A stretch of DNA of 64,000 bases from Cloacibacterium rupense (GTDB lineage Bacteria > Bacteroidota > Bacteroidia > Flavobacteriales > Weeksellaceae): the NCBI RefSeq assembly GCF_014645495.1, contig NZ_BMLV01000002.1:611191-675190 (forward strand), written 5' to 3'. Shown piece by piece: positions 1-64,000 of the stretch. Both the position numbers and the translations under genes were made by a program. The number at the start of each line of letters is the position of its first letter. Within the stretch, counting starts at the first letter, position 1. The notes below the pieces were generated by a model. It had not been told where the DNA came from. It searched no databases and saw only the letters and a program-made list of their open reading frames with translations.

Positions 1-2
1 CT

Positions 3-491
3 AAATTTTTGATTAAAAGTAATGCAGATACTTTAAAGCAGAAAATGAAGAAAATGGAAAAAGTAAGTAAAAAAAGCAAAAAAGAGCTTTTATCACCGCC
101 ACCGCCACCACCTTATCCTCATCCAAAATCTAAAGTGAAAAAAGACGAGAAGTTAATTCCGCCACCACCACCAGTGAGTAAAATAGAAGCGCAAACTTTG
201 GCAGAATTTCCTGGTGGGAATACTCTTTTAAGGCAGAAATTTTCAGAAAATTTTGATACAAGTAAATTAGAAAACACTAAAGGGATGATTAAAGGAACAA
301 TAAATTTAATTATTTCTGAAGATGGTAAAAGTTACAATGCTAGTTATGATTTTGACAATGAAACTTTTAAAAATGAAGCTAAAAAAGCTATGGATAAGAG
401 TTTAGAAGGCGTAGTTTGGAAACCGGGAACGCTTAATGGTAAACCAGTAGCTTCTTCTTTAAAGATGCCAATGATGATGAGTTTTCAATAA
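3..491 (+). CDS. TonB C-terminal-like protein, 5' end missing
   Basis: This is the 3' end of a gene cut by the left window edge; the frame is open to base 3 and no convincing ATG is seen before residue 12. The visible 160 residues have a Lys-rich stretch, two proline runs (six and five Pro) separated by a charged linker, then a TonB-C-like fold: FPGG near residue 68, an 'ISEDGK' strand turn and a 'VWKPGTLNGKPV' segment close to the end. Pro/Lys linkers before such a domain occur in energy transducers and in M56/BlaR1-type peptidases of flavobacteria, so the missing part may be membrane-bound. The function of this domain here is unknown. Confidence 0.6.
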   Translation, partial: KFLIKSNADTLKQKMKKMEKVSKKSKKELLSPPPPPPYPHPKSKVKKDEKLIPPPPPVSKIEAQTLAEFPGGNTLLRQKFSENFDTSKLENTKGMIKGTINLIISEDGKSYNASYDFDNETFKNEAKKAMDKSLEGVVWKPGTLNGKPVASSLKMPMMMSFQ

Positions 492-494
492 AAG

Positions 495-529
495 AAAACC
501 TTCAAGATTTTAAAATTCTTGAAGGTTTT
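495..529. terminator. bidirectional intrinsic terminator
   Basis: A 13-bp perfect stem (495-507 with 517-529) has A-rich and T-rich flanks on both sides. It lies between the convergent TonB-like and barrel genes and can serve both. Confidence 0.85.
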
Positions 530-546
530 TTAATAGAATTACAAAA

Positions 547-1053
547 TTATTTTGTGATGTCAAATGAAACACCAACGTTTACTGCAAACTGATTGTTCAA
601 ATTTCTGAAAAGTTGGTCTTTATCGTTGTATTTTGCAATTGGAAACTGCATTTCTGTGAATAATCCAAAACCTTTGTCAAAGAAATATCTTGCACCAAGA
701 TGACCACCAAAATTCCTTAAACCTAAATTTAATCCTGGGTATATATCAATGTTAGAAGGTAAATCCAATACTTTTCCAAGATTAGCATTAAATCTTGCTT
801 TTACATCAAATCTATCCCCAAAATCAGGTTTTATACCAGTAATTTCTTTCACTCCCAATAAATACCCTGCTTGTACTCCAATAGAAAAACTTTCTCCCAA
901 TCCATAATCTAGCGTACTTACAATTCCTGTTCCGCCGTCTTGTAGATTAGCTCCAATTTGGAATTTTACATCATCTTTCCCCTTGAAAGCACTGGTTTGA
1001 GCGCTAACAAATCCTACAGAGAATACAAATAAACTTGCAATTAATTTTTTCAT
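547..1053 (-). CDS. outer-membrane beta-barrel-like protein (DUF6646-like)
   Basis: A 168-residue exported protein: signal peptide of about 18 residues ending VSAQ, then short amphipathic beta-strands rich in Gly and aromatic residues ending in an FDITK strand, as in small outer-membrane barrels. The pattern 'KGKDDVKFQIGANLQDGGTGI ... YDYGLGESFSIG ... IDIYPGLNLGL ... GARYFFDKGFGLFTE' recurs in the 145-aa protein at 25638-26075, so the two are paralogues. The resemblance to DUF6646 is from memory. It has no operon partner. The function is unknown; an adhesive or structural envelope role is only a guess. Confidence 0.6.
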   Translation of the reverse strand: MKKLIASLFVFSVGFVSAQTSAFKGKDDVKFQIGANLQDGGTGIVSTLDYGLGESFSIGVQAGYLLGVKEITGIKPDFGDRFDVKARFNANLGKVLDLPSNIDIYPGLNLGLRNFGGHLGARYFFDKGFGLFTEMQFPIAKYNDKDQLFRNLNNQFAVNVGVSFDITK

Positions 1054-1127
1054 AAATCGTTTTTTTTAATTCGTCTGTTTTGCATCAAAAATCATTCCAA
1101 TAAACTAAAAAAAACCTTTATCTAGGG

Positions 1128-2351
1128 CTATTTTTTAGAAATTTTATACAGTTTTCCACTGTCTGTAATGGCATATAAATGACCATCTTTTCCACTTAAA
1201 ACATCCCGAAATCGCTCGCCTTGTTCTTCCAAAAGCCATTCTTCTCCAATAACTTTATGATTTTCTATCACCAATCTGATGATTTTTTCTCCGCCAAGAC
1301 AACCTAAAATCAAATTGTCTTTCCATTCAGGAATACTCCCTGTGTAAAAATCAATTCCACTCATTGAAACCGAGGGGTCCCAATAGTAAATAGGCTGTTC
1401 TAATCCTTCCTTTTTACCAATTCCTTCTCCTATAGTCATCCCAGAATACTCTTCGCCGTAAGTGATGGTGGGCCAACCGTAATTAGCACCAGGTTTTATT
1501 AAATTGACTTCATCTCCGCCTCTAGGTCCCATTTCTGCTTCCCAAAGCTCTCCATTATTAGGATGAATGGCAATGCCCTGAGGATTTCTATGCCCGGTTG
1601 AATAAATTTCTGGTTTCCAACCATTGAAATTAGGATTTCCAGAAGCAGGTTTCCCCTCTTTAGTGATTTTTAAAATTTTACCTAAATAAGAATTTTGATT
1701 TTGAGCCAAAGGTCTGGTTTCTAGGTCTGACCTTTCACCTGTACTTACAAACAAAAATCCTTCTCGGTCAAAAGCCAGTCTGCTCCCAAAATGTTTATCT
1801 CCATCATAAGTTGGGGTTGCCCTGAAAATGATGCTTGGGTTTTCTATTCTTTTTTCATCATCAGACAATTTACCTTTGGCTACCGCCGTGTGATTTCCTC
1901 CAGAGAAAGGTTCAGAGAAAGTCCAATAAAGCATTCTATTGTTTTGAAATTCAGGGTCTAAGGCAATGTCCAGAAGGCCGCCTTGTCCTCTGTTGGCAAC
2001 TTTGGGTAGTCCTTCTACTTTAGAAATCATTTTTCCGTCTTTTGATATGATGAGTAAAAATCCAGATTTTTCTGTAATGAGAAATCTACCGTCTGGTAAA
2101 TTGGTGATTCCCCAAGGTCTTCCTAGGTTTTCAGAAATAATTTCTACAGAAATGGGAGTCAAAGTTTTCACTGCTTTTGCCCTTGTCTGCCCTTTAAATG
2201 CAGGGGAAATGCCCGTGTTGGGTTTAGATTTTTCAGGATTGCTGGCGTCTCTTACATCAGAAATATTTTGAGCACTAGTCTGGTTTCCCTTTCCGCAATA
2301 AATTAAAATAATGAAAACTAAAAAGCCAAAATTGGGGATCAATTTTTTCAT
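1128..2351 (-). CDS. PQQ-dependent sugar dehydrogenase family protein
   Basis: 407 residues with a lipoprotein-type N-terminus (LIYC, Cys19) followed by a six-bladed propeller of the soluble aldose/glucose-sorbosone dehydrogenase family (YliI-like). Family signatures seen: GRPWGI and LITEKSG in the first blade, GGLLDIALDP, HFGSRLAFD with VSTGER, YSTGHRNPQG, EMGPRGGDE(V)NLI and GANYGWP. Members oxidise aldoses with PQQ and pass electrons to the envelope respiratory chain. No pqq synthesis genes are in the window, so the cofactor would have to come from elsewhere in the genome or from outside. Monocistronic; the nearest gene on either side is on another transcript. Confidence 0.85.
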   Translation of the reverse strand: MKKLIPNFGFLVFIILIYCGKGNQTSAQNISDVRDASNPEKSKPNTGISPAFKGQTRAKAVKTLTPISVEIISENLGRPWGITNLPDGRFLITEKSGFLLIISKDGKMISKVEGLPKVANRGQGGLLDIALDPEFQNNRMLYWTFSEPFSGGNHTAVAKGKLSDDEKRIENPSIIFRATPTYDGDKHFGSRLAFDREGFLFVSTGERSDLETRPLAQNQNSYLGKILKITKEGKPASGNPNFNGWKPEIYSTGHRNPQGIAIHPNNGELWEAEMGPRGGDEVNLIKPGANYGWPTITYGEEYSGMTIGEGIGKKEGLEQPIYYWDPSVSMSGIDFYTGSIPEWKDNLILGCLGGEKIIRLVIENHKVIGEEWLLEEQGERFRDVLSGKDGHLYAITDSGKLYKISKK

Positions 2352-2467
2352 AAACAGAATTTTACCAAAGATAATATCTTTTATTCATTTTAAATGGACA
2401 TCATTTGATGGCTGCTTTTCCATATTTTAATTCTTGAGTATTAATTTTTAGTTCCCCATTTTCTTTG

Positions 2468-2475
2468 TATTTTTG
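2468..2475 (+). promoter_or_regulatory. candidate -7 box of uvrB
   Basis: TATTTTTG matches the Bacteroidetes -7 consensus TAnnTTTG and ends only four bases before the uvrB ATG, so the transcript would be leaderless or nearly so. No clear TTTG -33 element is seen at the usual distance. Confidence 0.4.
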
Positions 2476-2479
2476 AAAT

Positions 2480-4471
2480 ATGAATTTCAAACTACAATCA
2501 GAATTTGCACCCACTGGTGACCAGCCAACAGCAATAGAAAAACTCTCAGAAGGTTTACAAAACGGAGAGAAATATCAAACTTTGTTGGGGGTAACAGGCT
2601 CTGGTAAAACGTTTACCATTGCCAATGTAGTAGAAAAAGTACAAAAACCAACCTTGGTTTTAGCACACAACAAAACTTTGGCGGCTCAACTTTTTATGGA
2701 ATTCAAAGAATTTTTCCCAGAAAATGCCGTAGAATATTTCGTTTCTTATTATGATTATTACCAACCAGAAGCCTACATTGCTACCACTGGAACTTATATA
2801 GAAAAAGATTTATCCATTAACGAAGAAGTAGAAAAACTAAGACTTTCTGCTACCGCAAGTTTGCTTTCGGGGAGACGAGATGTGCTGATAGTGGCTTCAG
2901 TTTCATGTATTTATGGTATTGGAAATCCTACAGAATTTAATAAATCACTCATTGAAATAGAAAAAAATTCAAGAATTTCTAGAACTGCGTTTCTTCATAA
3001 ATTAGTTAATGCGCTGTATTCCAGAAGTATAAATGAGTTTGTGAGAGGTACGTTCAGGGTAAAAGGAGATGTGATAGACGTTTATCCTGCTTATGCAGAT
3101 AATGCCATTAGAATTCAATTTTTTGGAGATGAAATTGAGAAAATTCAAAGTTTTGACCCCGTTTCAGGAAATGTGACTTCTGATTTTGACCAAATTAATA
3201 TTTATCCGGCCAATTTGTTTGTGACTTCTAAAGAAACCATGAACGAAGCCATCAGAGAAATTCAAGATGATATGGTAAAACAGGTGGATTTCTTTAATTC
3301 TATTGAAAAACCGTTGGAAGCCAAACGTTTACAAGAACGTACTGAACTTGATTTAGAAATGATAAAAGAGTTGGGCTATTGCTCTGGAATCGAAAATTAC
3401 TCCAGATATATGGACGGTAGAGAACCCGGTTCTAGACCTTTCTGTTTGTTAGATTATTTCCCAAAGGATTATTTGATGGTGATTGATGAATCACACGTGA
3501 CCATTCCACAAGTTCATGCCATGTATGGTGGCGATAGAAGCAGAAAAGAAGCTTTGGTAGAATATGGGTTCAGGCTTCCTGCTGCAATGGATAACCGACC
3601 ATTGAAATTTCCAGAATTTGAAGAAATGCAAAATCAGGTGATTTATGTTTCGGCAACACCAGCAGATTACGAATTAGAAAAATCTGGCGGAATTTATACC
3701 GAACAAATTATTCGCCCAACGGGACTTTTAGACCCAATTATCGAAGTGAGACCTTCTATGAATCAAATTGATGACTTGATAGAAGAAATTCAAAAAAGGG
3801 TGGAAGAAGATGAGCGTGTTTTGGTGACGACTTTAACCAAAAAAATGGCTGAAGAACTCACGAAATATTTTACAAAATTCGGAATTAGAACCCGTTATAT
3901 TCATTCTGATGTAGAAACTTTGGAAAGAATTCAGATTATGCAAGATTTGAGAACTGGCTTGTTTGATGTTTTGGTTGGAGTTAATTTGTTGAGAGAAGGG
4001 CTTGATTTGCCAGAAGTTTCCTTAGTGGCGATTTTGGATGCTGATAAAGAAGGGATGCTTCGTTCTCGTCGTTCTTTGATTCAAACCGTGGGTAGAGCTG
4101 CAAGAAATGTGAACGGAAAGGCAATAATGTACGCCGATAAAATTACCAATTCTATGCAGAAGTGTATCGACGAAACCAATTACCGCCGAGAAAAACAAAT
4201 GCAATACAACACAGAACACAACAAAGTTCCGACTCCGCTGAACAAGAAAATTTCTGAAAATTTAGTAGGAAGAAGTAAAGACTTCCCTGATTCTCAATAC
4301 ACTCAAAAGGAAATTATCAGACAAGTTGCAGAAGAACGTGAAGCTCTAGGAAGTGCTGATGTAGAAAAACTAATCGCCGAAAAACAAAAAGCAATGGAAG
4401 CCGCAGCGAAAAATCTAGATTTCATTACTGCTGCGAAATTGAGGGATGAGATTGTGGCTTTAAAGAGGTGA
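2480..4471 (+). CDS. uvrB: excinuclease ABC subunit B
   Basis: Complete UvrB, 663 residues, the usual length. It is the helicase-like damage-verification subunit of nucleotide excision repair: it is loaded by UvrA and recruits UvrC. Walker A GVTGSGKT lies at residues 37-44; the beta-hairpin region with the paired tyrosines '[11 protein letters not shown]' follows near 90-100; DESHVTIPQ is the DEAD-like Walker B; the C-terminal helicase motifs include [12 protein letters not shown] and QTVGRAARN; a UVR domain that binds UvrC closes the protein ([28 protein letters not shown]). The ATG sits immediately downstream of a -7-like box. Alone in its transcript, or followed by the small membrane-protein gene 16 bp downstream. 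Confidence 0.98.
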
Positions 4472-4487
4472 TATTAAATAAATTAAC

Positions 4488-4865
4488 ATGGAAACTACAA
4501 TTATACTTTGTGGAATTTATAACCTCCTTTTTGGAGTTTTTCATCTATTTTTCTGGAAATTTTTTGGTTGGAAAAAAGAATTGAAAAATGTAAGCAAAGT
4601 AAATTCAGGGATTATGCAAATTCTGAATATTCAAATCATAATATTTTTCTTTATTGTAGGGTTTATTTGTCTTAAATATTCTCAAGAAATCCTTCAAACC
4701 AAACTTGGATTTGCTTTTTTAGTGGGTAATTTTATTTTTTGGTTGGCAAGAACAGTAAATCAATTTATTTTCTTGAAAATCAACGATATTAGAGTCCATT
4801 TTTTAACTGTTATTTTTATTTTAGGAATGATTTTGTTTTTAATTCCGATTGTTAATGCTATATAA
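4488..4865 (+). CDS. four-helix hypothetical membrane protein
   Basis: 125 residues with four predicted membrane segments (about 5-25, 45-63, 75-93 and 102-122) and almost no soluble part. Starts 16 bp after uvrB, so it may be co-transcribed, but nothing links its role to repair. I do not recognise a characterised family; similar small four-helix proteins are widespread and unassigned in Bacteroidetes. Confidence 0.6.
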   Translation: METTIILCGIYNLLFGVFHLFFWKFFGWKKELKNVSKVNSGIMQILNIQIIIFFFIVGFICLKYSQEILQTKLGFAFLVGNFIFWLARTVNQFIFLKINDIRVHFLTVIFILGMILFLIPIVNAI

Positions 4866-4964
4866 TTCAAATCTTCTGATTACAAGTAGTAAATTTAGTT
4901 TTTGTATAAATACCACTGATTGTATCATTTTTTTTGTAATTTTATCATCTAAAACAAATATACT

Positions 4965-5762
4965 ATGAAAAATTTCTTATTAATCCTTGCTTTTTTTTCT
5001 ATTACAATTAGTTGTTCAGAAAATGGTTTAGAAGGTCTTTCAACTGTTGAACCTTTAAATTATAAAAACGGAAATCTTTCTACGGGTAAAGTTTCTTCTA
5101 CTGGTTTGGCTGCGCCTCAAGGTTATGAATTTAGTGAGGTTAATTCTCCTATGGGAATTAGTCCTGGAAGTTTAATGTATTGCTTTTATCTTAATGTTCA
5201 GGAAAAAGCTAGATATTATATTTCAGACGATTTTATTATTCCAAATAATGAAAGTTGGAACATTAATAATATTTCGTTTAATATTATCAATTGGCCAGTT
5301 TATACTCCGTCTAGTTTTCCTGTAAAAAAAGTTTACATCGAGATTTATGATGGAAATCCAGAACTAGCAACTTCTAAAAAAATTTATGGAGATTTAGACA
5401 CTAATTTATTTAAATCTGCAACGCCAACAAATATTTACAGAATTAATTCTGGAACTACTAGTGTTAATGATCCAGACTACTCTGCTTTAATCTATAAAGT
5501 GGATACCACAATAAATAATCTCAATTTAAAATCAGGACATTATTGGTTTAAAATGATTTTAAAATTTGATTACGGAGAAGATTGGGCATGTTATATTCCG
5601 AGATTGCCTGTAGAAGGTAATAACCAAAGTTCTTTTAATGCATATTTCAAAGATATTTATCATAGAACGGTTTTCACTTCGGACGCAGAAGGTTTTAATG
5701 GTGCTCCTCTTGTAAACTATGAAGTTCCTTTTGAAATTAATGGTAAAAAAACTATACAATAA
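4965..5762 (+). CDS. hypothetical lipoprotein
   Basis: 265 residues beginning with a lipoprotein signal peptide (lipobox ISC at 15-17, followed by SENG, without the acidic export signal seen in some surface lipoproteins). The rest is beta-rich and aromatic, with segments such as YISDDFIIPNNESWNI and KKVYIEIYDGNPE that resemble jelly-roll or beta-sandwich modules of secreted proteins. It ends without a T9SS sorting domain. No family is recognised. It is monocistronic and converges with the DUF3820 gene. Confidence 0.6.
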   Translation: MKNFLLILAFFSITISCSENGLEGLSTVEPLNYKNGNLSTGKVSSTGLAAPQGYEFSEVNSPMGISPGSLMYCFYLNVQEKARYYISDDFIIPNNESWNINNISFNIINWPVYTPSSFPVKKVYIEIYDGNPELATSKKIYGDLDTNLFKSATPTNIYRINSGTTSVNDPDYSALIYKVDTTINNLNLKSGHYWFKMILKFDYGEDWACYIPRLPVEGNNQSSFNAYFKDIYHRTVFTSDAEGFNGAPLVNYEVPFEINGKKTIQ

Positions 5763-5779
5763 TTTTTAAAATGAATTGA

Positions 5780-6040
5780 TTAAAACTTATAAACCCTCTT
5801 CTTCGGTTTTTCATAATTCACTGCACCACGAAGTGGCATTAATAAATCCATCAATCCGTTAAGTTTTATTTCGTAAATCGTAGAAAGCTGCATTCCCAGT
5901 TTTCCTTTGGGCATTCCTTGTCTGTGAAACCATTCTAAGTAAGAAATAGGCAAGTCTGCCAAAACAGTTCCTGCGTATTTTCCGAAAGGCATTTTTACCT
6001 CGCAAATTTCTTTTAATATTTCTGGGTTAAATCCTTCCAT
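5780..6040 (-). CDS. DUF3820 family protein
   Basis: 86 residues matching DUF3820: MPFGKYAG near residue 19, LADLPISYLEWF and GMPKGKLG. Proteins of this family are small and cytosolic; some have been annotated as quorum-sensing-regulated virulence factors and the motif resembles part of a nuclease/exonuclease-associated module, but the biochemical role is not established. It lies four bases downstream of the AI-2E permease gene on the same strand, so the two are probably one operon. Confidence 0.8.
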   Translation of the reverse strand: MEGFNPEILKEICEVKMPFGKYAGTVLADLPISYLEWFHRQGMPKGKLGMQLSTIYEIKLNGLMDLLMPLRGAVNYEKPKKRVYKF

Positions 6041-6044
6041 TTTT

Positions 6045-7136
6045 CTAAATTTTCACTTCTACACTTTCTTGAGTATCTTGTACATTGGGGTTAGGAGTTT
6101 CGTGAGGCTCATCTTCGTGATTTTCAGAAAATTCGTCAGCATAAATTTGCATTAAAAGAATAGTGATAGAAACTAAAATCGGCCCGAAAATCAATCCGAA
6201 AAAACCGAAAATCTTTAATCCTAAAATAATTCCAAAAACAGTATTGAGAGGGTGTATGTTTTCTAATTTTTTCAAGAAAGTAAATCTCAAAATATTATCT
6301 ACCAAACCTACGATGAGCATTCCGAAGGCAATAACTCCTATTCCGCCAACAGTATCTCCACTGGCCAACATAAATAGTCCAACGGGTACATAAACAATGG
6401 CGGCGCCTACAATTGGAATCATACTGCCAATAAAAGTTAAAGCAAATAAAAGCAACGGACTGGGCGCTCCGAAAATTAAATAGCCTATCACCGCTACTAT
6501 GGCTTGTCCTAATGCGACTACAGGAATTCCTACGGCATTGGCAATCACCAATTTTCTGAATTTATCACCAATTTTTTTACCATTAGAACGTTTCAATGGG
6601 GAAATTCCCATCAGAATTCTCTCAAAAAGTCGGGCTTTTGTGAGCATAAAATACAGAATAAAAAACATTGCCGAGATGACGGTAAGCGTATTGAGAGTCG
6701 TATTAAGAATAGTTGTAGAGACTTTACCGGCAAACTCAGATATTTTTTGTTTGTTTTCTTTGCTTAGAATATCGATGTCTATTTTGCTTTGTACATAATG
6801 TGATACCTTGTCTACAAAACCATTGAACTGTTCTGCGTATTGCTGTGCGTTACCGATTTTTTGAACCAACAAATCGATAATGAGATAAGACGGAATAATA
6901 ATCACAAACAAGGCAATAAGTATTATGACAATGGCGGCTACCCATGATTTCCAATGCCTTTTTTCAACCAAATAAAAATTAAAATTTCTGGAAATAATAT
7001 AAAGAGTAATGGCTCCTAACAGTGAAGGTAAAAAGTCACTTAAATTATGCAGGATGAGACCAATCAACACTAGAATGATGGCCAGCATAAAGACTTGTCT
7101 TATTTTGTTATTGCTTATTTGACTAGACGTATTCAT
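6045..7136 (-). CDS. AI-2E family transporter (PerM/YhhT-like)
   Basis: 363-residue polytopic membrane protein of the AI-2E transporter superfamily: eight predicted helices, a central soluble stretch (about 95-150) and the family end motif GFFGLIFGPILVS. The family name comes from E. coli TqsA, but members also include Na+/H+ antiporters and permeases of unknown substrate, so autoinducer transport is not implied. The C-terminus is acidic (ENHEDEPHETPNPNVQDTQE). First gene of a probable operon with the DUF3820 gene. Confidence 0.9.
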   Translation of the reverse strand: MNTSSQISNNKIRQVFMLAIILVLIGLILHNLSDFLPSLLGAITLYIISRNFNFYLVEKRHWKSWVAAIVIILIALFVIIIPSYLIIDLLVQKIGNAQQYAEQFNGFVDKVSHYVQSKIDIDILSKENKQKISEFAGKVSTTILNTTLNTLTVISAMFFILYFMLTKARLFERILMGISPLKRSNGKKIGDKFRKLVIANAVGIPVVALGQAIVAVIGYLIFGAPSPLLLFALTFIGSMIPIVGAAIVYVPVGLFMLASGDTVGGIGVIAFGMLIVGLVDNILRFTFLKKLENIHPLNTVFGIILGLKIFGFFGLIFGPILVSITILLMQIYADEFSENHEDEPHETPNPNVQDTQESVEVKI

Positions 7137-7147
7137 ATCATGTAATT

Positions 7148-7175
7148 AAAAAAAGCAACAGAAATCTCTGTTGCT
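7148..7175 (-). terminator. intrinsic terminator after the 252-aa membrane protein
   Basis: A nine-bp perfect stem (7154-7162 with 7167-7175), with a four-base loop, is followed on the minus strand by a run of T. Confidence 0.8.
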
Positions 7176-7203
7176 CTCAAAGGTATAAATATTTTTAAAA
7201 AGT

Positions 7204-7962
7204 TTAGTCTTTATTTATTTCGTATGGGGTGCCACAATAGGCGCAATAAGTAGAATACTGAACTGAGTACACAAAACCTGCCGTTAATAAAACACCTATA
7301 CAACATAAAAGTAAACCTGATAAAGAAATAAGAAATGTAAGAATGCCTATGACTAAAAAGGTTCCAAAGTCTGAATTGGTGATGTTGAGTGCCTTCTTAA
7401 GAGTCTCAATAGGAGTTTGATTTTCAAAAAATATGATAGGTAGACCAATGATAGAAACAATGGCAAAATATATACCAGGTAAAATACAGATATAAAAACC
7501 TAGAGTTGTAATGACAGACATTAATAATCCGTATAGAATTAAATTTACTGTGTTTTGTTTGTAACCAATAAATAAGTCTGAAATATCTATATTTTGTTTA
7601 GAATTAAATTTATGAGCAATAAAAATTAATCCTGCGCTTAATGGGTATAACAAACCACCCATGATGGTAGAGATAATAATATTAATGATTGAAGAACCTA
7701 TTCCCATTGACTGTTGTGTAGCAATGATTTCATCAATATCTACCGAACCACCATTTTGTACACTTTCTATGATTTCTTTATACATTTCTTGATTTCCACT
7801 AGGTATGAATAGTGAGAAAATAGCCCCAATGACAAATGCAATGATAAGGTACAACAATGCGTAAATAAAAATGCCTTTGTAATTCTCCCAAGCGTGAGAA
7901 ATAATGCTACCAGATTCTTTCTGTGGAGCTAAAGGTCTTTCGAATTCAGAAAAGTGATTCAT
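7204..7962 (-). CDS. multi-pass membrane protein, family unassigned
   Basis: 252 residues with a charged cytosolic start (about 30 residues) and six predicted helices. The gene upstream (8020-8742) encodes a protein with the same plan: soluble start, a helix, an extracytosolic loop of about 40 residues, then paired helices, with related patterns such as 'LPGIYFAIVSIIGLPIIFFENQTPIETLKKAL' against 'VPGFLWIVFTIFVAPLLYFTPMTLVEALKISF'. They are therefore probably distant paralogues. Such proteins are sometimes annotated as beta-carotene monooxygenases without support. The short tail holds CAYCGTPY. Confidence 0.6.
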   Translation of the reverse strand: MNHFSEFERPLAPQKESGSIISHAWENYKGIFIYALLYLIIAFVIGAIFSLFIPSGNQEMYKEIIESVQNGGSVDIDEIIATQQSMGIGSSIINIIISTIMGGLLYPLSAGLIFIAHKFNSKQNIDISDLFIGYKQNTVNLILYGLLMSVITTLGFYICILPGIYFAIVSIIGLPIIFFENQTPIETLKKALNITNSDFGTFLVIGILTFLISLSGLLLCCIGVLLTAGFVYSVQYSTYCAYCGTPYEINKD

Positions 7963-8019
7963 AATTTTAATATTTTGTTTACCAAAATTAGTTAAAATTA
8001 TGAAACTTTTGTTACATAA

Positions 8020-8742
8020 CTACACAAATTTAATACGAAAATAACTTTTAAACAAAGTATAGATAATAGCATTCCAAAACGGAAAAGTGAGCAAAAACCC
8101 GAAAAAGAAGATTAATAATCCAGAATAACTGAAAAGAATAGCCAATACAGAACAAGCTGAAACAATGAAAATATTACCCGAAACTACTTTGAAGCTTATT
8201 TTCAGAGCTTCTACCAATGTCATTGGCGTAAAATATAACAATGGGGCTACAAAAATGGTGAAAACAATCCAAAGAAAACCCGGGACAACCAATGGCTTTA
8301 AGTAAAAATAAATACCTCCCCAAAGCAAGTAATATCCGAAAAATTTGAAAAAATTAGACCCTGAAAATCCAGCAAATAAATCATTGATATTGACCTCCTT
8401 ATTTTCGTCTTTTTTCTGATATATCTTGAAAAAACCAATATTTAAAGGGTAAATAATAGCCGTAGCCACTATAATCATCATTGAAAAATATTTGAAATTT
8501 TCACTCAACAAAATCTCTTGAAACTGCGCAGTAAATGCTTCTGGATCTGAGTACATCAACGGAGAAATGCTGTTTATTTTTGGGGTGATTTCATAATAAT
8601 TCATTAAAAATTTACCCATGATTAATAAGGTCGAAAAATAGATAAAAGTAAAAACGAATTGATAAAATAGGGTGGAACTCCAGTATTTAAAGGCTTCTTT
8701 TAAAACGTAATCTAGACTAATCTTTCTGCTTGCTTCATTCAT
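8020..8742 (-). CDS. multi-pass membrane protein, related to its downstream neighbour
   Basis: 240 residues, about six membrane helices, with a conserved 'P..L.EALK.SFK' segment near residue 175 that matches the neighbouring protein at 7204-7962. The two genes are on the same strand 57 bp apart and may be co-transcribed. No enzymatic motif is visible and the role is unknown. Confidence 0.6.
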   Translation of the reverse strand: MNEASRKISLDYVLKEAFKYWSSTLFYQFVFTFIYFSTLLIMGKFLMNYYEITPKINSISPLMYSDPEAFTAQFQEILLSENFKYFSMMIIVATAIIYPLNIGFFKIYQKKDENKEVNINDLFAGFSGSNFFKFFGYYLLWGGIYFYLKPLVVPGFLWIVFTIFVAPLLYFTPMTLVEALKISFKVVSGNIFIVSACSVLAILFSYSGLLIFFFGFLLTFPFWNAIIYTLFKSYFRIKFV

Positions 8743-8942
8743 TTTGCAAAAATAGTTTTTTTATGCTTAAAATACCATCGTTTTTTTAAATTAAATCCAT
8801 AGAAACTAATGTTTTAAGGAAAAATTAACGTATAAATTAGGTTTTGATTTTTTTAGCGCTATTTTGGATGGGGTTTCATCATAAAAAATCATTTTTCAAG
8901 AAATAAAAACGAAAATCATTTTTCAAAAATGTAAATTTGCGT

Positions 8943-9941
8943 ATGCTAAACATCAACCATCAAAAATTCAAAGAGCTAGACCAACTTTCTCAACAGAAAG
9001 TGCCTTTCTTTTTTATCATAGATTTTTTGATGGAAAACGTGTTGATTTTCAATCAAAAAGACCTATCAGAAAAAAAGATTTTGGTAGACTTTCCTCATTT
9101 CAAAAATATGGAAAAACAAAACTTTATACCCAAAGAAATTCTTTGGAAAGCCTTACCTCAGTCTAAAGAAGAATACAAAAAAGGCTTCGATATCGTTCAG
9201 GAACATCTGAAACGTGGAGATTCTTATTTGGTCAATTTTACCTGCGAAACGCCTGTGGAAACCAACCTTAGCTTAGAAGAAATTTTTTACCACTCAAAAG
9301 CCAAGTATAAAGTATTGATTCCTAATCAACTCACTTTCTTCTCTCCCGAGACTTTTGTGGAAATTTTAGACCAAAAAATATATACTCATCCCATGAAGGG
9401 AACCATAGATGCGGCTAAGGAAAATGCCAAAGAACTCCTAAAAAATGATGTTAAAGAAAAAGCAGAACATTATACAGTGGTCGATTTGCTGAGAAATGAC
9501 CTGAGCATGATTGCTGATGAGGTGCATCTAGATGAGTTCCAGAGGATTGATTTTCTGAAAACAAGAAACAAAAACCTCTATGCAATGAGCTCTGAAATTT
9601 CAGGAAATGTAAAACCTGAATTCCAAGGCAAGGTCGGAAGTTTGCTCCAGAAAATTTTACCAGCTGGTTCTATCTTAGGAGCTCCAAAGCCAAAGACGCT
9701 TGAAATTATTTTAGAGTCCGAAAAACACCAAAGAGGATTTTATACAGGAATTGCTGGGTATTTCGATGGGAAAAATCTAGATTCTTGTGTGATGATTAGA
9801 TACATAGAAAACAAAAATTCATTATATTTGAAGGAGAAACCAAATTGGGTGTTCAAAAGTGGAGGTGGTATCACCCACCTCAGCAGATTAGAAGACGAAT
9901 ACCAAGAAATGAAAAATAAAATTTATGTCCCGATTCATTGA
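8943..9941 (+). CDS. pabB: aminodeoxychorismate synthase component I
   Basis: 332 residues from the ATG at 8943; a TTG two codons upstream is less likely because it lies in a TAAATTTG -7-like box. This is the chorismate-using subunit that makes 4-amino-4-deoxychorismate for folate synthesis. Chorismate-binding signatures: HPMKGTIDA near 145, the VDLLRNDLS block, ILPAGSILGAPKPKT near 240 and FYTGIAGYFDG. It is short compared with the 450-residue E. coli protein because the N-terminal tryptophan-binding part is reduced, as in many Bacteroidetes. Its 3' end overlaps pabC by 17 bp, so translation of the two is probably coupled. Confidence 0.9.
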   Translation: MLNINHQKFKELDQLSQQKVPFFFIIDFLMENVLIFNQKDLSEKKILVDFPHFKNMEKQNFIPKEILWKALPQSKEEYKKGFDIVQEHLKRGDSYLVNFTCETPVETNLSLEEIFYHSKAKYKVLIPNQLTFFSPETFVEILDQKIYTHPMKGTIDAAKENAKELLKNDVKEKAEHYTVVDLLRNDLSMIADEVHLDEFQRIDFLKTRNKNLYAMSSEISGNVKPEFQGKVGSLLQKILPAGSILGAPKPKTLEIILESEKHQRGFYTGIAGYFDGKNLDSCVMIRYIENKNSLYLKEKPNWVFKSGGGITHLSRLEDEYQEMKNKIYVPIH

Positions 9942-10551
9942 AAGCATCAAAATAGAAGACCAAGAAGTTTTTTTATTAAACCTTCATCAAAAACGTGTGA
10001 ATGACACCTTTGCCCATTTCGGGGTACAAGGCTCTATCGATTTAGAAAAGATTGTAAAAGACCTAGAAATAGATGAAGATGGCTTTTTCAAACTTAGAAT
10101 TGTTTATGATTTAAATAAAAATTATAAAACCCAATTAATTCCTTATGCCATTGCAGAAATTAATAATTTCCAATTGGTAGAGAATAACACCTATGATTAT
10201 GCTTTTAAATTCGAGGATAGAAAAGAGTTTGAAAGAATGAAAACCAAAGCCAAGACAGAGGAAATCATCATCGTGAAAAACAACTGCATTACAGATACTT
10301 CATATACCAATTTACTTTTTCTAAAAGGGGAAACTTGGTACACACCAACAACTTACCTGCTAAATGGAGTAATGCGCCAACATCTTTTGGCAACTAAAAA
10401 AATTAAAGAAACAGAAATTACACTCCAAAATATCAAAGAATTCTCTCATTTTCAAATGATTAACTCGATGAATGATTTTGATGACATGTTCATCTATCCT
10501 ATCCAAAGAATTGTAAACCTACCAGAAAGCAGAGAGTATCTAGGAATTTAA
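9925..10551 (+). CDS. pabC: aminotransferase class IV, probable aminodeoxychorismate lyase
   Basis: 208-residue class IV PLP protein, shorter than canonical PabC (about 270). The probable PLP lysine is in 'YAFKFEDR' near residue 94; the cofactor-binding region 'ITDTSYTNLLF' and the phosphate-loop-like 'YLLNGVMR' follow. The usual TExSxSN motif has Asp in the Glu position. It would convert aminodeoxychorismate to p-aminobenzoate and pyruvate, which fits its 17-bp overlap with pabB. The assignment to PabC rather than another class IV enzyme rests mainly on that context. Confidence 0.8.
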   Translation: MSRFIESIKIEDQEVFLLNLHQKRVNDTFAHFGVQGSIDLEKIVKDLEIDEDGFFKLRIVYDLNKNYKTQLIPYAIAEINNFQLVENNTYDYAFKFEDRKEFERMKTKAKTEEIIIVKNNCITDTSYTNLLFLKGETWYTPTTYLLNGVMRQHLLATKKIKETEITLQNIKEFSHFQMINSMNDFDDMFIYPIQRIVNLPESREYLGI

Positions 10552-10594
10552 TTCTGAGGTTTTTAACACAATTTGACATTCTGCAGGAATTTAA

Positions 10595-11197
10595 ATGAAT
10601 TTTTTTAAAATAATATTATTGATGTCTATACTTTCTACTCTCTGGAATTGTGGCCAAAATAAAAATGATTCCTTAAAGGAGATTACAGAAATAACCAATA
10701 AAGAAGACGATTTTGCTGATGTTTCTTTAAATATTTTAAGTAAAACTCATGATGAAAATTATACGTCTTTTGTAGCAAAAAGGATGTGTAATCAAAAGGT
10801 CGTTGGACTTGAAGTGTTGCTAGCTAATGATATTGAGCCGGGCGTAATTAATGGTCAAATTTCTCAAAATGGATTCAGAAAGAATGGTTTAATATTGAAA
10901 TCCATAGGAAAAGAAAGCGATGAATTTTTATCAGCTCTCAGTAAACTTTATTCTTTAAATACTAAAAATAAATTCAAGAAAAATGAGATCTCAGCGACCG
11001 TTTTTTCACTTAATTCTGAAAAATTAAATAGTAACAATTCTTCTTACTATAAATTTAAAATATTTTTAAATGATGAAAGTAATGAAGATGATTACGCAGA
11101 ACTTTACATAAATCTCAATTTTCAAAATCAAAAGTTAGAGATTTTTGAAAAAGATAATGAGTATAGAAAAGCAATAATAAAAGCATTATCTGAATAA
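10595..11197 (+). CDS. hypothetical lipoprotein
   Basis: 200 residues with a lipoprotein signal peptide (LWNC, Cys19). The mature part is mostly charged and Asn/Lys-rich without recognisable motifs. It is 43 bp downstream of pabC on the same strand and converges with menD. Function unknown. Confidence 0.55.
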   Translation: MNFFKIILLMSILSTLWNCGQNKNDSLKEITEITNKEDDFADVSLNILSKTHDENYTSFVAKRMCNQKVVGLEVLLANDIEPGVINGQISQNGFRKNGLILKSIGKESDEFLSALSKLYSLNTKNKFKKNEISATVFSLNSEKLNSNNSSYYKFKIFLNDESNEDDYAELYINLNFQNQKLEIFEKDNEYRKAIIKALSE

Positions 11198-11243
11198 ATT
11201 TTTCATTCAGTTTAAGAAAAATCAAAAATCTGCAAGAGAATTT

Positions 11244-12911
11244 CTACTTCAAAGCATTGAAATAATTCTTCAAAACATCGGCGTTTTGAATTTCAGAAGT
11301 GTTAATTTCTAAAATCTTAGGCTTTTCATCTGCTTTAAAGAAATTATCCAAGGTTCTTAGAAGAGTGTCTTCCTCATCTACTTTGAAATAACTAAATCCA
11401 AAATGCTTCGCCAAATGCTCACACGTTTTATGATGTTGGGTGGCAATAAATTCATCTACGGCATTCGTATTACTAGGGCCAGGGATAATCCTAAAAATAT
11501 TCCCCTCACCGTTATTGATGACAATAATTCTTGTGTATGGCGGTATGTATTGGTTCCAAAGACCATTAATGTCATATAGAAAACTCAACTCTCCGGTCAC
11601 AAAAACCACTGGACTAGCACTCATCATCGCGTATCCCATTGCAGTAGAGGTGCAACCATCAATGCCGCTGGTGCCTCGGTTGCAAAAAATCTGATGGCTC
11701 TTAGAATATGGAAACAATTCTACATATCTTATAGCAGATGAATTAGAAATATGAACATGGTAGTTTTCAGGAATTTTTTGCTCTAACAACTCGAAGATTT
11801 TAAAATCTGAAAACGGACTAGAAGAACAAAAATCATCATGCTTTTGGTCTCTCTTATCTCTCAAAATGTCCCAAAGATTGTAATATGCCTGTGGCTCTAA
11901 TCGAGAGTGATGAAGCAACTGACTGAAAAAAACCTCGGGCCTTGTGTTAATCTTTTCACTCAATGCAAAATAAGTATCTGGAAACCATTGCTCATCTATA
12001 TGCCAATGCTGTGCAGGTCTGGCTTTTCTTAAAAATTCTTTTACTTTCTTAGAAACTACATTTTGACCAATGGTAATCAATAAATCGGGTGCATACGTCC
12101 TAAAATCTTCTTCATTAAAATTAAAAACATATCGGTCGATATGATTAAAAAACTTCTCGTGGTAGAGATTAGAATTGGCCTCGGTTAATACCACCACCGA
12201 ATGGTTTTTTACAAATTGTGACAAAAGAGTTTCTAACTCAGGGTTTTTATACAATGTTCCCGCTAAAATCAATATCCTTTTAGACTGATTAAATGCGGAA
12301 ATAAGACCTGATGGAATTTCATATTTTTTATCATTCGTCACCTTTTCTATCTCAGGAAAAATAGGCATCTCATACACCAATTGATACAGAGGTTCAGTAA
12401 GTGGGATGTTAATGTGCACCGGACCTTGCTTCTCTATACAAAGTTCTACTGCAGTCTTAATGATTTTAAAGTTTTCTTCTTCAGAATTCTCAGCCTCATC
12501 TTCTAAAAGTTCAAAATCTCCAAAAGAATGTTGAGAAAATAAATTCTTTTGGCGAATGGTCTGTCCATCAAAAATATCTACATAGTCTCTTGGGCGATCT
12601 GCAGTGAGAATCAACAAAGGAACGTTTTGATAAAAAGCTTCCGTCACAGCAGGATAATAATTAACAGCTGCAGAACCAGAGGTACATGAGATAGCAACAG
12701 GCTTTTTTAGAGATTTAGCCATTCCCATAGCAGTAAAAGCGGCACTCCTCTCATCTACGATACTGAAACACTCAAAACTGTCTAAATCTGAAAAATGGAT
12801 GGCCAGAGGAGCATTCCTAGAACCTGGTGAAATCACCATTTTGTCGATGCCGTATTGTTGTAAAATATGTCCTAATATCTGTATAGTGCGTTTTGCCGAG
12901 AATTGTTTCAT
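11244..12911 (-). CDS. menD: 2-succinyl-5-enolpyruvyl-6-hydroxy-3-cyclohexene-1-carboxylate synthase
   Basis: 555 residues, the normal MenD length. It is the ThDP-dependent enzyme that joins 2-oxoglutarate to isochorismate in menaquinone synthesis. The N-terminal PYR domain carries VISPGSRNAPLA and the catalytic-Glu motif DERSAAFTAMG (near 53); the C-terminal PP domain has RGTSGIDGCTSTAMG and the ThDP/Mg loop 'GELSFLYDINGLWN', in which the usual Asp of GDL is Glu. A TATTTTTG -7-like box lies about 20 bases upstream of the start on the minus strand. It is alone in its transcript. Confidence 0.95.
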   Translation of the reverse strand: MKQFSAKRTIQILGHILQQYGIDKMVISPGSRNAPLAIHFSDLDSFECFSIVDERSAAFTAMGMAKSLKKPVAISCTSGSAAVNYYPAVTEAFYQNVPLLILTADRPRDYVDIFDGQTIRQKNLFSQHSFGDFELLEDEAENSEEENFKIIKTAVELCIEKQGPVHINIPLTEPLYQLVYEMPIFPEIEKVTNDKKYEIPSGLISAFNQSKRILILAGTLYKNPELETLLSQFVKNHSVVVLTEANSNLYHEKFFNHIDRYVFNFNEEDFRTYAPDLLITIGQNVVSKKVKEFLRKARPAQHWHIDEQWFPDTYFALSEKINTRPEVFFSQLLHHSRLEPQAYYNLWDILRDKRDQKHDDFCSSSPFSDFKIFELLEQKIPENYHVHISNSSAIRYVELFPYSKSHQIFCNRGTSGIDGCTSTAMGYAMMSASPVVFVTGELSFLYDINGLWNQYIPPYTRIIVINNGEGNIFRIIPGPSNTNAVDEFIATQHHKTCEHLAKHFGFSYFKVDEEDTLLRTLDNFFKADEKPKILEINTSEIQNADVLKNYFNALK

Positions 12912-13122
12912 CTTTAAAATTTGAACTACAAAAATACATAAAGATTGTCTTATAAATAAATCTTAAACTAATAAAATATTCGGCAATAATCTTTTTAAAA
13001 ATATGATAAATATCATATCTCATAAATCTGCAAGTCACTGAAAATCAGCATAACTTTAATAATGTTAAACAAATATGCAATGCATATATTGTTAATATTG
13101 GTAAAACTTAAATTTAAACGCA

Positions 13123-14139
13123 ATGAAAAAAACTTTATTTTTTTGGATGATGTGTTTGGGAATAGGTTTCATGTATTCTCAACCAAGAGTTTCTCTAGAA
13201 CATAATGGTACTACCACCATTTTTGTAGGCAATAGTGCTTTAGTAAGTGCTTATAACGCTGCAGCAGACGGAGATTTCATTTATTTACCAGGAGGAACAT
13301 TTGAAGTTCCGAGTTTTGATAAAAAAGTTACCATAATTGGTGCTGGTGTTTTCCCGAATGCAACTACAACAACAGGTAAAACTTTTTTGAATGGTGTTAT
13401 TACGTTTTTTGATAATGCAGATGGTTTATCATTAGAAGGCGTAGAAGTTACAGGTTCTCTTAATTTTGCTTACAATCTCTCAATTAATAATGTGGTGATC
13501 AAAAGATGCGTGATTAATGGAGATGTTAATTTTAGTGGCAATTTACTTAATGCAACTAATTTTTCATTTATTGAAAATGTATTACGAGGAAGTCTAAATT
13601 TACCAAATCTAGAAACAGGCTTGTTTTCTAACAATATCATTCAAGGTGTAGTAAGAGATTCTAGCGGAAATATGTTTCAAAATAACATTTTCTTACATAA
13701 TGACTGTGGATATTATGGAAATGTGGCTCTAATTACTGGAAGTAATAATACTTTTCAAAATAATATTTTCAATAGACAATGTGATAATTTCGTGGGAGGA
13801 ACAGGAAATAGATTTTTAAAAAATATCTTTGTGATGACTGCAAGTTCTTTTGGTACTACACCTACATTAACAGGAAATTATATGAATGTAAGTTATCCTA
13901 CAGTTTTTTTTAATCAAACTGGAGTTTCTTTCGAGTATGAACAAGATTATCATTTACAAACTCCCGCTACTTATTTAGGTGTGGACGGAAGCGAAGTTGG
14001 CGTTTTTGGCGGACAGTTTCCTTTCAAAATTCAATTAATTCCTGAAAACCCTCACATTTCTGTTAAAAACATAAATCCTACCACCAATTCTAGCGGAGAA
14101 TTGCAAATAGAAATAAAAGCTGAAGCTCAAAATTATTAG
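13123..14139 (+). CDS. secreted protein, probable right-handed beta-helix
   Basis: 338 residues with a signal peptide (about 19 residues, ending YSQ). Residues 40-260 show the short periodic strands of a parallel beta-helix: LSLEGVEVTGSL, NVVIKRCVINGDVNF, FSFIENVLRGSL, TGLFSNNIIQGVV, GNMFQNNIFLH, NTFQNNIF, NRFLKNIF. The Asn-rich turns are like those in pectate-lyase-type and nosD-type repeats. No catalytic motif is evident and there is no T9SS sorting domain. It is 42 bp upstream of a T9SS repeat protein, so the two may be one surface-protein operon. Confidence 0.65.
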   Translation: MKKTLFFWMMCLGIGFMYSQPRVSLEHNGTTTIFVGNSALVSAYNAAADGDFIYLPGGTFEVPSFDKKVTIIGAGVFPNATTTTGKTFLNGVITFFDNADGLSLEGVEVTGSLNFAYNLSINNVVIKRCVINGDVNFSGNLLNATNFSFIENVLRGSLNLPNLETGLFSNNIIQGVVRDSSGNMFQNNIFLHNDCGYYGNVALITGSNNTFQNNIFNRQCDNFVGGTGNRFLKNIFVMTASSFGTTPTLTGNYMNVSYPTVFFNQTGVSFEYEQDYHLQTPATYLGVDGSEVGVFGGQFPFKIQLIPENPHISVKNINPTTNSSGELQIEIKAEAQNY

Positions 14140-14181
14140 AATCAAATAGATTTCATTATCAATTTATTAAAATTTGAAATC

Positions 14182-15603
14182 ATGAAAAAAATGATTTTTT
14201 CAATAATGATTCTATTCTCTTTTTTGAGTTTTATTAATGCTCAAATTAATGGATATGAATATTGGTTTGATAAAGATGTAGGAAACAAAGTTTCTTATAC
14301 ATTATCTTCTCCTTCTGATAACGTTATTGTAAATCAAAATATCCCAACAAATAGTTTGGTAAAAGGTATACATCAATTAAATTTCAGAAGCTGGGATGTT
14401 AACAATAAATTTTCTGGAATATTAACTGAATTTTTTTACAAAACTTCTAATAATGCCTCCGTAAATAAAAATATTGTGGCTTATCAATATTGGATGGATA
14501 ATCAATTTCAAAGTGCTGTTTTAGAAAATGTAACCCCTCAAAATATATTGAATATCAATAAGATAATTAATGTAAATCTCTTGCAAGATGGGCTTCATGT
14601 TTTTAATATTAGATTTAAAGATGATGTGGGAAATTGGGGCTCTGTTACTTCAGATTTTTTCTATAAAACGAATAGTATTTCTACAATAAATAGAAAAATG
14701 GTAGCTTACCAATTCTGGACAGATAATAACTTTGCAACTGCTACCACCAAAAACGTTTCTGCAACTGAAATTTTGAATGTTAACCAGCTAATTAATGTAA
14801 ATTCTCTAGTAGAAGGTTTGCATGTTTTTAATATCAGATTCAAAGATGATTATGGTTTTTGGAGCAGCATCACTTCAGATTTTTTCTATAAGACATCTAA
14901 TAATCCTCTTATTAATAAGAAAATTGTAGCATTTCAATATTGGTTAGATAAAGATTTTCTAACAGCAATTACCGAAAATACTTCTCCTAATGCCATTTTA
15001 GATGTAATTAAAACAATTAATTATAATACGATAAATGAAGGACTTCACCTCTTTAATGTAAGATTTAAAGATGATGCAGGAAACTGGAGCGCCATTACTA
15101 CAGATTTCTTTATTAAAAAAACAGGAGTAATTACACCGAAAAACATCGTTCAGTATGAATATTGGTTTAATGAAGATTACACTCACGTAATAAAGACAGA
15201 CATTTCGCCTTCTTCTACATTTAATTTGAACACGATTATTCTTCCACAAAATCTTACAACTAAAAATAATATCCTCAATATCAGATTCAAAGATGATTCT
15301 GGAGAATGGAGTAGTATTATTTCTGAACCTTTTGAAGATATAACTTTGGCAACGGTAGATAATACCCTTAAAAATGTAGAGTTTTATCCTAATCCTTTTG
15401 AAGAAAATCTCAACATTAATTTAGGTAAAAACTACCACGAAGTTACCGTAGAAATTTATGATTTTTCTGGTAAATTAGCTTATCAACAAAAATTCAATAA
15501 CAAAGATTTGCTGCAACTTCACTTGAGGCTTAACTCTGGAGTTTACCAATTGATTTTGAAAGCTGATGAGAAAATCACTTCTAGAAAAATTCTGAGAAGA
15601 TAA
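14182..15603 (+). CDS. T9SS type A surface protein with five ~75-residue repeats
   Basis: 473 residues: signal peptide (1-20), five consecutive modules of about 75 residues starting near 25, 101, 176, 251 and 325, and a C-terminal type A sorting domain (VEFYPNPFEENLNI from about 398 to the RKILRR end). Each module runs from an aromatic 'YxYWxD' strand to a 'GLHVFNIRFKDDxGxWSSITSDFFYK' strand; modules 2-4 are very alike, the first and last diverged. The signal peptide and sorting domain imply Sec export followed by type IX secretion to the cell surface or medium. Ligand unknown. Confidence 0.85.
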   Translation: MKKMIFSIMILFSFLSFINAQINGYEYWFDKDVGNKVSYTLSSPSDNVIVNQNIPTNSLVKGIHQLNFRSWDVNNKFSGILTEFFYKTSNNASVNKNIVAYQYWMDNQFQSAVLENVTPQNILNINKIINVNLLQDGLHVFNIRFKDDVGNWGSVTSDFFYKTNSISTINRKMVAYQFWTDNNFATATTKNVSATEILNVNQLINVNSLVEGLHVFNIRFKDDYGFWSSITSDFFYKTSNNPLINKKIVAFQYWLDKDFLTAITENTSPNAILDVIKTINYNTINEGLHLFNVRFKDDAGNWSAITTDFFIKKTGVITPKNIVQYEYWFNEDYTHVIKTDISPSSTFNLNTIILPQNLTTKNNILNIRFKDDSGEWSSIISEPFEDITLATVDNTLKNVEFYPNPFEENLNINLGKNYHEVTVEIYDFSGKLAYQQKFNNKDLLQLHLRLNSGVYQLILKADEKITSRKILRR

Positions 15604-15607
15604 TCAC

Positions 15608-15634
15608 AAGCGAGGTTTTTACCTCGCTTTTTTA
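15608..15634. terminator. bidirectional intrinsic terminator
   Basis: A nine-bp perfect stem (15608-15616 with 15621-15629), TTTT loop and T run, ends the T9SS gene; the facing radical SAM gene converges on it. Confidence 0.85.
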
Positions 15635-16678
15635 TTAAAACAACTTCAATTGTTGCGTTCTACTCCCCGTGAAATGTGCAGTAGAAAGTTCTGCCATTTT
15701 TCTGTCTTTGAAATACTTATTTCTGCCAATTTCTATGGTTTTATGTATCATTTCGGCAATGTTTCCTTCGCCTTTGTAACGTTCAAAATATCTTTTTTCG
15801 CCCAGTTTACCGCCACGCATTTGCTTGATTAAACTAAGTACTTTGTCTTTTCTATCAGGAAAACTCTTCTCTAACCAATCTACAAAAATAGGCTCTACCG
15901 CATCATTCAATCTAATTAAGGTGTAACCAAACCAATCAACTCCTGATTCTGAAATTTCCTGAATAATTTTTAACGTCTCATCACTATTTAGCCCTGGAAT
16001 GATAGGCGCAATCATGGCACCAGTAGGAATGTTGTTTTCTTTCAAAATTTTCAATGCTTCTAATTTTTTTAAACTCGATGAAGTTCTGGGCTCCATTTTT
16101 CGGCGCAATTCTTCATTCATGGTAGGTAAGCTCAAAGCGACAGAAATTAAATTCAATTCGTTCATCTGGATAAATAAATCCAAATCTCTCATCAACAAAG
16201 CATTTTTAGACAGAATCGCTACAGGATGTCGGTAAGCCAAACACACTTCTAAGATTTTTCTAGTGATTTCTAATGTTCTCTCTACAGGTTGATAGCAATC
16301 GGTGTTTCCTGAAAGCATAATGGTTTTAGGAACGTAATTCCTTTTTTGAAAAAATTTTTCTAATAATTCTGGTGCGTTTTTTTTGACCATAATCTTTCTT
16401 TCGAAATCTATCCCTGCAGAAAATCCCCAATATTCATGTGTAGGCCTTGCATAACAATAAGAACAACCGTGTTCACAACCTTGATACGGATTCAGAGAAT
16501 ACTCCATCGGCAAATCTGGACTTTTCACTGCGTTGACTATCGTTTTAGGGAAAACGTCTATAATTTGGGTGCTGCTCTTCTCCATCTCCCAATCTTCAGG
16601 CTCATAAGAATAACGCTCGAATCTGTTCTTCACGTTTCGCTGCGCACCTTGTCCTTTGATGGGATTTTGTGAATTCAT
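15635..16678 (-). CDS. PA0069 family radical SAM protein
   Basis: 347 residues. The cluster motif CX3CX2C is at C68, C72 and C75 (NPYQGCEHGCSYCYARPTHEY), and the family's surroundings are conserved: KTIVNAVKSPDLP before it and 'MLSGNTDCYQPVE' and 'PTGAMIAPIIPGLN' after it. The family is related to spore photoproduct lyase-like proteins, and its substrate is not established. Its start, ATGAATTCAC, lies about 20 bases after a CAAAAGTA (minus-strand TACTTTTG) -7-like box. It is the last chromosomal gene before the tRNA-Asn island. Confidence 0.9.
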   Translation of the reverse strand: MNSQNPIKGQGAQRNVKNRFERYSYEPEDWEMEKSSTQIIDVFPKTIVNAVKSPDLPMEYSLNPYQGCEHGCSYCYARPTHEYWGFSAGIDFERKIMVKKNAPELLEKFFQKRNYVPKTIMLSGNTDCYQPVERTLEITRKILEVCLAYRHPVAILSKNALLMRDLDLFIQMNELNLISVALSLPTMNEELRRKMEPRTSSSLKKLEALKILKENNIPTGAMIAPIIPGLNSDETLKIIQEISESGVDWFGYTLIRLNDAVEPIFVDWLEKSFPDRKDKVLSLIKQMRGGKLGEKRYFERYKGEGNIAEMIHKTIEIGRNKYFKDRKMAELSTAHFTGSRTQQLKLF

Positions 16679-16861
16679 GGGGTAAAAATCTTGATTTTCA
16701 AAAGTAGAACTTTAGAACTTACAGTTATTAGAAAGAAGTGGTGAGTTTTCCACAAAATAGAGGATGCTGAAAAACAAGCCTTTTTACTAAAATTTGAAGT
16801 GAAAATCATTTGTTTTCAAAAATCTAAAAATTCTAAAGTTTCGAAATGAATACAAAACAAA

Positions 16862-16889
16862 AAACCACCACATTACTGTGATGGTTTTG
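16862..16889 (-). terminator. intrinsic terminator, copy in the left island repeat
   Basis: An 11-bp stem (16862-16872 with 16877-16887, one G-T wobble in the minus-strand RNA) closes with a TTAC loop, and T-rich sequence follows on the minus strand. A second copy with one base deleted is at 22480-22506, in both cases attached to the 3' end of tRNA-Asn sequence. Confidence 0.7.
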
Positions 16890-16898
16890 GCGCCTTTT
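16866..16898. repeat. island direct repeat 1 (left att-like copy)
   Basis: A 33-bp sequence identical to 22484-22516, 5.6 kb away. Its last ten bases (GGCGCCTTTT) are the 3' end of the acceptor stem of tRNA-Asn as seen from the plus strand and also occur in the intact tRNA at 24044-24053. The spacing, with a defence operon in between, fits the ends of an integrated cassette. Confidence 0.75.
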
Positions 16899-17025
16899 TT
16901 GCTGTTGCATAGAAATTTACAGTTTTTTGGCTTTTAACCATTTCTATACCTCCTTGAACTTCTAAAACATAGAAGGAAGTTCCGTCTTCTTTTTGTCTTT
17001 CTTTGTAGTTGATAATTGTTACCAT
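16873..17025 (-). pseudogene. 3'-truncated small Bacteroidetes mobile-element gene
   Basis: The ATG at 17025 opens a 50-residue frame beginning MVTIINYKERQ and continuing to FYATAKKA. I know this N-terminus from a small conserved protein of roughly 95-100 residues on Bacteroidetes plasmids and conjugative elements, so about half is missing. The frame runs directly into the 33-bp island repeat, which supplies the last residues (APKPSQ) and the stop. The upstream in-frame extension to 17169 is not part of the family. It is probably a remnant cut by the recombination that made the repeat. Its function was never defined. Confidence 0.6.
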
Positions 17026-17456
17026 TGGTTTGAGTTTTTGAGTTAGAACAATACCACCAGGAATCAGAATGTTTTCTGTAAGAATATTGCAACTATCACC
17101 TTGAATGTAAATACCGCCGAAAATTTTTCTAAATACCTTAAAAGGTGACGGGGAGTTTCCCCAATTCAATGATGGGTGGGGGTGTTTTGGAGGGGCGATT
17201 GCGTTAGAATAATTGGGGTGTGAAATTTTTTTTCAAAAAAATAAGTAATGTACATCACTATAATATTTACTTAAGTAAACTATCCCAAGGCGTTTTCTTC
17301 GAATAAAAACTAAAAATGAAAATGTTTTTTTATACAAAATTTTTAAAAAAAAGATTGTAAATTTAAAATCGGAATAAAATTTTTATTAAATATTAGGATT
17401 TCCCGTAAAAGTAATATCAATAAAAATTTTAAATTACATTTAAAAATTAAAATTCT
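17026..17456. other. gene-poor stretch upstream of qatA
   Basis: This 430-base interval separates the truncated minus-strand gene from qatA. It holds a G-rich block at 17174-17195 (runs of 3, 5, 2 and 4 G), unusual for this AT-rich DNA, and a perfect 14-bp palindrome, TTTACTTAAGTAAA, at 17266-17279, about 180 bases before qatA. No convincing TTTG/TAnnTTTG promoter pair was found. Confidence 0.5.
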
Positions 17457-19277
17457 ATGTGGAAAGACAGTGAAACTTATCTTGATTTATTGAACTTTGA
17501 TTATTTAGTTGAAGTTACAAAAGACATAATTGAAAATGAAGACTTGTCTCCCTGTACTATTGGTGTCTATGGAGATTGGGGTAGTGGAAAGTCTAGTTTG
17601 GTTGAAATGATTCTAAAATCATATGAATGCAATGAAGATTTCTTATGTATAAAGTTTAATGGATGGTTGTTTGAAGATTATGAAGATGCCAAAACAGCTT
17701 TGCTAGGTACAATTATAGATAAAATTAAAGAAAAGAGAACTCTTACTGTAAAAGCTGAAGCTGGTGTAAAGAAGCTATTAAAAAATATAAACTATCTTGA
17801 CTTAGTAAGTAAAGGATTAAAGTACGGAGTAGATTTCATGCTAACAGGTGGACTAGGAACTATTGCAGATATTACACTAAATCAAGTTGCTTCTAAATTA
17901 AAATCTGCAGGTCAGGAAGTCAATGATGAGGAAATAAAAAAAGTTCTTGAAGGTACTTTTTCAAAGGAAGAAGTGAGAAAAAATCTTAGAGAGTTTCAAA
18001 GGGATTTTGAAGAACTACTTAAAGAAACTAAAATTAAAAAACTAGTTGTTTTTATAGATGAACTTGACAGGTGTAACCATGATACAATTCTAGAAACTTT
18101 AGAAGCAATAAGATTGTTCTTGTTTACAAAGGGAACTTCTTTTATAATTGGTGCAGATGAAAGACAAGTAATGTATGCTGTAGGAAAAAGATTCCCAGAA
18201 GTTAAAGGAAACCATTTAGATATTGGTAAAGAGTATCTTGAGAAAATGATACAATATCCAATAAAAATACCTCAGTTGGGTATTTACGAGATGGACTTTT
18301 ATATTACATCATTATTTCTTCAAGAAACTTTCAAAAAAGAATATGCTGAAATAATAGAATTTCTTAAAGAAGAAAGAGAGCAAAACTTCATTAAGTTCGA
18401 GATTACTTATGATTTAATAAAAGATAAGTTCGAAGATATTGATGAGGATAAATTAAAAGATGTACTATCAGTCTCAAAACAACTTTCATCAGTACTATCT
18501 AACAGGCTTAATGGGAATCCAAGACACTGTAAAAGATTCCTAAACGCCTTATCAATGAGAATGAAAATGTCTAAGTTTAAAAACATAAACTTAGACAAGA
18601 AGGTTTTAGCCAAATTAATGCTAATAGAATATTTTAAGGATGATGTATTTAAGAAAATAGGGGAACTTCAAGCTAATGAAAATGGGAAGCCTGAAGAAAT
18701 TAAATTAATAGAAGAAAACAAATGGGATGAAGTAGAAGCTTTGAAGCTTTGGAAAGATGATTTTTGGCTAAGTAATTGGATTAACTCTGAACCAAAATTA
18801 TCAGATATTGATTTGCAAAACTACTTTTATTTCACAAGAGAAAGCTTACAAACTACTTTCTTTAAATCTTCTTACTCTCTTAGCTTAGAAGCAGAAAATA
18901 TCTTAAAAGGTTTGCAAGCAGGCTCTGATACTTTAAGAAATGAAGCCATTAAAAAATCAAAAACTATAAGTGAATTTGAATCTTCAGAGATTCTAAAAAC
19001 ACTTTTTGTTTCAATAGAATCATCAACTGAGATTGATTCAAACTTATTAAAGTCATTTCTTGAATGGGGTGAAGCTAATGAAAATCTACATTCTGATACT
19101 TTAGTGAAATTGTCAACTTTACCTGCAAAAGCTATTAAGTTCACTTTCATACCTAATATTGTTGAGTTTGGAAAAGCTACGGGGAAGCTCGAGGATATTA
19201 AAGAACTAACAGATAAATGGGGAAAAGAAAACACAAGATTAAAAAGAACAATTGAGCAGGAACTAAAACAAAAATAA
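17457..19277 (+). CDS. qatA: QatA, KAP-family P-loop ATPase of the Qat defence system
   Basis: 606 residues. The N-terminal KAP NTPase domain has Walker A GDWGSGKSS at residues 39-47, a conserved 'FNGWLFEDYEDAK' segment and Walker B LVVFIDELDRC at about 195-205; 'GNPRHCKRFLNAL' near 355 is a typical KAP sensor region. The C-terminal 230 residues are helical and unassigned. KAP proteins usually carry membrane helices inside the domain; here a mildly hydrophobic stretch lies near 125-145. The gene begins the qatABCD order described by Gao et al. (2020) as an anti-phage system. The next gene starts three bases after its stop. Confidence 0.93.
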   Translation: MWKDSETYLDLLNFDYLVEVTKDIIENEDLSPCTIGVYGDWGSGKSSLVEMILKSYECNEDFLCIKFNGWLFEDYEDAKTALLGTIIDKIKEKRTLTVKAEAGVKKLLKNINYLDLVSKGLKYGVDFMLTGGLGTIADITLNQVASKLKSAGQEVNDEEIKKVLEGTFSKEEVRKNLREFQRDFEELLKETKIKKLVVFIDELDRCNHDTILETLEAIRLFLFTKGTSFIIGADERQVMYAVGKRFPEVKGNHLDIGKEYLEKMIQYPIKIPQLGIYEMDFYITSLFLQETFKKEYAEIIEFLKEEREQNFIKFEITYDLIKDKFEDIDEDKLKDVLSVSKQLSSVLSNRLNGNPRHCKRFLNALSMRMKMSKFKNINLDKKVLAKLMLIEYFKDDVFKKIGELQANENGKPEEIKLIEENKWDEVEALKLWKDDFWLSNWINSEPKLSDIDLQNYFYFTRESLQTTFFKSSYSLSLEAENILKGLQAGSDTLRNEAIKKSKTISEFESSEILKTLFVSIESSTEIDSNLLKSFLEWGEANENLHSDTLVKLSTLPAKAIKFTFIPNIVEFGKATGKLEDIKELTDKWGKENTRLKRTIEQELKQK

Positions 19278-19280
19278 ACT

Positions 19281-20105
19281 ATGGGAACATCAAGTATGTA
19301 TGGAGGATATTCCGATGGAGGATCACAAAATAATCCTTTAATACCACCAGATTTTGAAGATAATGATCAGGAAGATAATAATTCACAAAGTCAAAATGAA
19401 GACTCTGAACAAGATTTAGAGGATAATAGGGCAGAACAACAAGAAGGACAAACCGTTGAATGGAGTAATGCAAAAACTTTCATGTCAAATTTAGCTTCAG
19501 GGAGATCCTCAAATATTAAGGGAGCTGTTTCAAAATATGTAAAAGCATATGGAGGTGCTAAATCTGCTTCAAAAAATGCGGTAGGAGGAATTAAAACAAC
19601 TATTAATCTTGGAAATTTTGTAAAAAGTATTTCAGAGCAAGGACTGAAAGAAACTCTTGATGAATACAAGATAAACTATAGGGATAAGAGCACAAAAGAA
19701 ATTCTAAATGAACTAGTAAACATTTTAGCTCCTTCCCCTAATACAAAAGAAGATGCTATTTCAAGAAAGGCTTTGATACTTACAATGGAAGTGTTATATA
19801 AACTTATAGAAAAAGAAAACTTAGAGGTAGAAGTCATTGAAAAATTAGATGTAAATATCATAATTCCAACTTATATAGAAGTTTATATTTATCAGAAGCT
19901 AATAAATGATTTAGGTTCAAGAATTGAAAGTAATTCTAAAAGTGCAGCAGATGCGGTAGCTATAGAAAAGGATATAAAAGAATATATTCATAATAAGATA
20001 GAAATTGTCTTTAAAGGTAAAGAGATTAAAGATTATAAATTCTCTACAAAAGAAATACTAAGCCTTTATAACCAATGTTACACCGTAATAGAAGATTTAT
20101 TATGA
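19281..20105 (+). CDS. qatB: QatB, Qat defence system protein
   Basis: 274 residues, assigned mainly by position between qatA and qatC and by the N-terminus MGTSSMYGG, which I recognise from QatB proteins. An acidic, Gln/Asn-rich, probably disordered region spans about 13-60; a Gly/Ala/Lys-rich amphipathic part (SGRSSNIKGAVSKYVKAYGG) follows and the rest is helical. No enzymatic motif is seen. The Gly after the initiator Met may matter, because QueC-like proteins in some defence loci have been reported to modify partner proteins at an N-terminus; applying that here is an inference. Its stop overlaps the qatC start (ATGA). Confidence 0.85.
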   Translation: MGTSSMYGGYSDGGSQNNPLIPPDFEDNDQEDNNSQSQNEDSEQDLEDNRAEQQEGQTVEWSNAKTFMSNLASGRSSNIKGAVSKYVKAYGGAKSASKNAVGGIKTTINLGNFVKSISEQGLKETLDEYKINYRDKSTKEILNELVNILAPSPNTKEDAISRKALILTMEVLYKLIEKENLEVEVIEKLDVNIIIPTYIEVYIYQKLINDLGSRIESNSKSAADAVAIEKDIKEYIHNKIEIVFKGKEIKDYKFSTKEILSLYNQCYTVIEDLL

Positions 20106-21400
20106 AAGAATTTATATTTAAACTAAATACTGATGATGCATTCACAGTAACCTCAGCAGTTGAAATAGATTTAACTTCAAAAGCAGACTATAATCATACT
20201 TTTTTTAAATTATTAAGACCTTTATATCGTATGCCAAGCTTCTTTCAAAATGAGGCATTAGATTTATGGTATATCTCCTTAATTGTGTATTATATTGATA
20301 GGAAGGTATTAAGGAAAGGAACATTTGATAATTGGACTAGAGAAGTAAAACTTTACATTCCTGTATTAGAAGTTGATAAATGGAATGAAAACAAGGACTT
20401 ACTTATAGAAATGATTTCTTACTTAAGTGGTGATATTTGGGATTTTGAGTTTAGAAAAAGAGAGTTAAATGGAAAAGAGACTAAAATATCTGAAAATATT
20501 GCTAGAAGTTACATCTCAACCAAGTATGCTCCTGACTGCTTCTGTATGTTGTCAGGAGGACTAGACTCATTTATTGGTGCAATAGATTTACTAAAAGAAA
20601 ACAAAAACATCGCATTTATTGGGCATTATGGAAGAGGAAAAGGAGTAAAGCCTTTCCAAGATAAGGTCATCTCATTGTTGAAAGATAAATTTGAATTACA
20701 AGATGGACAATTCTTTAATTTTAATGCAACACCAATTGGAGGAGTTGAGGATACAACTAGGACACGGTCATTTATGTTTTTTATGCATGCTATTATTTTA
20801 GCATCTTGCATGAATAAAGAAGTTGATTTATATATTCCTGAAAATGGATTAATATCTTTAAATATACCTCTTACCAATTCTAGACTTGGAAGTAGTAGTA
20901 CTAGAACAACACATCCTTATTATTTAAAGATGTTTCAGGAACTATTAGTAAAACTTGGTGTAAAAGTAACTTTAAAAAATCCATATCAGTTTTTAACTAA
21001 AGGAGAGATGCTATTAAATTGTAAAGAGCCAGATTTTATTAAAGAACATTACAAAGAGACTATGTCATGCTCACATCCAGATCAAGTTAGATGGGTAAAA
21101 GGTAGTTCTGAACCTAAACATTGCGGGACATGTTTGCCATGCACTATTAGAAGAGCTTCTGTTTTAAGGGCATTCGAGACTGATACTACATCATATGAAG
21201 ATGCTGATTATAAAAATGGGAAAGCTAACATCGAGCTCAGGTCTTATAAGATTGGACTTTTAGATTATGCTAGAAGTGATAATAGTTTATTTACAATTCA
21301 AATGTCTGGAAAAATAGATGAGAAAATAGATGAGTATGAAGATTTATATAATAGGGGGATGGAAGAATTAGCTACTTTTATAAATACGAAAAATGACTAA
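20102..21400 (+). CDS. qatC: QatC, QueC-like PP-loop protein of the Qat system
   Basis: 432 residues from the ATG at 20102, which overlaps the qatB stop as ATGA; an upstream in-frame ATG at 20075 would lie inside qatB and is less likely. The PP-loop SGGLDSF is near residue 150, and a zinc-type Cys cluster CSHP...HCGTCLPC near 322-347 matches the C-terminal site of QueC (7-cyano-7-deazaguanine synthase). It is almost twice as long as QueC, with about 140 extra N-terminal residues. It probably activates a carboxylate with ATP, as QueC does, but on a defence-specific target. No other queuosine genes are present. Confidence 0.92.
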   Translation: MKEFIFKLNTDDAFTVTSAVEIDLTSKADYNHTFFKLLRPLYRMPSFFQNEALDLWYISLIVYYIDRKVLRKGTFDNWTREVKLYIPVLEVDKWNENKDLLIEMISYLSGDIWDFEFRKRELNGKETKISENIARSYISTKYAPDCFCMLSGGLDSFIGAIDLLKENKNIAFIGHYGRGKGVKPFQDKVISLLKDKFELQDGQFFNFNATPIGGVEDTTRTRSFMFFMHAIILASCMNKEVDLYIPENGLISLNIPLTNSRLGSSSTRTTHPYYLKMFQELLVKLGVKVTLKNPYQFLTKGEMLLNCKEPDFIKEHYKETMSCSHPDQVRWVKGSSEPKHCGTCLPCTIRRASVLRAFETDTTSYEDADYKNGKANIELRSYKIGLLDYARSDNSLFTIQMSGKIDEKIDEYEDLYNRGMEELATFINTKND

Positions 21401-22124
21401 TTTTTTATTTGATACTCACGCTCATTTAGATTTGTCAACTAATTTTTATGAGGAAGTTAATAGTATTGAAAAACTAAAAATATACACAATAGCTGTAACA
21501 AATCTTCCTCCTCTTTACATTAGGTTTAAAAGTAGGATTGAATCAAAATATATAAAACCCGCTTTAGGATTTCACCCTGAACTTATTGAGAAATACCAAA
21601 AGTATATACCTCAAATGTGGAACCTATTAGATGAAGCAAAATATATTGGAGAGGTTGGTTTGGATTATAAGGTTGCAATTAATTCAAAAGCAATTCAATT
21701 AAGTTTTTTTGAATCACTTATCCATAAATGTAATGATTTAGGAGGGAAAGTATTAACAATACATAGTAGAAATAGCGTTGATGATGTTTTGTCTATTATA
21801 GGAAGTAAGTTCAATAGTAAGTTCATATTGCATTGGTACTCAGGTAATTTAAAAAATATAGATATAGCAGTTGCTAATGGAGCCTACTTTTCTATTAATA
21901 ATGCAATGTTCAATTCTAATAATGGTTTAAAGATAATCAATCAGATCCCAACTGACAGGCTTCTTTTAGAGTCTGATTATCCTTTTGTAATCAATAAAGA
22001 CAAAACTCCTTTCAGAGTTACTGATATTAATGAGACTGTTAGTAATTTAGCAAAACTAAAAGATAAGGACTATGATGATATGTTAGGACTTTTAAATATT
22101 AATCTTAGAAAAATACTATCATAA
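21393..22124 (+). CDS. qatD: QatD, TatD-like metal-dependent hydrolase of the Qat system
   Basis: 243 residues of the TatD DNase family. All metal-ligand motifs are present: HAH at H9/H11 (FDTHAHLD), the Glu of YIGEVGLDY near 87, H124 (TIHSRN), H147 (LHWYSG) and D195 (LLESDYPF). It overlaps qatC by eight bases, so the four qat genes are translationally linked. In the Qat system QatD is the presumed nuclease or hydrolase effector. A housekeeping TatD is unlikely because of this placement and the divergent sequence. Confidence 0.92.
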   Translation: MTNFLFDTHAHLDLSTNFYEEVNSIEKLKIYTIAVTNLPPLYIRFKSRIESKYIKPALGFHPELIEKYQKYIPQMWNLLDEAKYIGEVGLDYKVAINSKAIQLSFFESLIHKCNDLGGKVLTIHSRNSVDDVLSIIGSKFNSKFILHWYSGNLKNIDIAVANGAYFSINNAMFNSNNGLKIINQIPTDRLLLESDYPFVINKDKTPFRVTDINETVSNLAKLKDKDYDDMLGLLNINLRKILS

Positions 22125-22146
22125 AGCTATTTTAGATAAATATATT

Positions 22147-22173
22147 AAAAAAAGCCCTGCATTAAACAGGGCT
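22147..22173 (-). terminator. intrinsic terminator of the DUF3871 remnant
   Basis: A seven-bp GC-rich stem (22153-22159 with 22167-22173) is followed on the minus strand by seven T. It sits four bases after the remnant's stop codon, so it belonged to the lost gene; it has no T run in the direction of qatD. Confidence 0.75.
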
Positions 22174-22177
22174 ATTC

Positions 22178-22399
22178 CTAACTCAAAAACCAATGATAAC
22201 CAGAATTACCACTGAGAGTTTTTTGAATACCCTTTGTAAACTCAAAAGCATTCAAATTCCTGTCTAGGAAAGTATCTGTATAACTGCTTTTATTGGCTTG
22301 TGTAAATAGGTTGAAAACATCCCAAAGATTTATCCTTCCATCTTGTTGTCTACAAAAGTTATTATCCTCGGGATAATCTTTTACATTGTGTCGATATGG
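22178..22399 (-). pseudogene. C-terminal remnant of a DUF3871 mobile-element gene
   Basis: The minus strand from 22399 to the stop at 22178-22180 reads YRHNVKDYPEDNNFCRQQDG, then INLWDVFNLFTQANKSS, TFLDRNLNAFEFTKG and GYHWFLS. This is the conserved end of DUF3871 proteins, which are carried by Bacteroidetes conjugative and integrative elements. The frame meets a TAG just upstream and the roughly 270 N-terminal residues are gone. With the truncated gene at 16873-17025, which has the same strand and type of origin, it shows that the qat genes lie within the relics of an older element. Confidence 0.7.
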
Positions 22400-22483
22400 C
22401 TATCATTAAATATAAGTAGAAGAATTTTCTTTTTTCTAGTTTAGGCATATGTCGATAAAGCCTATTTTTACCTATAAAAAAAA

Positions 22484-22551
22484 CACCACATTACTGTGAT
22501 GGTTTTGGCGCCTTTTGCTGGGCTCGAACCAGCGACCCTCTGAGTAACGGT
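22484..22551. repeat. island direct repeat 2 with tRNA-Asn 3' fragment (middle att-like copy)
   Basis: This junction joins two repeats. Bases 22484-22516 equal the left copy at 16866-16898. Bases 22507-22543 equal 37 bases of the intact tRNA-Asn (24044-24080), and similarity runs on to 22551 with two mismatches, covering the acceptor 3' strand, T arm, variable loop and 3' side of the anticodon arm. The 5' half of the tRNA is missing, so it is not a gene. This is what remains of a tRNA 3' end when an element has integrated there. Confidence 0.85.
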
Positions 22552-22707
22552 GTCTTTGCGAATGAGGAAAAATAAAGTTTAAATTATTGATAATCAAATG
22601 ATAAGGCTCGTATAAAAGTATAATTTCCATACAAATTCCATTTGATGGAGAGAGATGGTTTTCTGTATGGGTATTGCAAAAAATCTTGCAAAATTTTATG
22701 TTAAGTA

Positions 22708-23793
22708 CTATCTTTTTTCAAGGATTCTTAATAGTTTTTCATTAAGATACAATTTTTCTTTTCCCACTTTCACAGATTTGAGAATGCCTCCATTTTCTAG
22801 GGTGTTTAAATAATTACCAACCGTTTTTATATTGCCAATATTTTCCTTCATCAAATTTTGTCTTTTTACATAAGGCAATTTAAATAGAACTTCCACTAAG
22901 TCTTTTGAGTAAATTTTAGGAAATTTAGATTTTATTTCTTTAGTCATTTGTTCCATTGAATGCATAATTTGATTGAGCTGATTTAATCCTTTTAAGGAAG
23001 TGTATTCTACCATATCCAACATATATAGGATATAGTCTTCCCAGTTACCATTTTCAGTCACCCCTCTTAATTTCAAATAGTAATCGTTCTTATGATTAAT
23101 AATATATTCACTTAAATAGATTGCGGGAACTTCTAATAAGCCAGACAATTTTAAATACAATAAAATCAAAATCCTACCGGTTCTTCCGTTTCCGTCTGAG
23201 AAGGGGTGAATGGCCTCAAACTGATAATGGAGAATGGCCATTTTTATTAAAGGCTCAATTTCATTTTCATCATTGATAAAACGCTCCAAATTTGCCAATT
23301 TTTCTCGAATGACACTTTCGCCAATAGGAGGGGTGTAAACAATCTCTCCCTTTGGATTCGTTAGAGTGGTGCCGGGAGTATTTCTTATGGTAGCATCGTT
23401 CTGTTTTATACATTGAACAATTTTAATGGAAAGATTAGTGGTTATGAAAGGTTTAGTTTTTAGTTCTTCTAATCCAAGCCATAAAGCTTTTTTATAACCC
23501 AACACTTCTTTTGTAGCCGGATTGTCTATTTTCTTTTCTGCTACAAAAGATTGATAGATTTCGTCATTGGTAGTGATAATATTTTCTACTTCAGAACTAG
23601 CCTTTGCTTCTTGTAGATATATGGTGTCAAGAAAAAGATGAGGATTCGGCAGGTTCATTAATGTTCCGTTGAGTTGGGCTAGAGCTCTTCCCGCAGTAAT
23701 TGATTTGCGTAAAATCTTTTTAGTTTCTATATCCGCTTCCGGAGGCAGAAGTGGTAGGTCATTATAGGGAATGTTTTGGTTAAATGTTTTCAT
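22708..23793 (-). CDS. Fic family protein, probable AMPylase with C-terminal winged helix
   Basis: 361 residues with the layout of Shewanella SoFic. An N-terminal helical part contains the class II inhibitory motif (S/T)xxxE(G/N) as SSEVEN at residues 66-71; the Fic active site HPFSDGNGRTGR is at H196-R207 and complete; the 'GEIVYTPP' beta-flap lies near 148; and a winged-helix segment (NLMKENIGNIKTVGNYLNTLEN...) ends the protein. It should transfer AMP to a hydroxyl side chain when the inhibitory helix moves away. It lies alone between a tRNA-Asn 3' fragment and the intact tRNA, with repeated operator-like sites right upstream. An antitoxin gene is not seen; inhibition is built in. Confidence 0.93.
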   Translation of the reverse strand: MKTFNQNIPYNDLPLLPPEADIETKKILRKSITAGRALAQLNGTLMNLPNPHLFLDTIYLQEAKASSEVENIITTNDEIYQSFVAEKKIDNPATKEVLGYKKALWLGLEELKTKPFITTNLSIKIVQCIKQNDATIRNTPGTTLTNPKGEIVYTPPIGESVIREKLANLERFINDENEIEPLIKMAILHYQFEAIHPFSDGNGRTGRILILLYLKLSGLLEVPAIYLSEYIINHKNDYYLKLRGVTENGNWEDYILYMLDMVEYTSLKGLNQLNQIMHSMEQMTKEIKSKFPKIYSKDLVEVLFKLPYVKRQNLMKENIGNIKTVGNYLNTLENGGILKSVKVGKEKLYLNEKLLRILEKR

Positions 23794-23798
23794 TTTTC

Positions 23799-23886
23799 AA
23801 GGGTAAGCTTTACCTTATTTTGTTTTTCAAGTGTAAATATATTAAAAATTTACCTTCGTTTTGGCAATGAAGGTGAATTTTACCTT
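23799..23886. promoter_or_regulatory. repeated operator-like sites upstream of fic
   Basis: Two imperfect palindromes, AAGGGTAAGCTTTACCTT (23799-23816) and AAGGTGAATTTTACCTT (23870-23886), and a further half-site TTTACCTT (23849-23856) share the unit TTTACCTT/AAGGTAAA. TTTTTCAAGNGTAA is also duplicated (about 23794 and 23823). The first site begins six bases before the fic start codon, so a bound protein would block expression. Autoregulation by the Fic winged helix is an inference. Confidence 0.5.
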
Positions 23887-24000
23887 TGTTTTTTTATTTA
23901 TATAAAAACAAAGTTGATTTGCTCCCTTGTTGTTTAACCTTAAACCTCTTTCAAATTTACAAGAACTTCTCCCAAAACCTTGCTCAAAACATGCTCAAAT

Positions 24001-24034
24001 AAAAAAAGAGTTTTCGAAACTAATCGAAAACTCT
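24001..24034 (-). terminator. intrinsic terminator of tRNA-Asn
   Basis: A perfect 11-bp stem (24007-24017 with 24024-24034), with T run on the minus strand, lies 12 bases after the tRNA. It differs in sequence from the terminator attached to the two other tRNA-end copies, as expected if this one came in with an element. Confidence 0.85.
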
Positions 24035-24045
24035 CTTGTAATGGG

Positions 24046-24119
24046 CGCCTTTTGCTGGGCTCGAACCAGCGACCCTCTGATTAACAGTCAGATGCTCTAA
24101 CCGACTGAGCTAAAAAGGC
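24046..24119 (-). tRNA. tRNA-Asn (GTT)
   Basis: A complete 74-base cloverleaf on the minus strand: acceptor GCCTTTT/AAAAGGC, D arm with AGCTCAGTCGGTTAGAGC, anticodon arm TCTGA-CTGTTAA-TCAGA with anticodon GTT, T arm GCTGGTTCGAGCCCAGC and discriminator G. The 3' CCA is not encoded exactly (CCCA follows). Its 3' half is duplicated at 22507-22551 and its last bases at 16889-16898, which makes it the integration site of the accessory island. Confidence 0.97.
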
Positions 24120-24190
24120 TACTCTGTTTGTTTTGAGTGGTGCAAATATAATACGTTTTTACTTTTCTGCAAAATATTTTTTGAAAAAAA

Positions 24191-25528
24191 TTAGAATTTT
24201 CCTGCAATTACTTTGTAAATATCTGAACCAAAGATTAATAGCATTAGCCCTAATAAAAAGATTACTCCAATCATTTGAGCGTTTTCTAAAACTTTTTGCG
24301 GGACAGGCTTGCCTGTGATCAATTCCCATGTCGTAAATAGGGCGTGCCCACCATCTAATCCCGGGATTGGCAATAAATTTAAAAACGCCAACCATGCAGA
24401 AAACATAGCCGTAAAACTCCAAAATGCTATCCAGTCTATCTCCTTAGGCATCATTTTGATGATGGCAATAGGACCACCTACATTTTTATATCCCTTGATT
24501 TTTTTGTTAAACATCAATTTAAACTGCTTAATCTGCATTGTAAGTGATTCTACGGTTCTTTCGAATCCTCTTCCTACTGCAGGTAAAAAGCTGTATGATT
24601 TGGTGGTCTCTGTTTCTTCTATGGCTTTTTGTGCTAAACTGAAATCTGCCCCAAATCCTATTTTCCCTTCTTTTGTAGTGGTTATTGCAATAGTTTTTAG
24701 CTCTCCATTTCTAAGAACTTCCAACTGAACTGGAGTGTTTTTCTTGCTTGATAAATCCTGAGTCAACTCATCCTGAAAGTTGATTTTCTTTCCATCCAAT
24801 CCTACAATCTTGTCTCCCACTTGTAGTCCCGCTGCTTTGGCAGGTCCTGCTATCAGCGTGTCTACCACGGGCGCAAATCGATTGACAATGTATGATTTTG
24901 CTGTTTTTGCACCTAAAATATGGGCAATACCATCTTCGTTGGGCTTGAAACTTACTTCTTTCCCATCTCTTAATACCGTCACTTCATTGGCAAGTAGCAT
25001 GTTAATAAGTGAAGTCTCTAATCTTTCAGCAGGCTTGCCATCTATTTTTATAATATGATCTCCATTTCTTAAACCCATCATTGCTCCTTCTTCTGAAACA
25101 GAAATTCCATTTTGGAATTTGGATAAGTCGTGATACTTTTCTCCTACAGATAAATTTAATCCGGTGTAAATGGCCCAAGCCAAAACCAAATTCACAAAAA
25201 TACCTCCCAACATTATAATTAATCTTTGCCAAGCTGGTTTGCTTCTGAATTCCCAAGGTTGTGCCGGTTGCTTTAACTGCTCCGTATCCATACTTTCATC
25301 CACCATCCCTGCAATTTTTACATAACCACCAAAGGGTAACCAACCAATACCATATTCTGTTTCACCTATTTTTTTCTTCACCAATGAAAACCATGGGTCA
25401 AAGAATAGGTAAAATTTCTCGATTCTGCATTTAAACCATTTTGCTGGTAAAAAGTGTCCTAACTCGTGGAGAACTACTAAAATTGAAATACTTAAAATAA
25501 ATTGAAATATCTGCGTTGCTAATTCCAT
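24191..25528 (-). CDS. rseP: RIP metalloprotease RseP
   Basis: 445-residue site-2 intramembrane zinc protease. The zinc motif HELGH is at residues 21-25 in the first helix, and the second metal ligand is in LLPIPGLDGGHALF near 395. Two PDZ domains lie between (about 125-215, containing MGLRNGDHIIKIDGKPAE, and 220-300, containing AAGLQVGDKIVGLDGKKI). It cleaves anti-sigma factors or leftover signal peptides in the inner membrane. Adjacent to tRNA-Asn and on its strand; the next gene upstream is separated by a terminator. Confidence 0.95.
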   Translation of the reverse strand: MELATQIFQFILSISILVVLHELGHFLPAKWFKCRIEKFYLFFDPWFSLVKKKIGETEYGIGWLPFGGYVKIAGMVDESMDTEQLKQPAQPWEFRSKPAWQRLIIMLGGIFVNLVLAWAIYTGLNLSVGEKYHDLSKFQNGISVSEEGAMMGLRNGDHIIKIDGKPAERLETSLINMLLANEVTVLRDGKEVSFKPNEDGIAHILGAKTAKSYIVNRFAPVVDTLIAGPAKAAGLQVGDKIVGLDGKKINFQDELTQDLSSKKNTPVQLEVLRNGELKTIAITTTKEGKIGFGADFSLAQKAIEETETTKSYSFLPAVGRGFERTVESLTMQIKQFKLMFNKKIKGYKNVGGPIAIIKMMPKEIDWIAFWSFTAMFSAWLAFLNLLPIPGLDGGHALFTTWELITGKPVPQKVLENAQMIGVIFLLGLMLLIFGSDIYKVIAGKF

Positions 25529-25591
25529 TAATTGTTATTTTTTTAAACTATGCAAATGTAATAATTCTGTCTCACTAATAATGTACTAATT

Positions 25592-25617
25592 AAAAAAAGA
25601 CGCTGAAAAGCGCCTTT
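25592..25617 (-). terminator. intrinsic terminator after the 145-aa barrel gene
   Basis: An eight-bp stem (25596-25603 with 25610-25617, one G-T pair) is followed by a T run on the minus strand. Confidence 0.75.
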
Positions 25618-25637
25618 AATTTATTGTTTTTTTAATT

Positions 25638-26075
25638 CTAGAAGTTAAATGATACCCCAAGGCTGCCATTGTTGCCAGCTTCTATAAAGGCCCCTACATT
25701 ATTATTGAAGAAATATCTTACCCCTAGATGAGCCCCTAGCCCAAAGGTATTGCCTATCACACCTACATCTACTCCAGGGTATAAATCCCACTGACTAGGC
25801 ATGCCCAATACATCTTGCAGGTGAAAGTTTACCCTCCCAAAAGCAAAGAAATTGTTGTCTTTATTGCTGTCTTTATAGCCGTCAAAGTAAAAATTTGCCC
25901 CAGCTCCCAATGAAACAACTTTTGAAATACCATAATCATAAGTGGCAGTGATACCCGTCCCATTGCCCCATCCATTGAAACCTACTTGTACTTTCTGGTC
26001 TCCTTTTCCTTCCCATGCCTGCGCAAATGTCGCTTGTCCTATAAATAGGATAAATAATAATGCAATTTTTTTCAT
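25638..26075 (-). CDS. outer-membrane beta-barrel-like protein, paralogue of 547-1053
   Basis: 145 residues with a signal peptide (1-18, ending TFAQ). The body shares its order of motifs with the protein at 547-1053: KGDQKVQVGFNGWGNGTGI, YDYGISKVVSLGAG, LYPGVDVGV, LGAHLGVRYFFNNNVGAFIEAG and a final strand ending in Phe (GVSFNF). It lacks about 20 residues in the loops. It is probably a small outer-membrane barrel of unknown function, transcribed separately from rseP. Confidence 0.6.
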   Translation of the reverse strand: MKKIALLFILFIGQATFAQAWEGKGDQKVQVGFNGWGNGTGITATYDYGISKVVSLGAGANFYFDGYKDSNKDNNFFAFGRVNFHLQDVLGMPSQWDLYPGVDVGVIGNTFGLGAHLGVRYFFNNNVGAFIEAGNNGSLGVSFNF

Positions 26076-26189
26076 ACTTTTATTGTTTTAAATTTCTATT
26101 TATTAACTCATTTTTTTAACTTTTGTTGTAATGAAATGATTTTTTTATTCATTTTTTTAACAAATTTGTAATTTTATATTGGTAGTAGC

Positions 26190-26939
26190 ATGAAAATCAT
26201 TGGTTTAAATCAAAATATTATTTGGAAGGATAAACGAGCTAATTTCTCCCTGATAGAAGAAAAATTTAAAAATTGGGAAGCTGATTTGTTTTTGCTGCCA
26301 GAAATGTTCAGTACAGGATTTTATATGAAACCTGATGAGGTGGCAGATGAACATCAAGAATCTCTTTCTTGGATGATTTCTTTTGCCAAATCTAAAAATT
26401 CTGCCATTGCAGGAAGCGTTTCGGTTAAAGAAAATGATAAGTTTTACAATAGATTTTATTTTGTAAAACCTGACGGAAGTTTCCATTTTTACGACAAGAA
26501 ACACCTTTTTACCTATTCTGGTGAAGATAAAGTCTACACCTCGGGAAATAATAGAGTAATCGTAGAATACCTTGGCTTTAGAATTTTACTACAGGTGTGC
26601 TTCGATGCCAGATTTCCAGTTTTTGCCAGAAATAAAAAAGATTATGATGTAATACTATACGTGGCCAATTGGCCCGAAACCAGAGTCTTAGCTTGGGAGA
26701 CACTTACCAGAGCCAGAGCCATCGAAAATCAAGCCTATGTTTTTGCTTTAAATAGAATAGGGACTGACGGAAATAACCTAAAATACCAAGAAAGCAGCCA
26801 TTGCTTTTTTGCGGATGGCTCCGAGATTTCAACTAAAAATGAGGATTTCGTCTTTGCAGAACTGAACCTAGAAAAACTACAAAATTTTAGAAAAGATTTT
26901 CCTTTTCTAGAAGATGCAGATGATTTTATCCTAAAATAG
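26190..26939 (+). CDS. nitrilase-superfamily amidohydrolase, omega-amidase (YafV) type
   Basis: 249 residues with the Glu-Lys-Cys triad of the superfamily: E in LFLLPEMFSTGF (about 43), K in YDKKHLF (about 110) and C137 in LLQVCFDARFPVFARN. The 'NWPETRVLAWETLTRARAIENQ' block is typical of YafV/omega-amidases, which hydrolyse 2-oxoglutaramate or 2-oxosuccinamate left by glutamine and asparagine transamination. Alone on the plus strand, facing the SnoaL-like gene. Sub-family certainty is moderate. Confidence 0.88.
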   Translation: MKIIGLNQNIIWKDKRANFSLIEEKFKNWEADLFLLPEMFSTGFYMKPDEVADEHQESLSWMISFAKSKNSAIAGSVSVKENDKFYNRFYFVKPDGSFHFYDKKHLFTYSGEDKVYTSGNNRVIVEYLGFRILLQVCFDARFPVFARNKKDYDVILYVANWPETRVLAWETLTRARAIENQAYVFALNRIGTDGNNLKYQESSHCFFADGSEISTKNEDFVFAELNLEKLQNFRKDFPFLEDADDFILK

Positions 26940-26988
26940 TAGGGCGGTACAATAAAATAATGACCTCACAACAAAACTAATGGCTGCA

Positions 26989-27402
26989 TCAACTAGAATG
27001 GTCTGAAATAATTTTCCAACCGTCTTTGAACTTCTTGAAAATCAAGGTGTAAACTCCATTGGGGGTGTCTTTTTCACGAATTAATTTCCATTTCCCAAAG
27101 ACAAAAGCATAGTCTTCTCCTAATGGTTTTACCGAAATGTCTGAAAATTCTAAAATGCCCATTTTCTCTTTATTAGGATAGGTCTTTTTATAATTATCCA
27201 ATGTTTTTTGCCAACCATAAGTTGGCCCATTAGAGCCTACAAATAGCAGAGCTTCATCTTTCCAATACCCACTCATAAAGGTTTCTAAATCTCCATTGTT
27301 CCAAGCTTTTTGTTGGGTGTAAAGTACATTTAAGATTTCTTTTTCTTGTGAAAAAACAAAAATAGAAAATAATAGTAAAATCGCAGCGATAGCCTTTTTC
27401 AT
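26989..27402 (-). CDS. exported SnoaL/NTF2-like protein
   Basis: 137 residues with a signal peptide (1-19) and a DUF4440/SnoaL-like cone fold: 'QQKAWNNGDLETFMSGYWKDEALLFV', 'YGWQKTLDNYKKTYP', 'DYAFVFGKWKL' and 'YTLIFKKFKDGWKIISDHSS'. The fold is shared by ligand-binding proteins and by isomerases, so no reaction can be named. It is separated from the DUF4476 gene by a terminator. Confidence 0.8.
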   Translation of the reverse strand: MKKAIAAILLLFSIFVFSQEKEILNVLYTQQKAWNNGDLETFMSGYWKDEALLFVGSNGPTYGWQKTLDNYKKTYPNKEKMGILEFSDISVKPLGEDYAFVFGKWKLIREKDTPNGVYTLIFKKFKDGWKIISDHSS

Positions 27403-27420
27403 GATTTTTTTTGTAAAAAT

Positions 27421-27456
27421 AAAAAAAGGAACTGAATTTCAGTCCCTATTTTTTTA
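27421..27456 (-). terminator. intrinsic terminator after the DUF4476 gene
   Basis: A stem of 10 bp with one mismatch (27427-27436 with 27438-27447; the loop needs opening of the top pair) lies between an A run and a T run, so it could act in both directions. Confidence 0.65.
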
Positions 27457-28293
27457 TTATTGCTTTCTAATATAATCATTCAATTGCCTTGCATAGCTTT
27501 CAAAATCAAAAGCATCATACAAATCATAGTAATTGCGCTTGTCTACACAACTCTTATAGGCTGATTTTGCAAATTCTAATCTGTTTTTATCAAAACTAAA
27601 CTCTTTCATAATGGTTTTAATTTGTCTCGTGCTAAAAGCAGTTCTCCTAAGTTGACTCTTTAAAAAATCTAGTTTTCGGTCATCAAAACTTTGCTTTTTT
27701 AAGGCTTGAATAAATGATGAAAACTCCCTGTCATTCATTGTGTTTCCATAAAAATCATTGTTCCCAAATTCATTCGATGGGTCCCAAAAACCTCCATTGT
27801 TATTCCCATATGGGTTGTTCCAGGTGTCATTCCAGATGTCCCCATAATTGTTTCTGAGGCTTTGTGTGCCTAGCAAATACAAACCGTAATTAGAAAAATA
27901 ATCCAAAACCATTCTCGTATTATTCCTAATGTTAATCCTAGTCCTATAAACCAAGAAGTTTCGGTCATAAATAGAAAGGGTTTGGTTGCCAGGATATAAA
28001 TCAAAAAATCTAAATTTCCCCATAGAATTGGTGATTTTTTGTTGGCCAATCTCTATCGTATAATTTCCCATTTCTGGAATTCTTATAAAAACTTCGGCGT
28101 AACCAAAACTGTAAGGGTTATTCCATTGGTAGTTTGGAAACTTTTGCTGCGAATTGCTCCCTCGTAATGCTTCATTGCCTTGAGTTGTTGTGCCTCCCAT
28201 TTCATTTCTTAAGAGCTCACCCGCTTTTCCTGCCTCCTGTGAATAGATGAAAAAGGTAATGAGAACGGTGAAGAGTAAGTAAATTTTTTTCAT
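27457..28293 (-). CDS. exported DUF4476 protein
   Basis: 278 residues: signal peptide (1-18), a beta-sandwich-like part (about 55-125, VFIRIPEMGNYTIEIGQQ...GNQTLSIYDRN), a Gly/Asn-rich linker (NNPYGNNNGGFWDPSNEFGNND) and a C-terminal helical DUF4476 domain (190-278, 'FSSFIQALKKQSFDDRKLDFLKS' to the end). DUF4476 proteins are common in Bacteroidetes and their function is unknown. Monocistronic. Confidence 0.8.
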   Translation of the reverse strand: MKKIYLLFTVLITFFIYSQEAGKAGELLRNEMGGTTTQGNEALRGSNSQQKFPNYQWNNPYSFGYAEVFIRIPEMGNYTIEIGQQKITNSMGKFRFFDLYPGNQTLSIYDRNFLVYRTRINIRNNTRMVLDYFSNYGLYLLGTQSLRNNYGDIWNDTWNNPYGNNNGGFWDPSNEFGNNDFYGNTMNDREFSSFIQALKKQSFDDRKLDFLKSQLRRTAFSTRQIKTIMKEFSFDKNRLEFAKSAYKSCVDKRNYYDLYDAFDFESYARQLNDYIRKQ

Positions 28294-28373
28294 TTTAATT
28301 AAAGTTTTTTGATGGTGTTTTATTCAATCTAATTTAAATGATTCTAATAATATGCCAAACTAAAATTTAATAA

Positions 28374-28418
28374 AACAAAAAAATGCAACGCAAAACCAAA
28401 ACGGCTTTCGTTGCATTT
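28374..28418 (-). terminator. intrinsic terminator after the AraC regulator gene
   Basis: A ten-bp stem (28381-28390 with 28409-28418) with a partly structured 18-base loop is followed by seven T on the minus strand. Its TGCAAC arm resembles the palindrome at 32513-32538. Confidence 0.75.
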
Positions 28419-28526
28419 GTATAAAAAATATGAAAAGTTTAGTAATTGTTCTTGTGTTTTTCTAATACAAAAGTACTGCTTTTAAATGCCTTTTTCTTGT
28501 GAAATATCTGCTAAAAATGGCAATAT

Positions 28527-29405
28527 TTATCGATTTATATGGTTCCTGAATTCTGATGGTGAGGTTTTAGAATTGGCCTTGAAAAATTTGGTGAAATAAG
28601 AGTTGTCCTCAAAACCCAACTGAAAGGATATTTGAGAAATACTAAATTCAGAATTAATGAGTAATCTTTTGGCTTCCAATACAATCCTATTTCTAATAAT
28701 TTCACCCGCTGTTTTCCCAATTACATTTTTGCAAATAAAATTGAGGTAATTGGCAGTAATCGCCAACTTGTCTGCATAGAATTTTGGGTAGTGCTCTGTA
28801 CCGTAATTTTCTTCTAATAATTTTTCAAATCGGTAGATTAAATTCTTTTGATTGGTAATATTTATGTTTTCTTCTGGGTCGTTGATTTCATCTATAATCG
28901 TATAGAATAATTCTAACAAATGAATTCTAAGTAAATTCTCAGAGTTTTTTGATTGGTAATCTGAACTACTCTTTATTTTTGAAAAAATATCATTGAAAAT
29001 AGAATGCTTTTCTTCTGGAATTTCATAATAAGAGACCGACCTATTAAAACTAAATAAAGGCAGTTGATCTACACATTGTGATTTGTTGAGAAATGAACTG
29101 AAAAAATCTGGCTTGAAATTAATCAAACATCCTAATGAGTTTTTATCGGTAATCCTAAGGTCGTGTACCTGACCTGGAGCTAATATATAGATGACAGGGC
29201 CGCCTATCTGGTGCTCTGTAAAGTCAATTTTATGACTGCCAGCTCCTTTTTCTATATACAAAATCTGATAAAATGTATGTCGGTGTGGCTTATGAGGTAA
29301 ATGCTCATCAGTCAATAAATCCTTCAACTCATGAACAACAATTTTTCGTTCAGAATTTTCATTCGTAATCAAATTACATGCATTGTATACCGGGAAATGA
29401 GTCAT
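28527..29405 (-). CDS. AraC-family transcriptional regulator
   Basis: 292 residues. The N-terminal cupin sensor domain has HKPHRHTFYQILYIEKGAG and LAPGQVHDL (about 35-90), and the C-terminal double helix-turn-helix domain spans about 195-290 (YPKFYADKLAITANYLN, then ISQISFQLGFEDNSYFTKFFK), a complete AraC/XylS signature. It lies 13 bases downstream of the thioredoxin gene on the same strand, so it may be the last gene of the sulfur-related operon and its local regulator. The effector is unknown. Confidence 0.92.
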   Translation of the reverse strand: MTHFPVYNACNLITNENSERKIVVHELKDLLTDEHLPHKPHRHTFYQILYIEKGAGSHKIDFTEHQIGGPVIYILAPGQVHDLRITDKNSLGCLINFKPDFFSSFLNKSQCVDQLPLFSFNRSVSYYEIPEEKHSIFNDIFSKIKSSSDYQSKNSENLLRIHLLELFYTIIDEINDPEENINITNQKNLIYRFEKLLEENYGTEHYPKFYADKLAITANYLNFICKNVIGKTAGEIIRNRIVLEAKRLLINSEFSISQISFQLGFEDNSYFTKFFKANSKTSPSEFRNHINR

Positions 29406-29418
29406 TTTTTAGTTCGAA

Positions 29419-29718
29419 TTATTGATGTTCGTTGATTAAATTGACCAAGGTATTCACATCATGTACACCACTTGCTCTCCATAGCATTTCACCTTTTTTG
29501 AATAATGCCAAAGTGGGAACTCCCCTTACTTGGTATTCTGAGGCTATACTTGGATATTGGTCTACATCTATTTTAATGATTCTTGCTCGATCTCCTACTT
29601 GCTCCTTTACTGAAACTAATACCGAAGATTGTACCCTACACGGTTGGCACCAAACGGCAAAAAAATCAATCAAAACTGGGGTCTCTGATTGTATAATTTC
29701 TTGAAATTTTTGTGACAT
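29419..29718 (-). CDS. thioredoxin
   Basis: 99 residues with a thioredoxin fold. The active site is WCQPC at residues 23-27 rather than WCGPC, and the cis-Pro is in GVPTLALF. A Trp-Cys-Gln-Pro-Cys site would have an altered redox potential. The operon position beside rhodanese and YgaP-like genes suggests that it reduces sulfur-carrying proteins, not general thioredoxin work. Start codon chosen at 29718 because the family begins directly before the first strand. Confidence 0.9.
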   Translation of the reverse strand: MSQKFQEIIQSETPVLIDFFAVWCQPCRVQSSVLVSVKEQVGDRARIIKIDVDQYPSIASEYQVRGVPTLALFKKGEMLWRASGVHDVNTLVNLINEHQ

Positions 29719-29724
29719 TGTTCT

Positions 29725-29937
29725 TTATTTTTGATTTTCGGTTTCTTGACTCGAAGACATTGGAACTTCGCAGCTTCCAGAAGCACAACCAAATTTGAAT
29801 ATCCCCATCGCAACAAAATACATTCCGAATGGAATGAGCATCCACATTCTATCCATTACAGATTGAAAAATTGCCCAAATTCCGCCAATTAGATAAATTG
29901 TTCTTCTAATATTCCAATCCCTTAAAAAGTCTTTCAT
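29725..29937 (-). CDS. small two-helix membrane protein
   Basis: 70 residues with two predicted membrane helices (about 12-28 and 32-50) and a short Cys-containing end (KFGCASGSCEVP). The start overlaps the stop of the rhodanese gene by one base (TAATG), so the genes are translationally coupled. The Cys pair and neighbours suggest a link to sulfur transfer at the membrane, but no family was recognised with certainty. Confidence 0.7.
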   Translation of the reverse strand: MKDFLRDWNIRRTIYLIGGIWAIFQSVMDRMWMLIPFGMYFVAMGIFKFGCASGSCEVPMSSSQETENQK

Positions 29938-30248
29938 TATGATAATTTTGATTGTAAACTGCTCCAGCCTCCGCCATTGTATACTTCCGTAAAACCGCTA
30001 TTCTGCAATATGCTTTTCGCAGCTGCACTCCTAGCTCCACTGGCACAACAGGTAATCACGGGCTTGTTTTTCTTAATCTTTCCTAAATTTTGATTCAAAC
30101 TCTGCAATGGAATATTTTTTGAACCTTTAATATGACCTCCGTTATATTCTGCCGGCGTTCTTACATCAATTATCTGAGCACCATTTTTTACCAATTCTGC
30201 ATAATCTACACTTGTTCCTCCGAACAAGTTCTTTAAAAATCCTAACAT
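29937..30248 (-). CDS. single-domain rhodanese
   Basis: 103-residue rhodanese with the 'IIDVRTPAEYNGGHIKGSKNIPL' CH2A region and the active loop CCASGARS (C68 is the loop cysteine, preceded by C67). It carries sulfane sulfur as a persulfide. It lies between the DUF6132-like and two-helix membrane genes with three-base and one-base junctions, so it is part of a tight operon. Confidence 0.93.
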   Translation of the reverse strand: MLGFLKNLFGGTSVDYAELVKNGAQIIDVRTPAEYNGGHIKGSKNIPLQSLNQNLGKIKKNKPVITCCASGARSAAAKSILQNSGFTEVYNGGGWSSLQSKLS

Positions 30249-30251
30249 AAC

Positions 30252-30455
30252 TTATTTGTTTTCTTTATTTTTTTGAAATGATGAAAATATCAAATACCCC
30301 ATCACCATTCCGTAAACTGAACTATTGATGGGCTTTGACGTGATAGAGCAACTCCCCGTACTACACCCAATAAAATGGTAATAAGCGTAGCCTAGAATGC
30401 CTCCAACGAAAATGCCTATAAGGCTTATTTTATACTTTTTAATGAAGTCTTTCAT
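30252..30455 (-). CDS. DUF6132-like small membrane protein
   Basis: 67 residues with two helices flanking 'FIGCSTGSCSITSKP'. The Cys-x-Thr-Gly-x-Cys loop resembles that of the 70-aa neighbour (GCASGSCEV). The family assignment is from memory. It overlaps the YgaP-like gene by four bases (ATGA). Confidence 0.7.
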   Translation of the reverse strand: MKDFIKKYKISLIGIFVGGILGYAYYHFIGCSTGSCSITSKPINSSVYGMVMGYLIFSSFQKNKENK

Positions 30456-30658
30456 ATTTTTCTTTTACAAGTGTTTATCCCAAATAACGTATATAAAGGA
30501 CAAAAACTAATAATACTCGTTAATAAAAATACTGCCGCTATTGCTAATAAAACAACGGAAAGGGTTCCTGTAATGCTTCCTGAATAGTATAAGTATCCAA
30601 TTACTACTGCGATGATAATGCGGATGATTTTGTCTATACCGCCCATGTTTGCTTTCAT
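30452..30658 (-). CDS. YgaP-type DUF2892 membrane protein
   Basis: 68 residues matching DUF2892: 'NMGGIDKIIRIIIAVVIGYLYY', a second helix (TGTLSVVLLAIAAVFLLTSI) and 'FCPLYTLFGINTCK'. In E. coli this unit is fused to a rhodanese in YgaP; here the two parts are separate genes two positions apart, which supports a joint role in moving sulfane sulfur at the membrane. Confidence 0.88.
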   Translation of the reverse strand: MKANMGGIDKIIRIIIAVVIGYLYYSGSITGTLSVVLLAIAAVFLLTSIISFCPLYTLFGINTCKRKI

Positions 30659-30690
30659 ATTTTTTATTTTTATGGTGATTGTTTTCTTTT

Positions 30691-31272
30691 TTATCTCTTA
30701 CTAAAATTGATGAAAACTTCTGTATTTTCCCTCGGCTTGATGCTATTGTAACACCGTTCTAAGGTTCTTATTTCAAATTTTTCATTAAATAGACTTCGAT
30801 ACTCTTCTTCTGTTCCTCCAAAAGGGGGAGTAGTCCCTTCAAAATCTCTATCGAATAGTAATCCTACAATTTTGCCGTTTTCTGCTAGCAATTCATGCAT
30901 TTTTTTGACATATTCTCTCCTCAATTTCGGGTCTAATGCACAGAAAAAAGTTTGCTCTACAATGAGGTCATATTTTCCATGATGTGCAAAAAAATCCCCA
31001 CAGATAATCTCAACTTCATCTTCTGAAAATTTCTTAGAAATTAATTCACAAGCCTTGGGTGAAATGTCTAATAACGTAATATCCTTGAAGCCTTCCTTCA
31101 ATAACAATTCTGCTTCGTGTGCATTTCCACATCCCGGAATTAGAATTTTAAGGCCTTTATTTTCTACTTGTAAAAAATATTCCGAAATTGCAGTAGAGGC
31201 ACTTCCTATATCCCAACCAATTTGGGAGTTTTCCCATTTGTTATTCCAATATTCTTGATCGAAATTTCTCAA
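30691..31272 (-). CDS. thiopurine-methyltransferase-like SAM methyltransferase
   Basis: 193 residues of the TPMT family. The start is typical (YWNNKWENSQIGWDIG), the SAM site is 'ILIPGCGNAHEAELL' (about 43-57), then 'ITLLDISPKACELISKKF', 'ICGDFF' and 'YDLIVEQTFFCALDP'. Bacterial members methylate thiols, hydrogen sulfide, selenium or tellurium species. Its position as the first gene of a sulfur operon fits thiol or sulfide methylation. The 430-base region upstream contains a candidate Crp/Fnr site and an 11-bp tandem repeat. Confidence 0.88.
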   Translation of the reverse strand: MRNFDQEYWNNKWENSQIGWDIGSASTAISEYFLQVENKGLKILIPGCGNAHEAELLLKEGFKDITLLDISPKACELISKKFSEDEVEIICGDFFAHHGKYDLIVEQTFFCALDPKLRREYVKKMHELLAENGKIVGLLFDRDFEGTTPPFGGTEEEYRSLFNEKFEIRTLERCYNSIKPRENTEVFINFSKR

Positions 31273-31475
31273 AATAAATGTCTTTTAAGGATGGTAATTG
31301 TTTTTTAAAGAACTTCTAAAACATTAATTCTATGCAATTTACAAAAAAATAAAACATCTTTTTCTCTTAATAGATTTTTCTAATTATGTTTCCCGTCAAT
31401 CTTTCATTTTGTGGTAATAATTATAGAAATCATCTATTTTCAGATACAAAAATCGGATTTAATATTGATAGTTTT

Positions 31476-31491
31476 TGTAACAAAAATTACA
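31476..31491. promoter_or_regulatory. candidate Crp/Fnr-type operator
   Basis: TGTAA-CAAAAA-TTACA has the half-site spacing of CRP-family operators (N6 between five-base half-sites). The 17 bases GTAACAAAAATTACATA (31477-31493) are identical to 34046-34062, upstream of the MBL gene, and a Crp/Fnr regulator gene lies in the same cluster. It is about 200 bases upstream of the methyltransferase start, so a distant promoter or an activator role is possible. Confidence 0.5.
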
Positions 31492-31605
31492 TAGTGCAAT
31501 AGATAAAGCTTATATTGACTTAAAAAGGCTTTCAATGAAAACAATAGGATTTATACTTTGCTCTTTTTCATAATTAAAAACGAATATATTTTAAGAAAAA
31601 CCATT

Positions 31606-31660
31606 AGCATAGTTGAAGTATAGTTAAAGTATAGTTGAAGTATAGATAAAGCATAGATAG
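31606..31660. repeat. five tandem 11-bp repeats
   Basis: Five units of the form AG(T/C)ATAG(T/A)T(G/A)A follow one another without gaps (31606, 31617, 31628, 31639, 31650), four of them differing from a consensus by one or two bases. The period is close to one DNA helical turn. Confidence 0.85.
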
Positions 31661-31700
31661 TGTATGAAAAAGGCATATATGTTCTATACTTTTTGCATGG

Positions 31701-32492
31701 CTATTTCAAGAATGTTTCTTTCGCAATAATATAGATTCCCATAACCAAAACAAACCATCCAAAGGCAGGCTTCAGCTTCCTTCCATTGATTTTTTTAGAT
31801 AAATACAACCCTAAAAAGATTCCAAAAACAGAGAGTGAGGTGAAAATCATAAGAAAACCCCAATCTACCACCACTTTATCCAGCGTTAAGAAAAACCCTA
31901 ACAAAGAATTCATCGCAATGATAAAAAGAGAGGAAGCTATGGCCTCTTTCATTTCCATTCCTAGCAGCATTACCAGTGCTGGTACTATAAGAAAGCCACC
32001 TCCCGCACCTACCAGCCCTGTTAATATACCTACCAATAACCCTTGTGAAATGAGCAAGGTATAGTTGGGCTCTTGTGTTTTCTTCAGAGGAGTGTCATTT
32101 GTCTTTTTAATCATTTTGTATGATGATACCAACATCAGAATGGCAAAAAGGATTAGAAGAAAGGTGTTTTTGGTTAGAATAAATTCCCCCCTTTGAATAA
32201 TGTATTCTGGTAAATGAGGAACCACCAATCTCCTCGAAAAAATAATTCCTATTATAGAGGGTATCCCAAATAATAATGAGGTCCGGAAGTCAATCTTTCT
32301 TTGCTTTATATATCCTGCAGAACCTACCAAGCTGGTAGAGCCTACTACAAACATAGAGAAAGAAGTGGCGGTAACCGCATCTAAATGAAATAGATAAACA
32401 AAAATAGGAACGGTCAATATACTGCCACCACCCCCAATTAATCCTAAGATTAATCCGATGATAATTGCAAAAAAGTAACCGATGATTTCCAT
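31701..32492 (-). CDS. TauE/SafE family sulfite-exporter-like permease (copy 1)
   Basis: 263 residues from the ATG at 32492; this start aligns with the paralogue at 34105-34893 (MEIIGYFFAIIIG against MEFIGYIFAIIIG), whereas the longer frame to 32534 would run through a palindrome. Eight helices, the two family repeats with 'GLIGGGGSILTVP' and 'GLVGAGGGFLIVPALV'. TauE/SafE proteins export sulfite or sulfonate-derived anions across the inner membrane. It follows the MBL-rhodanese gene, whose product would generate sulfite from persulfide. Confidence 0.92.
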   Translation of the reverse strand: MEIIGYFFAIIIGLILGLIGGGGSILTVPIFVYLFHLDAVTATSFSMFVVGSTSLVGSAGYIKQRKIDFRTSLLFGIPSIIGIIFSRRLVVPHLPEYIIQRGEFILTKNTFLLILFAILMLVSSYKMIKKTNDTPLKKTQEPNYTLLISQGLLVGILTGLVGAGGGFLIVPALVMLLGMEMKEAIASSLFIIAMNSLLGFFLTLDKVVVDWGFLMIFTSLSVFGIFLGLYLSKKINGRKLKPAFGWFVLVMGIYIIAKETFLK

Positions 32493-32512
32493 TTGTAAAT
32501 ACGATTGAAAAC

Positions 32513-32538
32513 AAAAATGCAACACGTGTTGCATTTTT
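32513..32538 (-). terminator. perfect 26-bp palindrome, probable terminator after the MBL-rhodanese gene
   Basis: Thirteen bases on each side are perfectly complementary (centre between 32525 and 32526, ACGT as a loop), beginning 23 bases after the MBL-rhodanese stop and ending in TTTTT then GTTTT on the minus strand. It could also be an operator for the TauE gene, which starts 21 bases further on. Confidence 0.6.
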
Positions 32539-32560
32539 ATTATGGTAAGTAATTAATATC

Positions 32561-33976
32561 TTAAGAAGTGAAGGTTTTACTTTGGCAAACAAAATTGGTA
32601 GTAGATACTTTACCAGTTTTTGAAATTCCTGCAAATCCTCCTTCTACTTCTGTGAAATTTCTATAACCTCTAGCTTGTAATATACTAGCGGCAATCATAC
32701 TTCTGTATCCGCCAGCACAATGTAAGAAAAAATGCTGGTTATTATCCAATCCATTTACCCAATCATTGATATAGGCTAAAGGTTTGTTGTATGCATCTTC
32801 TACGTGTTCAGCAGCGTATTCTCCATCTTTTCTTACGTCTATAACTACGTCATCTTTGTGATGTAGAGCAGCAAATTCTTCTGGAGTAATTCTTTTCACG
32901 GTGTCTATTTCTTTTCCTGAGTTTTTCCAAGCTTCTACGCCCCCTTTTAGAAATCCTAAAACATGATCAAATCCTACTCTAGAAAGTCGGGTGATTACTT
33001 CTTCTTCTGTTCCTTCATCAGAAACCAATAAAATAGGTTGTTTTACGTCTACAATCATCGTTCCTACCCATGGTGCAAAATCGCCTTTAAGGCCGATATT
33101 GATTGATTGAGGAACAAAACCTTTGTGAAAATCTGCTGCACTTCTAGTGTCTAAAATAAGTGCTCCAGTTTCTTCGGCTGCCGTTTCGAAATCTTCTACA
33201 GAAAGAGGATTATTTCCTTTTTTCATCACATCTTCAAAACTTTCGTAACCGCCTTTGTTCATCGCTACGTTCATTCCAAAGTATTTCGGAGGAGCTGTTA
33301 GGCCATCTAAAACTGCTGCTATAAAGTTTTCTTTAGAACTTTGTTTAAGCGCATAGTTGGTTTGCTTCTGGTTTCCAAGAGTGTCTACTGTTTCTTTTTG
33401 CATATTTTTACCGCAAGCAGAGCCCGCACCGTGTGCTGGGTAAACAGTAATGTCGTCAGGTAAAGGTAAGATTTTATTGTACAGAGAATCATATAATAGG
33501 CCTGCTAATTCTTCTTGGGTAAGATTGGCAGCTTTCTGTGCAAGGTCAGGTCTACCTACATCTCCCAAAAATAGAGTGTCTCCAGAGAAAATGGCATTTT
33601 CTTTTCCGTTTTCATCTATTAATAAAAAAGTAGAACTTTCCATGGTGTGACCAGGGGTATGTAAAACCTTTATCTTTACTTTTCCTATTTCGAAAATTTG
33701 ATTGTCTTCTGCAATGATTGCATCGAATGAGGGTTGGGCAGTTGGTCCGTAAATAATTGGGGCTCCAGTTTTTTTTGAAAGGTCTATATGCCCAGAAACA
33801 AAATCTGCATGAAAGTGAGTCTCAAAAATATATTTTAGTTTTACTTGATCTTTCTCTAATCTGTCTATATATGGTTGTATTTCTCTCAAAGGGTCTACAA
33901 TAGCAGCTTCACCATCAGATACAATATAATATGCACCTTGGGCGAGACATCCGGTATAAATTTGTTCTATTTTCAT
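32561..33976 (-). CDS. MBL-fold persulfide-dioxygenase-like protein with two rhodanese domains
   Basis: 471 residues from the ATG at 33976; an upstream ATG at 34018 lies outside the family homology. The metallo-beta-lactamase domain (1-250) has THFHADF with H54, H56 and D58 and H63, HTPGHT near 115 and FSGDTLF near 133, as in ETHE1/BLH-type persulfide dioxygenases. Rhodanese 1 (about 265-360) has DEGTEEE at the active loop and no Cys, so it is structural; rhodanese 2 (about 370-455) has HCAGGYRS with a Cys near 420 and is likely active. It oxidises glutathione or low-molecular persulfide to sulfite, which the adjacent permeases could export. Confidence 0.92.
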   Translation of the reverse strand: MKIEQIYTGCLAQGAYYIVSDGEAAIVDPLREIQPYIDRLEKDQVKLKYIFETHFHADFVSGHIDLSKKTGAPIIYGPTAQPSFDAIIAEDNQIFEIGKVKIKVLHTPGHTMESSTFLLIDENGKENAIFSGDTLFLGDVGRPDLAQKAANLTQEELAGLLYDSLYNKILPLPDDITVYPAHGAGSACGKNMQKETVDTLGNQKQTNYALKQSSKENFIAAVLDGLTAPPKYFGMNVAMNKGGYESFEDVMKKGNNPLSVEDFETAAEETGALILDTRSAADFHKGFVPQSINIGLKGDFAPWVGTMIVDVKQPILLVSDEGTEEEVITRLSRVGFDHVLGFLKGGVEAWKNSGKEIDTVKRITPEEFAALHHKDDVVIDVRKDGEYAAEHVEDAYNKPLAYINDWVNGLDNNQHFFLHCAGGYRSMIAASILQARGYRNFTEVEGGFAGISKTGKVSTTNFVCQSKTFTS

Positions 33977-34044
33977 AATTTTTAAATTTTTATTATTAAG
34001 TGTTTTTGTGTGATGCAAAATTGTGAAAGTTTGCCATAGATTTC

Positions 34045-34060
34045 AGTAACAAAAATTACA
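34045..34060. promoter_or_regulatory. candidate Crp/Fnr-type operator
   Basis: AGTAA-CAAAAA-TTACA is identical over 17 bases (34046-34062) to the site at 31477-31493. It is 69-84 bases upstream of the MBL-rhodanese start, a normal position for activation, and is followed by a small inverted repeat, ATAGAC-GCG-GTCTAT (34066-34080). Confidence 0.55.
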
Positions 34061-34104
34061 TAAATGATAGACGCGGTCTATATCAATTTTCTATACTAAA
34101 TTTA

Positions 34105-34893
34105 TTATAAGAATAATTCTTTCAAAACAGTAATTAGTCCAATCATAAGAATAAACCAACCAAATATTGGTTTCAATTGATTGCTATTTATTCTTTTGGA
34201 AATTAAAATTCCAATGAAAATCCCTAAAATGGACAAAGAAGTAAATCCTAATAAGAAATCCCAATCAATTTTTGTAGTATTTTGAGCGATTAAAAAGCCA
34301 ATTAAAGAGTTTAATGAAATAATGAATAATGATGTGGCTACCGCTTCTTTCATTTTTTTGCCTTGTAAAAGAACAAGTGCAGGAACAATTAAAAACCCTC
34401 CACCAAAGCCAATTAATCCTGTAAGAATTCCGACCATTAATCCTTGAGAAACCAGCAAAGTGAAGTTTGGTTCTATTGTATTTTTTAAGTATTTTCTATC
34501 TGTTTTTTTTATCATTTTGTAGGCTGAAATTAGCATTAAAACAGCAAAAATGATGAGTAAAAATGTGTGTTTGGTAATAGTGATTCCGAAATCATTAATA
34601 ATAATATTTGGTAAATTGGGGATTACCAAACTTCTAGAAAATAAAACACCAAAAATAGATGGAATTCCAAAGATGAAAGCGGTTTTATAATCAATTAATC
34701 TCTTTATAGAATAATTGATAGAACCAATACTGCTAGACACGCCCACCACAAAAAGTGATAATGCAGTAGCAGTGATGGCATCAAGATGAAATAAATATAC
34801 AAAAACTGGTACCGTAAGGATGCTTCCACCACCACCTATTAGTCCTAGGATTATGCCAATAATTATAGCGAAAATGTATCCTATAAATTCCAT
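34105..34893 (-). CDS. TauE/SafE family sulfite-exporter-like permease (copy 2)
   Basis: 262 residues, a close paralogue of the protein at 31701-32492 throughout (GLIGGGGSILTVPVFVYLFHLDAITATALSLF; GLIGFGGGFLIVPALVLL). The start ATG is five bases from a TTTACA-ATGA-TGTAAA palindrome (34897-34912). It lies 40 bases downstream of the Crp/Fnr gene and upstream of the MBL-rhodanese gene, which is therefore flanked by both permeases, the layout of a sulfide-persulfide detoxification cluster. Confidence 0.92.
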   Translation of the reverse strand: MEFIGYIFAIIIGIILGLIGGGGSILTVPVFVYLFHLDAITATALSLFVVGVSSSIGSINYSIKRLIDYKTAFIFGIPSIFGVLFSRSLVIPNLPNIIINDFGITITKHTFLLIIFAVLMLISAYKMIKKTDRKYLKNTIEPNFTLLVSQGLMVGILTGLIGFGGGFLIVPALVLLQGKKMKEAVATSLFIISLNSLIGFLIAQNTTKIDWDFLLGFTSLSILGIFIGILISKRINSNQLKPIFGWFILMIGLITVLKELFL

Positions 34894-34896
34894 GTT

Positions 34897-34912
34897 TTTA
34901 CAATGATGTAAA
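34897..34912. promoter_or_regulatory. palindrome at the start of TauE copy 2
   Basis: The arms TTTACA and TGTAAA are separated by four bases and the site ends four bases before the start codon, a position suited to repression. It shares the TGTAA/TTACA elements with the other two candidate sites but has an everted arrangement, so the same protein need not bind it. Confidence 0.35.
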
Positions 34913-34933
34913 TCTGAAAATTTTCTAAAAAAA

Positions 34934-35548
34934 TTACAAAATTTCTATTTTGTTTCTTCCAAGTTTTACTTTGCCATCTTCTTCTAAGGATTTTAACAAT
35001 CTAGAAACTACTACTCTTGCGGTTCCTAGTTCATTAGCAAGTTGCTCATGAGTAGTATGTATCATTTTTGTGTTGTTAAGCATAGATTTTTTATGAAGTA
35101 ATGAAAGCAATCGATCGTCTACTTTTTTGAAAGTCACCTCGTTTACCATTTCTAGCAATTCTTCGAATCTTTTATGGTATAATTTGAAAATGTAATCTAG
35201 CCATTCTGGATGCGTTTTTATCAATTGAGTAACTTTTTCTGTTGGTAGAAATAGAATTTCGGCATCTTCCTCTACTTCTGCTTTTACTTTAGAAGTTTCA
35301 CCGTGTAAACCACCAAGAAAAGACATTACGCAACTTTCACCAGCTTTTATGTAATACAACAAGATTTCTCTGCCGTCTTCTTCGGTTCTCATTACCTTTA
35401 TACTACCTTTTGTGACGATAGGTATTGAACGAATTCTTGCATTTTCGTCTAATATAATATCTCCAGCTTCGTAGTTTTTAATAATGCTATATTCGTATAA
35501 CTGAGATAGAAGTTCTGGCGTGGCACTAAATTCTGTTGTTGTTGACAT
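34934..35548 (-). CDS. Crp/Fnr-family transcriptional regulator
   Basis: 204 residues: cyclic-nucleotide-binding-type beta-barrel (about 15-120, with IIKNYEAGDIILDEN and 'YYIKAGESCVMSFLGG'), a dimer helix (DYIFKLYHKRFEELLEMV) and a winged-helix domain (145-204) with 'TTHEQLANELGTARVVVSRLLKSLEEDGKV'. There is no N-terminal Fnr-type Cys cluster; a single Cys in 'GESCVMSF' and its surroundings suggest a redox or persulfide signal rather than cAMP, though this is an inference. It lies four bases downstream of the GreA-like gene and upstream of the sulfur genes it probably controls. Confidence 0.93.
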   Translation of the reverse strand: MSTTTEFSATPELLSQLYEYSIIKNYEAGDIILDENARIRSIPIVTKGSIKVMRTEEDGREILLYYIKAGESCVMSFLGGLHGETSKVKAEVEEDAEILFLPTEKVTQLIKTHPEWLDYIFKLYHKRFEELLEMVNEVTFKKVDDRLLSLLHKKSMLNNTKMIHTTHEQLANELGTARVVVSRLLKSLEEDGKVKLGRNKIEIL

Positions 35549-35552
35549 ATTT

Positions 35553-35996
35553 TTAATTAAAACTAATTATTTTAAGAGTATTTTTCCCAAATTCTACTGC
35601 GTCACCTATTTTTTTAGATTTTAAAGTCTTAAAAATTGGAGCATCTTCAGATACCGAAATTACATCTTTTTCGGCATATTTGAAAACTGGAACCGAAACT
35701 CCCACAAAAATATAATTTTTATCGGTTTCTATTAGGGTTCCTACTTCTATTTCTGTGTGGACTTCTGAAGTAGATTTTTCTAAAATTTGAAGGTTTTGTT
35801 TCGCTATTTTTAGCAATTTTTCGTACCGAAGTTGCATATCTTTGGCTTCGCTTTGTCTGGCATAATCTTCTGGATCTAAGGTCTGGTTTTCATCCAGGTC
35901 AGATTCTGTCTTATATCTTTCTACGGATGATTTTAGATTATTGATTACTTTTTCTTGTTCATCTATAATGGCTGATATAATTTTTGATTTATCCAT
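35553..35996 (-). CDS. GreA/GreB-like protein
   Basis: 147 residues. A coiled-coil N-terminus (1-75, with 'LDENQTLDPEDYARQSEAKD', similar to DksA/TraR-type stretches) is followed by a C-terminal domain whose pattern 'GTLIETDKNYIFVGVSVPVF...DAPIFKTLKSKKIGDAVEF' is that of Gre factors. Proteins of this kind in Bacteroidetes are sometimes misnamed as 3-oxoacyl-ACP synthase. It may bind RNA polymerase. In an operon with the Crp/Fnr gene, four bases apart. Confidence 0.75.
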   Translation of the reverse strand: MDKSKIISAIIDEQEKVINNLKSSVERYKTESDLDENQTLDPEDYARQSEAKDMQLRYEKLLKIAKQNLQILEKSTSEVHTEIEVGTLIETDKNYIFVGVSVPVFKYAEKDVISVSEDAPIFKTLKSKKIGDAVEFGKNTLKIISFN

Positions 35997-36093
35997 AACT
36001 TTATTTTTTAATGAATGAAGTCTAACAAATTTAAGTCTTTTTTAGCTGATAAAGTTCTATTTATAGATGAGGTTTGTCACGATTTTAAGTCCC

Positions 36094-36137
36094 AAAAAAC
36101 AAAACCTTCTTTGCAATATTTCAGCAAAAAAGGTTTT
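36094..36137 (-). terminator. intrinsic terminator after the TonB-dependent receptor gene
   Basis: A 14-bp stem (36101-36114 with 36124-36137, one G-T pair) is followed by T-rich sequence on the minus strand. It closes the copper-type operon. Confidence 0.8.
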
Positions 36138-36165
36138 TAATTAAAGTGATAGTTTATGAAAATTT

Positions 36166-38160
36166 TTAAAAAGTGTAACTAAATCCCACGTTGAAACTTC
36201 TGCCAGGAGATAGAATTCTTTTGGCTTTATCAGTAGAATAAGCTCTACTTAAATGTTCAGAATAAGCTCTGTCAAAAATATTAAGTACATCAAATGTAAG
36301 ATTTGCATTTTTGAATACATTGTATCTCGCATTGAAATCAAAAACCGAAAAGTCTTTGGTCTTTAACTCTCCAAAATTAGGATTGATGCGATCTTGTTTA
36401 CCCGAAAATCTGTAATTAACGCCTAAAGTAATTGGCGAAAAATCTGCTTCTAAACTCCATCTGAAATCTAGTGGAGCAACTTCTGGCAAAGGATTATTGG
36501 TTTTTATATCTTCCGCATAAGTGTAAGCTGCTGCTAATTCTGTTCTGTATTTTGGTAAAAATTGCCAATTAAATCTCGCTTCTGCGCCAGTTTTATAAGC
36601 TTTATCAATATTTTGAATTTGTCTAGTTCCTGGCGAAGACATAGAATATGGCTTTATAGGTACCACAACTCCCGTTATATAATCTTGTAGATGAGAATAA
36701 AAAACATCTGCTTGAAAGAAAACATTTTCTCTTTTGTAGGTGTAAATTAAATCTAACTGATTGTTGGTTTCTGGTTTTATGTCTGGATTCCCCACCAATT
36801 CGTAAGCGTCTATTCCTACTACAAATCTATTGATAAATCTTTCGGTTAAGCTTCCGCTTCTTTGTGCTCGCCCTGCCCAAATTCCTATTTGTGAATTTTT
36901 GGTTAAATTTTGGTTGTAGCCCAAACTTACATTATGGTTGAAGTCACTAGATTTTCCGTCACCATAAAGAGTTTTGAATAATTTAGATAAATCTTTTGCG
37001 TCAGCTTCATTGTAGTCAAATCTCAAAGAAACCACCAATTTAGAATTCGGGAAAGCATATTGATATTCATTAAACCAACCTATTTGATTGATGTGAGAAT
37101 CTTGCCAAGCAGTTCCGTCTCTCATTGGCATTGAGGGAGGCATTGTCATTTTAATATTTTCAGCACCTTCGTGTTTGTAATCAAAGCCTGTATAAAATGT
37201 GTTTTTATTCCAAGCAAATTTAGCTTCTGTTCTTGCGCCGTAAGTAGAAGATTTCACATCAGAAACCATTTTTCTATCAGGAGTTCCCATAGAATGTTTC
37301 ACGTCTGTAACGTAAGAATTAAAATCAATTTGTTTTAAATATTTATGGTTGAATTTTGCCAAATGTTTTAATTGATACATCCACGTTTTGTCATAAATCA
37401 AATCCATACTCAATGCCGCAAATTCAACATCTCTCCCTTGATTGGTGTTGATTTGTAGCGTGGTAATGTTATTTTCATTCCATTTGTAATTTCCTTTAGT
37501 GCCAATGTTATATCTAAGGAAAGCAGAGCGAACTTCGTTGCCATTCCCATCTTTATATCGCTCGCCTTTCTGATAAGAACCGAATAAATCCCAAACTATT
37601 TTTTTTGATGAAACTTGCGTTAAAACTTCATTTCTAATTACATTTCCGTTGGTTTCATAACCTGTAGAAATTCTACCGCCTAATTTTGTTTTGTCTGTAA
37701 AAATAGGAGGAATGGTGATGAAATTAATGGTTCCGCCAAAAGAATTTCCGTTTCTGAAATGATAAGGACCTTTGTAAATTTCTGCTTCTTGTACAGTATT
37801 TAGGTTAACTTGAGAAACAGCAGGATCCATTCTACTAGGGCAAGCATTGATGGCAGCTGCGGCACCATCTATTACGATGTTTAATTGTTCGTATTTGAAA
37901 CCTCTCAAAACAGGATCTGTAGCATAATTTCCTGCTTTTCTAATTCCGTTGATTTCAGGTAAAGAATTCAGAAATTTACCAGCATCGTGATTGAGATTGT
38001 CAGATTGTTTGGTTTCTAGGTTTTGTTTGTTTTGTGATTTTGTAGTGAGTTTAGTAATTTTTACTACTTCTATATTTTTGTATAAACTGTCTTGTTCTTG
38101 TTGTGCAAAAACAACAGTGGAAGCTGCTAAAGAGAGAGCAGCAAGATTTTTAGATTTCAT
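36166..38160 (-). CDS. TonB-dependent receptor of the copper-type locus
   Basis: 664 residues: signal peptide (1-19), plug domain (about 45-160, with 'GIRKAGNYATDPVLRGFKYEQLNIVIDG' and 'GGTINFITIPP') and a 22-strand-type barrel ending in 'RSFNVGFSYTF'. No CarboxypepD-like N-terminal extension, unlike SusC. The plug has a 'NACPSRMDP' loop that is distinctive of receptors in metal and copper-type loci. It is four bases downstream of the 313-aa gene. Substrate uptake of copper or a copper complex is inferred from the neighbouring MbnP/MbnH-like genes. Confidence 0.9.
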   Translation of the reverse strand: MKSKNLAALSLAASTVVFAQQEQDSLYKNIEVVKITKLTTKSQNKQNLETKQSDNLNHDAGKFLNSLPEINGIRKAGNYATDPVLRGFKYEQLNIVIDGAAAAINACPSRMDPAVSQVNLNTVQEAEIYKGPYHFRNGNSFGGTINFITIPPIFTDKTKLGGRISTGYETNGNVIRNEVLTQVSSKKIVWDLFGSYQKGERYKDGNGNEVRSAFLRYNIGTKGNYKWNENNITTLQINTNQGRDVEFAALSMDLIYDKTWMYQLKHLAKFNHKYLKQIDFNSYVTDVKHSMGTPDRKMVSDVKSSTYGARTEAKFAWNKNTFYTGFDYKHEGAENIKMTMPPSMPMRDGTAWQDSHINQIGWFNEYQYAFPNSKLVVSLRFDYNEADAKDLSKLFKTLYGDGKSSDFNHNVSLGYNQNLTKNSQIGIWAGRAQRSGSLTERFINRFVVGIDAYELVGNPDIKPETNNQLDLIYTYKRENVFFQADVFYSHLQDYITGVVVPIKPYSMSSPGTRQIQNIDKAYKTGAEARFNWQFLPKYRTELAAAYTYAEDIKTNNPLPEVAPLDFRWSLEADFSPITLGVNYRFSGKQDRINPNFGELKTKDFSVFDFNARYNVFKNANLTFDVLNIFDRAYSEHLSRAYSTDKAKRILSPGRSFNVGFSYTF

Positions 38161-38163
38161 TTT

Positions 38164-39105
38164 TTAGAAATTAAGATTGATATACAGTGAGTTTCTAGAG
38201 ATAATCTCCACCATATTATTATTAAGTTTTGAAACAAAAGGATTTTGAAATTCTGCACCTATATTTATTTTTCTGAAAGATGCTTCTAGCCCTGCTTTTC
38301 CTAAAATAGCATAACCACCAGTGTTGTGAACAGGGTCTCCTAACTGTACATTTTCAAAATATTTTTCATACTGAACTCCAATCTTTGGAGATAATTTCCA
38401 ATTATTATAATTCAATATGTAGTAAAGATTAAGTTGAGAGTTCCATTGGTCACCAAATCGGTAGTATTTTTCGTTTTGGTTTTTGAAGGTGTAATCCGTT
38501 GTAATTTGGGCAGCAAAATTATTTTTGAAATAGGTGTAATTTACAATTGCTGAATAATCCCAACTGCCTGTTCCTAACTGAAAACTTGGGTTGAATGAAC
38601 TTGCATTGGCTTCATTGAATTTTCCTGTTGGTATTTTCATCCCCAGTCCGAAGTGAAGTTTCTGATTTTTAATTTTTTCAGTGTTCAGAATCTGATAAAT
38701 GGCCATTACAGAAATATCTCCTATGCCGTTTATTTTTTGCTTCGGATTACCCTCTTTTTCGTGAAAATGATAAGGAACAGAAGTATAAATTTCAAATTTT
38801 TTCCAAACAGGAATTCTAGCCCAAAGTTGAAGCGTGTTGTATCTTTCACTATGAGTTGGTTCAGATTCAAATTGATAAATTTTTGATTTATAATGTTGAT
38901 TAAGGTATTTGACACCAATGAATTGAGGATTGAGAATGCTCTCAAAACCAGAAGAAGCTCCGCCTGCAGAACAACCACAAGCGTCACAATCGTCTAACAA
39001 AAAATGATTTTCAGTTACCCTCGGGATTTGCAAACTGTCTGAAATGTTCTTGCCAAATAGAGTTACGGCAAACGTAGATAATAAAATGATGAATAAATTT
39101 TTCAT
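38164..39105 (-). CDS. exported protein with Cys motif near the mature N-terminus
   Basis: 313 residues with a signal peptide (1-18). The mature start has 'DDCDACGCSAGGASSGFES' near residues 37-55, three Cys within six residues, a likely metal site. The rest is a series of beta-strands ('LWARIPVWKKFEIYTSVPYHFHEKEG', 'LHFGLGMKIPTGKFNEANASSFNPSFQLGTGSWDYS') that resembles the transporter-like/MetA barrel family of outer-membrane proteins. It sits between the di-haem and receptor genes (nine and three bases of spacing) and is conserved in such loci as far as I recall. Confidence 0.75.
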   Translation of the reverse strand: MKNLFIILLSTFAVTLFGKNISDSLQIPRVTENHFLLDDCDACGCSAGGASSGFESILNPQFIGVKYLNQHYKSKIYQFESEPTHSERYNTLQLWARIPVWKKFEIYTSVPYHFHEKEGNPKQKINGIGDISVMAIYQILNTEKIKNQKLHFGLGMKIPTGKFNEANASSFNPSFQLGTGSWDYSAIVNYTYFKNNFAAQITTDYTFKNQNEKYYRFGDQWNSQLNLYYILNYNNWKLSPKIGVQYEKYFENVQLGDPVHNTGGYAILGKAGLEASFRKINIGAEFQNPFVSKLNNNMVEIISRNSLYINLNF

Positions 39106-39114
39106 TCTTGAAAA

Positions 39115-40164
39115 TTATTCTGCAAAGGCAGGATTGCTAATAAATTTTTGGTCGCTTAGTGTCTTTAAAAAAGCGATGAGGTAAGTTTTTTCTGTTTCAG
39201 TAAGTGGAATTCCTACTTTACCTGGCACTTTTTTAAATTCTGGGTCTAAATTCGGATTGTCAACTACACCATCACTATAAAAATCAAGCAATGCCTTTAA
39301 TGTTTGAAATCTTCCATCGTGAGTATATGGAGCGGTATATTCTACGTTTCTAAGACTCGGGACTCTAAATTTCAGAAAATCTTCGTCTTTTCCTGAGACT
39401 CTTTTTCTGCCCTCGTCCTTAAATATAGGGTGATACGGAATTCCTGTATTTCTGTAAGATTGGTCTGTAAATAAATCTGTAGCGTGGCATGTAGCACATT
39501 TATTTTTAAAAATTGTATAGCCTTGTTGCTCATCAGCAGTAAAACTAGCACCTTCATTTCGTACTACTTTATCATACTTAGAATCTGCAGAAATCATCGT
39601 AGAAACAAATTGTGTTATTGCTTTCAAAATTCTCTCTGCGGTAATGTTTTTATCACCGTAAACTATGGTAAAAAGACGTTGATAATCTTTATCATCTTTT
39701 AGTTTTACAGCTATGTTAGACATGGTTTCGTCCATTTCTACTTCAGTGGTAATCGGGATGATGGGTTGAGTTTCTAAATGCGTAACAGAACCGTCCCACA
39801 TAAATTTATCTAACCATATTAAATTCTGAATAGGTGGTGTGTTTCTGAAACCTTCTCTGCCTTCTACACCATGGCTAATAGAATGCCCGTGATGTGTAAA
39901 AGCATTTTCTTGTATATGACAAAACGCACAAGCTACGGCGTTGTCTTTTGCTAATCTGCCGTCATAAAATAGTTTTTTCCCTAGTTCTACGCCATAAACT
40001 GTAGGTTCGTAACCTGCTACATTAAATTTAGTTGCAGGGAAATTAGACGGTAATTTTAAATCTATTTTTGAATTGGTAGGATAATTAATGTCTTCGTCTT
40101 TATCACATTGTAAGAGAACAAAAAAACTAAATATCACCACAATCAAAATGAAATATTTTTTCAT
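39115..40164 (-). CDS. di-haem cytochrome c peroxidase / MbnH-like lipoprotein
   Basis: 349 residues with a lipobox (LLQC, Cys20) and two CxxCH haem sites, CAFCH at 79-83 and CATCH at 223-227, the layout of bacterial di-haem peroxidases of the MauG/MbnH type. Methionine/His ligands include 'HHGHSISHG' near 91. In methanotrophs MbnH oxidises a Trp of MbnP to kynurenine so that MbnP binds copper; here the MbnP-like gene lies directly upstream, so this is the probable role. Whether it is peroxidase or modifying enzyme cannot be told from sequence. Confidence 0.92.
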   Translation of the reverse strand: MKKYFILIVVIFSFFVLLQCDKDEDINYPTNSKIDLKLPSNFPATKFNVAGYEPTVYGVELGKKLFYDGRLAKDNAVACAFCHIQENAFTHHGHSISHGVEGREGFRNTPPIQNLIWLDKFMWDGSVTHLETQPIIPITTEVEMDETMSNIAVKLKDDKDYQRLFTIVYGDKNITAERILKAITQFVSTMISADSKYDKVVRNEGASFTADEQQGYTIFKNKCATCHATDLFTDQSYRNTGIPYHPIFKDEGRKRVSGKDEDFLKFRVPSLRNVEYTAPYTHDGRFQTLKALLDFYSDGVVDNPNLDPEFKKVPGKVGIPLTETEKTYLIAFLKTLSDQKFISNPAFAE

Positions 40165-40177
40165 AGTATAAATAAAG

Positions 40178-40214
40178 AAAAACTATTGACGAAGTCTTTT
40201 CGCCAATAGTTTTT
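40178..40214 (-). terminator. hairpin with T runs between the MbnP-like and MbnH-like genes
   Basis: A 13-bp stem with one mismatch (about 40181-40193 with 40199-40211) has T/A runs at both sides. It follows the MbnP-like stop by about ten bases and may end most transcripts there, giving more MbnP than downstream enzyme. Confidence 0.7.
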
Positions 40215-40224
40215 TTTGAAGAAA

Positions 40225-41064
40225 TTAATCGTTATGTACGTGGTCTATATAGAACATTTCAGTCATGTTTTCCACTCCTTGTGCTACTAATGGTTTTGTA
40301 GGATGCATTCCTATTTTATTGGTGTCATCTAACACAATTTTATTCTTCCCACTCAAAAATTTATTTATAGAAGCCATAATGTGAATTTGAGGAGCAATAT
40401 TTTTTCTAACTTTAGCATTGCTAGGAAGAGTAAGGGTAATTTCTTTATAGACATTTGGAGTTGCAGAAACAGTAGGATCTCCTATGTTACCAGAATGAAA
40501 TTGAAATTTATTAGCAACTATAGGTGCGCTACCAGAAGTGTCACCAAAATTACCTTCAAAATTGGCAAATTTATAACCAGAAGCCCAACTCCAGCTCATG
40601 CTGCTAGCTTTTGCTTTGTCCCAAAAAGAAGCCTGTCCTGCTTGCCCTAGAGTAAATGCTTTAGGAGAAATACCCAAACCAAATCTTACTTGTTTGTAAT
40701 CACCAGCAGGAATGTCTGACAATACAAAATTGCTACTAGTAGCTGTGGTTGCTTGATCTACAATAAATGCACCTTTATCTGGATCGTCATAATTGTATTT
40801 TACTTCAGTTCCGTCTGTTTTTATTAAAACTACATTGCTTACAATATATTTCAAAGAAGTAAAAGTGTGTTTTTGCCCAGAAGATGAGGTTAAAACGGTT
40901 TGTCCAACAGTAATTGTCCCTACGTTGTCTATAGTGTTTTCAAATTTTAAAGTTAAGTTGTTTTTATCATTTGCACTGAATTCTGCCTCATCATCTCTGT
41001 TACACGAGACTAGTGCTAAAGAACTTACCGTTAATGCCAATATAATGTTTCTGAATTTTTTCAT
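40225..41064 (-). CDS. MbnP-like copper-binding lipoprotein
   Basis: 279 residues with a lipobox (LVSC, Cys21). The family pattern is clear: 'LTLKFENTIDNVGTITVGQ', 'FTSLKYIVSNVVLIKTDGTEV', 'IPAGDYKQVRFGLGI', 'SWSWASGYKFANFEG', and a C-terminal 'GIHP..LV' type end with His (KIGMHPTKPLVAQ, DHVHND). Several Trp in SWSWASGYK are candidates for the kynurenine-forming residue. It is upstream of the MbnH-like gene, from which it is separated by a terminator-like hairpin. Confidence 0.85.
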   Translation of the reverse strand: MKKFRNIILALTVSSLALVSCNRDDEAEFSANDKNNLTLKFENTIDNVGTITVGQTVLTSSSGQKHTFTSLKYIVSNVVLIKTDGTEVKYNYDDPDKGAFIVDQATTATSSNFVLSDIPAGDYKQVRFGLGISPKAFTLGQAGQASFWDKAKASSMSWSWASGYKFANFEGNFGDTSGSAPIVANKFQFHSGNIGDPTVSATPNVYKEITLTLPSNAKVRKNIAPQIHIMASINKFLSGKNKIVLDDTNKIGMHPTKPLVAQGVENMTEMFYIDHVHND

Positions 41065-41198
41065 TTTTATACAAATTTTAGTTTAAGTATTAATCAAATA
41101 GGATAATTGAGTGTTCATTTTTTTGAAAAATGAATACAAACAAATGCGCAATTAAAAATATAATTGCAAAAATAAAGTGTGGAAATAAGTGATTAGGT

Positions 41199-41567
41199 TT
41201 AAACTAAAAATTCGGGCGGTTGAAAACCATTTTTTAAATAACCATCTAGAGTGAGTGTATGGTTAATGGAAACAATCTTGGTTTTAGCTGAAAAAACTAC
41301 AGGATTTTTAATAATGAATTCTGCATTTTTAGCAGGAAGCACATGTAATTCAAAAGAATACTTAATTTGCGAAATAGGGCTTTCTTCTTTCTGAGCCTCT
41401 TTTCTTACCTGACATTTACCAGAACAGTCTAACTCTGGTTTTTGTTTGTTGATACACAATGCTTCGTAATAATCTTTATTAATTTGATAATCAATAAAAT
41501 AGAGTGAGTTTTGGAAACTGGCCCCAAAAATCATTACCGAAAGCAATATGGAAATGAAGAATTTCAT
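41199..41567 (-). CDS. small exported Cys-containing protein of the copper-type locus
   Basis: 122 residues with an N-terminal hydrophobic segment (1-20) and the motif 'CINKQKPELDCSGKCQVRK' (Cys at about 39, 48 and 52), recurring in small Bacteroidetes proteins next to metal transport genes. The tail has 'PPEFLV' at the very end. It is the first gene of the locus, with a promoter directly upstream. The motif suggests metal binding or sensing; the function is unknown. Confidence 0.65.
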   Translation of the reverse strand: MKFFISILLSVMIFGASFQNSLYFIDYQINKDYYEALCINKQKPELDCSGKCQVRKEAQKEESPISQIKYSFELHVLPAKNAEFIIKNPVVFSAKTKIVSINHTLTLDGYLKNGFQPPEFLV

Positions 41568-41575
41568 CAGTTTTG

Positions 41576-41605
41576 CAAAGATATTAATTTGAGTTTAATC
41601 AAAAA
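41576..41605 (-). promoter_or_regulatory. promoter of the copper-type locus
   Basis: On the minus strand TTTTTG (41605-41600), 16 bases, then TATCTTTG (41583-41576) match the Bacteroidetes -33 and -7 elements. The start codon of the 122-aa gene is eight bases further on, so the leader is very short. Confidence 0.6.
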
Positions 41606-41703
41606 CTGATATTTATCATTTTTTTCTTTTGCGTAGATTTCAATTAAAATTTTCAATAAAGTTTTTGAAATATTACTAAATTTAGGCTTTCAAAAAAACA
41701 GAA

Positions 41704-43239
41704 ATGGCAGACAAAACAAAATTTATTGAAGAGCTCAACGCTAAATACCAACCAAAAGGAGAGTACATAGTTCTAGGAAAAGGAATGCTAGACGGAGAAG
41801 TAATCACCGAAGTAGATGTAAATATTCCGCTTAAAACCATTAACAGGCATGGCCTGATTGCTGGAGCTACGGGTACTGGTAAAACCAAAACTTTGCAAGT
41901 TTTTGTAGAACAACTTTCGCACAAAGGAATACCTACTTTGGTGATGGATATTAAAGGAGATTTATCTGGAATTGCGGTAGAAGGTGAACAAAATGATAAA
42001 ATAAATGAGCGTTATGCTAAAACCCAATTACCTTATCAGCCTCAATCTTTTCCTGTAGAATTAATGACCATTTCTGCTGAAAAAGGTTTGAAATTGAGAG
42101 CTACTGTTACAGAATTTGGTCCAGTCTTACTTTCTAAAATTTTAGGATTAAATGAAACTCAGTCTAGCATAATGTCTATTGTTTTTAAATATGCTGATGA
42201 TAAAGGCTTACCTTTAATAGATTTAGATGATCTCAAGAAAACATTACAATACGTTACCGATAATGATGCGGGTAAAAAAGAATTAGCAGATAATTATGGA
42301 GCTATTTCTCCTGCTTCTTTAGGTGCAATTCTCCGTTCTATTGTTGCTTTAGAACAACAAGGAGCAACGAGTTTTTTCGGTGAACCGAGTTTTGATGTAG
42401 AGGATTTATTACAAACAAGAGGCGGAAAAGGCGTGGTAAATGTTTTGAGAGTTGCTGATATACAAAATCAACCGCAATTGTTTTCTACGTTTATGCTTTC
42501 GCTTTTTGCCGAAATTTATATGACTTTTCCTGAAGAAGGAGACAGCGGAAAACCAAAACTGGTTCTTTTTATAGACGAGGCGCATTTAATTTTCAATGAA
42601 GCAAGTAAAGCGCTACTTTCACAAATTGAAACCATGGTGAAATTGATACGTTCTAAAGGAGTTGGAATTTATTTTATTACCCAAATTCCAGGAGATGTTC
42701 CCGAAAATGTTTTGGCTCAGTTAGGTTTAAAAATTCAACATGCATTACGTGGTTTTACTGCAAAAGATAGAAAAGAAATAGACAAAGCGGTAGAAAATTA
42801 TCCTATTACAGAGTATTATGATGCAGCGAACTTAATTCAAAATTTAGGAATTGGAGAGGCTTTTGTTACTGCTCTTGATGAAAAAGGGATTCCTACACCT
42901 TTGGTACAAACGTATTTGATTTCGCCAGAATCTAGAATGGATGTTTTATCTTCTGATGAGATAGATGATTTGGTAAATGCATCAGATTTAGCAGAAAAGT
43001 ATAATCAAGACGTTAATAAAGAATCTGCTTATGAAATTCTTGCGAAAAGAATGGAACAAGCAGCAGCAGTAGAACAAGAAGTAGAACAAGAAAAATCTAC
43101 AGCAAGACAACCCAAAGAAGAACCAGGAATGTTCGAGCAAGTTTTAAAATCTAGAGCTGGTAGAACTTTTACTAATACATTGGCAAGAGAAGGTGCTAAA
43201 TTTGTTTTAGGAATGTTTGGCTTGAAGATGAGACGATAA
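41704..43239 (+). CDS. HerA-like helicase (DUF853)
   Basis: 511 residues: Walker A GATGTGKTKTLQVF near 58, 'TLVMDIKGDLSGIA' near 80, Walker B 'LVLFIDEAHLIFNEA' near 288, and 'YFITQIPGDVPENVLAQLGLKIQHALRGF' containing the arginine-finger region. This is the HerA-like / DUF853 P-loop family, related to FtsK-type translocases. The C-terminus carries a Glu/Gln-rich linker followed by a short helix. No NurA nuclease gene is adjacent, so the role in DNA processing is not defined. Confidence 0.88.
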   Translation: MADKTKFIEELNAKYQPKGEYIVLGKGMLDGEVITEVDVNIPLKTINRHGLIAGATGTGKTKTLQVFVEQLSHKGIPTLVMDIKGDLSGIAVEGEQNDKINERYAKTQLPYQPQSFPVELMTISAEKGLKLRATVTEFGPVLLSKILGLNETQSSIMSIVFKYADDKGLPLIDLDDLKKTLQYVTDNDAGKKELADNYGAISPASLGAILRSIVALEQQGATSFFGEPSFDVEDLLQTRGGKGVVNVLRVADIQNQPQLFSTFMLSLFAEIYMTFPEEGDSGKPKLVLFIDEAHLIFNEASKALLSQIETMVKLIRSKGVGIYFITQIPGDVPENVLAQLGLKIQHALRGFTAKDRKEIDKAVENYPITEYYDAANLIQNLGIGEAFVTALDEKGIPTPLVQTYLISPESRMDVLSSDEIDDLVNASDLAEKYNQDVNKESAYEILAKRMEQAAAVEQEVEQEKSTARQPKEEPGMFEQVLKSRAGRTFTNTLAREGAKFVLGMFGLKMRR

Positions 43240-43315
43240 CTGAAATATATCATTAATAGAGAAAAATGAACAATTTTTGCTTCCTTTTTTCTTTTTTAAC
43301 ACCATTGAAAACACC

Positions 43316-45784
43316 ATGAAAACAAAATTATTTTTTCTTTTTGCGCTTTTCTTTTTTGTTAGTTTAGAGGCTCAAGACATTTGGTTTTTAAATACCTCTT
43401 TTAAAGACAAATTGCTTTCTTCTAGCCCAACTAATAACATAGCTCAAGATATCAATGGTAATTTTGTAGCTGTAGATAGCAATAAAGATAATGAAATACA
43501 AATATCTGAAGCAGAAAATATTTCAATGTTAAATCTTAATGATGAAACAGGCTATGGCTCTTTATCAGGTATTAATGAAATTAGTTATTTTAAAAATATA
43601 CAAGTTCTTAAGTGTGAAAACAATTATTCATTAAGTACTTTAAATTTAAGTAATCTTCCTTTATTGAGAGAAATTTATGCTTCAAAAAGTAAAGTGAGAT
43701 ATTTAACACTTGTAAACCTTCCAAGCTTAAAAATTATAGATATAAGTGCAAGTGGTTATAGTGGAAATTTTGCAGTAAAAGACTTGCCAAGTCTAGAGAA
43801 GATAAAACTAAATGACAATTTTTATCTCAACAATATAAGTATACAAAACTTGCCAATGTTAAATAGCATTGACATTAGTTATGGCAATATTCAAAGTCTT
43901 AATATTAGTGATTTTCCAAATTTAAAGGAAATCATTTCTAATAATAGTAATATTTCTAATGTAACTCTGAATAACTTACCACAACTGTTAAAGGTTAATT
44001 TTAATATAAATAAAATCGCAGATTTTAATTGTAAAGGATGTGATAATTTGCAAGAAATTAGAATTAGTTATAACAATTTAACGTCAATTGATGTGTCTAA
44101 CAATCTACAACTTAAATATCTAAATATTTCTAATAATTTGCTAACAGATATAAATCTCTTAAAAAATTCAAAATTACAAGAACTAATTTGTCAATTTAAT
44201 AAATTGAAATCTCTAGATTTATCTTTAACGGGTGTAGTTTTAGTAGAAGCTTATGTTAATGCATTAGAATTTATTAATATAAAAAATGGTGTTAATACCA
44301 AATTAAATGCATCGGTAGGAAATTTGAAATATATATGTTGTGATGAAAGTGAAATAAATACAATTAATTATACATGTGAAGCATGTACGCCACCATCAAT
44401 AAATTCTTATTGCAGTTTTGAACCAGGAGGAAGTTATAATAATATTTTAGGAAATGTAAAATTAGATATTAATAATAATGGTTGCGAAACTACAGACGCT
44501 AATTTTTCAAAACTAAAAATTAAAATAACTAAAGACGGACAAGATGTAGGTACTACAATTTCTGATTTACAAGGTAATTATGAACTATTTACAGATGCAG
44601 GAAATTTTGTGCTTACTCCTGTTTTAGAAAATTTAGATTATTATACAGTTACACCGAGTTCAGCAACCATAAATTTTCCAAATACTAACAAAAATACTTT
44701 CACTCAAAATTTCTGCGTAGTTCCAAATGGAACGCATAATGATTTAGAAGTACAATTTGTGCCAATTTCACAAGCAAGACCAGGTTTTGACGCAACTTAT
44801 AGATTTGTGTATTTCAACAAAGGAAATACTACACTTTCAGGAAATGTAAATCTTGATTATCAAGGCAATAAAGTGAGTTTTGTAAATTCAGAATTGCCTC
44901 CAGATACTAATGTAAATTCAAATCTAGTTTGGAATTTTACAGATTTAAAACCTTTTGAACAAAAAAGCTTCATTATAACCTTCAAACTAAATCCGCCATC
45001 CCATCCTACAGATCCATTAATTGCAGGTGATAAACTCACTTTTACAGCAAAAATTTTCCCAATTAATAATGATGAAACACCTAAAGATAATAATTTAGTT
45101 TTACATCAAACAGTTGTAAATTCTGTAGATCCCAATGATAAAACTTGTCTAGAAGGAGACATAATTACCCCAGATTTAGTAGGAAATGATGTACATTATT
45201 TAATCAGATTCGAAAATGTAGGAACAGCCAATGCAGTAAATGTAGTGGTAAAAGATATGATTGATACTACAAAATTTGATGTAGAAAGTTTGCAACCAAT
45301 TAAGTCATCACATCCTTACAGAATGACAATAACAGAAGGCAATAAAGTAGAATTTTTCTTTGAAAACATACAGCTTCCTTTTGATGATGCTAATAACGAT
45401 GGTTATATTTTATTTAAAATTAAAACAAAGCCAACATTGGTAGTAGGAAATACCTTTAGCAATAAAGCCGATATTTATTTTGATTATAATTTCCCAATTG
45501 CAACCAATGAAGCCATTACAACGGTTCAGAATAATTTATCAACCCAAGAATTTTCAAAATCAGAAATTTCAGTTTATCCAAATCCAGTAAAAGACATTCT
45601 CACTTTCAAAACCAAGGAAAAGGTAAAAAAAGTAGAAATCTATGATGTTAACGGAAGATTGATAAAAGTAGAACTAGGAATCAGCAATAACCAGATGAAT
45701 GTTTCTTCATTGAAAACAGGAACTTATGTGATAAAAGTGATTTCGGATAAGAAATATTATCAAACTAAGTTTATAAAACAATAA
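43316..45784 (+). CDS. T9SS type A protein with LRR-like repeats
   Basis: 822 residues from the ATG at 43316 (an upstream TTG is unlikely, since the signal peptide starts here). Order: signal peptide; an EF-hand-like 'DSNKDNEIQISEAE' near residue 52; 11-12 leucine-rich repeats (about 85-330: LNLSNLPLLREIYAS, DISYGNIQSLNI, NNLTSIDVSNNLQLKYLNISNNLLTDINLL); a short Cys-rich part; an SdrD-B-like domain (GNVKLDINNNGCETTDANFSKLKI...); DUF7619-like repeats to about 740; and a C-terminal T9SS sorting domain (SVYPNPVKDILTF). It should be displayed on or released from the surface. Confidence 0.85.
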   Translation: MKTKLFFLFALFFFVSLEAQDIWFLNTSFKDKLLSSSPTNNIAQDINGNFVAVDSNKDNEIQISEAENISMLNLNDETGYGSLSGINEISYFKNIQVLKCENNYSLSTLNLSNLPLLREIYASKSKVRYLTLVNLPSLKIIDISASGYSGNFAVKDLPSLEKIKLNDNFYLNNISIQNLPMLNSIDISYGNIQSLNISDFPNLKEIISNNSNISNVTLNNLPQLLKVNFNINKIADFNCKGCDNLQEIRISYNNLTSIDVSNNLQLKYLNISNNLLTDINLLKNSKLQELICQFNKLKSLDLSLTGVVLVEAYVNALEFINIKNGVNTKLNASVGNLKYICCDESEINTINYTCEACTPPSINSYCSFEPGGSYNNILGNVKLDINNNGCETTDANFSKLKIKITKDGQDVGTTISDLQGNYELFTDAGNFVLTPVLENLDYYTVTPSSATINFPNTNKNTFTQNFCVVPNGTHNDLEVQFVPISQARPGFDATYRFVYFNKGNTTLSGNVNLDYQGNKVSFVNSELPPDTNVNSNLVWNFTDLKPFEQKSFIITFKLNPPSHPTDPLIAGDKLTFTAKIFPINNDETPKDNNLVLHQTVVNSVDPNDKTCLEGDIITPDLVGNDVHYLIRFENVGTANAVNVVVKDMIDTTKFDVESLQPIKSSHPYRMTITEGNKVEFFFENIQLPFDDANNDGYILFKIKTKPTLVVGNTFSNKADIYFDYNFPIATNEAITTVQNNLSTQEFSKSEISVYPNPVKDILTFKTKEKVKKVEIYDVNGRLIKVELGISNNQMNVSSLKTGTYVIKVISDKKYYQTKFIKQ

Positions 45785-45802
45785 TTTTGTAGAAATTTAT
45801 CA

Positions 45803-45837
45803 TTCCCACAAATTTTTAAAATGTAAATTTGTGGGAA
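45803..45837 (+). terminator. intrinsic terminator after the LRR protein gene
   Basis: A 13-bp perfect stem (45803-45815 with 45825-45837) is followed by ATTTTATT. Confidence 0.8.
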
Positions 45838-45895
45838 ATTTTATTAAAATTCTGCATTCACTTTTTGCTGAAAGCAGATTGCTGAAAGCAAAATA

Positions 45896-47119
45896 ATGTA
45901 CACCATAATAGACATAGAAAGCAACGGAGCTGGTTACCGAAAAGAAAGCATCATAGAAGTTGCTATTTTTCGGTATGATGGTCACACAATTACAGACCAA
46001 TTTATTTCTCTAGTAAATCCTGAAAGTGATATTACTCCTTTTGTGCAAAAATTGACCAAAATCACTCCAAAAATGGTAAAATCTGCACCTAAATTTCACG
46101 AAATTGCCAAAAGAATCATCGAAATTACAGACGGTACAACTTTGGTTGGGCATAACATAGACTTTGATTACAGAATGCTTCGACAGAGTTTCAAAAGATT
46201 AGGTTATGAATTTAAAATCAATACGTTAGACACCATTCCATTAGCCAAGAAATTAATTCCTGATCAGGACAGCTATTCTCTTGGGAAATTATGTAAATCC
46301 ATCGGAATTCCTTTGATTGATGAACACCGAGCAAGTGGCGATGCTAGAGCAACTTTGGAACTCTTTAAGTTGTTGAAAACCAAAGATAATAGCAAAGAAA
46401 TCATCCAACAACATCACGAAGAGAGTAATGCTAAAAACTATATTAATAAAATCAAAGAATTAACCCAAGATTTGCCATCAGAAAAAGGCTTTTTGTATTT
46501 TCAAAATGCATCTGGCGCAATTATTTTTGAGGAATATGTTGATGATTTATTTAAGGTTTCAAAGAAAATTTTTAATTCTAAATCCAAGAAATTTGTTGAA
46601 ATTCAAAACGAAGTAGAGCAAATTACCTATGAATTAACAGGTACAGATACCATTGCTAAGTTGGTCTTAATCAATAGAAATAAGAGCAAAAAACAATTTT
46701 TACCGTACGGTTTGTTCTACAAAAATGATAAATATTTAGTTGATAAAAATTCAAAACATCAGGAAAAACCAATTCTAAAATTTAAAAATTTTTCGCAAGG
46801 AAATAAAGTGAAAAATTACATCAATCAAGATGAGTTGTTAAAAAATCATCAACTTTTAGAAAAAACCATTTCCCTGAAAAATAGAAACGAAATCTGGATA
46901 GGAAAAGGCAGAAACCTTGGTGAAAAGTCTTTCTTGATTTTAGAAAAGGGAAAACTCATCGGTTTTGGATATTACGAACTCTATCACCAGATACAATCTA
47001 GAGAAAAACTAAATAAACTACAGATAGAAGTGAAGAAAGTAACGCCAGAAATTACCAACGAACTGAAACTCTCTTTACTTAAAAAAGAATATGAAATTGT
47101 ACAACTTCCTGAAAAATAG
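45896..47119 (+). CDS. DEDDh 3'-5' exonuclease with degenerate UvrC-like C-terminus
   Basis: 407 residues. The N-terminal 170 are a DnaQ-like exonuclease with all motifs: DIESNG (Asp/Glu of ExoI), 'VGHNIDFDYRMLRQ' and 'HRASGDARAT' (ExoIII with H and D). The other half resembles the GIY-YIG-UvrC segment that many proteins of this kind carry, but the GIY and YIG signatures are lost: the position reads 'KGFLYFQNASGAIIFEEY', while the following 'ITYELTGTDTIAKLVLINRNK' is typical. It may therefore bind DNA without cutting. Housekeeping polymerase III epsilon is not implied. Confidence 0.85.
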   Translation: MYTIIDIESNGAGYRKESIIEVAIFRYDGHTITDQFISLVNPESDITPFVQKLTKITPKMVKSAPKFHEIAKRIIEITDGTTLVGHNIDFDYRMLRQSFKRLGYEFKINTLDTIPLAKKLIPDQDSYSLGKLCKSIGIPLIDEHRASGDARATLELFKLLKTKDNSKEIIQQHHEESNAKNYINKIKELTQDLPSEKGFLYFQNASGAIIFEEYVDDLFKVSKKIFNSKSKKFVEIQNEVEQITYELTGTDTIAKLVLINRNKSKKQFLPYGLFYKNDKYLVDKNSKHQEKPILKFKNFSQGNKVKNYINQDELLKNHQLLEKTISLKNRNEIWIGKGRNLGEKSFLILEKGKLIGFGYYELYHQIQSREKLNKLQIEVKKVTPEITNELKLSLLKKEYEIVQLPEK

Positions 47120-47130
47120 CGCTGAAAATA

Positions 47131-47161
47131 TTGTATAATTGAACATTATCTATTACTTTTG
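47131..47161 (+). promoter_or_regulatory. promoter of the 31-aa peptide gene
   Basis: TTG (47131-47133), 20 bases, then TACTTTTG (47154-47161) fit the Bacteroidetes -33 and -7 elements, about 27 bases before the ATG. Confidence 0.55.
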
Positions 47162-47187
47162 GCAAAAAATTAGATAAAAAATTAAAA

Positions 47188-47283
47188 ATGAACGCAATTC
47201 TAAAGATAAAATCTACTTCTTCTAAGGGAAAGAAACACTTTCCTAAGGCTAAGAAATGGTCTTATTCTAAAGAGCTGCAATAA
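47188..47283 (+). CDS. 31-residue basic peptide
   Basis: A short frame of 31 codons beginning ATGAACGCAATT and ending TAA, with a promoter 27 bases upstream and an intrinsic terminator 30 bases downstream, so it is a self-contained transcription unit. The peptide is strongly basic (ten Lys, one His, one Glu), Ser-rich and without membrane segment. A noncoding-RNA interpretation is also possible. No family is recognised. Confidence 0.5.
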   Translation: MNAILKIKSTSSKGKKHFPKAKKWSYSKELQ

Positions 47284-47314
47284 TTTTTATTGAAATAAAA
47301 GAAATTTACATACG

Positions 47315-47349
47315 AAGCAGGCTCTTGATAGAAAAGTCCTGCTTTTTTT
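47315..47349 (+). terminator. intrinsic terminator of the 31-aa peptide unit
   Basis: A seven-bp stem (47315-47321 with 47338-47344), a 16-base loop and a T run of seven. It precedes lysA by 29 bases, so lysA needs its own start site or read-through. Confidence 0.75.
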
Positions 47350-47377
47350 ATGTTTTAAAAATTAAAAATTTAACCCT

Positions 47378-48577
47378 ATGACCAACCAAGATTTATTGAA
47401 CATTGCACAGGAATTCGGTACACCGGTTTATGTTTATTATGCAGATTCTATTAAAACTCAGTACGAAAAACTGAAAACTTCTTTCGGAGAGCAAACCAAG
47501 TTTTTCTATGCTTGTAAATCGCTTACCAATATTAATATTTTAAAATATGTAGAAAAATTGGGCGCCAATTTAGACTGTGTTTCCATCAACGAGGTAAAAT
47601 TAGGGTTGAAAGCTGGTTTTTCTCCAGAGAGAATTCTCTTCACGCCTAACTGTGTAGATTTGGCAGAGATAGAAGAGGCAATGGCGGAGAAAGTACATAT
47701 TAATATTGATAATATCTCTATTTTAGAACAATTCGGGAATAAATTTGGGGACAGTTATCCTATTTTTATTAGAATCAATCCGCATATTTTCGCTGGTGGA
47801 AATTATAAAATCTCTACTGGGCATATCGATTCAAAATTTGGGATTTCTATTCACCAATTGCGCCACATAGAACGCGTGATGAAAACCACGGGTGTAAATG
47901 TAGAAGGACTTCACATGCACACAGGAAGCGAAATAAAAGACCCTGATGTTTTCTTGCAAGGTTTAGAAATTATGTTTGAACTTTCTGAGAATTTCCCAAA
48001 TCTGAAATATATTGATATGGGAAGCGGTTTCAAGGTTCCTTACAAAAAAGACGAGATGGAAACCGATGTGAAATCTCTAGGTAAAAAAGTAGAAAAGGCG
48101 GTTTCTAAATTCAAAAAAGAGACGGGTAAAGATTTCGAACTTTGGTTTGAACCGGGTAAATATTTGGTTTCAAAATCTGGTCATTTTTTGGTGAAATCTA
48201 ATGTGATTAAGCAAACTACGGCAACTGTTTTTGTAGGCGTAAATTCTGGTTTTAATCATCTAATAAGACCTATGTTTTATGATTCTTACCATATCATAGA
48301 AAATCTTAGCAATCCAAAAGGGCCAGAAAGAATCTACACGGTAGTTGGTAATATTTGTGAAACCGATACTTTTGCGTGGGATAGAAAATTGCACGAAGTA
48401 AGAGAGAGTGATGTTTTGGTGTTTAGAAATGCCGGAGCTTATGGTTTTGAAATGAGTTCTAATTTCAATTCGAGATTAAAACCTGCCGAAGTTCTTTTCT
48501 TAGACGGAAAAGCACACCTCATTAGAAAAAGAGAAGAATTTGAAGATTTATTGAAAAATCAAATTGAAGTTTTGTAA
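47378..48577 (+). CDS. lysA: diaminopimelate decarboxylase
   Basis: 399 residues of the fold III PLP decarboxylases. The PLP lysine is in FYACKSLTN (K48), 'IDMGSGFKVPY' is the phosphate-binding glycine region, 'NPHIFAGGNYKISTGHIDSKFG' and 'VGNICETDTF' with the Cys near residue 328 complete the site. It makes lysine from meso-diaminopimelate. The two following TonB-like genes are unrelated and separated by 30 bases. Confidence 0.95.
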   Translation: MTNQDLLNIAQEFGTPVYVYYADSIKTQYEKLKTSFGEQTKFFYACKSLTNINILKYVEKLGANLDCVSINEVKLGLKAGFSPERILFTPNCVDLAEIEEAMAEKVHINIDNISILEQFGNKFGDSYPIFIRINPHIFAGGNYKISTGHIDSKFGISIHQLRHIERVMKTTGVNVEGLHMHTGSEIKDPDVFLQGLEIMFELSENFPNLKYIDMGSGFKVPYKKDEMETDVKSLGKKVEKAVSKFKKETGKDFELWFEPGKYLVSKSGHFLVKSNVIKQTTATVFVGVNSGFNHLIRPMFYDSYHIIENLSNPKGPERIYTVVGNICETDTFAWDRKLHEVRESDVLVFRNAGAYGFEMSSNFNSRLKPAEVLFLDGKAHLIRKREEFEDLLKNQIEVL

Positions 48578-48607
48578 AAAATTATTAACTTTAAACAAAA
48601 ATAGTTT

Positions 48608-49027
48608 ATGAAAAAATTAATATCATTATTGAGCATTTTATTTTCAATGTTTTTTTGGGCTCAACAAGGTTCTTCTTTAGAATATAAAGGAGGCAGAGAA
48701 AAATTAATTTCTGATTTGAATGAAAATCTCATATCTGTATTGAAAGAATATAATTTCAATGGAAATGCAGAAATAGTATTTGATATTAATAAAAATGGTA
48801 AAATAGAAAATTTTAATATTTTTCCAAAAGCAGAAGATTCATCTTTTGAAAAAGAAGTTTATAGAGCTGTTCTTAGAACCCAAAAGAATTGGAAGACTGC
48901 ATTAAACAAGGATGAAGTAAATTCAATAAGAGTTTCAATTCCTATAGAGTACTATATTAATGCGGAAGATAAATCAGAAAAAAGTAATAGCATGCAATAT
49001 TTTAATAGGACTTTTGTTGCAAGGTAA
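48608..49027 (+). CDS. exported TonB C-terminal-like protein
   Basis: 139 residues: signal peptide (1-19), then a TonB-C-like domain (about 35-118, 'FNGNAEIVFDINKNGKIENFNI', 'FEKEVYRAVLRTQKNWKTAL', 'IRVSIPIEYYIN'). It lacks the proline-rich arm and the membrane anchor of TonB, so it is probably soluble in the periplasm. Related to the next gene and to the C-terminus at the left window edge. Confidence 0.7.
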   Translation: MKKLISLLSILFSMFFWAQQGSSLEYKGGREKLISDLNENLISVLKEYNFNGNAEIVFDINKNGKIENFNIFPKAEDSSFEKEVYRAVLRTQKNWKTALNKDEVNSIRVSIPIEYYINAEDKSEKSNSMQYFNRTFVAR

Positions 49028-49047
49028 AAAATATAGAAATATCCTAA

Positions 49048-49077
49048 AAAGGCTGTAAATAATTTGCAGCCTTTTTT
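49048..49077 (+). terminator. intrinsic terminator between the two TonB-like genes
   Basis: A 12-bp stem (49048-49059 with 49063-49074, one G-T pair) and seven T. Confidence 0.8.
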
Positions 49078-49130
49078 TGTAACTTTAAACTCTAGTTTTT
49101 AGAAAAAATCTCAATCCAAAAAATGAAAAA

Positions 49131-49640
49131 ATGAAAAATTTAATTTTTATGAGTTTACTCTTTTCATCATTCTGTTTTGCACAAAATGATTTAGAAGAGA
49201 TGAGAAATGAAGACCAATTATTGTTGTCAGAAAACGGCAGAAATACTTTTAGATTAGATATTAGACAACCTTTTACACTCAATAAAGTGTATACTTGCAA
49301 GAAATCTGATTTTAATTCTCAATTTTCTAAAGCAGAGTTTCCGGGTGGTGAAGAAGTTTTTGTGAAACAACTTAAAAAATATGCAAACGCTTATTTAGAT
49401 AGAAATTCCTATTCTCTTAATGGAACTTTCTATGTGAGTTTTGATGTGGATAAAGATGGCAAAATGAAAAATATAGTAGTAGAACCTAAAGTTCAGAATG
49501 CAGAAATGTTCATCGTTGACCTTAAGTTTTCATTACTTAGGATCAAGACACTTTGGAAGCCTGCAGTTTGTGCTGGAGCTTCAGTGAGTTCTAGGGTAAA
49601 GCTGAGATTAGATTTTACAACAGATTTTACAGATTCTTAA
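49131..49640 (+). CDS. exported TonB C-terminal-like protein
   Basis: 169 residues with a signal peptide (1-18), FPGGEEVFVKQL near 79, 'GTFYVSFDVDKDGKMKNIVV' and 'LRIKTLWKPAVCAGASVSSRVKLRL', the same domain order as in the protein cut at position 1. No TonB anchor or proline arm. A terminator and a short gap separate it from its upstream relative, so it has its own transcript. Confidence 0.7.
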   Translation: MKNLIFMSLLFSSFCFAQNDLEEMRNEDQLLLSENGRNTFRLDIRQPFTLNKVYTCKKSDFNSQFSKAEFPGGEEVFVKQLKKYANAYLDRNSYSLNGTFYVSFDVDKDGKMKNIVVEPKVQNAEMFIVDLKFSLLRIKTLWKPAVCAGASVSSRVKLRLDFTTDFTDS

Positions 49641-49666
49641 ATCAAATTTAGATTTAATCGTAAAAA

Positions 49667-49870
49667 TTATTTTTCTGGTTCTATATGAGTTCTACCATAT
49701 TTTATATCTTCTAAACCTCTTAGGATCACTCTTTTTTGTTCATCACTTAGGTTTTCATCTTTGTGGAATTTATAAACTAGAAATTCCACATACTCTAGTA
49801 ATTCTTCTGCTAAGTAATCTGGTAAATCTTTTATTAAGTTATTTATTTTTTGTAAAGTAGTGGTTTCCAT
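49667..49870 (-). CDS. DUF2281 family protein
   Basis: 67 residues from the ATG at 49870 (METTTLQKINNLIKDLP...), the start that fits the family; an in-frame ATG 14 codons earlier is unlikely. DUF2281: 'DLPDYLAEELLEYVEFLVYK' and a charged C-terminus. Such proteins are small and often belong to antitoxin-like pairs; no toxin gene is adjacent here. Confidence 0.75.
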   Translation of the reverse strand: METTTLQKINNLIKDLPDYLAEELLEYVEFLVYKFHKDENLSDEQKRVILRGLEDIKYGRTHIEPEK

Positions 49871-49986
49871 AGTTGAGAAATTTTGCGATGATAAAGTTAC
49901 ACTGAATTTCAAAAACTCACGAAATTTAGAATATGATTGATTTCAATGATATTTGTTAGGTTTTAAGTTGAAAAATCTTAAAAAAA

Positions 49987-50982
49987 TTATCCTAAAAAAG
50001 AAATTCCTAATCCAGGTTTTTCAGAAAGAATAATTTTGCCATTTTTCACAGAGTTTCCATTGGCATAGTCATTAGAAATCAAATTAGCGCCATCTAAATC
50101 TGCAAAATCTAGCAAACCAGCTAAAGAACAACCAGCAGAAATTCCTATGGAGCTTTCCGTCATACAGCCTAGCATAATTTTATAGCCTAGCTTTTTGGCT
50201 TCTGTTATCATTTCTAACGCAGGAGTTAAACCACCACATTTCATTAGTTTAATATTGATGGAAGAATAATGAGGTTTTAGCTTTTCTAAAAAAGTAATGT
50301 CTTGGCAATCTTCGTCTGCCATCCAATTAACTAAATTGCTGTTTTTTAAAATTCCGAAATTCCCTATTTCTAAAGGCTGCTCTATGTACATTAATTTCTG
50401 AAATACAGATGTTTCCTGAATAAATAGACAATCTTCTTTGGTGAAACTTGCATTGGCGTCTAGCGCGATATTTCGGTTTAAATTCAATAATTTTTCGGTG
50501 TTTTTTAGGTTAAAACCATTGCATTTAACTTTAAATTTGTTCCAAGAACTGTTTTCTATTTTTCTAATTTGTTCATCTATTTCTGCAATCGAAACAGTGA
50601 TGGAGCTTTCTGCTAAAATTTTGTTTTCCAGTTGATTAATATCTGAGAAGCTTTTGTTTTCTAACTTCCCAAACAAATCCCAATACGCACAATCTAGCGC
50701 CGAAAGTAAAAAATGATGAAGCTGAAATTGTTCTAAGAAAGCAAAAAATTCTTCTGGATGAATGATTTTTTGATTTTCAATTCTAGCTTGAATTTCTTTT
50801 AATTTCAGAACAAAATCTTCCAGATTGATACCATAATAGTTGATGGCAACGCACTCTCCGTAACCGTATTTTCCTAAATGAGATAATTTTACGACCAAAG
50901 CATCTCGCTTGTCATAATTACCGTAAGCGATGGAGAATGTTTCTTTTAGATGAAGTTCGGTTTTGTGGAAATGTAGTTGCAT
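49987..50982 (-). CDS. dipeptide epimerase of the enolase superfamily
   Basis: 331 residues with the muconate-lactonising-enzyme-type barrel: KxK (KFKVKCNG, near 150), metal ligands D in 'ALDANAS', E in 'YIEQPLE' and D in 'MADEDCQD', and K in 'INIKLMKCGG'. The set fits L-Ala-D/L-Glu epimerases used in murein-peptide recycling; other dipeptide specificities are common in Bacteroidetes. Alone, upstream of the mutase gene on the same strand. Confidence 0.88.
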   Translation of the reverse strand: MQLHFHKTELHLKETFSIAYGNYDKRDALVVKLSHLGKYGYGECVAINYYGINLEDFVLKLKEIQARIENQKIIHPEEFFAFLEQFQLHHFLLSALDCAYWDLFGKLENKSFSDINQLENKILAESSITVSIAEIDEQIRKIENSSWNKFKVKCNGFNLKNTEKLLNLNRNIALDANASFTKEDCLFIQETSVFQKLMYIEQPLEIGNFGILKNSNLVNWMADEDCQDITFLEKLKPHYSSINIKLMKCGGLTPALEMITEAKKLGYKIMLGCMTESSIGISAGCSLAGLLDFADLDGANLISNDYANGNSVKNGKIILSEKPGLGISFLG

Positions 50983-51044
50983 TTACTGTTTTAATTGAAA
51001 CGAAATCAAAATTTTATTGGTGAATTAGTGGCAAAATAGATGTT

Positions 51045-53168
51045 TTACTTCAAAAACTTCTCCAAAATCTCCACCGCAGATTTCGGTAAATTAGTTCCAG
51101 GTCCGAAAATAAAATCTGCACCATTTTGGTATAAGAAATCATAATCTTGTTGCGGAATTACACCACCTACTACAATCGTAATGTCATCTGCGCCTAATTT
51201 TTTTAATTCTTCTACCACTTGTGGAACCAGTGTCTTGTGACCTGCGGCTAAAGACGAAACGCCTAAAATGTGAATATCATTTTCCACGGCTTGTTTTGCT
51301 ACTTCTTCTGGAGTTTGGAAGAGCGGAGCAACATCTACATCAAATCCCATATCTGCGAAAGCCGTTGCTACTACTTTTGCACCACGATCGTGACCGTCTT
51401 GACCCATTTTTGCAACCATAATTCTTGGTCTTCTTCCTTCCTCGTCTTCGAATTTTTGGGTTAAGGAAACTGCTTTTTCGAAATATTCATTTTTATTGGC
51501 ATTCATAGCATATACTCCAGAAATGGTTCTAATGTTGGCTTTATAACGTCCGAAACTTTCTTCCATTGCATCGCTCATTTCGCCTAAAGTTACTCTTCTT
51601 CTTGCAGCTTCAATACAGAGCTCTAATAAATTTCCTTTACCAGATTTTGCGCATTCACGAATTGTATTTAATATTTGGATGACGGACTCCGTATTTCTTT
51701 CTGATTTTATTTTTTCTAAACGTTTGATTTGTTTTCTTCTAACTTCGGTATTATCAATGTCTAAAATTTCAAATTCTGGCTGTTTAAGATTTGATTTAAA
51801 GGAGTTTACGCCAATTATGAATTCCTCACCGCTATCAATTTTTGCCTGTTTTATGGCAGATGCTTCTTCAATTCTCATTTTCGGAATTCCCGCTTCAATA
51901 GCTTTGGTCATTCCGCCTTCTTTTTCTACTTCGTCTATATATTTCATAGCTTCCTCAATCATTTGTTGAGTAATAGATTCTACCAAATAGCTTCCTCCCA
52001 TTGGATCTACTACGTCACAAATTCCAGACTCTTGCTGAAGGATAATTTGTGTGTTTCTTGCAATTTTTGCCGAATAATCTGTTGGCAAAGCTATTGCTTC
52101 GTCTAAAGCATTGGTATGCAGCGATTGCGTTCCACCAAGAGCGGAAGAAAGAGCTTCAATTGCCGTTCTTGTGATATTATTAAAGGGTTCTTGTTCTGTT
52201 AAACTCCAGCCAGATGTTTGGGAATGCGTTCTTAATGCTAAAGATTTTTGATTTTGAGGATTAAATTGAGTGAGAAGATTTGCCCAAATATATCTTGCAG
52301 CTCTCATTTTGGCAATTTCCATAAAATGGTTCATCCCAATTGCCCAGAAAAACGACAATCTCGGCGCGAAATCATCGATATTCATTCCTGCCTTAATTCC
52401 TGTTCTTACATATTCTAAACCGTCAGCTAAAGTATAAGCCATTTCCAAAACGGGCGTTGCGCCTGCTTCTTGCATATGATAACCAGAAATAGAAATGGAA
52501 TTAAATTTTGGAATATTTTTAGAAGTATATTCAAAAATATCAGCGATAATTTTCATTGACGGAGTCGGTGGATAGATGTAAGTATTTCTTACCATAAATT
52601 CCTTCAAAATATCATTTTGAATAGTTCCGGAAAGTTGTTCCTGAGAAACGCCTTGTTCTTCTGCCGCAACAATATAAAATGAAAGAATCGGTAAAACAGC
52701 ACCATTCATTGTCATAGAAACTGAGATTTCGTCTAACGGAATTTGGTCAAACAAAATTTTCATATCTTCTACAGAGTCAATAGCAACTCCCGCTTTTCCT
52801 ACATCGCCAACCACTCTTGGATGGTCAGAATCATAACCTCTGTGTGTGGCCAAATCGAAGGCTACGGAAAGTCCTTTTTGACCAGCCGCTAAGTTTCTTC
52901 TGTAAAAAGCATTGGATTCTTCGGCGGTAGAAAAACCTGCGTATTGACGAATCGTCCAAGGTTTTTGGACATACATGGTAGAGTATGGGCCTCGTAAATA
53001 AGGGGCGATTCCTGCGGAAAAACCTTTTAAGGTAAGTTCTTTACTGTCTTCAGAAGTGTATTTAGATTTTAACTGAAGTCCATCTTTCTCAAAAGAATAA
53101 TTTTCAGTATTTGAATTAAAACTGAAGTTTTGAAAATCAGGATTTTGATTTTGAATTTTGGTTCTCAT
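51045..53168 (-). CDS. methylmalonyl-CoA mutase, large subunit
   Basis: 707 residues. The TIM barrel has '[22 protein letters not shown]' in the form [12 protein letters not shown] (about 68), '[21 protein letters not shown]', '[14 protein letters not shown]' and '[16 protein letters not shown]'; the C-terminal B12 domain has DGHDRGAK near 590, with the adenosylcobalamin His. It interconverts methylmalonyl-CoA and succinyl-CoA. The length is that of the catalytic subunit; no small subunit gene lies next to it, which is notable because it is usual in Bacteroidetes. It may be a single-chain enzyme or the partner may be elsewhere. Confidence 0.92.
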
Positions 53169-53600
53169 TTCAAGAAATTTCTATCAGTAAATTTAATAAA
53201 AATTTGCGTTCTAGAAAACTAAGGTTTTTTGGAAGAAAAGTATGCTATCTATCGATTTTGGGCATTTTGATTATTTGGTCAACAAGTGTCTATATTATTG
53301 TTAATTATTTATTAATTAAAACATTTTGTTATTAATTTGGCAAATTTAATTTTCTTATTAAAACTCTGTTTAAACTATTTAGCGTTATTACTTATTTCTT
53401 CTATCAAAAAAGAAAATTTGATTAAAAAAATCAACCGTAATGCTAATAAAAGTCATATTAATTGGCTTTTGTATGATTTTTTATGTGTCTAACTTTGCCA
53501 AACCGTAATGGGAGTTTATAAGAGGGAAATTAATTTTCTTATAAATTTCAAGATGATAAAAGTTTATAAAAAATTAGAAAATATTAAAAATTTAGAAATT
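53169..53600. other. regulatory interval upstream of pflB
   Basis: 430 bases between the divergent mutase and pflB genes. It has no gene. It holds the inverted repeat TTGATT-AAAAA-AATCAA (53418-53434), a promoter-like pair at 53467-53497 and a leader of about 100 bases before the pflB ATG. Confidence 0.6.
53467..53497 (+). promoter_or_regulatory. promoter of pflB
   Basis: TTTTG (53467-53471), 18 bases, then TAACTTTG (53490-53497), a good match to the Bacteroidetes -33 and -7 elements. It is followed by a leader of about 100 bases. The inverted repeat TTGATT/AATCAA lies 33 bases further upstream, where an activator could contact polymerase. Confidence 0.6.
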
Positions 53601-55826
53601 ATGGAAGCAACAATAGGATTTAAACCTGGTGTTTGGCAAAAAGAAATCAATGTAAGTGATTTTATTAAAAATAACTATACAGAATATACTGGTGACGAAA
53701 GCTTTTTAGCTGGTCCAACAGAAGCAACTAATCAACTTTGGGCTGAGCTTTCTGAAATGTTTAAAGTAGAAAGAGAAAAAGGTATTTATAATGCAGAAAC
53801 TAAGAGACCTTCTCAGATTGATGCTTATGGTGCTGGATATATTAATAAAGATTTAGAAAAAATAGTTGGTTTACAAACAGATGCTCCTTTAAAAAGAGCA
53901 ATATTTCCAAATGGTGGTATCAGAATGGTAGAAGATGGGCTAAAAGCCTATGGTTATGAGTTGGATGCTGATACCAAAGAAATTTACACTAAATATAGAG
54001 TAACTCATAATGAAGGGGTTTTCTCTGCGTACAATGCTCCGATTAGAGCAGCTAGAAATTCTGGTATTGTAACTGGTTTACCAGATGCATATGGACGTGG
54101 TAGAATTATTGGTGATTACAGAAGAGTTCCTCTGTATGGTGTAGATTTTTTAATTAAAGATAGAGAAGATTATTTCAATAATATGCAATGTGATGGTATG
54201 AGCGAAGAAATTGTAAGACTTCGTGAAGAAATCACTATGCAAATTAATGCATTGAAAGCACTAAAAAGAATGGCAGAATCTTATGGTTATGACATTTCTA
54301 AACCAGCCACCAATGCAAAAGAAGCTATCCAATGGTTATATTTCGCTTATTTAGCAGCTACTAAAGACCAAAATGGTGCTGCAATGTCTATTGGTAGAGT
54401 TTCTACTTTCTTAGATATTTATATTGAAAGAGATATTAAAAGAGGCGTTCTTACCGAGCAAGAAGCGCAGGAATTAGTTGACCACTTCGTGATGAAACTA
54501 AGAATTATCAGATTCCTTAGAACTCCAGAATATGATGCACTTTTCTCAGGTGATCCAGTTTGGGTAACAGAATCTTTAGGTGGTCTTAACAAAAAAGGAG
54601 GTTCTTTTGTTACCAAAAACAGTTACAGATTTTTACACACTTTATACAATATTGGTCCATCTCCAGAACCGAATTTAACTGTTCTTTGGAGCGAAAAATT
54701 ACCAGAAAATTGGAAAAAATATTGTGCTAAAGTTTCTATAGATACGTCTTCATTACAATATGAAAATGATGATATCATGAAAGATTGTTTCGAAGATGAC
54801 TACGGAATCGCTTGTTGTGTTTCTCCGATGACTTTAGGAAAACAAATGCAATATTTCGGAGCAAGAGCTAATTTACCAAAAGCTTTACTATACGCAATTA
54901 ATGGTGGGGTAGATGAATTAACCAAAAAACAAGTAACACCAGTAATGCCAAAAGTAGAAGGTGATTATCTTGATTTTGATGATGTTTGGAATAAGTTTGA
55001 TAAAATGATGGATTGGTTAGCAGAAACTTACATCCAAGCATTGAACATTATCCACTACATGCACGATAAATATTCTTACGAAGCTTACGAAATGGCACTT
55101 CACGATGTAGATGTTATCAGAACTCAGGCTTGTGGAATTGCGGGTATCTCTATCGTAGCAGATTCATTTGCCGCAATGAAGTACGGAAAAGTAAAAGTGG
55201 TAAGAGATGAAAACGGCATTATTGTAGATTACATCGTAGAGCAACCATACGTTCCTTACGGAAATAATGATGACAATACAGACCAATTTGCCGTTGATAT
55301 TGTTAAAATCTTTATGGACAAAGTTCGTCAACAAAAAACCTACAGAAACGCTATCCCAACTCAGTCTGTGTTGACCATTACTTCTAACGTAGTTTATGGT
55401 AAAAAAACAGGTAACACACCAGACGGAAGAAGAGAAGGTGAACCTTACGGACCAGGTGCAAACCCAATGCACGGACGTGATACCAGAGGTGCAGTAGCTT
55501 CTTTAGCTTCAGTTGCTAAACTTCCTTTCGAAGATGCACAAGATGGTATTTCTTACACCTTTGCCATTACTCCTGAAACTTTAGGAAAAACTGATGAAGA
55601 GAAAAAAGCTAATTTAATTGGTTTGATGGATGGTTATTTCAACCAAACAGGTCACCACTTAAATGTAAACGTTTTTGACCGTTCGTTATTAGAAGACGCA
55701 ATGGAACATCCTGAAAAATATCCTCAGTTAACCATCAGAGTTTCTGGTTATGCTGTTAATTTCATTAAGTTGACTAAAGAACAACAACTAGATGTAATTA
55801 ATAGAACAATTACAGAATGTTTCTAA
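53601..55826 (+). CDS. pflB: formate C-acetyltransferase (pyruvate formate-lyase)
   Basis: 741 residues from the ATG at 53601 (the start that fits the family, [18 protein letters not shown]; two ATGs further upstream are in frame but would add unusual sequence). Glycyl-radical enzyme: paired cysteines C405 and C406 in GIACCVSPM and the glycyl radical loop RVSGYAVNF with G716. It converts pyruvate and CoA to acetyl-CoA and formate without oxygen. Its activating enzyme follows 86 bases downstream. Presence in this flavobacterial setting supports a fermentative or microaerobic lifestyle. Confidence 0.97.
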
Positions 55827-55855
55827 TTTTTATATAAATTCATTTATTTTTCGAG

Positions 55856-55891
55856 GAGAGTTAGGAAGCGGTTCTTAACTCTCTTTTTTTT
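55856..55891 (+). terminator. intrinsic terminator between pflB and pflA
   Basis: An eight-bp stem (55856-55863 with 55876-55883) is followed by eight T. It should reduce pflA expression relative to pflB unless pflA has its own promoter; a TATTTTTG box at 55899-55906 could provide this. Confidence 0.75.
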
Positions 55892-55912
55892 AATTTTGTA
55901 TTTTTGAAAATT

Positions 55913-56659
55913 ATGTCAACACACGGATTTGTACACTCCTACGAAACTTTCGGTACCAAAGACGGTCCCGGAATTAGATTTATATACTTTTTGCAAGGTT
56001 GCCACCTTCGTTGTCTCTATTGTCACAATGCAGATACTTGGAACAAAGGAGAAAAAACCAAAATGACAGTAGACGAAGCCTTCCATGAGATAGAAAAAGT
56101 AAAAGGTTTTATAAAAACTGGCGGAGTTACCGTTTCTGGTGGAGAACCATTGATGCAAGCTAAATTTGTGCTAGAATTATTCAAAAAATGTAAAGGACAA
56201 GGCATTCATACTTGTGTAGATACCAATGGTTATTTGTTTAATGATGATATTAAAGAAGTATTAGAAATTACAGATTTAGTTCTTCTAGACATTAAACATA
56301 TAGACCCAGAAAAATATTTAAAACTCACAGAAGTAGAGCTAGAACCTACGCTGCAGTTTATGCAATATTTGTCTAAAATCAACAAACCAACTTGGCTAAG
56401 ATACGTTCTCGTTCCTGATTATACAGACGATGCCGAAGATTTAGAAAATTGGGCGAAATATGTTTCTCAGTTCAAAAATGTAGAACGGGTAGATATTTTA
56501 CCATTTCACCAAATGGGCGCACACAAATGGAAAGAAATTGGTAGAGAATATCCTCTGGAAAATTGCAGACCATCTGACATGGAAGATGTAAAAAAAGCAG
56601 TGGAAATTTTTAGGAAATATGATTTGCCTTTACCGGTTAATCAAAAATTAAATAGCTAG
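55913..56659 (+). CDS. pflA: pyruvate formate-lyase activating enzyme
   Basis: 248 residues from the ATG at 55913, six bases after a TATTTTTG -7-like box. Radical SAM cluster C30-x3-C34-x2-C37 (GCHLRCLYCHNADTW), 'GGVTVSGGEPLMQ' and 'LLDIKHIDPE', all as in PflA. It installs the glycyl radical in PflB. The activating enzyme is directly downstream of its substrate gene, the usual order. Confidence 0.95.
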   Translation: MSTHGFVHSYETFGTKDGPGIRFIYFLQGCHLRCLYCHNADTWNKGEKTKMTVDEAFHEIEKVKGFIKTGGVTVSGGEPLMQAKFVLELFKKCKGQGIHTCVDTNGYLFNDDIKEVLEITDLVLLDIKHIDPEKYLKLTEVELEPTLQFMQYLSKINKPTWLRYVLVPDYTDDAEDLENWAKYVSQFKNVERVDILPFHQMGAHKWKEIGREYPLENCRPSDMEDVKKAVEIFRKYDLPLPVNQKLNS

Positions 56660-56694
56660 AGATTTTCTGCATCTTTTTGAGAAAAAAAGCACTA

Positions 56695-56723
56695 AAAAAG
56701 CTCCCAAATTTTGAGAGCTTTTT
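56695..56723. terminator. bidirectional intrinsic terminator between pflA and prfA
   Basis: The arms AAAAAGCTC and GAGCTTTTT pair for nine bases, with further pairs after one mismatch. The convergent genes pflA and prfA end on both sides. Confidence 0.75.
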
Positions 56724-56745
56724 CTGTATATTTTTCAGAAATCCG

Positions 56746-57828
56746 TTAAATTTCTTCTTGTCCTTTCATTTTCTCAGCATTTTCTGCCATAATCACAGCA
56801 TCCATCATTTCTTGGATGTCGCCATTCATATAAGCATCTAGATTGTAGATAGATTTATTAATTCTGTGATCGGTAACTCTACCTTGAGGATAATTGTAGG
56901 TTTTAATTTTTGCAGAACGGTCACCAGTAGAAACCATCGTTTTACGTTGTGCCGCAATATCGCCAACAACTTCTTGTAATTTAATATCATACAATTTCGC
57001 ACGAAGCATTTCCATTGCTAACTCTCTGTTTGCCAACTGAGAACGCGCTTGTTGACAAACCACCACAATTCCTGAAGGTTTGTGCGTCAATTGAACTTTT
57101 GTTTCTACTTTGTTTACGTTTTGTCCGCCAGCTCCACCAGAACGTGAGGTTTGCATCTCAATATCTGCAGGATTTATTTCTACATCTACTTCTTCTGCTT
57201 CTGGTAAAACCGCAATCGTAATCGCCGAAGTGTGAACTCTTCCTTGAGATTCCGTTTCTGGAACTCTCTGAACACGGTGAACTCCCGATTCAAATTTCAT
57301 AATTCCATAAACACCTTCTCCTTCTACTTTCATCACAAGTTCTTTGTAACCTTTAGACGCTTCAGAAGAATCGGTAACTTCGTGTCTCCAACCTTTGGCT
57401 TTGAAGAACATAGTGTACATTCTGTACATATCTTCCACGAAAATTGCAGCTTCGTCACCACCAGTTCCGGCGCGCATTTCTAAGATAATGTTTTTATCAT
57501 CAGCAGGATCTTTCGGAATTAAAAGCACTTTCAGTTCTTCTTCTAAACCTGGGATTTTTTCTAAGGCTTCGTTTTTTTCGATTTTGGCTAATTCTACAAA
57601 ATCTTTATCAGAACCATCTGCAATGATTTCGTCTGATTCTTCAATGGTGTTAAGAGCTTGCATATACTCATCAAAAACTTTTACGATTTTTCCTAAATCG
57701 CTGTATTCTTTGTTGAGCTGACCATATCTTTTTTGGTCAGTAATTACATCGGGTTGTATGATTAAATCAGCAACCTCGTTATAACGTTGCTTAATTGCTT
57801 GAAGTTTTGGGATTAAACTTTTTGACAT
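56746..57828 (-). CDS. prfA: peptide chain release factor 1
   Basis: 360 residues, full RF1. The catalytic GGQ is at residues 234-236 ([11 protein letters not shown]), and the stop-codon recognition tripeptide region with '[22 protein letters not shown]' is the RF1 (P-E-T type) form for UAA/UAG. RF2-type features are absent. It lies alone. Confidence 0.97.
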
Positions 57829-57997
57829 AGTCTAAAATTATTTGGGTGCAAAGATAAGGAATTTTGCTTGGATGTTAGATGTTAGATGTAAGGATGAAAA
57901 AAATCTGCTCAGAAAACTGAACAGATTTTAAATATATTTTGTTTTGCTTTGATATTACTTTCTTCGAATTCAGGGAAGAAAGCAATGTCATCGAAAA

Positions 57998-58270
57998 TTA
58001 ATGATGACCAGCGTGTAAATAAGGGCCGTCTCCTTTTGGTTGGTTGTAGATTACTTCTACACCTTCTTGTTCTACCAAAGTTTTTCTTCTGATATCTTCT
58101 GGATTAAATTTCTTAGTTTTCCCGAAATACTCAGCTAAACCTTCTGTTAACCACATAGGAATTACCACTCCGAAGAACATAAAGATACACCAAAATCCTA
58201 CTAGGAACATTGTTATAAAATAGACAGTCCATAGGAACTGATAAAATGGCCAAAATCCTGCTAAAAACAT
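57998..58270 (-). CDS. small two-helix membrane protein
   Basis: 90 residues with two predicted helices (about 5-25 and 27-45; FWPFYQFLWTVYFITMFLVGF) and a hydrophilic C-terminus with charged stretches ending GDGPYLHAGHH, His-rich at the end. No family recognised. It is on the minus strand upstream of prfA and divergent from the CoA-disulfide-reductase gene. Confidence 0.5.
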   Translation of the reverse strand: MFLAGFWPFYQFLWTVYFITMFLVGFWCIFMFFGVVIPMWLTEGLAEYFGKTKKFNPEDIRRKTLVEQEGVEVIYNQPKGDGPYLHAGHH

Positions 58271-58523
58271 AATTTTATTATTTTAGGCAAAAATAAAAAT
58301 TTACTTCTACTTATGCAAAAATAATTATGTTTTTTTTATGAGTATTGTTTTCTCATTTTTTATGGTTCTTTATTTTAAAAAAAATTGAATAAATAAAATG
58401 ACTAAATCGATAAAAATTACCTTTTTTAATAGAAAAATATCTTTGTTGTAAACTTTCTTTTTTTTGAAGTCAATTATTGATTTTTTTCATCATTTTATTA
58501 TGTAGTACGCTATTTATTTCTAG

Positions 58524-58531
58524 TAATTTTG
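58524..58531 (+). promoter_or_regulatory. candidate -7 box of the CoA-disulfide reductase gene
   Basis: TAATTTTG matches the TAnnTTTG consensus and ends 22 bases before the ATG. No TTTG -33 element is clear. Confidence 0.35.
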
Positions 58532-58553
58532 CAACGAAATTTAATTACAGAAG

Positions 58554-61025
58554 ATGAAAATATTGATTGTAGGCGGTGTAGCTGGTGGTGCCACTAGCGC
58601 TGCGAGATTAAGAAGATTGGATGAAAAAAATCCGATAATTTTATTTGAAAAAGGAGCGTATATTTCTTATGCAAACTGCGGTCTTCCTTATTATATTGGG
58701 GGAGTGATAGAAGAAAGAGAAAAACTTTTTGTACAATCTGCAGAAGAGTTCGGAACAAGATATGGGATAGATGTTAGAGTAAATACTGAAGTTTTGAGCA
58801 TTCATCCGGAAGAAAAATTGGTAAAGGCAAAAAATCTTATTACAGGTGAAACTTACGAAGAGACTTATGACAAATTAATACTTTCGCCAGGCGCAGATCC
58901 TATAGTTCCACCACTTCCAGGGATAAAGAGTGAAGGGATTTTTACCATTCGTAATGTGACGGATACAGATTATATCAAAGAATATATTACTACTAAAAAT
59001 GTACAAAGAGCAATAGTAGTTGGGGCGGGTTTCATTGGTCTGGAAATGGCTGAAAACCTTCATGAATTGGGAGTTCAAGTTTCTATTGTTGAAATGTCTG
59101 ACCAAGTAATGGGCCCTTTAGATTATTCTATGGCTTCTATTGTGCATCAACATTTGAAAACTAAAAATGTAGAATTTTATCTTCTTGATGGTGTAAAAAG
59201 TTTTGAAAAATTAGAAGACGGAAGCATTGTTGTTGAATTAATGTCAGGAAGAAAAATCACAGTAGATATGGTTATTCTTTCTATTGGAGTTAAACCAACT
59301 ATCAAGCTTGCCAAAGAAAGTGGTTTAGAAATTGGAGAAGCAGGTGGAATTAAAGTAAATTCGTATTTACAAACCTCAAATCCAGATGTTTATGCAGTAG
59401 GTGATGCAATAGAATTCCCAAGTCCTATTACAGGAAAACCATTTTTGAATTATCTGGCAGGCCCTGCAAACCGACAGGGTAGAATATGTGCAGACAATAT
59501 TATTCTCGGAAATGTTACAGAATACAAAGGTTCTATTAGTACGGCAATTGCCAAAGTTTTTGATATTACGGTCGCTTCAACTGGTATTGCGAGTAAAATT
59601 TTGAAAAAATCTGGAATTAAATATTTAGATTCTATCACGCATTCTGCTTCTCACGCGGGTTACTATCCTGGTGCAATTCCTATGACCATCAAGATTATTT
59701 ATCAACCAGAAACTGGTAAACTTTTCGGAGCGCAAGTTGTGGGTTATGACAGTGTTGATAAAAGATTAGATTTAATTGCAAGTGTAGTAAAAAAAGGAGG
59801 AACAATTTATGATTTAATTGACATAGAACACGCTTATGCGCCACCCTATTCTTCAGCAAAAGACCCTGTAAATATGGCAGGTTATGTTGCCGAAAATATT
59901 CTGAAAGGAAAAGTAAAAATAAAACATTGGAGACACGTAAATGCTCAAGAAACATTAAAAGGAACGGTTTATCTAGACGTAAGAACAAAAGATGAATTTG
60001 AATTAGGTTCAATTCCTGGAGCTATTAACATTCCGATTGATGAATTGAGAGATAATCTTCATCTGCTTAATAAATCAAATACCATTGTGGCATTTTGTGC
60101 GGTTGGCTTAAGAGGTTATTTGGCGGCAAGAATTTTAATGCAAAATGGTTTCGAAAATGTATTTAATCTAAATGGAGGTTATAAAACTTGGGAATATGCA
60201 GTAAAAAAACAGAGCAACGAAGATATTTACAAAAATTTGGTGGTTAAAAAAGATGACCATATTTATCAAGCTCAAAATAAATCAGTAAAAGTTTCTAGTG
60301 GAAATGCAATAAAAGTTGATGCTTGCGGACTGCAATGTCCAGGTCCGATTATGAAACTTAAAAAAGTTTTTGACACCGCAGATTCTGGAAATGTATATGA
60401 AGTTTCGGCAACTGACCCCGGCTTTGCGAAAGACGTAGTTTCTTGGTGTAATATGACAGGGAATAAACTGATAGATGTAACTTCTAACGCTGGGAAAATT
60501 TCTGCAATTATAGAAAAAGCAGAACAAAAGAAAACTTCTGTACAAAGAAACACTCAAAATGGAGCTTCTTTTGTGGTTTTCAGTGATGATTTAGACAAAG
60601 CATTGGCTACGTTCGTTTTGGCGAATGGTGCTGCAAGTTCTGGCAAAAAAGTGACCCTTTTCTTTACTTTCTGGGGATTGAATATCATCAAAAAAACAGA
60701 AAAACCTAGCGTGAAAAAAGATATTGTAAGCAGAATGTTTGAGATGATGATGCCTTCAAATTCAAAAAAATTGGCACTTTCTAAAATGAATATGTTCGGA
60801 ATTGGAGCTAAAATGATGAGGAATCAAATGAAAAACAAAGGCGTAGCTTCACTAGAACAAATGATGAATGACGCACAAGAAAATGGAGTAGAATTTGTGG
60901 CTTGTCAGATGTCTATGGATGTAATGGGCGTGAAAAAAGAAGAAATGTACGATTTTGTACAAACTGGTGGTGTGGCAACATTCTTAGAAAAATCAGACGA
61001 ATCTAATCTTAATTTATTCTTATAA
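58554..61025 (+). CDS. CoA-disulfide reductase / rhodanese / TusA / DsrE fusion
   Basis: 823 residues in four parts. The FAD pyridine-nucleotide reductase (1-450) has GGVAGGATSAARLRR at the start, the redox Cys C42 in SYANCGLPYYIGG, and 'GAGFIGLEMAENL' for NADH. Rhodanese (about 455-545) has FCAVGLRG with Cys near 513. TusA-like (about 580-655) has DACGLQCPGP with the two Cys. DsrE/F-like (about 665-823) ends the protein and contains 'FVVFSDDLDKALATFVLANGAASSGKKVTLFFTFWG'. The same joining of parts is known in Bacteroidetes for NADH-linked persulfide or CoA-disulfide reduction. Confidence 0.92.
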   Translation: MKILIVGGVAGGATSAARLRRLDEKNPIILFEKGAYISYANCGLPYYIGGVIEEREKLFVQSAEEFGTRYGIDVRVNTEVLSIHPEEKLVKAKNLITGETYEETYDKLILSPGADPIVPPLPGIKSEGIFTIRNVTDTDYIKEYITTKNVQRAIVVGAGFIGLEMAENLHELGVQVSIVEMSDQVMGPLDYSMASIVHQHLKTKNVEFYLLDGVKSFEKLEDGSIVVELMSGRKITVDMVILSIGVKPTIKLAKESGLEIGEAGGIKVNSYLQTSNPDVYAVGDAIEFPSPITGKPFLNYLAGPANRQGRICADNIILGNVTEYKGSISTAIAKVFDITVASTGIASKILKKSGIKYLDSITHSASHAGYYPGAIPMTIKIIYQPETGKLFGAQVVGYDSVDKRLDLIASVVKKGGTIYDLIDIEHAYAPPYSSAKDPVNMAGYVAENILKGKVKIKHWRHVNAQETLKGTVYLDVRTKDEFELGSIPGAINIPIDELRDNLHLLNKSNTIVAFCAVGLRGYLAARILMQNGFENVFNLNGGYKTWEYAVKKQSNEDIYKNLVVKKDDHIYQAQNKSVKVSSGNAIKVDACGLQCPGPIMKLKKVFDTADSGNVYEVSATDPGFAKDVVSWCNMTGNKLIDVTSNAGKISAIIEKAEQKKTSVQRNTQNGASFVVFSDDLDKALATFVLANGAASSGKKVTLFFTFWGLNIIKKTEKPSVKKDIVSRMFEMMMPSNSKKLALSKMNMFGIGAKMMRNQMKNKGVASLEQMMNDAQENGVEFVACQMSMDVMGVKKEEMYDFVQTGGVATFLEKSDESNLNLFL

Positions 61026-61046
61026 TTTCAAAAGATTTGTGAATAT

Positions 61047-61078
61047 AAAAAGAGAGCGGAATCTTCGCTCTCTTTTTT
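61047..61078. terminator. bidirectional intrinsic terminator
   Basis: An eight-bp stem (61051-61058 with 61066-61073) lies between A and T runs, shared by the convergent reductase and fumarase genes. Confidence 0.8.
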
Positions 61079-61095
61079 CTTTTATGTGTAACATT

Positions 61096-62703
61096 TTAAT
61101 GTGCCAAAGCTGCAAAAAAGTCATTGCCTTTATCATCGGTAATAATAAACGCTGGGAAATCTTTCACCTCTATTTTTCTCACCGCTTCCATTCCTAATTC
61201 TGGGAAATCTACTACTTCTACGCTTAAGATATTTTCTTTCGCCAAAATTGCAGCAGGGCCACCAATAGAACCTAGATAAAAACCACCATATTTTGCACAA
61301 GCATTGGTTACATCTTTGCTTCTGTTTCCTTTAGCAAGCATAATCATACTTCCTCCATTTGCTTGGAATTCATCTACATAAACATCCATTCTTCCCGCAG
61401 TTGTCGGCCCGAAACTTCCACTTGGCATTCCTTCTGGAGTTTTGGCAGGACCTGCGTAATAAATCGGGTGATTTTTAAAATATTCTGGCATTGGTTTTCC
61501 AGCGTCTAATAATTCTTTGATTTTCGCGTGAGCAATATCTCTGGCTACAATGAGAGTTCCGTTCAGTTTCAAACGAGTTTTGATAGGGTATTTCGACAAT
61601 TCTGCCAAAATTTCTGGCATTGGCTTGTTTAAATCAATTTCTACTGCTGGTTCTAAATGTGGAGCTGTTTCTGGTAAATATTGGCCAGGATTGGTTTCTA
61701 ATTGTTCTAAGAAAATACCGTCTTTGGTAATTTTCCCCTTAATATTTCTATCAGCAGAACAAGAAACGCCCATTCCAACTGGGCAACTTGCAGCGTGTCT
61801 TGGTAATCTAATTACTCTAACATCGTGAGTTAGATATTTTCCGCCAAATTGTGCTCCTATTGCAGATTCTTGACAAATTTCTTGTACTCTTTTTTCCCAT
61901 TCTAAATCTCTGAAAGCTTGTCCTGCTTCGTTTCCTTCGATTGGTAGATTGTCAAAATATTTTGCTGAAGCTTTTTTCACAGCGGCTAAATTGGCTTCGG
62001 CAGAAGTTCCACCAATTACTAGAGCTAAATGATAAGGCGGACAAGCTGCTGTTCCTAAATCCATAATTTTCTCACGGATAAATTCTTCTAAAGATTTATC
62101 ATTCAGAAGAGATTTTGTTTTTTGATACAAGAACGTTTTGTTGGCAGAACCTCCTCCTTTTGTTAAGAATAAAAATTCATAATAATTTCCTTTTTTAGCA
62201 TAAATATCAATCTGTGCAGGAAGATTAGAACCCGAATTTTTCTCATCAAACATCGTTAGAGGAACAATTTGAGAATATCTTAAATTTCTATTTTTGTAAG
62301 TATTGTAAATTCCTCGGCTCAAAAATTCTCCGTCATCAACTCCTGTGTAAACATTTTCTCCTTTTTTTGCCATTACAATCGCTGTACCTGTATCTTGACA
62401 AGAAGGAAGCGCTCCTTCTACGGCAACTGCTGCGTTTTGCAATAAATTATAAGCTACAAATCTGTCATTATCAGTAGCTTCTGGATCATCTATAATTCTG
62501 CGAAGACTTGCCAAATGCTCAGAACGAAGCATAAAAGAAACGTCTTCCATGGCTTTTTCTGCAAGAAGTTCTAGGCCTTTTGGGTCAACGGTTAAGATTT
62601 CTCTTTCTCCTAATTGTTCTACTTTTACGTAATCTGAGGTGAGTTTTTTATAAACAGTGTCATCCTTTAGAATAGGATACGGATCTTGATAAATAAAGTC
62701 CAT
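61096..62703 (-). CDS. class I fumarate hydratase
   Basis: 535 residues. The iron-sulfur Cys pattern is present ([11 protein letters not shown] near 100; [18 protein letters not shown] near 210; '[14 protein letters not shown]' near 310), with the C-terminal beta-type domain '[26 protein letters not shown]' near 420. It hydrates fumarate to malate. Oxygen-sensitive class I enzymes fit a microaerobic lifestyle. Alone. Confidence 0.93.
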
Positions 62704-62831
62704 TTTATTTTTGATTTTTCGATTTACAATTTTCGATTTACAATTTTAGTATTCCAAAAAATCTCTGTTTTAGAAAAAATTTAGATAAAAAATTGAATGG
62801 TAAATTTACGGATTTTTACCATTTTTAGCAT

Positions 62832-62864
62832 AAAAAAAGCCTCGAAATTTTCGAGGCAAAAAAT
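62832..62864. terminator. intrinsic terminator between the ABC ATPase and fumarase genes
   Basis: A stem of seven to nine bp (GCCTCGA at 62839-62845 with TCGAGGC at 62851-62857) lies between A and T runs. On the minus strand it ends the ABC transporter transcript. Confidence 0.8.
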
Positions 62865-62878
62865 GATTTATAATAGGT

Positions 62879-63586
62879 TTATATGACCACTTGACTGGCA
62901 AAATAATTTTCTAATTCTTGCAAGGTTTCTGAGTTAGTTTGTATGTCTTTTACTATAATTCCTTTGTTAATGGCTACAATTCTATTGCAAACTTCTGTAG
63001 TGTGTGCTAGATCGTGGCTAGAAATTAGGAAAGTAATTTGCTCTTTTTGCGACCAATCTTTAATTAGTTTTTTTAATTTAATTTGGGTGGTTGGGTCTAG
63101 GTTGGCAAACGGTTCATCTAGTACAATAATATCTGGTTCGCCAATTAAAGCTCCTACAATCCCTACTTTTTTCATATTTCCTTTAGATAAATCTCTGATG
63201 TATTTCTTCCCATTGAGAATTTCTCCGTTAAAGAAATCTGCAAATTGTCTTAGAAAACTGTCAATTTGTTCTTTTTTCTGATTCCTAAGTTCACCTATGA
63301 AATAGAAATATTCTTCGGGAGTAAGATAACCTATTAAAAAATTTTCATCTATAAACGCTGAAACTTTGCTTTTCCAATGTTCAGATTTTGCCACATTTTC
63401 GCCATCTACTGTAATGCTTCCAGAGCTGGCTTCTATTAAATCTAATAAAAGACTGAAAAGTGTAGTTTTTCCTGCACCATTATTTCCTACCAAACCAAAG
63501 GTTTCTCCTTTTGGGATTTCTAAAGATTCTATATTTAAGACTTTGGTATTTCCGTAGATTTTTGAAAGATTTTGTACTGATATCAT
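62879..63586 (-). CDS. ABC transporter ATP-binding protein
   Basis: 235 residues: Walker A GLVGNNGAGKTT near 32, signature 'LSKGNMKKVGIVGAL' near 130, Walker B 'PDIIVLDEPFANLDP' and the H-loop 'LISSHDL'. A single-domain ATPase of the type that pairs with ABC-2 permeases. It is 18 bases downstream of the DUF5687-like gene, so it is its probable partner. Confidence 0.92.
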   Translation of the reverse strand: MISVQNLSKIYGNTKVLNIESLEIPKGETFGLVGNNGAGKTTLFSLLLDLIEASSGSITVDGENVAKSEHWKSKVSAFIDENFLIGYLTPEEYFYFIGELRNQKKEQIDSFLRQFADFFNGEILNGKKYIRDLSKGNMKKVGIVGALIGEPDIIVLDEPFANLDPTTQIKLKKLIKDWSQKEQITFLISSHDLAHTTEVCNRIVAINKGIIVKDIQTNSETLQELENYFASQVVI

Positions 63587-63604
63587 TTTTTTGTATTTTT
63601 AGAA

Positions 63605-64000
63605 TTAATCATTTTTCTTGAAAGAAGAGATGGCAGAATATTTTTCTTTGATGTAAATTTTTACGATGAAATCAAAGACTTTATCTCTTAGTATAAATCC
63701 TATTGCGCCTATAATAGCAATGGTAAGCATAGCGACAAACATTCCAAAGAAATATTTTAAAACCGCAAAAATCACCATTGGAAACAGCATTTTCGGAATG
63801 GTTAAGAGCATGTTTTTTAGATTAAATTGATTTTTTTCGCCCATAGATTTGGTGGCTGCGTTTAGATCTACAGGATTTTTATTGTAAGCACCACTTAATA
63901 AGGTGAGATGAGAATTAACACCTAAATTGTATAATCCCGCTGCTAAAAAGGTGAGATATAAATCCCAACTGATAAAGGCATAACCAACTGCCAAAACCAT
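63605..64000 (-). CDS. DUF5687-like ABC-associated membrane protein, 5' part beyond the window
   Basis: The last 131 residues of a polytopic membrane protein that continues past the right edge. About four helices, with 'YNLGVNSHLTLLSGAYNKNPVDLNA' and 'MLLTIPKMLFPMVIFAVLKYFFG' in the order I know from DUF5687 proteins, which are encoded with ABC ATPases in flavobacteria. It is probably the permease for the ATPase at 62879-63586. The substrate is unknown. Confidence 0.65.
   Translation of the reverse strand: MVLAVGYAFISWDLYLTFLAAGLYNLGVNSHLTLLSGAYNKNPVDLNAATKSMGEKNQFNLKNMLLTIPKMLFPMVIFAVLKYFFGMFVAMLTIAIIGAIGFILRDKVFDFIVKIYIKEKYSAISSFKKND

Follow-up and report, generated by a model that had tools for sequence, protein, structure and literature searches.

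An apparent CutF/CruR-like leader peptide and a start-region stem ahead of a putative copper-acquisition operon in Cloacibacterium rupense

Introduction

CutF of Rhodobacter capsulatus and the CutF-like proteins are small exported proteins with a CxxxC motif and a PP pair in their last 15 residues; they are encoded upstream of copper genes, and a stem occludes the start of the gene behind them (PMC9973294). Further marks of the group are a Sec signal peptide and a copper-dependent stall that acts only in cis. The published list of 5,334 CutF-like proteins already holds many Bacteroidota, and the accessible sections of that study list this phylum and describe no regulation tests in it (PMC9973294). 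CruR of Bordetella pertussis, a DUF2946 protein, is a copper-sensing arrest peptide heading operons for TonB-dependent receptors, some of which include OprC-type receptors and MbnPH-like genes, and it is characterized by a CXXC motif, a RAPP motif, a spacing of 45 and Rho-dependent termination (PMC9426467). A 2025 survey of RAPP/RGPP leaders reports, in its accessible part, TonB-related leaders across Gram-negative bacteria and the absence of copper-related ones from some groups such as the Bacteroidota (PMC12992588).

Copper acquisition at the outer membrane is poorly known (PMC8610252, PMC12914433), and among the open-licence literature matches listed there was no study of copper acquisition through OprC-type receptors in Bacteroidota. 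In methanotrophs, the pairs MbnP/MbnH and CorA/CorB and the MopE/SACCP proteins bring together a di-haem protein and a copper protein with conserved Trp and His residues (PMC3621798, PMC3912023), and MbnP/MbnH pairs outside methanobactin producers have been known since 2013 (PMC3621798). The locus described here unites a receptor carrying an ionic-copper site of known type with a copper pair of the kynurenine type and with a candidate sensor, and its leader belongs to a family with HPP, RPP or QPP endings that could fill the Bacteroidota gap in the RAPP/RGPP survey.

Results and Discussion

The window (the whole 64,000-nucleotide stretch of Cloacibacterium rupense DNA that was analysed) holds five ORFs on the minus strand, from 41567 to 36166, encoding in order a small leader, an MbnP-like protein, a di-haem protein, a barrel-type protein and a TonB-dependent receptor. 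The first-pass annotation of this DNA had listed the same row, every ORF of which was found where it had been placed, and its description of an MbnP/MbnH-type copper locus lacking methanobactin synthesis genes is supported, as the MbnB models TIGR04159 and PF05114 matched nothing anywhere in the genome, whose estimated completeness is 100%; in 14 control genomes PF05114 scored over its cut-off in two and TIGR04159 in none. We infer that the five genes lie on one transcript. A terminator-like hairpin of 16 pairs between the MbnP and MbnH genes (40178..40214, minus strand) is the longest of three such sites in the region, which with 2.8 expected from shuffles makes it statistically weak, and an Rfam search gave no credible match. 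Just 5' of the leader a promoter-like pair, TTTTTG and TATCTTTG, was noticed by eye; since its spacing of 16 lies outside the 17-23 scanned, and the five leader starts out of 42 that matched the scan do not include that of the window, no promoter is claimed.

The leader gene, S (41199..41567, minus strand), encodes 122 aa and is proposed, from its ORF, CxxxC motif and terminal PP, to specify a copper-sensing arrest peptide. Its N-terminus, judged by eye, is hydrophobic and signal-peptide-like with Lys at position 2, and a CxxxC motif (C48-SGK-C52) precedes by 64 residues the pair P117-P118, after which only four residues follow. It had earlier been called a Cys-rich small protein; the small protein exists, but with only three Cys in 122 aa the epithet is generous. 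Like CutF-like proteins it is shorter than 150 aa, with CxxxC, PP in the last 15 residues and a next gene on the same strand within 1000 nt, although the CxxxC-PP spacing of about 64 compares with 45 in CutF (PMC9973294). Assignment to the DUF2946/CruR family was considered and rejected: no Pfam family matched leader S up to an E value of 1, the motif is CxxxC and not CXXC, and neither RAPP nor RGPP is present. It further differs from CruR in having a start-region stem. Both CxxxC and the terminal PP were found in all 123 distinct leader homologues counted, and also in two leaders left out of that count (those of L060 and L070, which stand ahead of MbnP or MbnH). The endings are HPP, RPP or QPP, with RAPP or RGPP in 0 of 123. 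By comparison, only 4 of 608 other proteins have PP in their last 10 residues, and when the HMM was built without the C-terminal part of the leader, 140 of 140 matches still had PP within the last 20 residues. Across the homologues the sequence drifts between CxxxC and the tail while PP stays 1-8 residues from the end, which is the pattern of an arrest peptide. Leader S therefore looks like a CutF/CruR-like leader peptide.

Between the leader and the MbnP gene lies a gap of 134 nt. The 5' arm of the predicted stem (41199..41214, minus strand) consists of the last leader codons (E-F-L-V) and the stop codon, immediately downstream of the two Pro codons, and is followed by the 5' side of a second helix (41195-41190, minus strand); the 3' arm (41072..41096, minus strand, comprising 41086-41072 and 41096-41091) lies just upstream of the MbnP start codon at 41064. 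By computation, the next gene's start is thus shielded by a stem here as in CutF-like systems, with the difference that the 5' arm is made of the leader's own last codons and stop, a feature that sets it apart from CutF as described in the accessible account (PMC9973294). The segment 41050-41240 folds with a z of -3.0, two of 200 shuffles being equally stable. In the model, the unpaired fraction of the MbnP start region is 0.34 in free RNA and 0.63 with a ribosome at PP, and it is 0.34 with the ribosome nine codons upstream and 0.64 with it at the stop codon.

The 3' end of the leader can base-pair with the start region of the gene behind it, whatever that gene is, and the pairing covaries. 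In the discovery set (29 of 41 prepared junctions, gap 40-150 nt, L033 omitted as part of L054) true pairings gave -10.1 vs -6.3 kcal/mol for permuted ones, and in a second set (54 of 79 distinct junctions, gap 45-160, L125 repeating L032) they gave -11.3 vs -7.0 kcal/mol. With one junction per genus (n=31) the values were -10.6 vs -7.1 kcal/mol, with leader-MbnP junctions only (n=17) -11.4 vs -7.3 kcal/mol, and with junctions chosen via MbnP alone (11 of 16, gap 45-260, L199 repeating L165) -14.2 vs -9.35 kcal/mol; in each of the five comparisons 0 of 20,000 permutations did as well. The next start codon was set by hand or by a hand-made rule in six discovery loci and by one rule throughout the second set, and the leaders in L060 and L070 are absent from these tests. 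Pairing probability reaches 0.61-0.74 across the leader end (positions -7 to +3) and 0.35-0.52 in the stretch -25 to -9 relative to the next start, compared with 0.09-0.17 in the same regions of control junctions. The z for leader junctions is -16.3; non-leader controls also deviate, at -5.0 and -1.4 in two samples of 82 from 206. A minority of junctions pair only weakly, among them L032, L043, L045, L046, L058, L061, L146, L160, L161 and L178. RNAalifold on a MAFFT alignment of 22 junctions returned no consensus pairs, our guess being that the stem arms differ too much between subclades. The covariation makes the regulatory claim directly testable via compensatory base changes.

Two other explanations bear on these data. 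In the first, the operon is a plain one, the small protein being a periplasmic copper chaperone and the complementarity a matter of ordinary translational coupling without arrest. The CxxxC of the finished protein could indeed bind copper, and over 82 junctions the model gives nearly equal opening of the start region for a ribosome at the stop codon (0.62) and for one at PP (0.63). We nevertheless think this quite unlikely, given the drift in sequence ahead of a PP that keeps close to the end and the many different target genes that the leader precedes, and a role as a small copper chaperone and nothing else is disfavoured. In the second, the leader acts on transcription, by way of Rho-dependent termination within the gap, and the stem has a subordinate part. 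CruR provides the precedent, in operons with TonB receptors and MbnPH-like genes (PMC9426467), and the 134-nt gap here speaks for it too; the covarying stem, however, sits on the start region, where a Rho mechanism has no need of it, and we consider such a mechanism unlikely. Beyond a mere copper protein, the small protein is probably what senses copper for the operon and switches its translation, a role that was missed in the earlier reading.

For MbnP, the di-haem protein and the receptor, the family matches lie well beyond chance level. The MbnP-like lipoprotein (40225..41064, minus strand; 279 aa), so named in the first-pass annotation, matches PF20243 at 137.7 bits against a gathering cut-off of 27, while the MbnP equivalog model TIGR04052 gives 43.2, below its curated cut-off of 140. 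It has C21 followed by N-R-D-D-E, W158-S-W160, H190 and a C-terminal HVHND. W158, W160 and H190 are kept in all 23 aligned sequences (of 33; window included), and WxW occurs in 32 of 32 distinct relatives. Against the PDB the single sequence found no match, and the profile found 7l6g (E 5.8e-4), with WxW and the His aligned, and one further, chance-like match at 0.16. In MbnP the first Trp of WxW is reportedly oxidized to kynurenine, with Cu(I) bound.

The di-haem MbnH/MauG-like lipoprotein (39115..40164, minus strand; 349 aa) matches CCP_MauG at 177.6 bits, in agreement with its earlier description as MbnH/peroxidase-like, and its best NCBIfam model is the MbnH model TIGR04039, at 210.7 below the cut-off of 362.85. 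It contains C20 followed by D-K-D-E-D, two CxxCH motifs, W123 and Y296. Di-haem enzymes of the MauG/MbnH type have Tyr instead of Met as distal ligand, and the window protein likewise combines two CxxCH haems with a Tyr, Y296 being aligned with the Tyr of its best PDB relative, 6e1c (3.2e-40). Among 22 aligned MbnH sequences (of 34; window included), both haem His are kept in 22, W123 in 19, and position 296 is Tyr in 18, that of the window included, and Phe in four. The present locus differs from the methanotroph pairs in the lack of an MbnB gene, in scores below the NCBIfam cut-offs, in lipoproteins with surface-export-like signals and in a leader and an OprC-type receptor in the same row.

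The next protein (38164..39105, minus strand; 313 aa), of outer-membrane-barrel type, accompanies MbnP-MbnH and has CDACGC near its mature N-terminus. It had been introduced as a barrel protein with DDCDACGCSAGG; the string is present, whereas 'barrel' is a deduction, the window protein having no credible family match and its profile finding nothing in the PDB. Of 24 distinct homologues 23 retain CDxCGC, and the one that does not is the most distant match; Phenol_MetA_deg is matched by six of 16 aligned members, the window copy not among them, and the gene stands beside MbnP-MbnH in 17 of 23 leader-MbnP rows. AlphaFold models of this protein and of MbnP, each from a two-row alignment, had mean pLDDT values of 43.8 and 37.8 and were too poor for use.

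The receptor (36166..38160, minus strand; 664 aa) was rightly taken to be TonB-dependent, its barrel domain scoring 119.1 bits. Its best PDB relative is OprC of Pseudomonas aeruginosa (PDB 6fok and others), which it matches over its whole length (single sequence 2.7e-35, profile 1.5e-54), and C107xxxM111 and H289xM291 align with the complete CxxxM-HxM copper site of plug and barrel in OprC (PMC8610252). The four ligands are present in 14 of 14 close receptors (of 64) and in 60 of all 61 aligned, window included, a number that extends to distant receptors (about 22-26% identical) following YtkA-like genes; the one without the site is a 677 aa ORF after a barrel gene (L131). Unlike OprC, the window receptor is coupled to MbnP-MbnH and a leader, and it falls below the cut-off of TIGR01778 (238.1 bits vs 472.45), which is still its best NCBIfam model. 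Haem and siderophore receptor models also match it, below cut-off, and CrtA imports chelated copper (PMC12914433), so that a copper chelate or another metal could be the cargo. We find this quite improbable, because all four OprC ligands for ionic copper are so widely kept, and CrtA-type receptors, in the accessible account, lack the conserved Cys and Met (PMC12914433). With an ionic-copper importer as the nearest solved relative, ionic copper is the likeliest cargo.

Taken together, we consider it likely that the row is a copper-acquisition operon under one leader, turned on when low copper stalls the leader and turned off when copper releases it. Leader S would be exported during its synthesis, and the 64 residues that separate CxxxC from PP should place the Cys motif on the periplasmic side by the time the ribosome reaches PP. 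Under copper scarcity the ribosome would stall at PP and cover the leader's last codons, so that these could not pair with the MbnP start region and MbnP, MbnH, the barrel protein and the receptor would be translated. Copper on CxxxC would relieve the stall, the ribosome would depart, and the stem would shut the start region and silence the operon. MbnH, a surface lipoprotein by its N-terminal signal motif, would oxidize the first Trp of WxW in MbnP, probably to kynurenine, creating a tight Cu(I) site; MbnP would capture copper at the cell surface, the OprC-type receptor would import it through its CxxxM-HxM site, and the CDACGC barrel may be an outer-membrane accessory in copper handling. The signal peptides and the surface location are assigned by eye or by motif.

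The copper sign of this model is taken from CruR, under which copper means OFF (PMC9426467), and CutF works in the opposite way. With the same leader and stem, copper might instead prolong the stall, as in CutF, so that the operon would be copper-induced and serve storage or detoxification. The CxxxC and the stem before the start resemble CutF more than CruR (PMC9973294), and the stem design by itself implies only that stalling means ON. Against this, the targets here, unlike those of CutF (PMC9973294), are mostly uptake and delivery genes (OprC-type receptor, MbnP-MbnH, SCO1), for which the opposite sign is expected; the kynurenine copper protein CorA is repressed by copper (PMC3912023), as is the CruR operon with a TonB receptor (PMC9426467). 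We regard copper induction as doubtful and retain copper as the OFF signal.

In Bacteroidota the leader family stands at the front of copper gene sets of several kinds. In 84 leader rows (80 distinct, four places being held twice, three before MbnP and one at a contig end) the next gene encodes MbnP in 23, a YtkA-like lipoprotein in 23, an OprC-like receptor in 10, a YHS or SCO protein in six and a barrel in one, with 19 unclassified and two at contig ends; one leader (L057) precedes leucine-rich-repeat genes which, by eye, have no copper link. When MbnP loci were picked regardless of a leader, 16 of 30 had one within the fetched flank and 14 did not. We lean towards the view that these are widespread copper leaders whose last codons form the blocking arm, with modules (receptor; MbnP-MbnH-barrel; YtkA plus receptor; YHS-SCO) swapped behind one sensor, each bringing its own matching arm, and copper turning them off. 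A ribosome parked on the terminal xPP would then open any module behind it. Shine-Dalgarno pairing is weak in Bacteroidota, which would leave the start region under the control of structure. As part of this reading, we incline to a CruR-like logic carried by an RNA design of the CutF kind. The window itself has MbnP-MbnH-barrel located between leader and receptor, and within the genus PF20243 is found in one of seven genomes, that of the window. In another genome of the genus (G089), the leader (89%) is followed directly by the receptor (94%), with a stem of its own.

Organization of the putative operon

A small protein, an MbnP-like lipoprotein, a di-haem lipoprotein, a barrel protein and a TonB-dependent receptor had been assigned to one locus by the first-pass annotation, and they indeed form a five-gene row on the minus strand (41567–36166), in the order leader S (122 aa, 41567–41199), MbnP-like lipoprotein (41064–40225), di-haem protein (40164–39115), barrel-type protein (39105–38164) and receptor (38160–36166), with intergenic gaps of 134, 60, 9 and 3 nt. 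The gene 5' of the operon has the opposite orientation, and the four genes 3' of it belong to families without relation to it. The MbnP and MbnH genes are separated by a 16-pair hairpin with a T-rich tail (40214–40178, minus strand); by acting as a partial terminator, or as a site of processing, this hairpin might yield MbnP in excess of the enzyme.

Receptor, lipoproteins and barrel protein

The MbnP-like protein scores over the Pfam MbnP cut-off and under the stricter NCBIfam one. W158 and W160 (WxW) and H190 are invariant in all 23 aligned MbnP sequences, WxW occurs in 32/32 distinct relatives, and WxW and the His are aligned in 7l6g, the sole credible solved structure retrieved with the MbnP profile (database record: ‘metallo-mystery pair system four-Cys motif protein’). 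The C-terminal HVHND of MbnP, frequent in one part of the family and missing in another (His 275 and His 277, each 17/23), is perhaps a second metal site. Both haem motifs are present in the di-haem protein, with W123 in 19 and Y296 in 18 of 22 aligned sequences; its closest solved relative is 6e1c, which we take to be MbnH of a methanotroph. MbnH reportedly converts the first Trp of WxW to kynurenine, and we infer Trp oxidation in the window MbnP. Kynurenine lies at the copper site of CorA, a copper-repressed, surface-located protein (PMC3912023), and MbnP/MbnH pairs occur far outside methanobactin producers (PMC3621798).

The lipid Cys is directly followed by N-R-D-D-E in MbnP and D-K-D-E-D in MbnH, so that both fit the surface-export signal described for Capnocytophaga canimorsus, C-X-K-(D/E)2-X (PMC5080379), MbnP with Arg in place of Lys. 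At least two acidic residues follow the lipid Cys in 17/22 MbnP and 13/22 MbnH sequences, as counted with a rough pattern search that in some cases took the wrong Cys. With these export-like signals, MbnP and MbnH may both be exposed on the outer face of the cell, next to the receptor.

The top solved relative of the receptor is OprC (2.7e-35 with the single sequence; 1.5e-54 when a 14-sequence profile was the query), an importer of ionic copper with ligands Cys143 and Met147 in the plug and His323 and Met325 in the barrel (PMC8610252). The aligned window residues, C107, M111, H289 and M291, are each invariant in 14/14 close receptor sequences, and all four ligands are found in 60 of 61 aligned receptors (window counted), among them the distant receptors (~22–26% identical) encoded behind YtkA-like genes. 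TonB-copper was the top NCBIfam model, with a score under its cut-off.

The barrel gene accompanies MbnP–MbnH in 17 of the 23 leader–MbnP rows, CDxCGC is kept in 23/24 distinct barrel-type homologues, and among the relatives are some with a match to the outer-membrane family Phenol_MetA_deg.

The leader family

Homologues of leader S were found in 171/197 genomes of the family sample and 99/296 of the phylum sample. All 123 distinct leaders contain CxxxC and a PP ending 1–8 residues from the C-terminus, preceded by His in 63, Arg in 21 and Gln in 10; none of the 123 has RAPP or RGPP. An HMM built from the leader N-terminal part only matched 140 ORFs, every one with PP within its last 20 residues; in the comparison set, 4/608 other proteins of the loci have PP within the last 10. 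The spacing from CxxxC to PP is 60–73 in 122 of 123 leaders, and exactly 64 in 53. In CutF, a CxxxC-to-PP distance of 45 residues puts CxxxC in the SecY vestibule (PMC9973294); by analogy, the spacing of 64 in leader S would put it past the vestibule, in the periplasm. Bacteroidota members already appear in the published list of CutF-like proteins (PMC9973294), and for Proteobacteria the literature describes CruR operons that include OprC-type receptors and MbnPH-like genes (PMC9426467). Among the main texts of the open-licence matches listed, no report was found of the five-gene operon in Bacteroidota or of a stem formed by the leader's own last codons.

The gene after the leader is a recognized copper gene in 63 of 84 rows, with 19 unclassified and two at contig ends; many of the unclassified ones are 700–800 aa ORFs. 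Such ORFs, at L155, L168 and L181 among other loci, did not match the queries used and are possibly other large receptors. A second leader copy in the window's genome (G000:C1:841666-842028, locus L054) lies 5' of two YHS-type proteins, one of them tested by Pfam, and an SCO1/SenC copper chaperone, and may mark a second copper unit that serves oxidase assembly.

Pairing across the leader junction

The window leader's final codons and its stop (41214–41199) pair with 41086–41072, shortly 5' of the MbnP start, and a second helix joins 41195–41190 to 41096–41091 (junction fold z −3.0). Such complementarity was first spotted by eye over the junctions of 41 loci, after which the stretches to be tested were fixed (the leader's last 24 nt plus 20 nt beyond; −40 to +3 of the next gene) and true partners were compared with permuted partners. 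None of 20,000 permutations was as good in the discovery set (n=29), in a second set unseen beforehand (n=54), with one junction per genus (n=31), in leader–MbnP (n=17), leader–receptor (n=19) or other (n=46) junctions, or in a set selected on MbnP alone (n=11). Because permutation holds composition constant, this excess of matched pairs amounts to covariation. Controls show a slight excess themselves (z −5.0 and −1.4, versus −16.3 for leader junctions). Over 70 junctions, pairing probability is 0.61–0.74 from −7 to +3 nt around the leader end and 0.35–0.52 at 25 to 9 nt 5' of the next start, versus 0.09–0.17 at the same places in control junctions (up to 0.26 farther upstream).

Modelling a ribosome at PP lifts the start region's mean unpaired fraction from 0.47 to 0.63 and, in the window, from 0.34 to 0.63; one placed nine codons upstream has a small effect (0.49 on average; window, 0.34). 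With the ribosome at the stop codon the start region is as open (0.62) as with that at PP, and the switch must therefore lie in the dwell time of the ribosome. Low copper would stall the ribosome at PP and turn the operon on, and copper would free it, letting the stem shut the start region.

Modular variation

MbnP was matched in one of seven genomes of the genus, that of the window. In another, G089, the leader (89%) directly precedes the receptor (94%) and has its own stem (−11.1 kcal/mol); the window stem fits the present next gene, MbnP. This distribution suggests either that MbnP–MbnH–barrel entered the window's row behind the leader or that other members of the genus lost it.

At locus L048, one of two ORFs between the YtkA-like gene and the receptor resembles, by eye, a DNA methylase and the other a restriction endonuclease; a restriction–modification system may have inserted into a copper operon. 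At L057, a leader with CxxxC and PPP precedes what appear by eye to be leucine-rich-repeat secreted proteins, with no evident copper link. YtkA-like lipoproteins behind the leader at L038 and its relatives share a Met/His-rich stretch, DPRMPxMGNHSSPNN, and HSCP, both possible copper sites.
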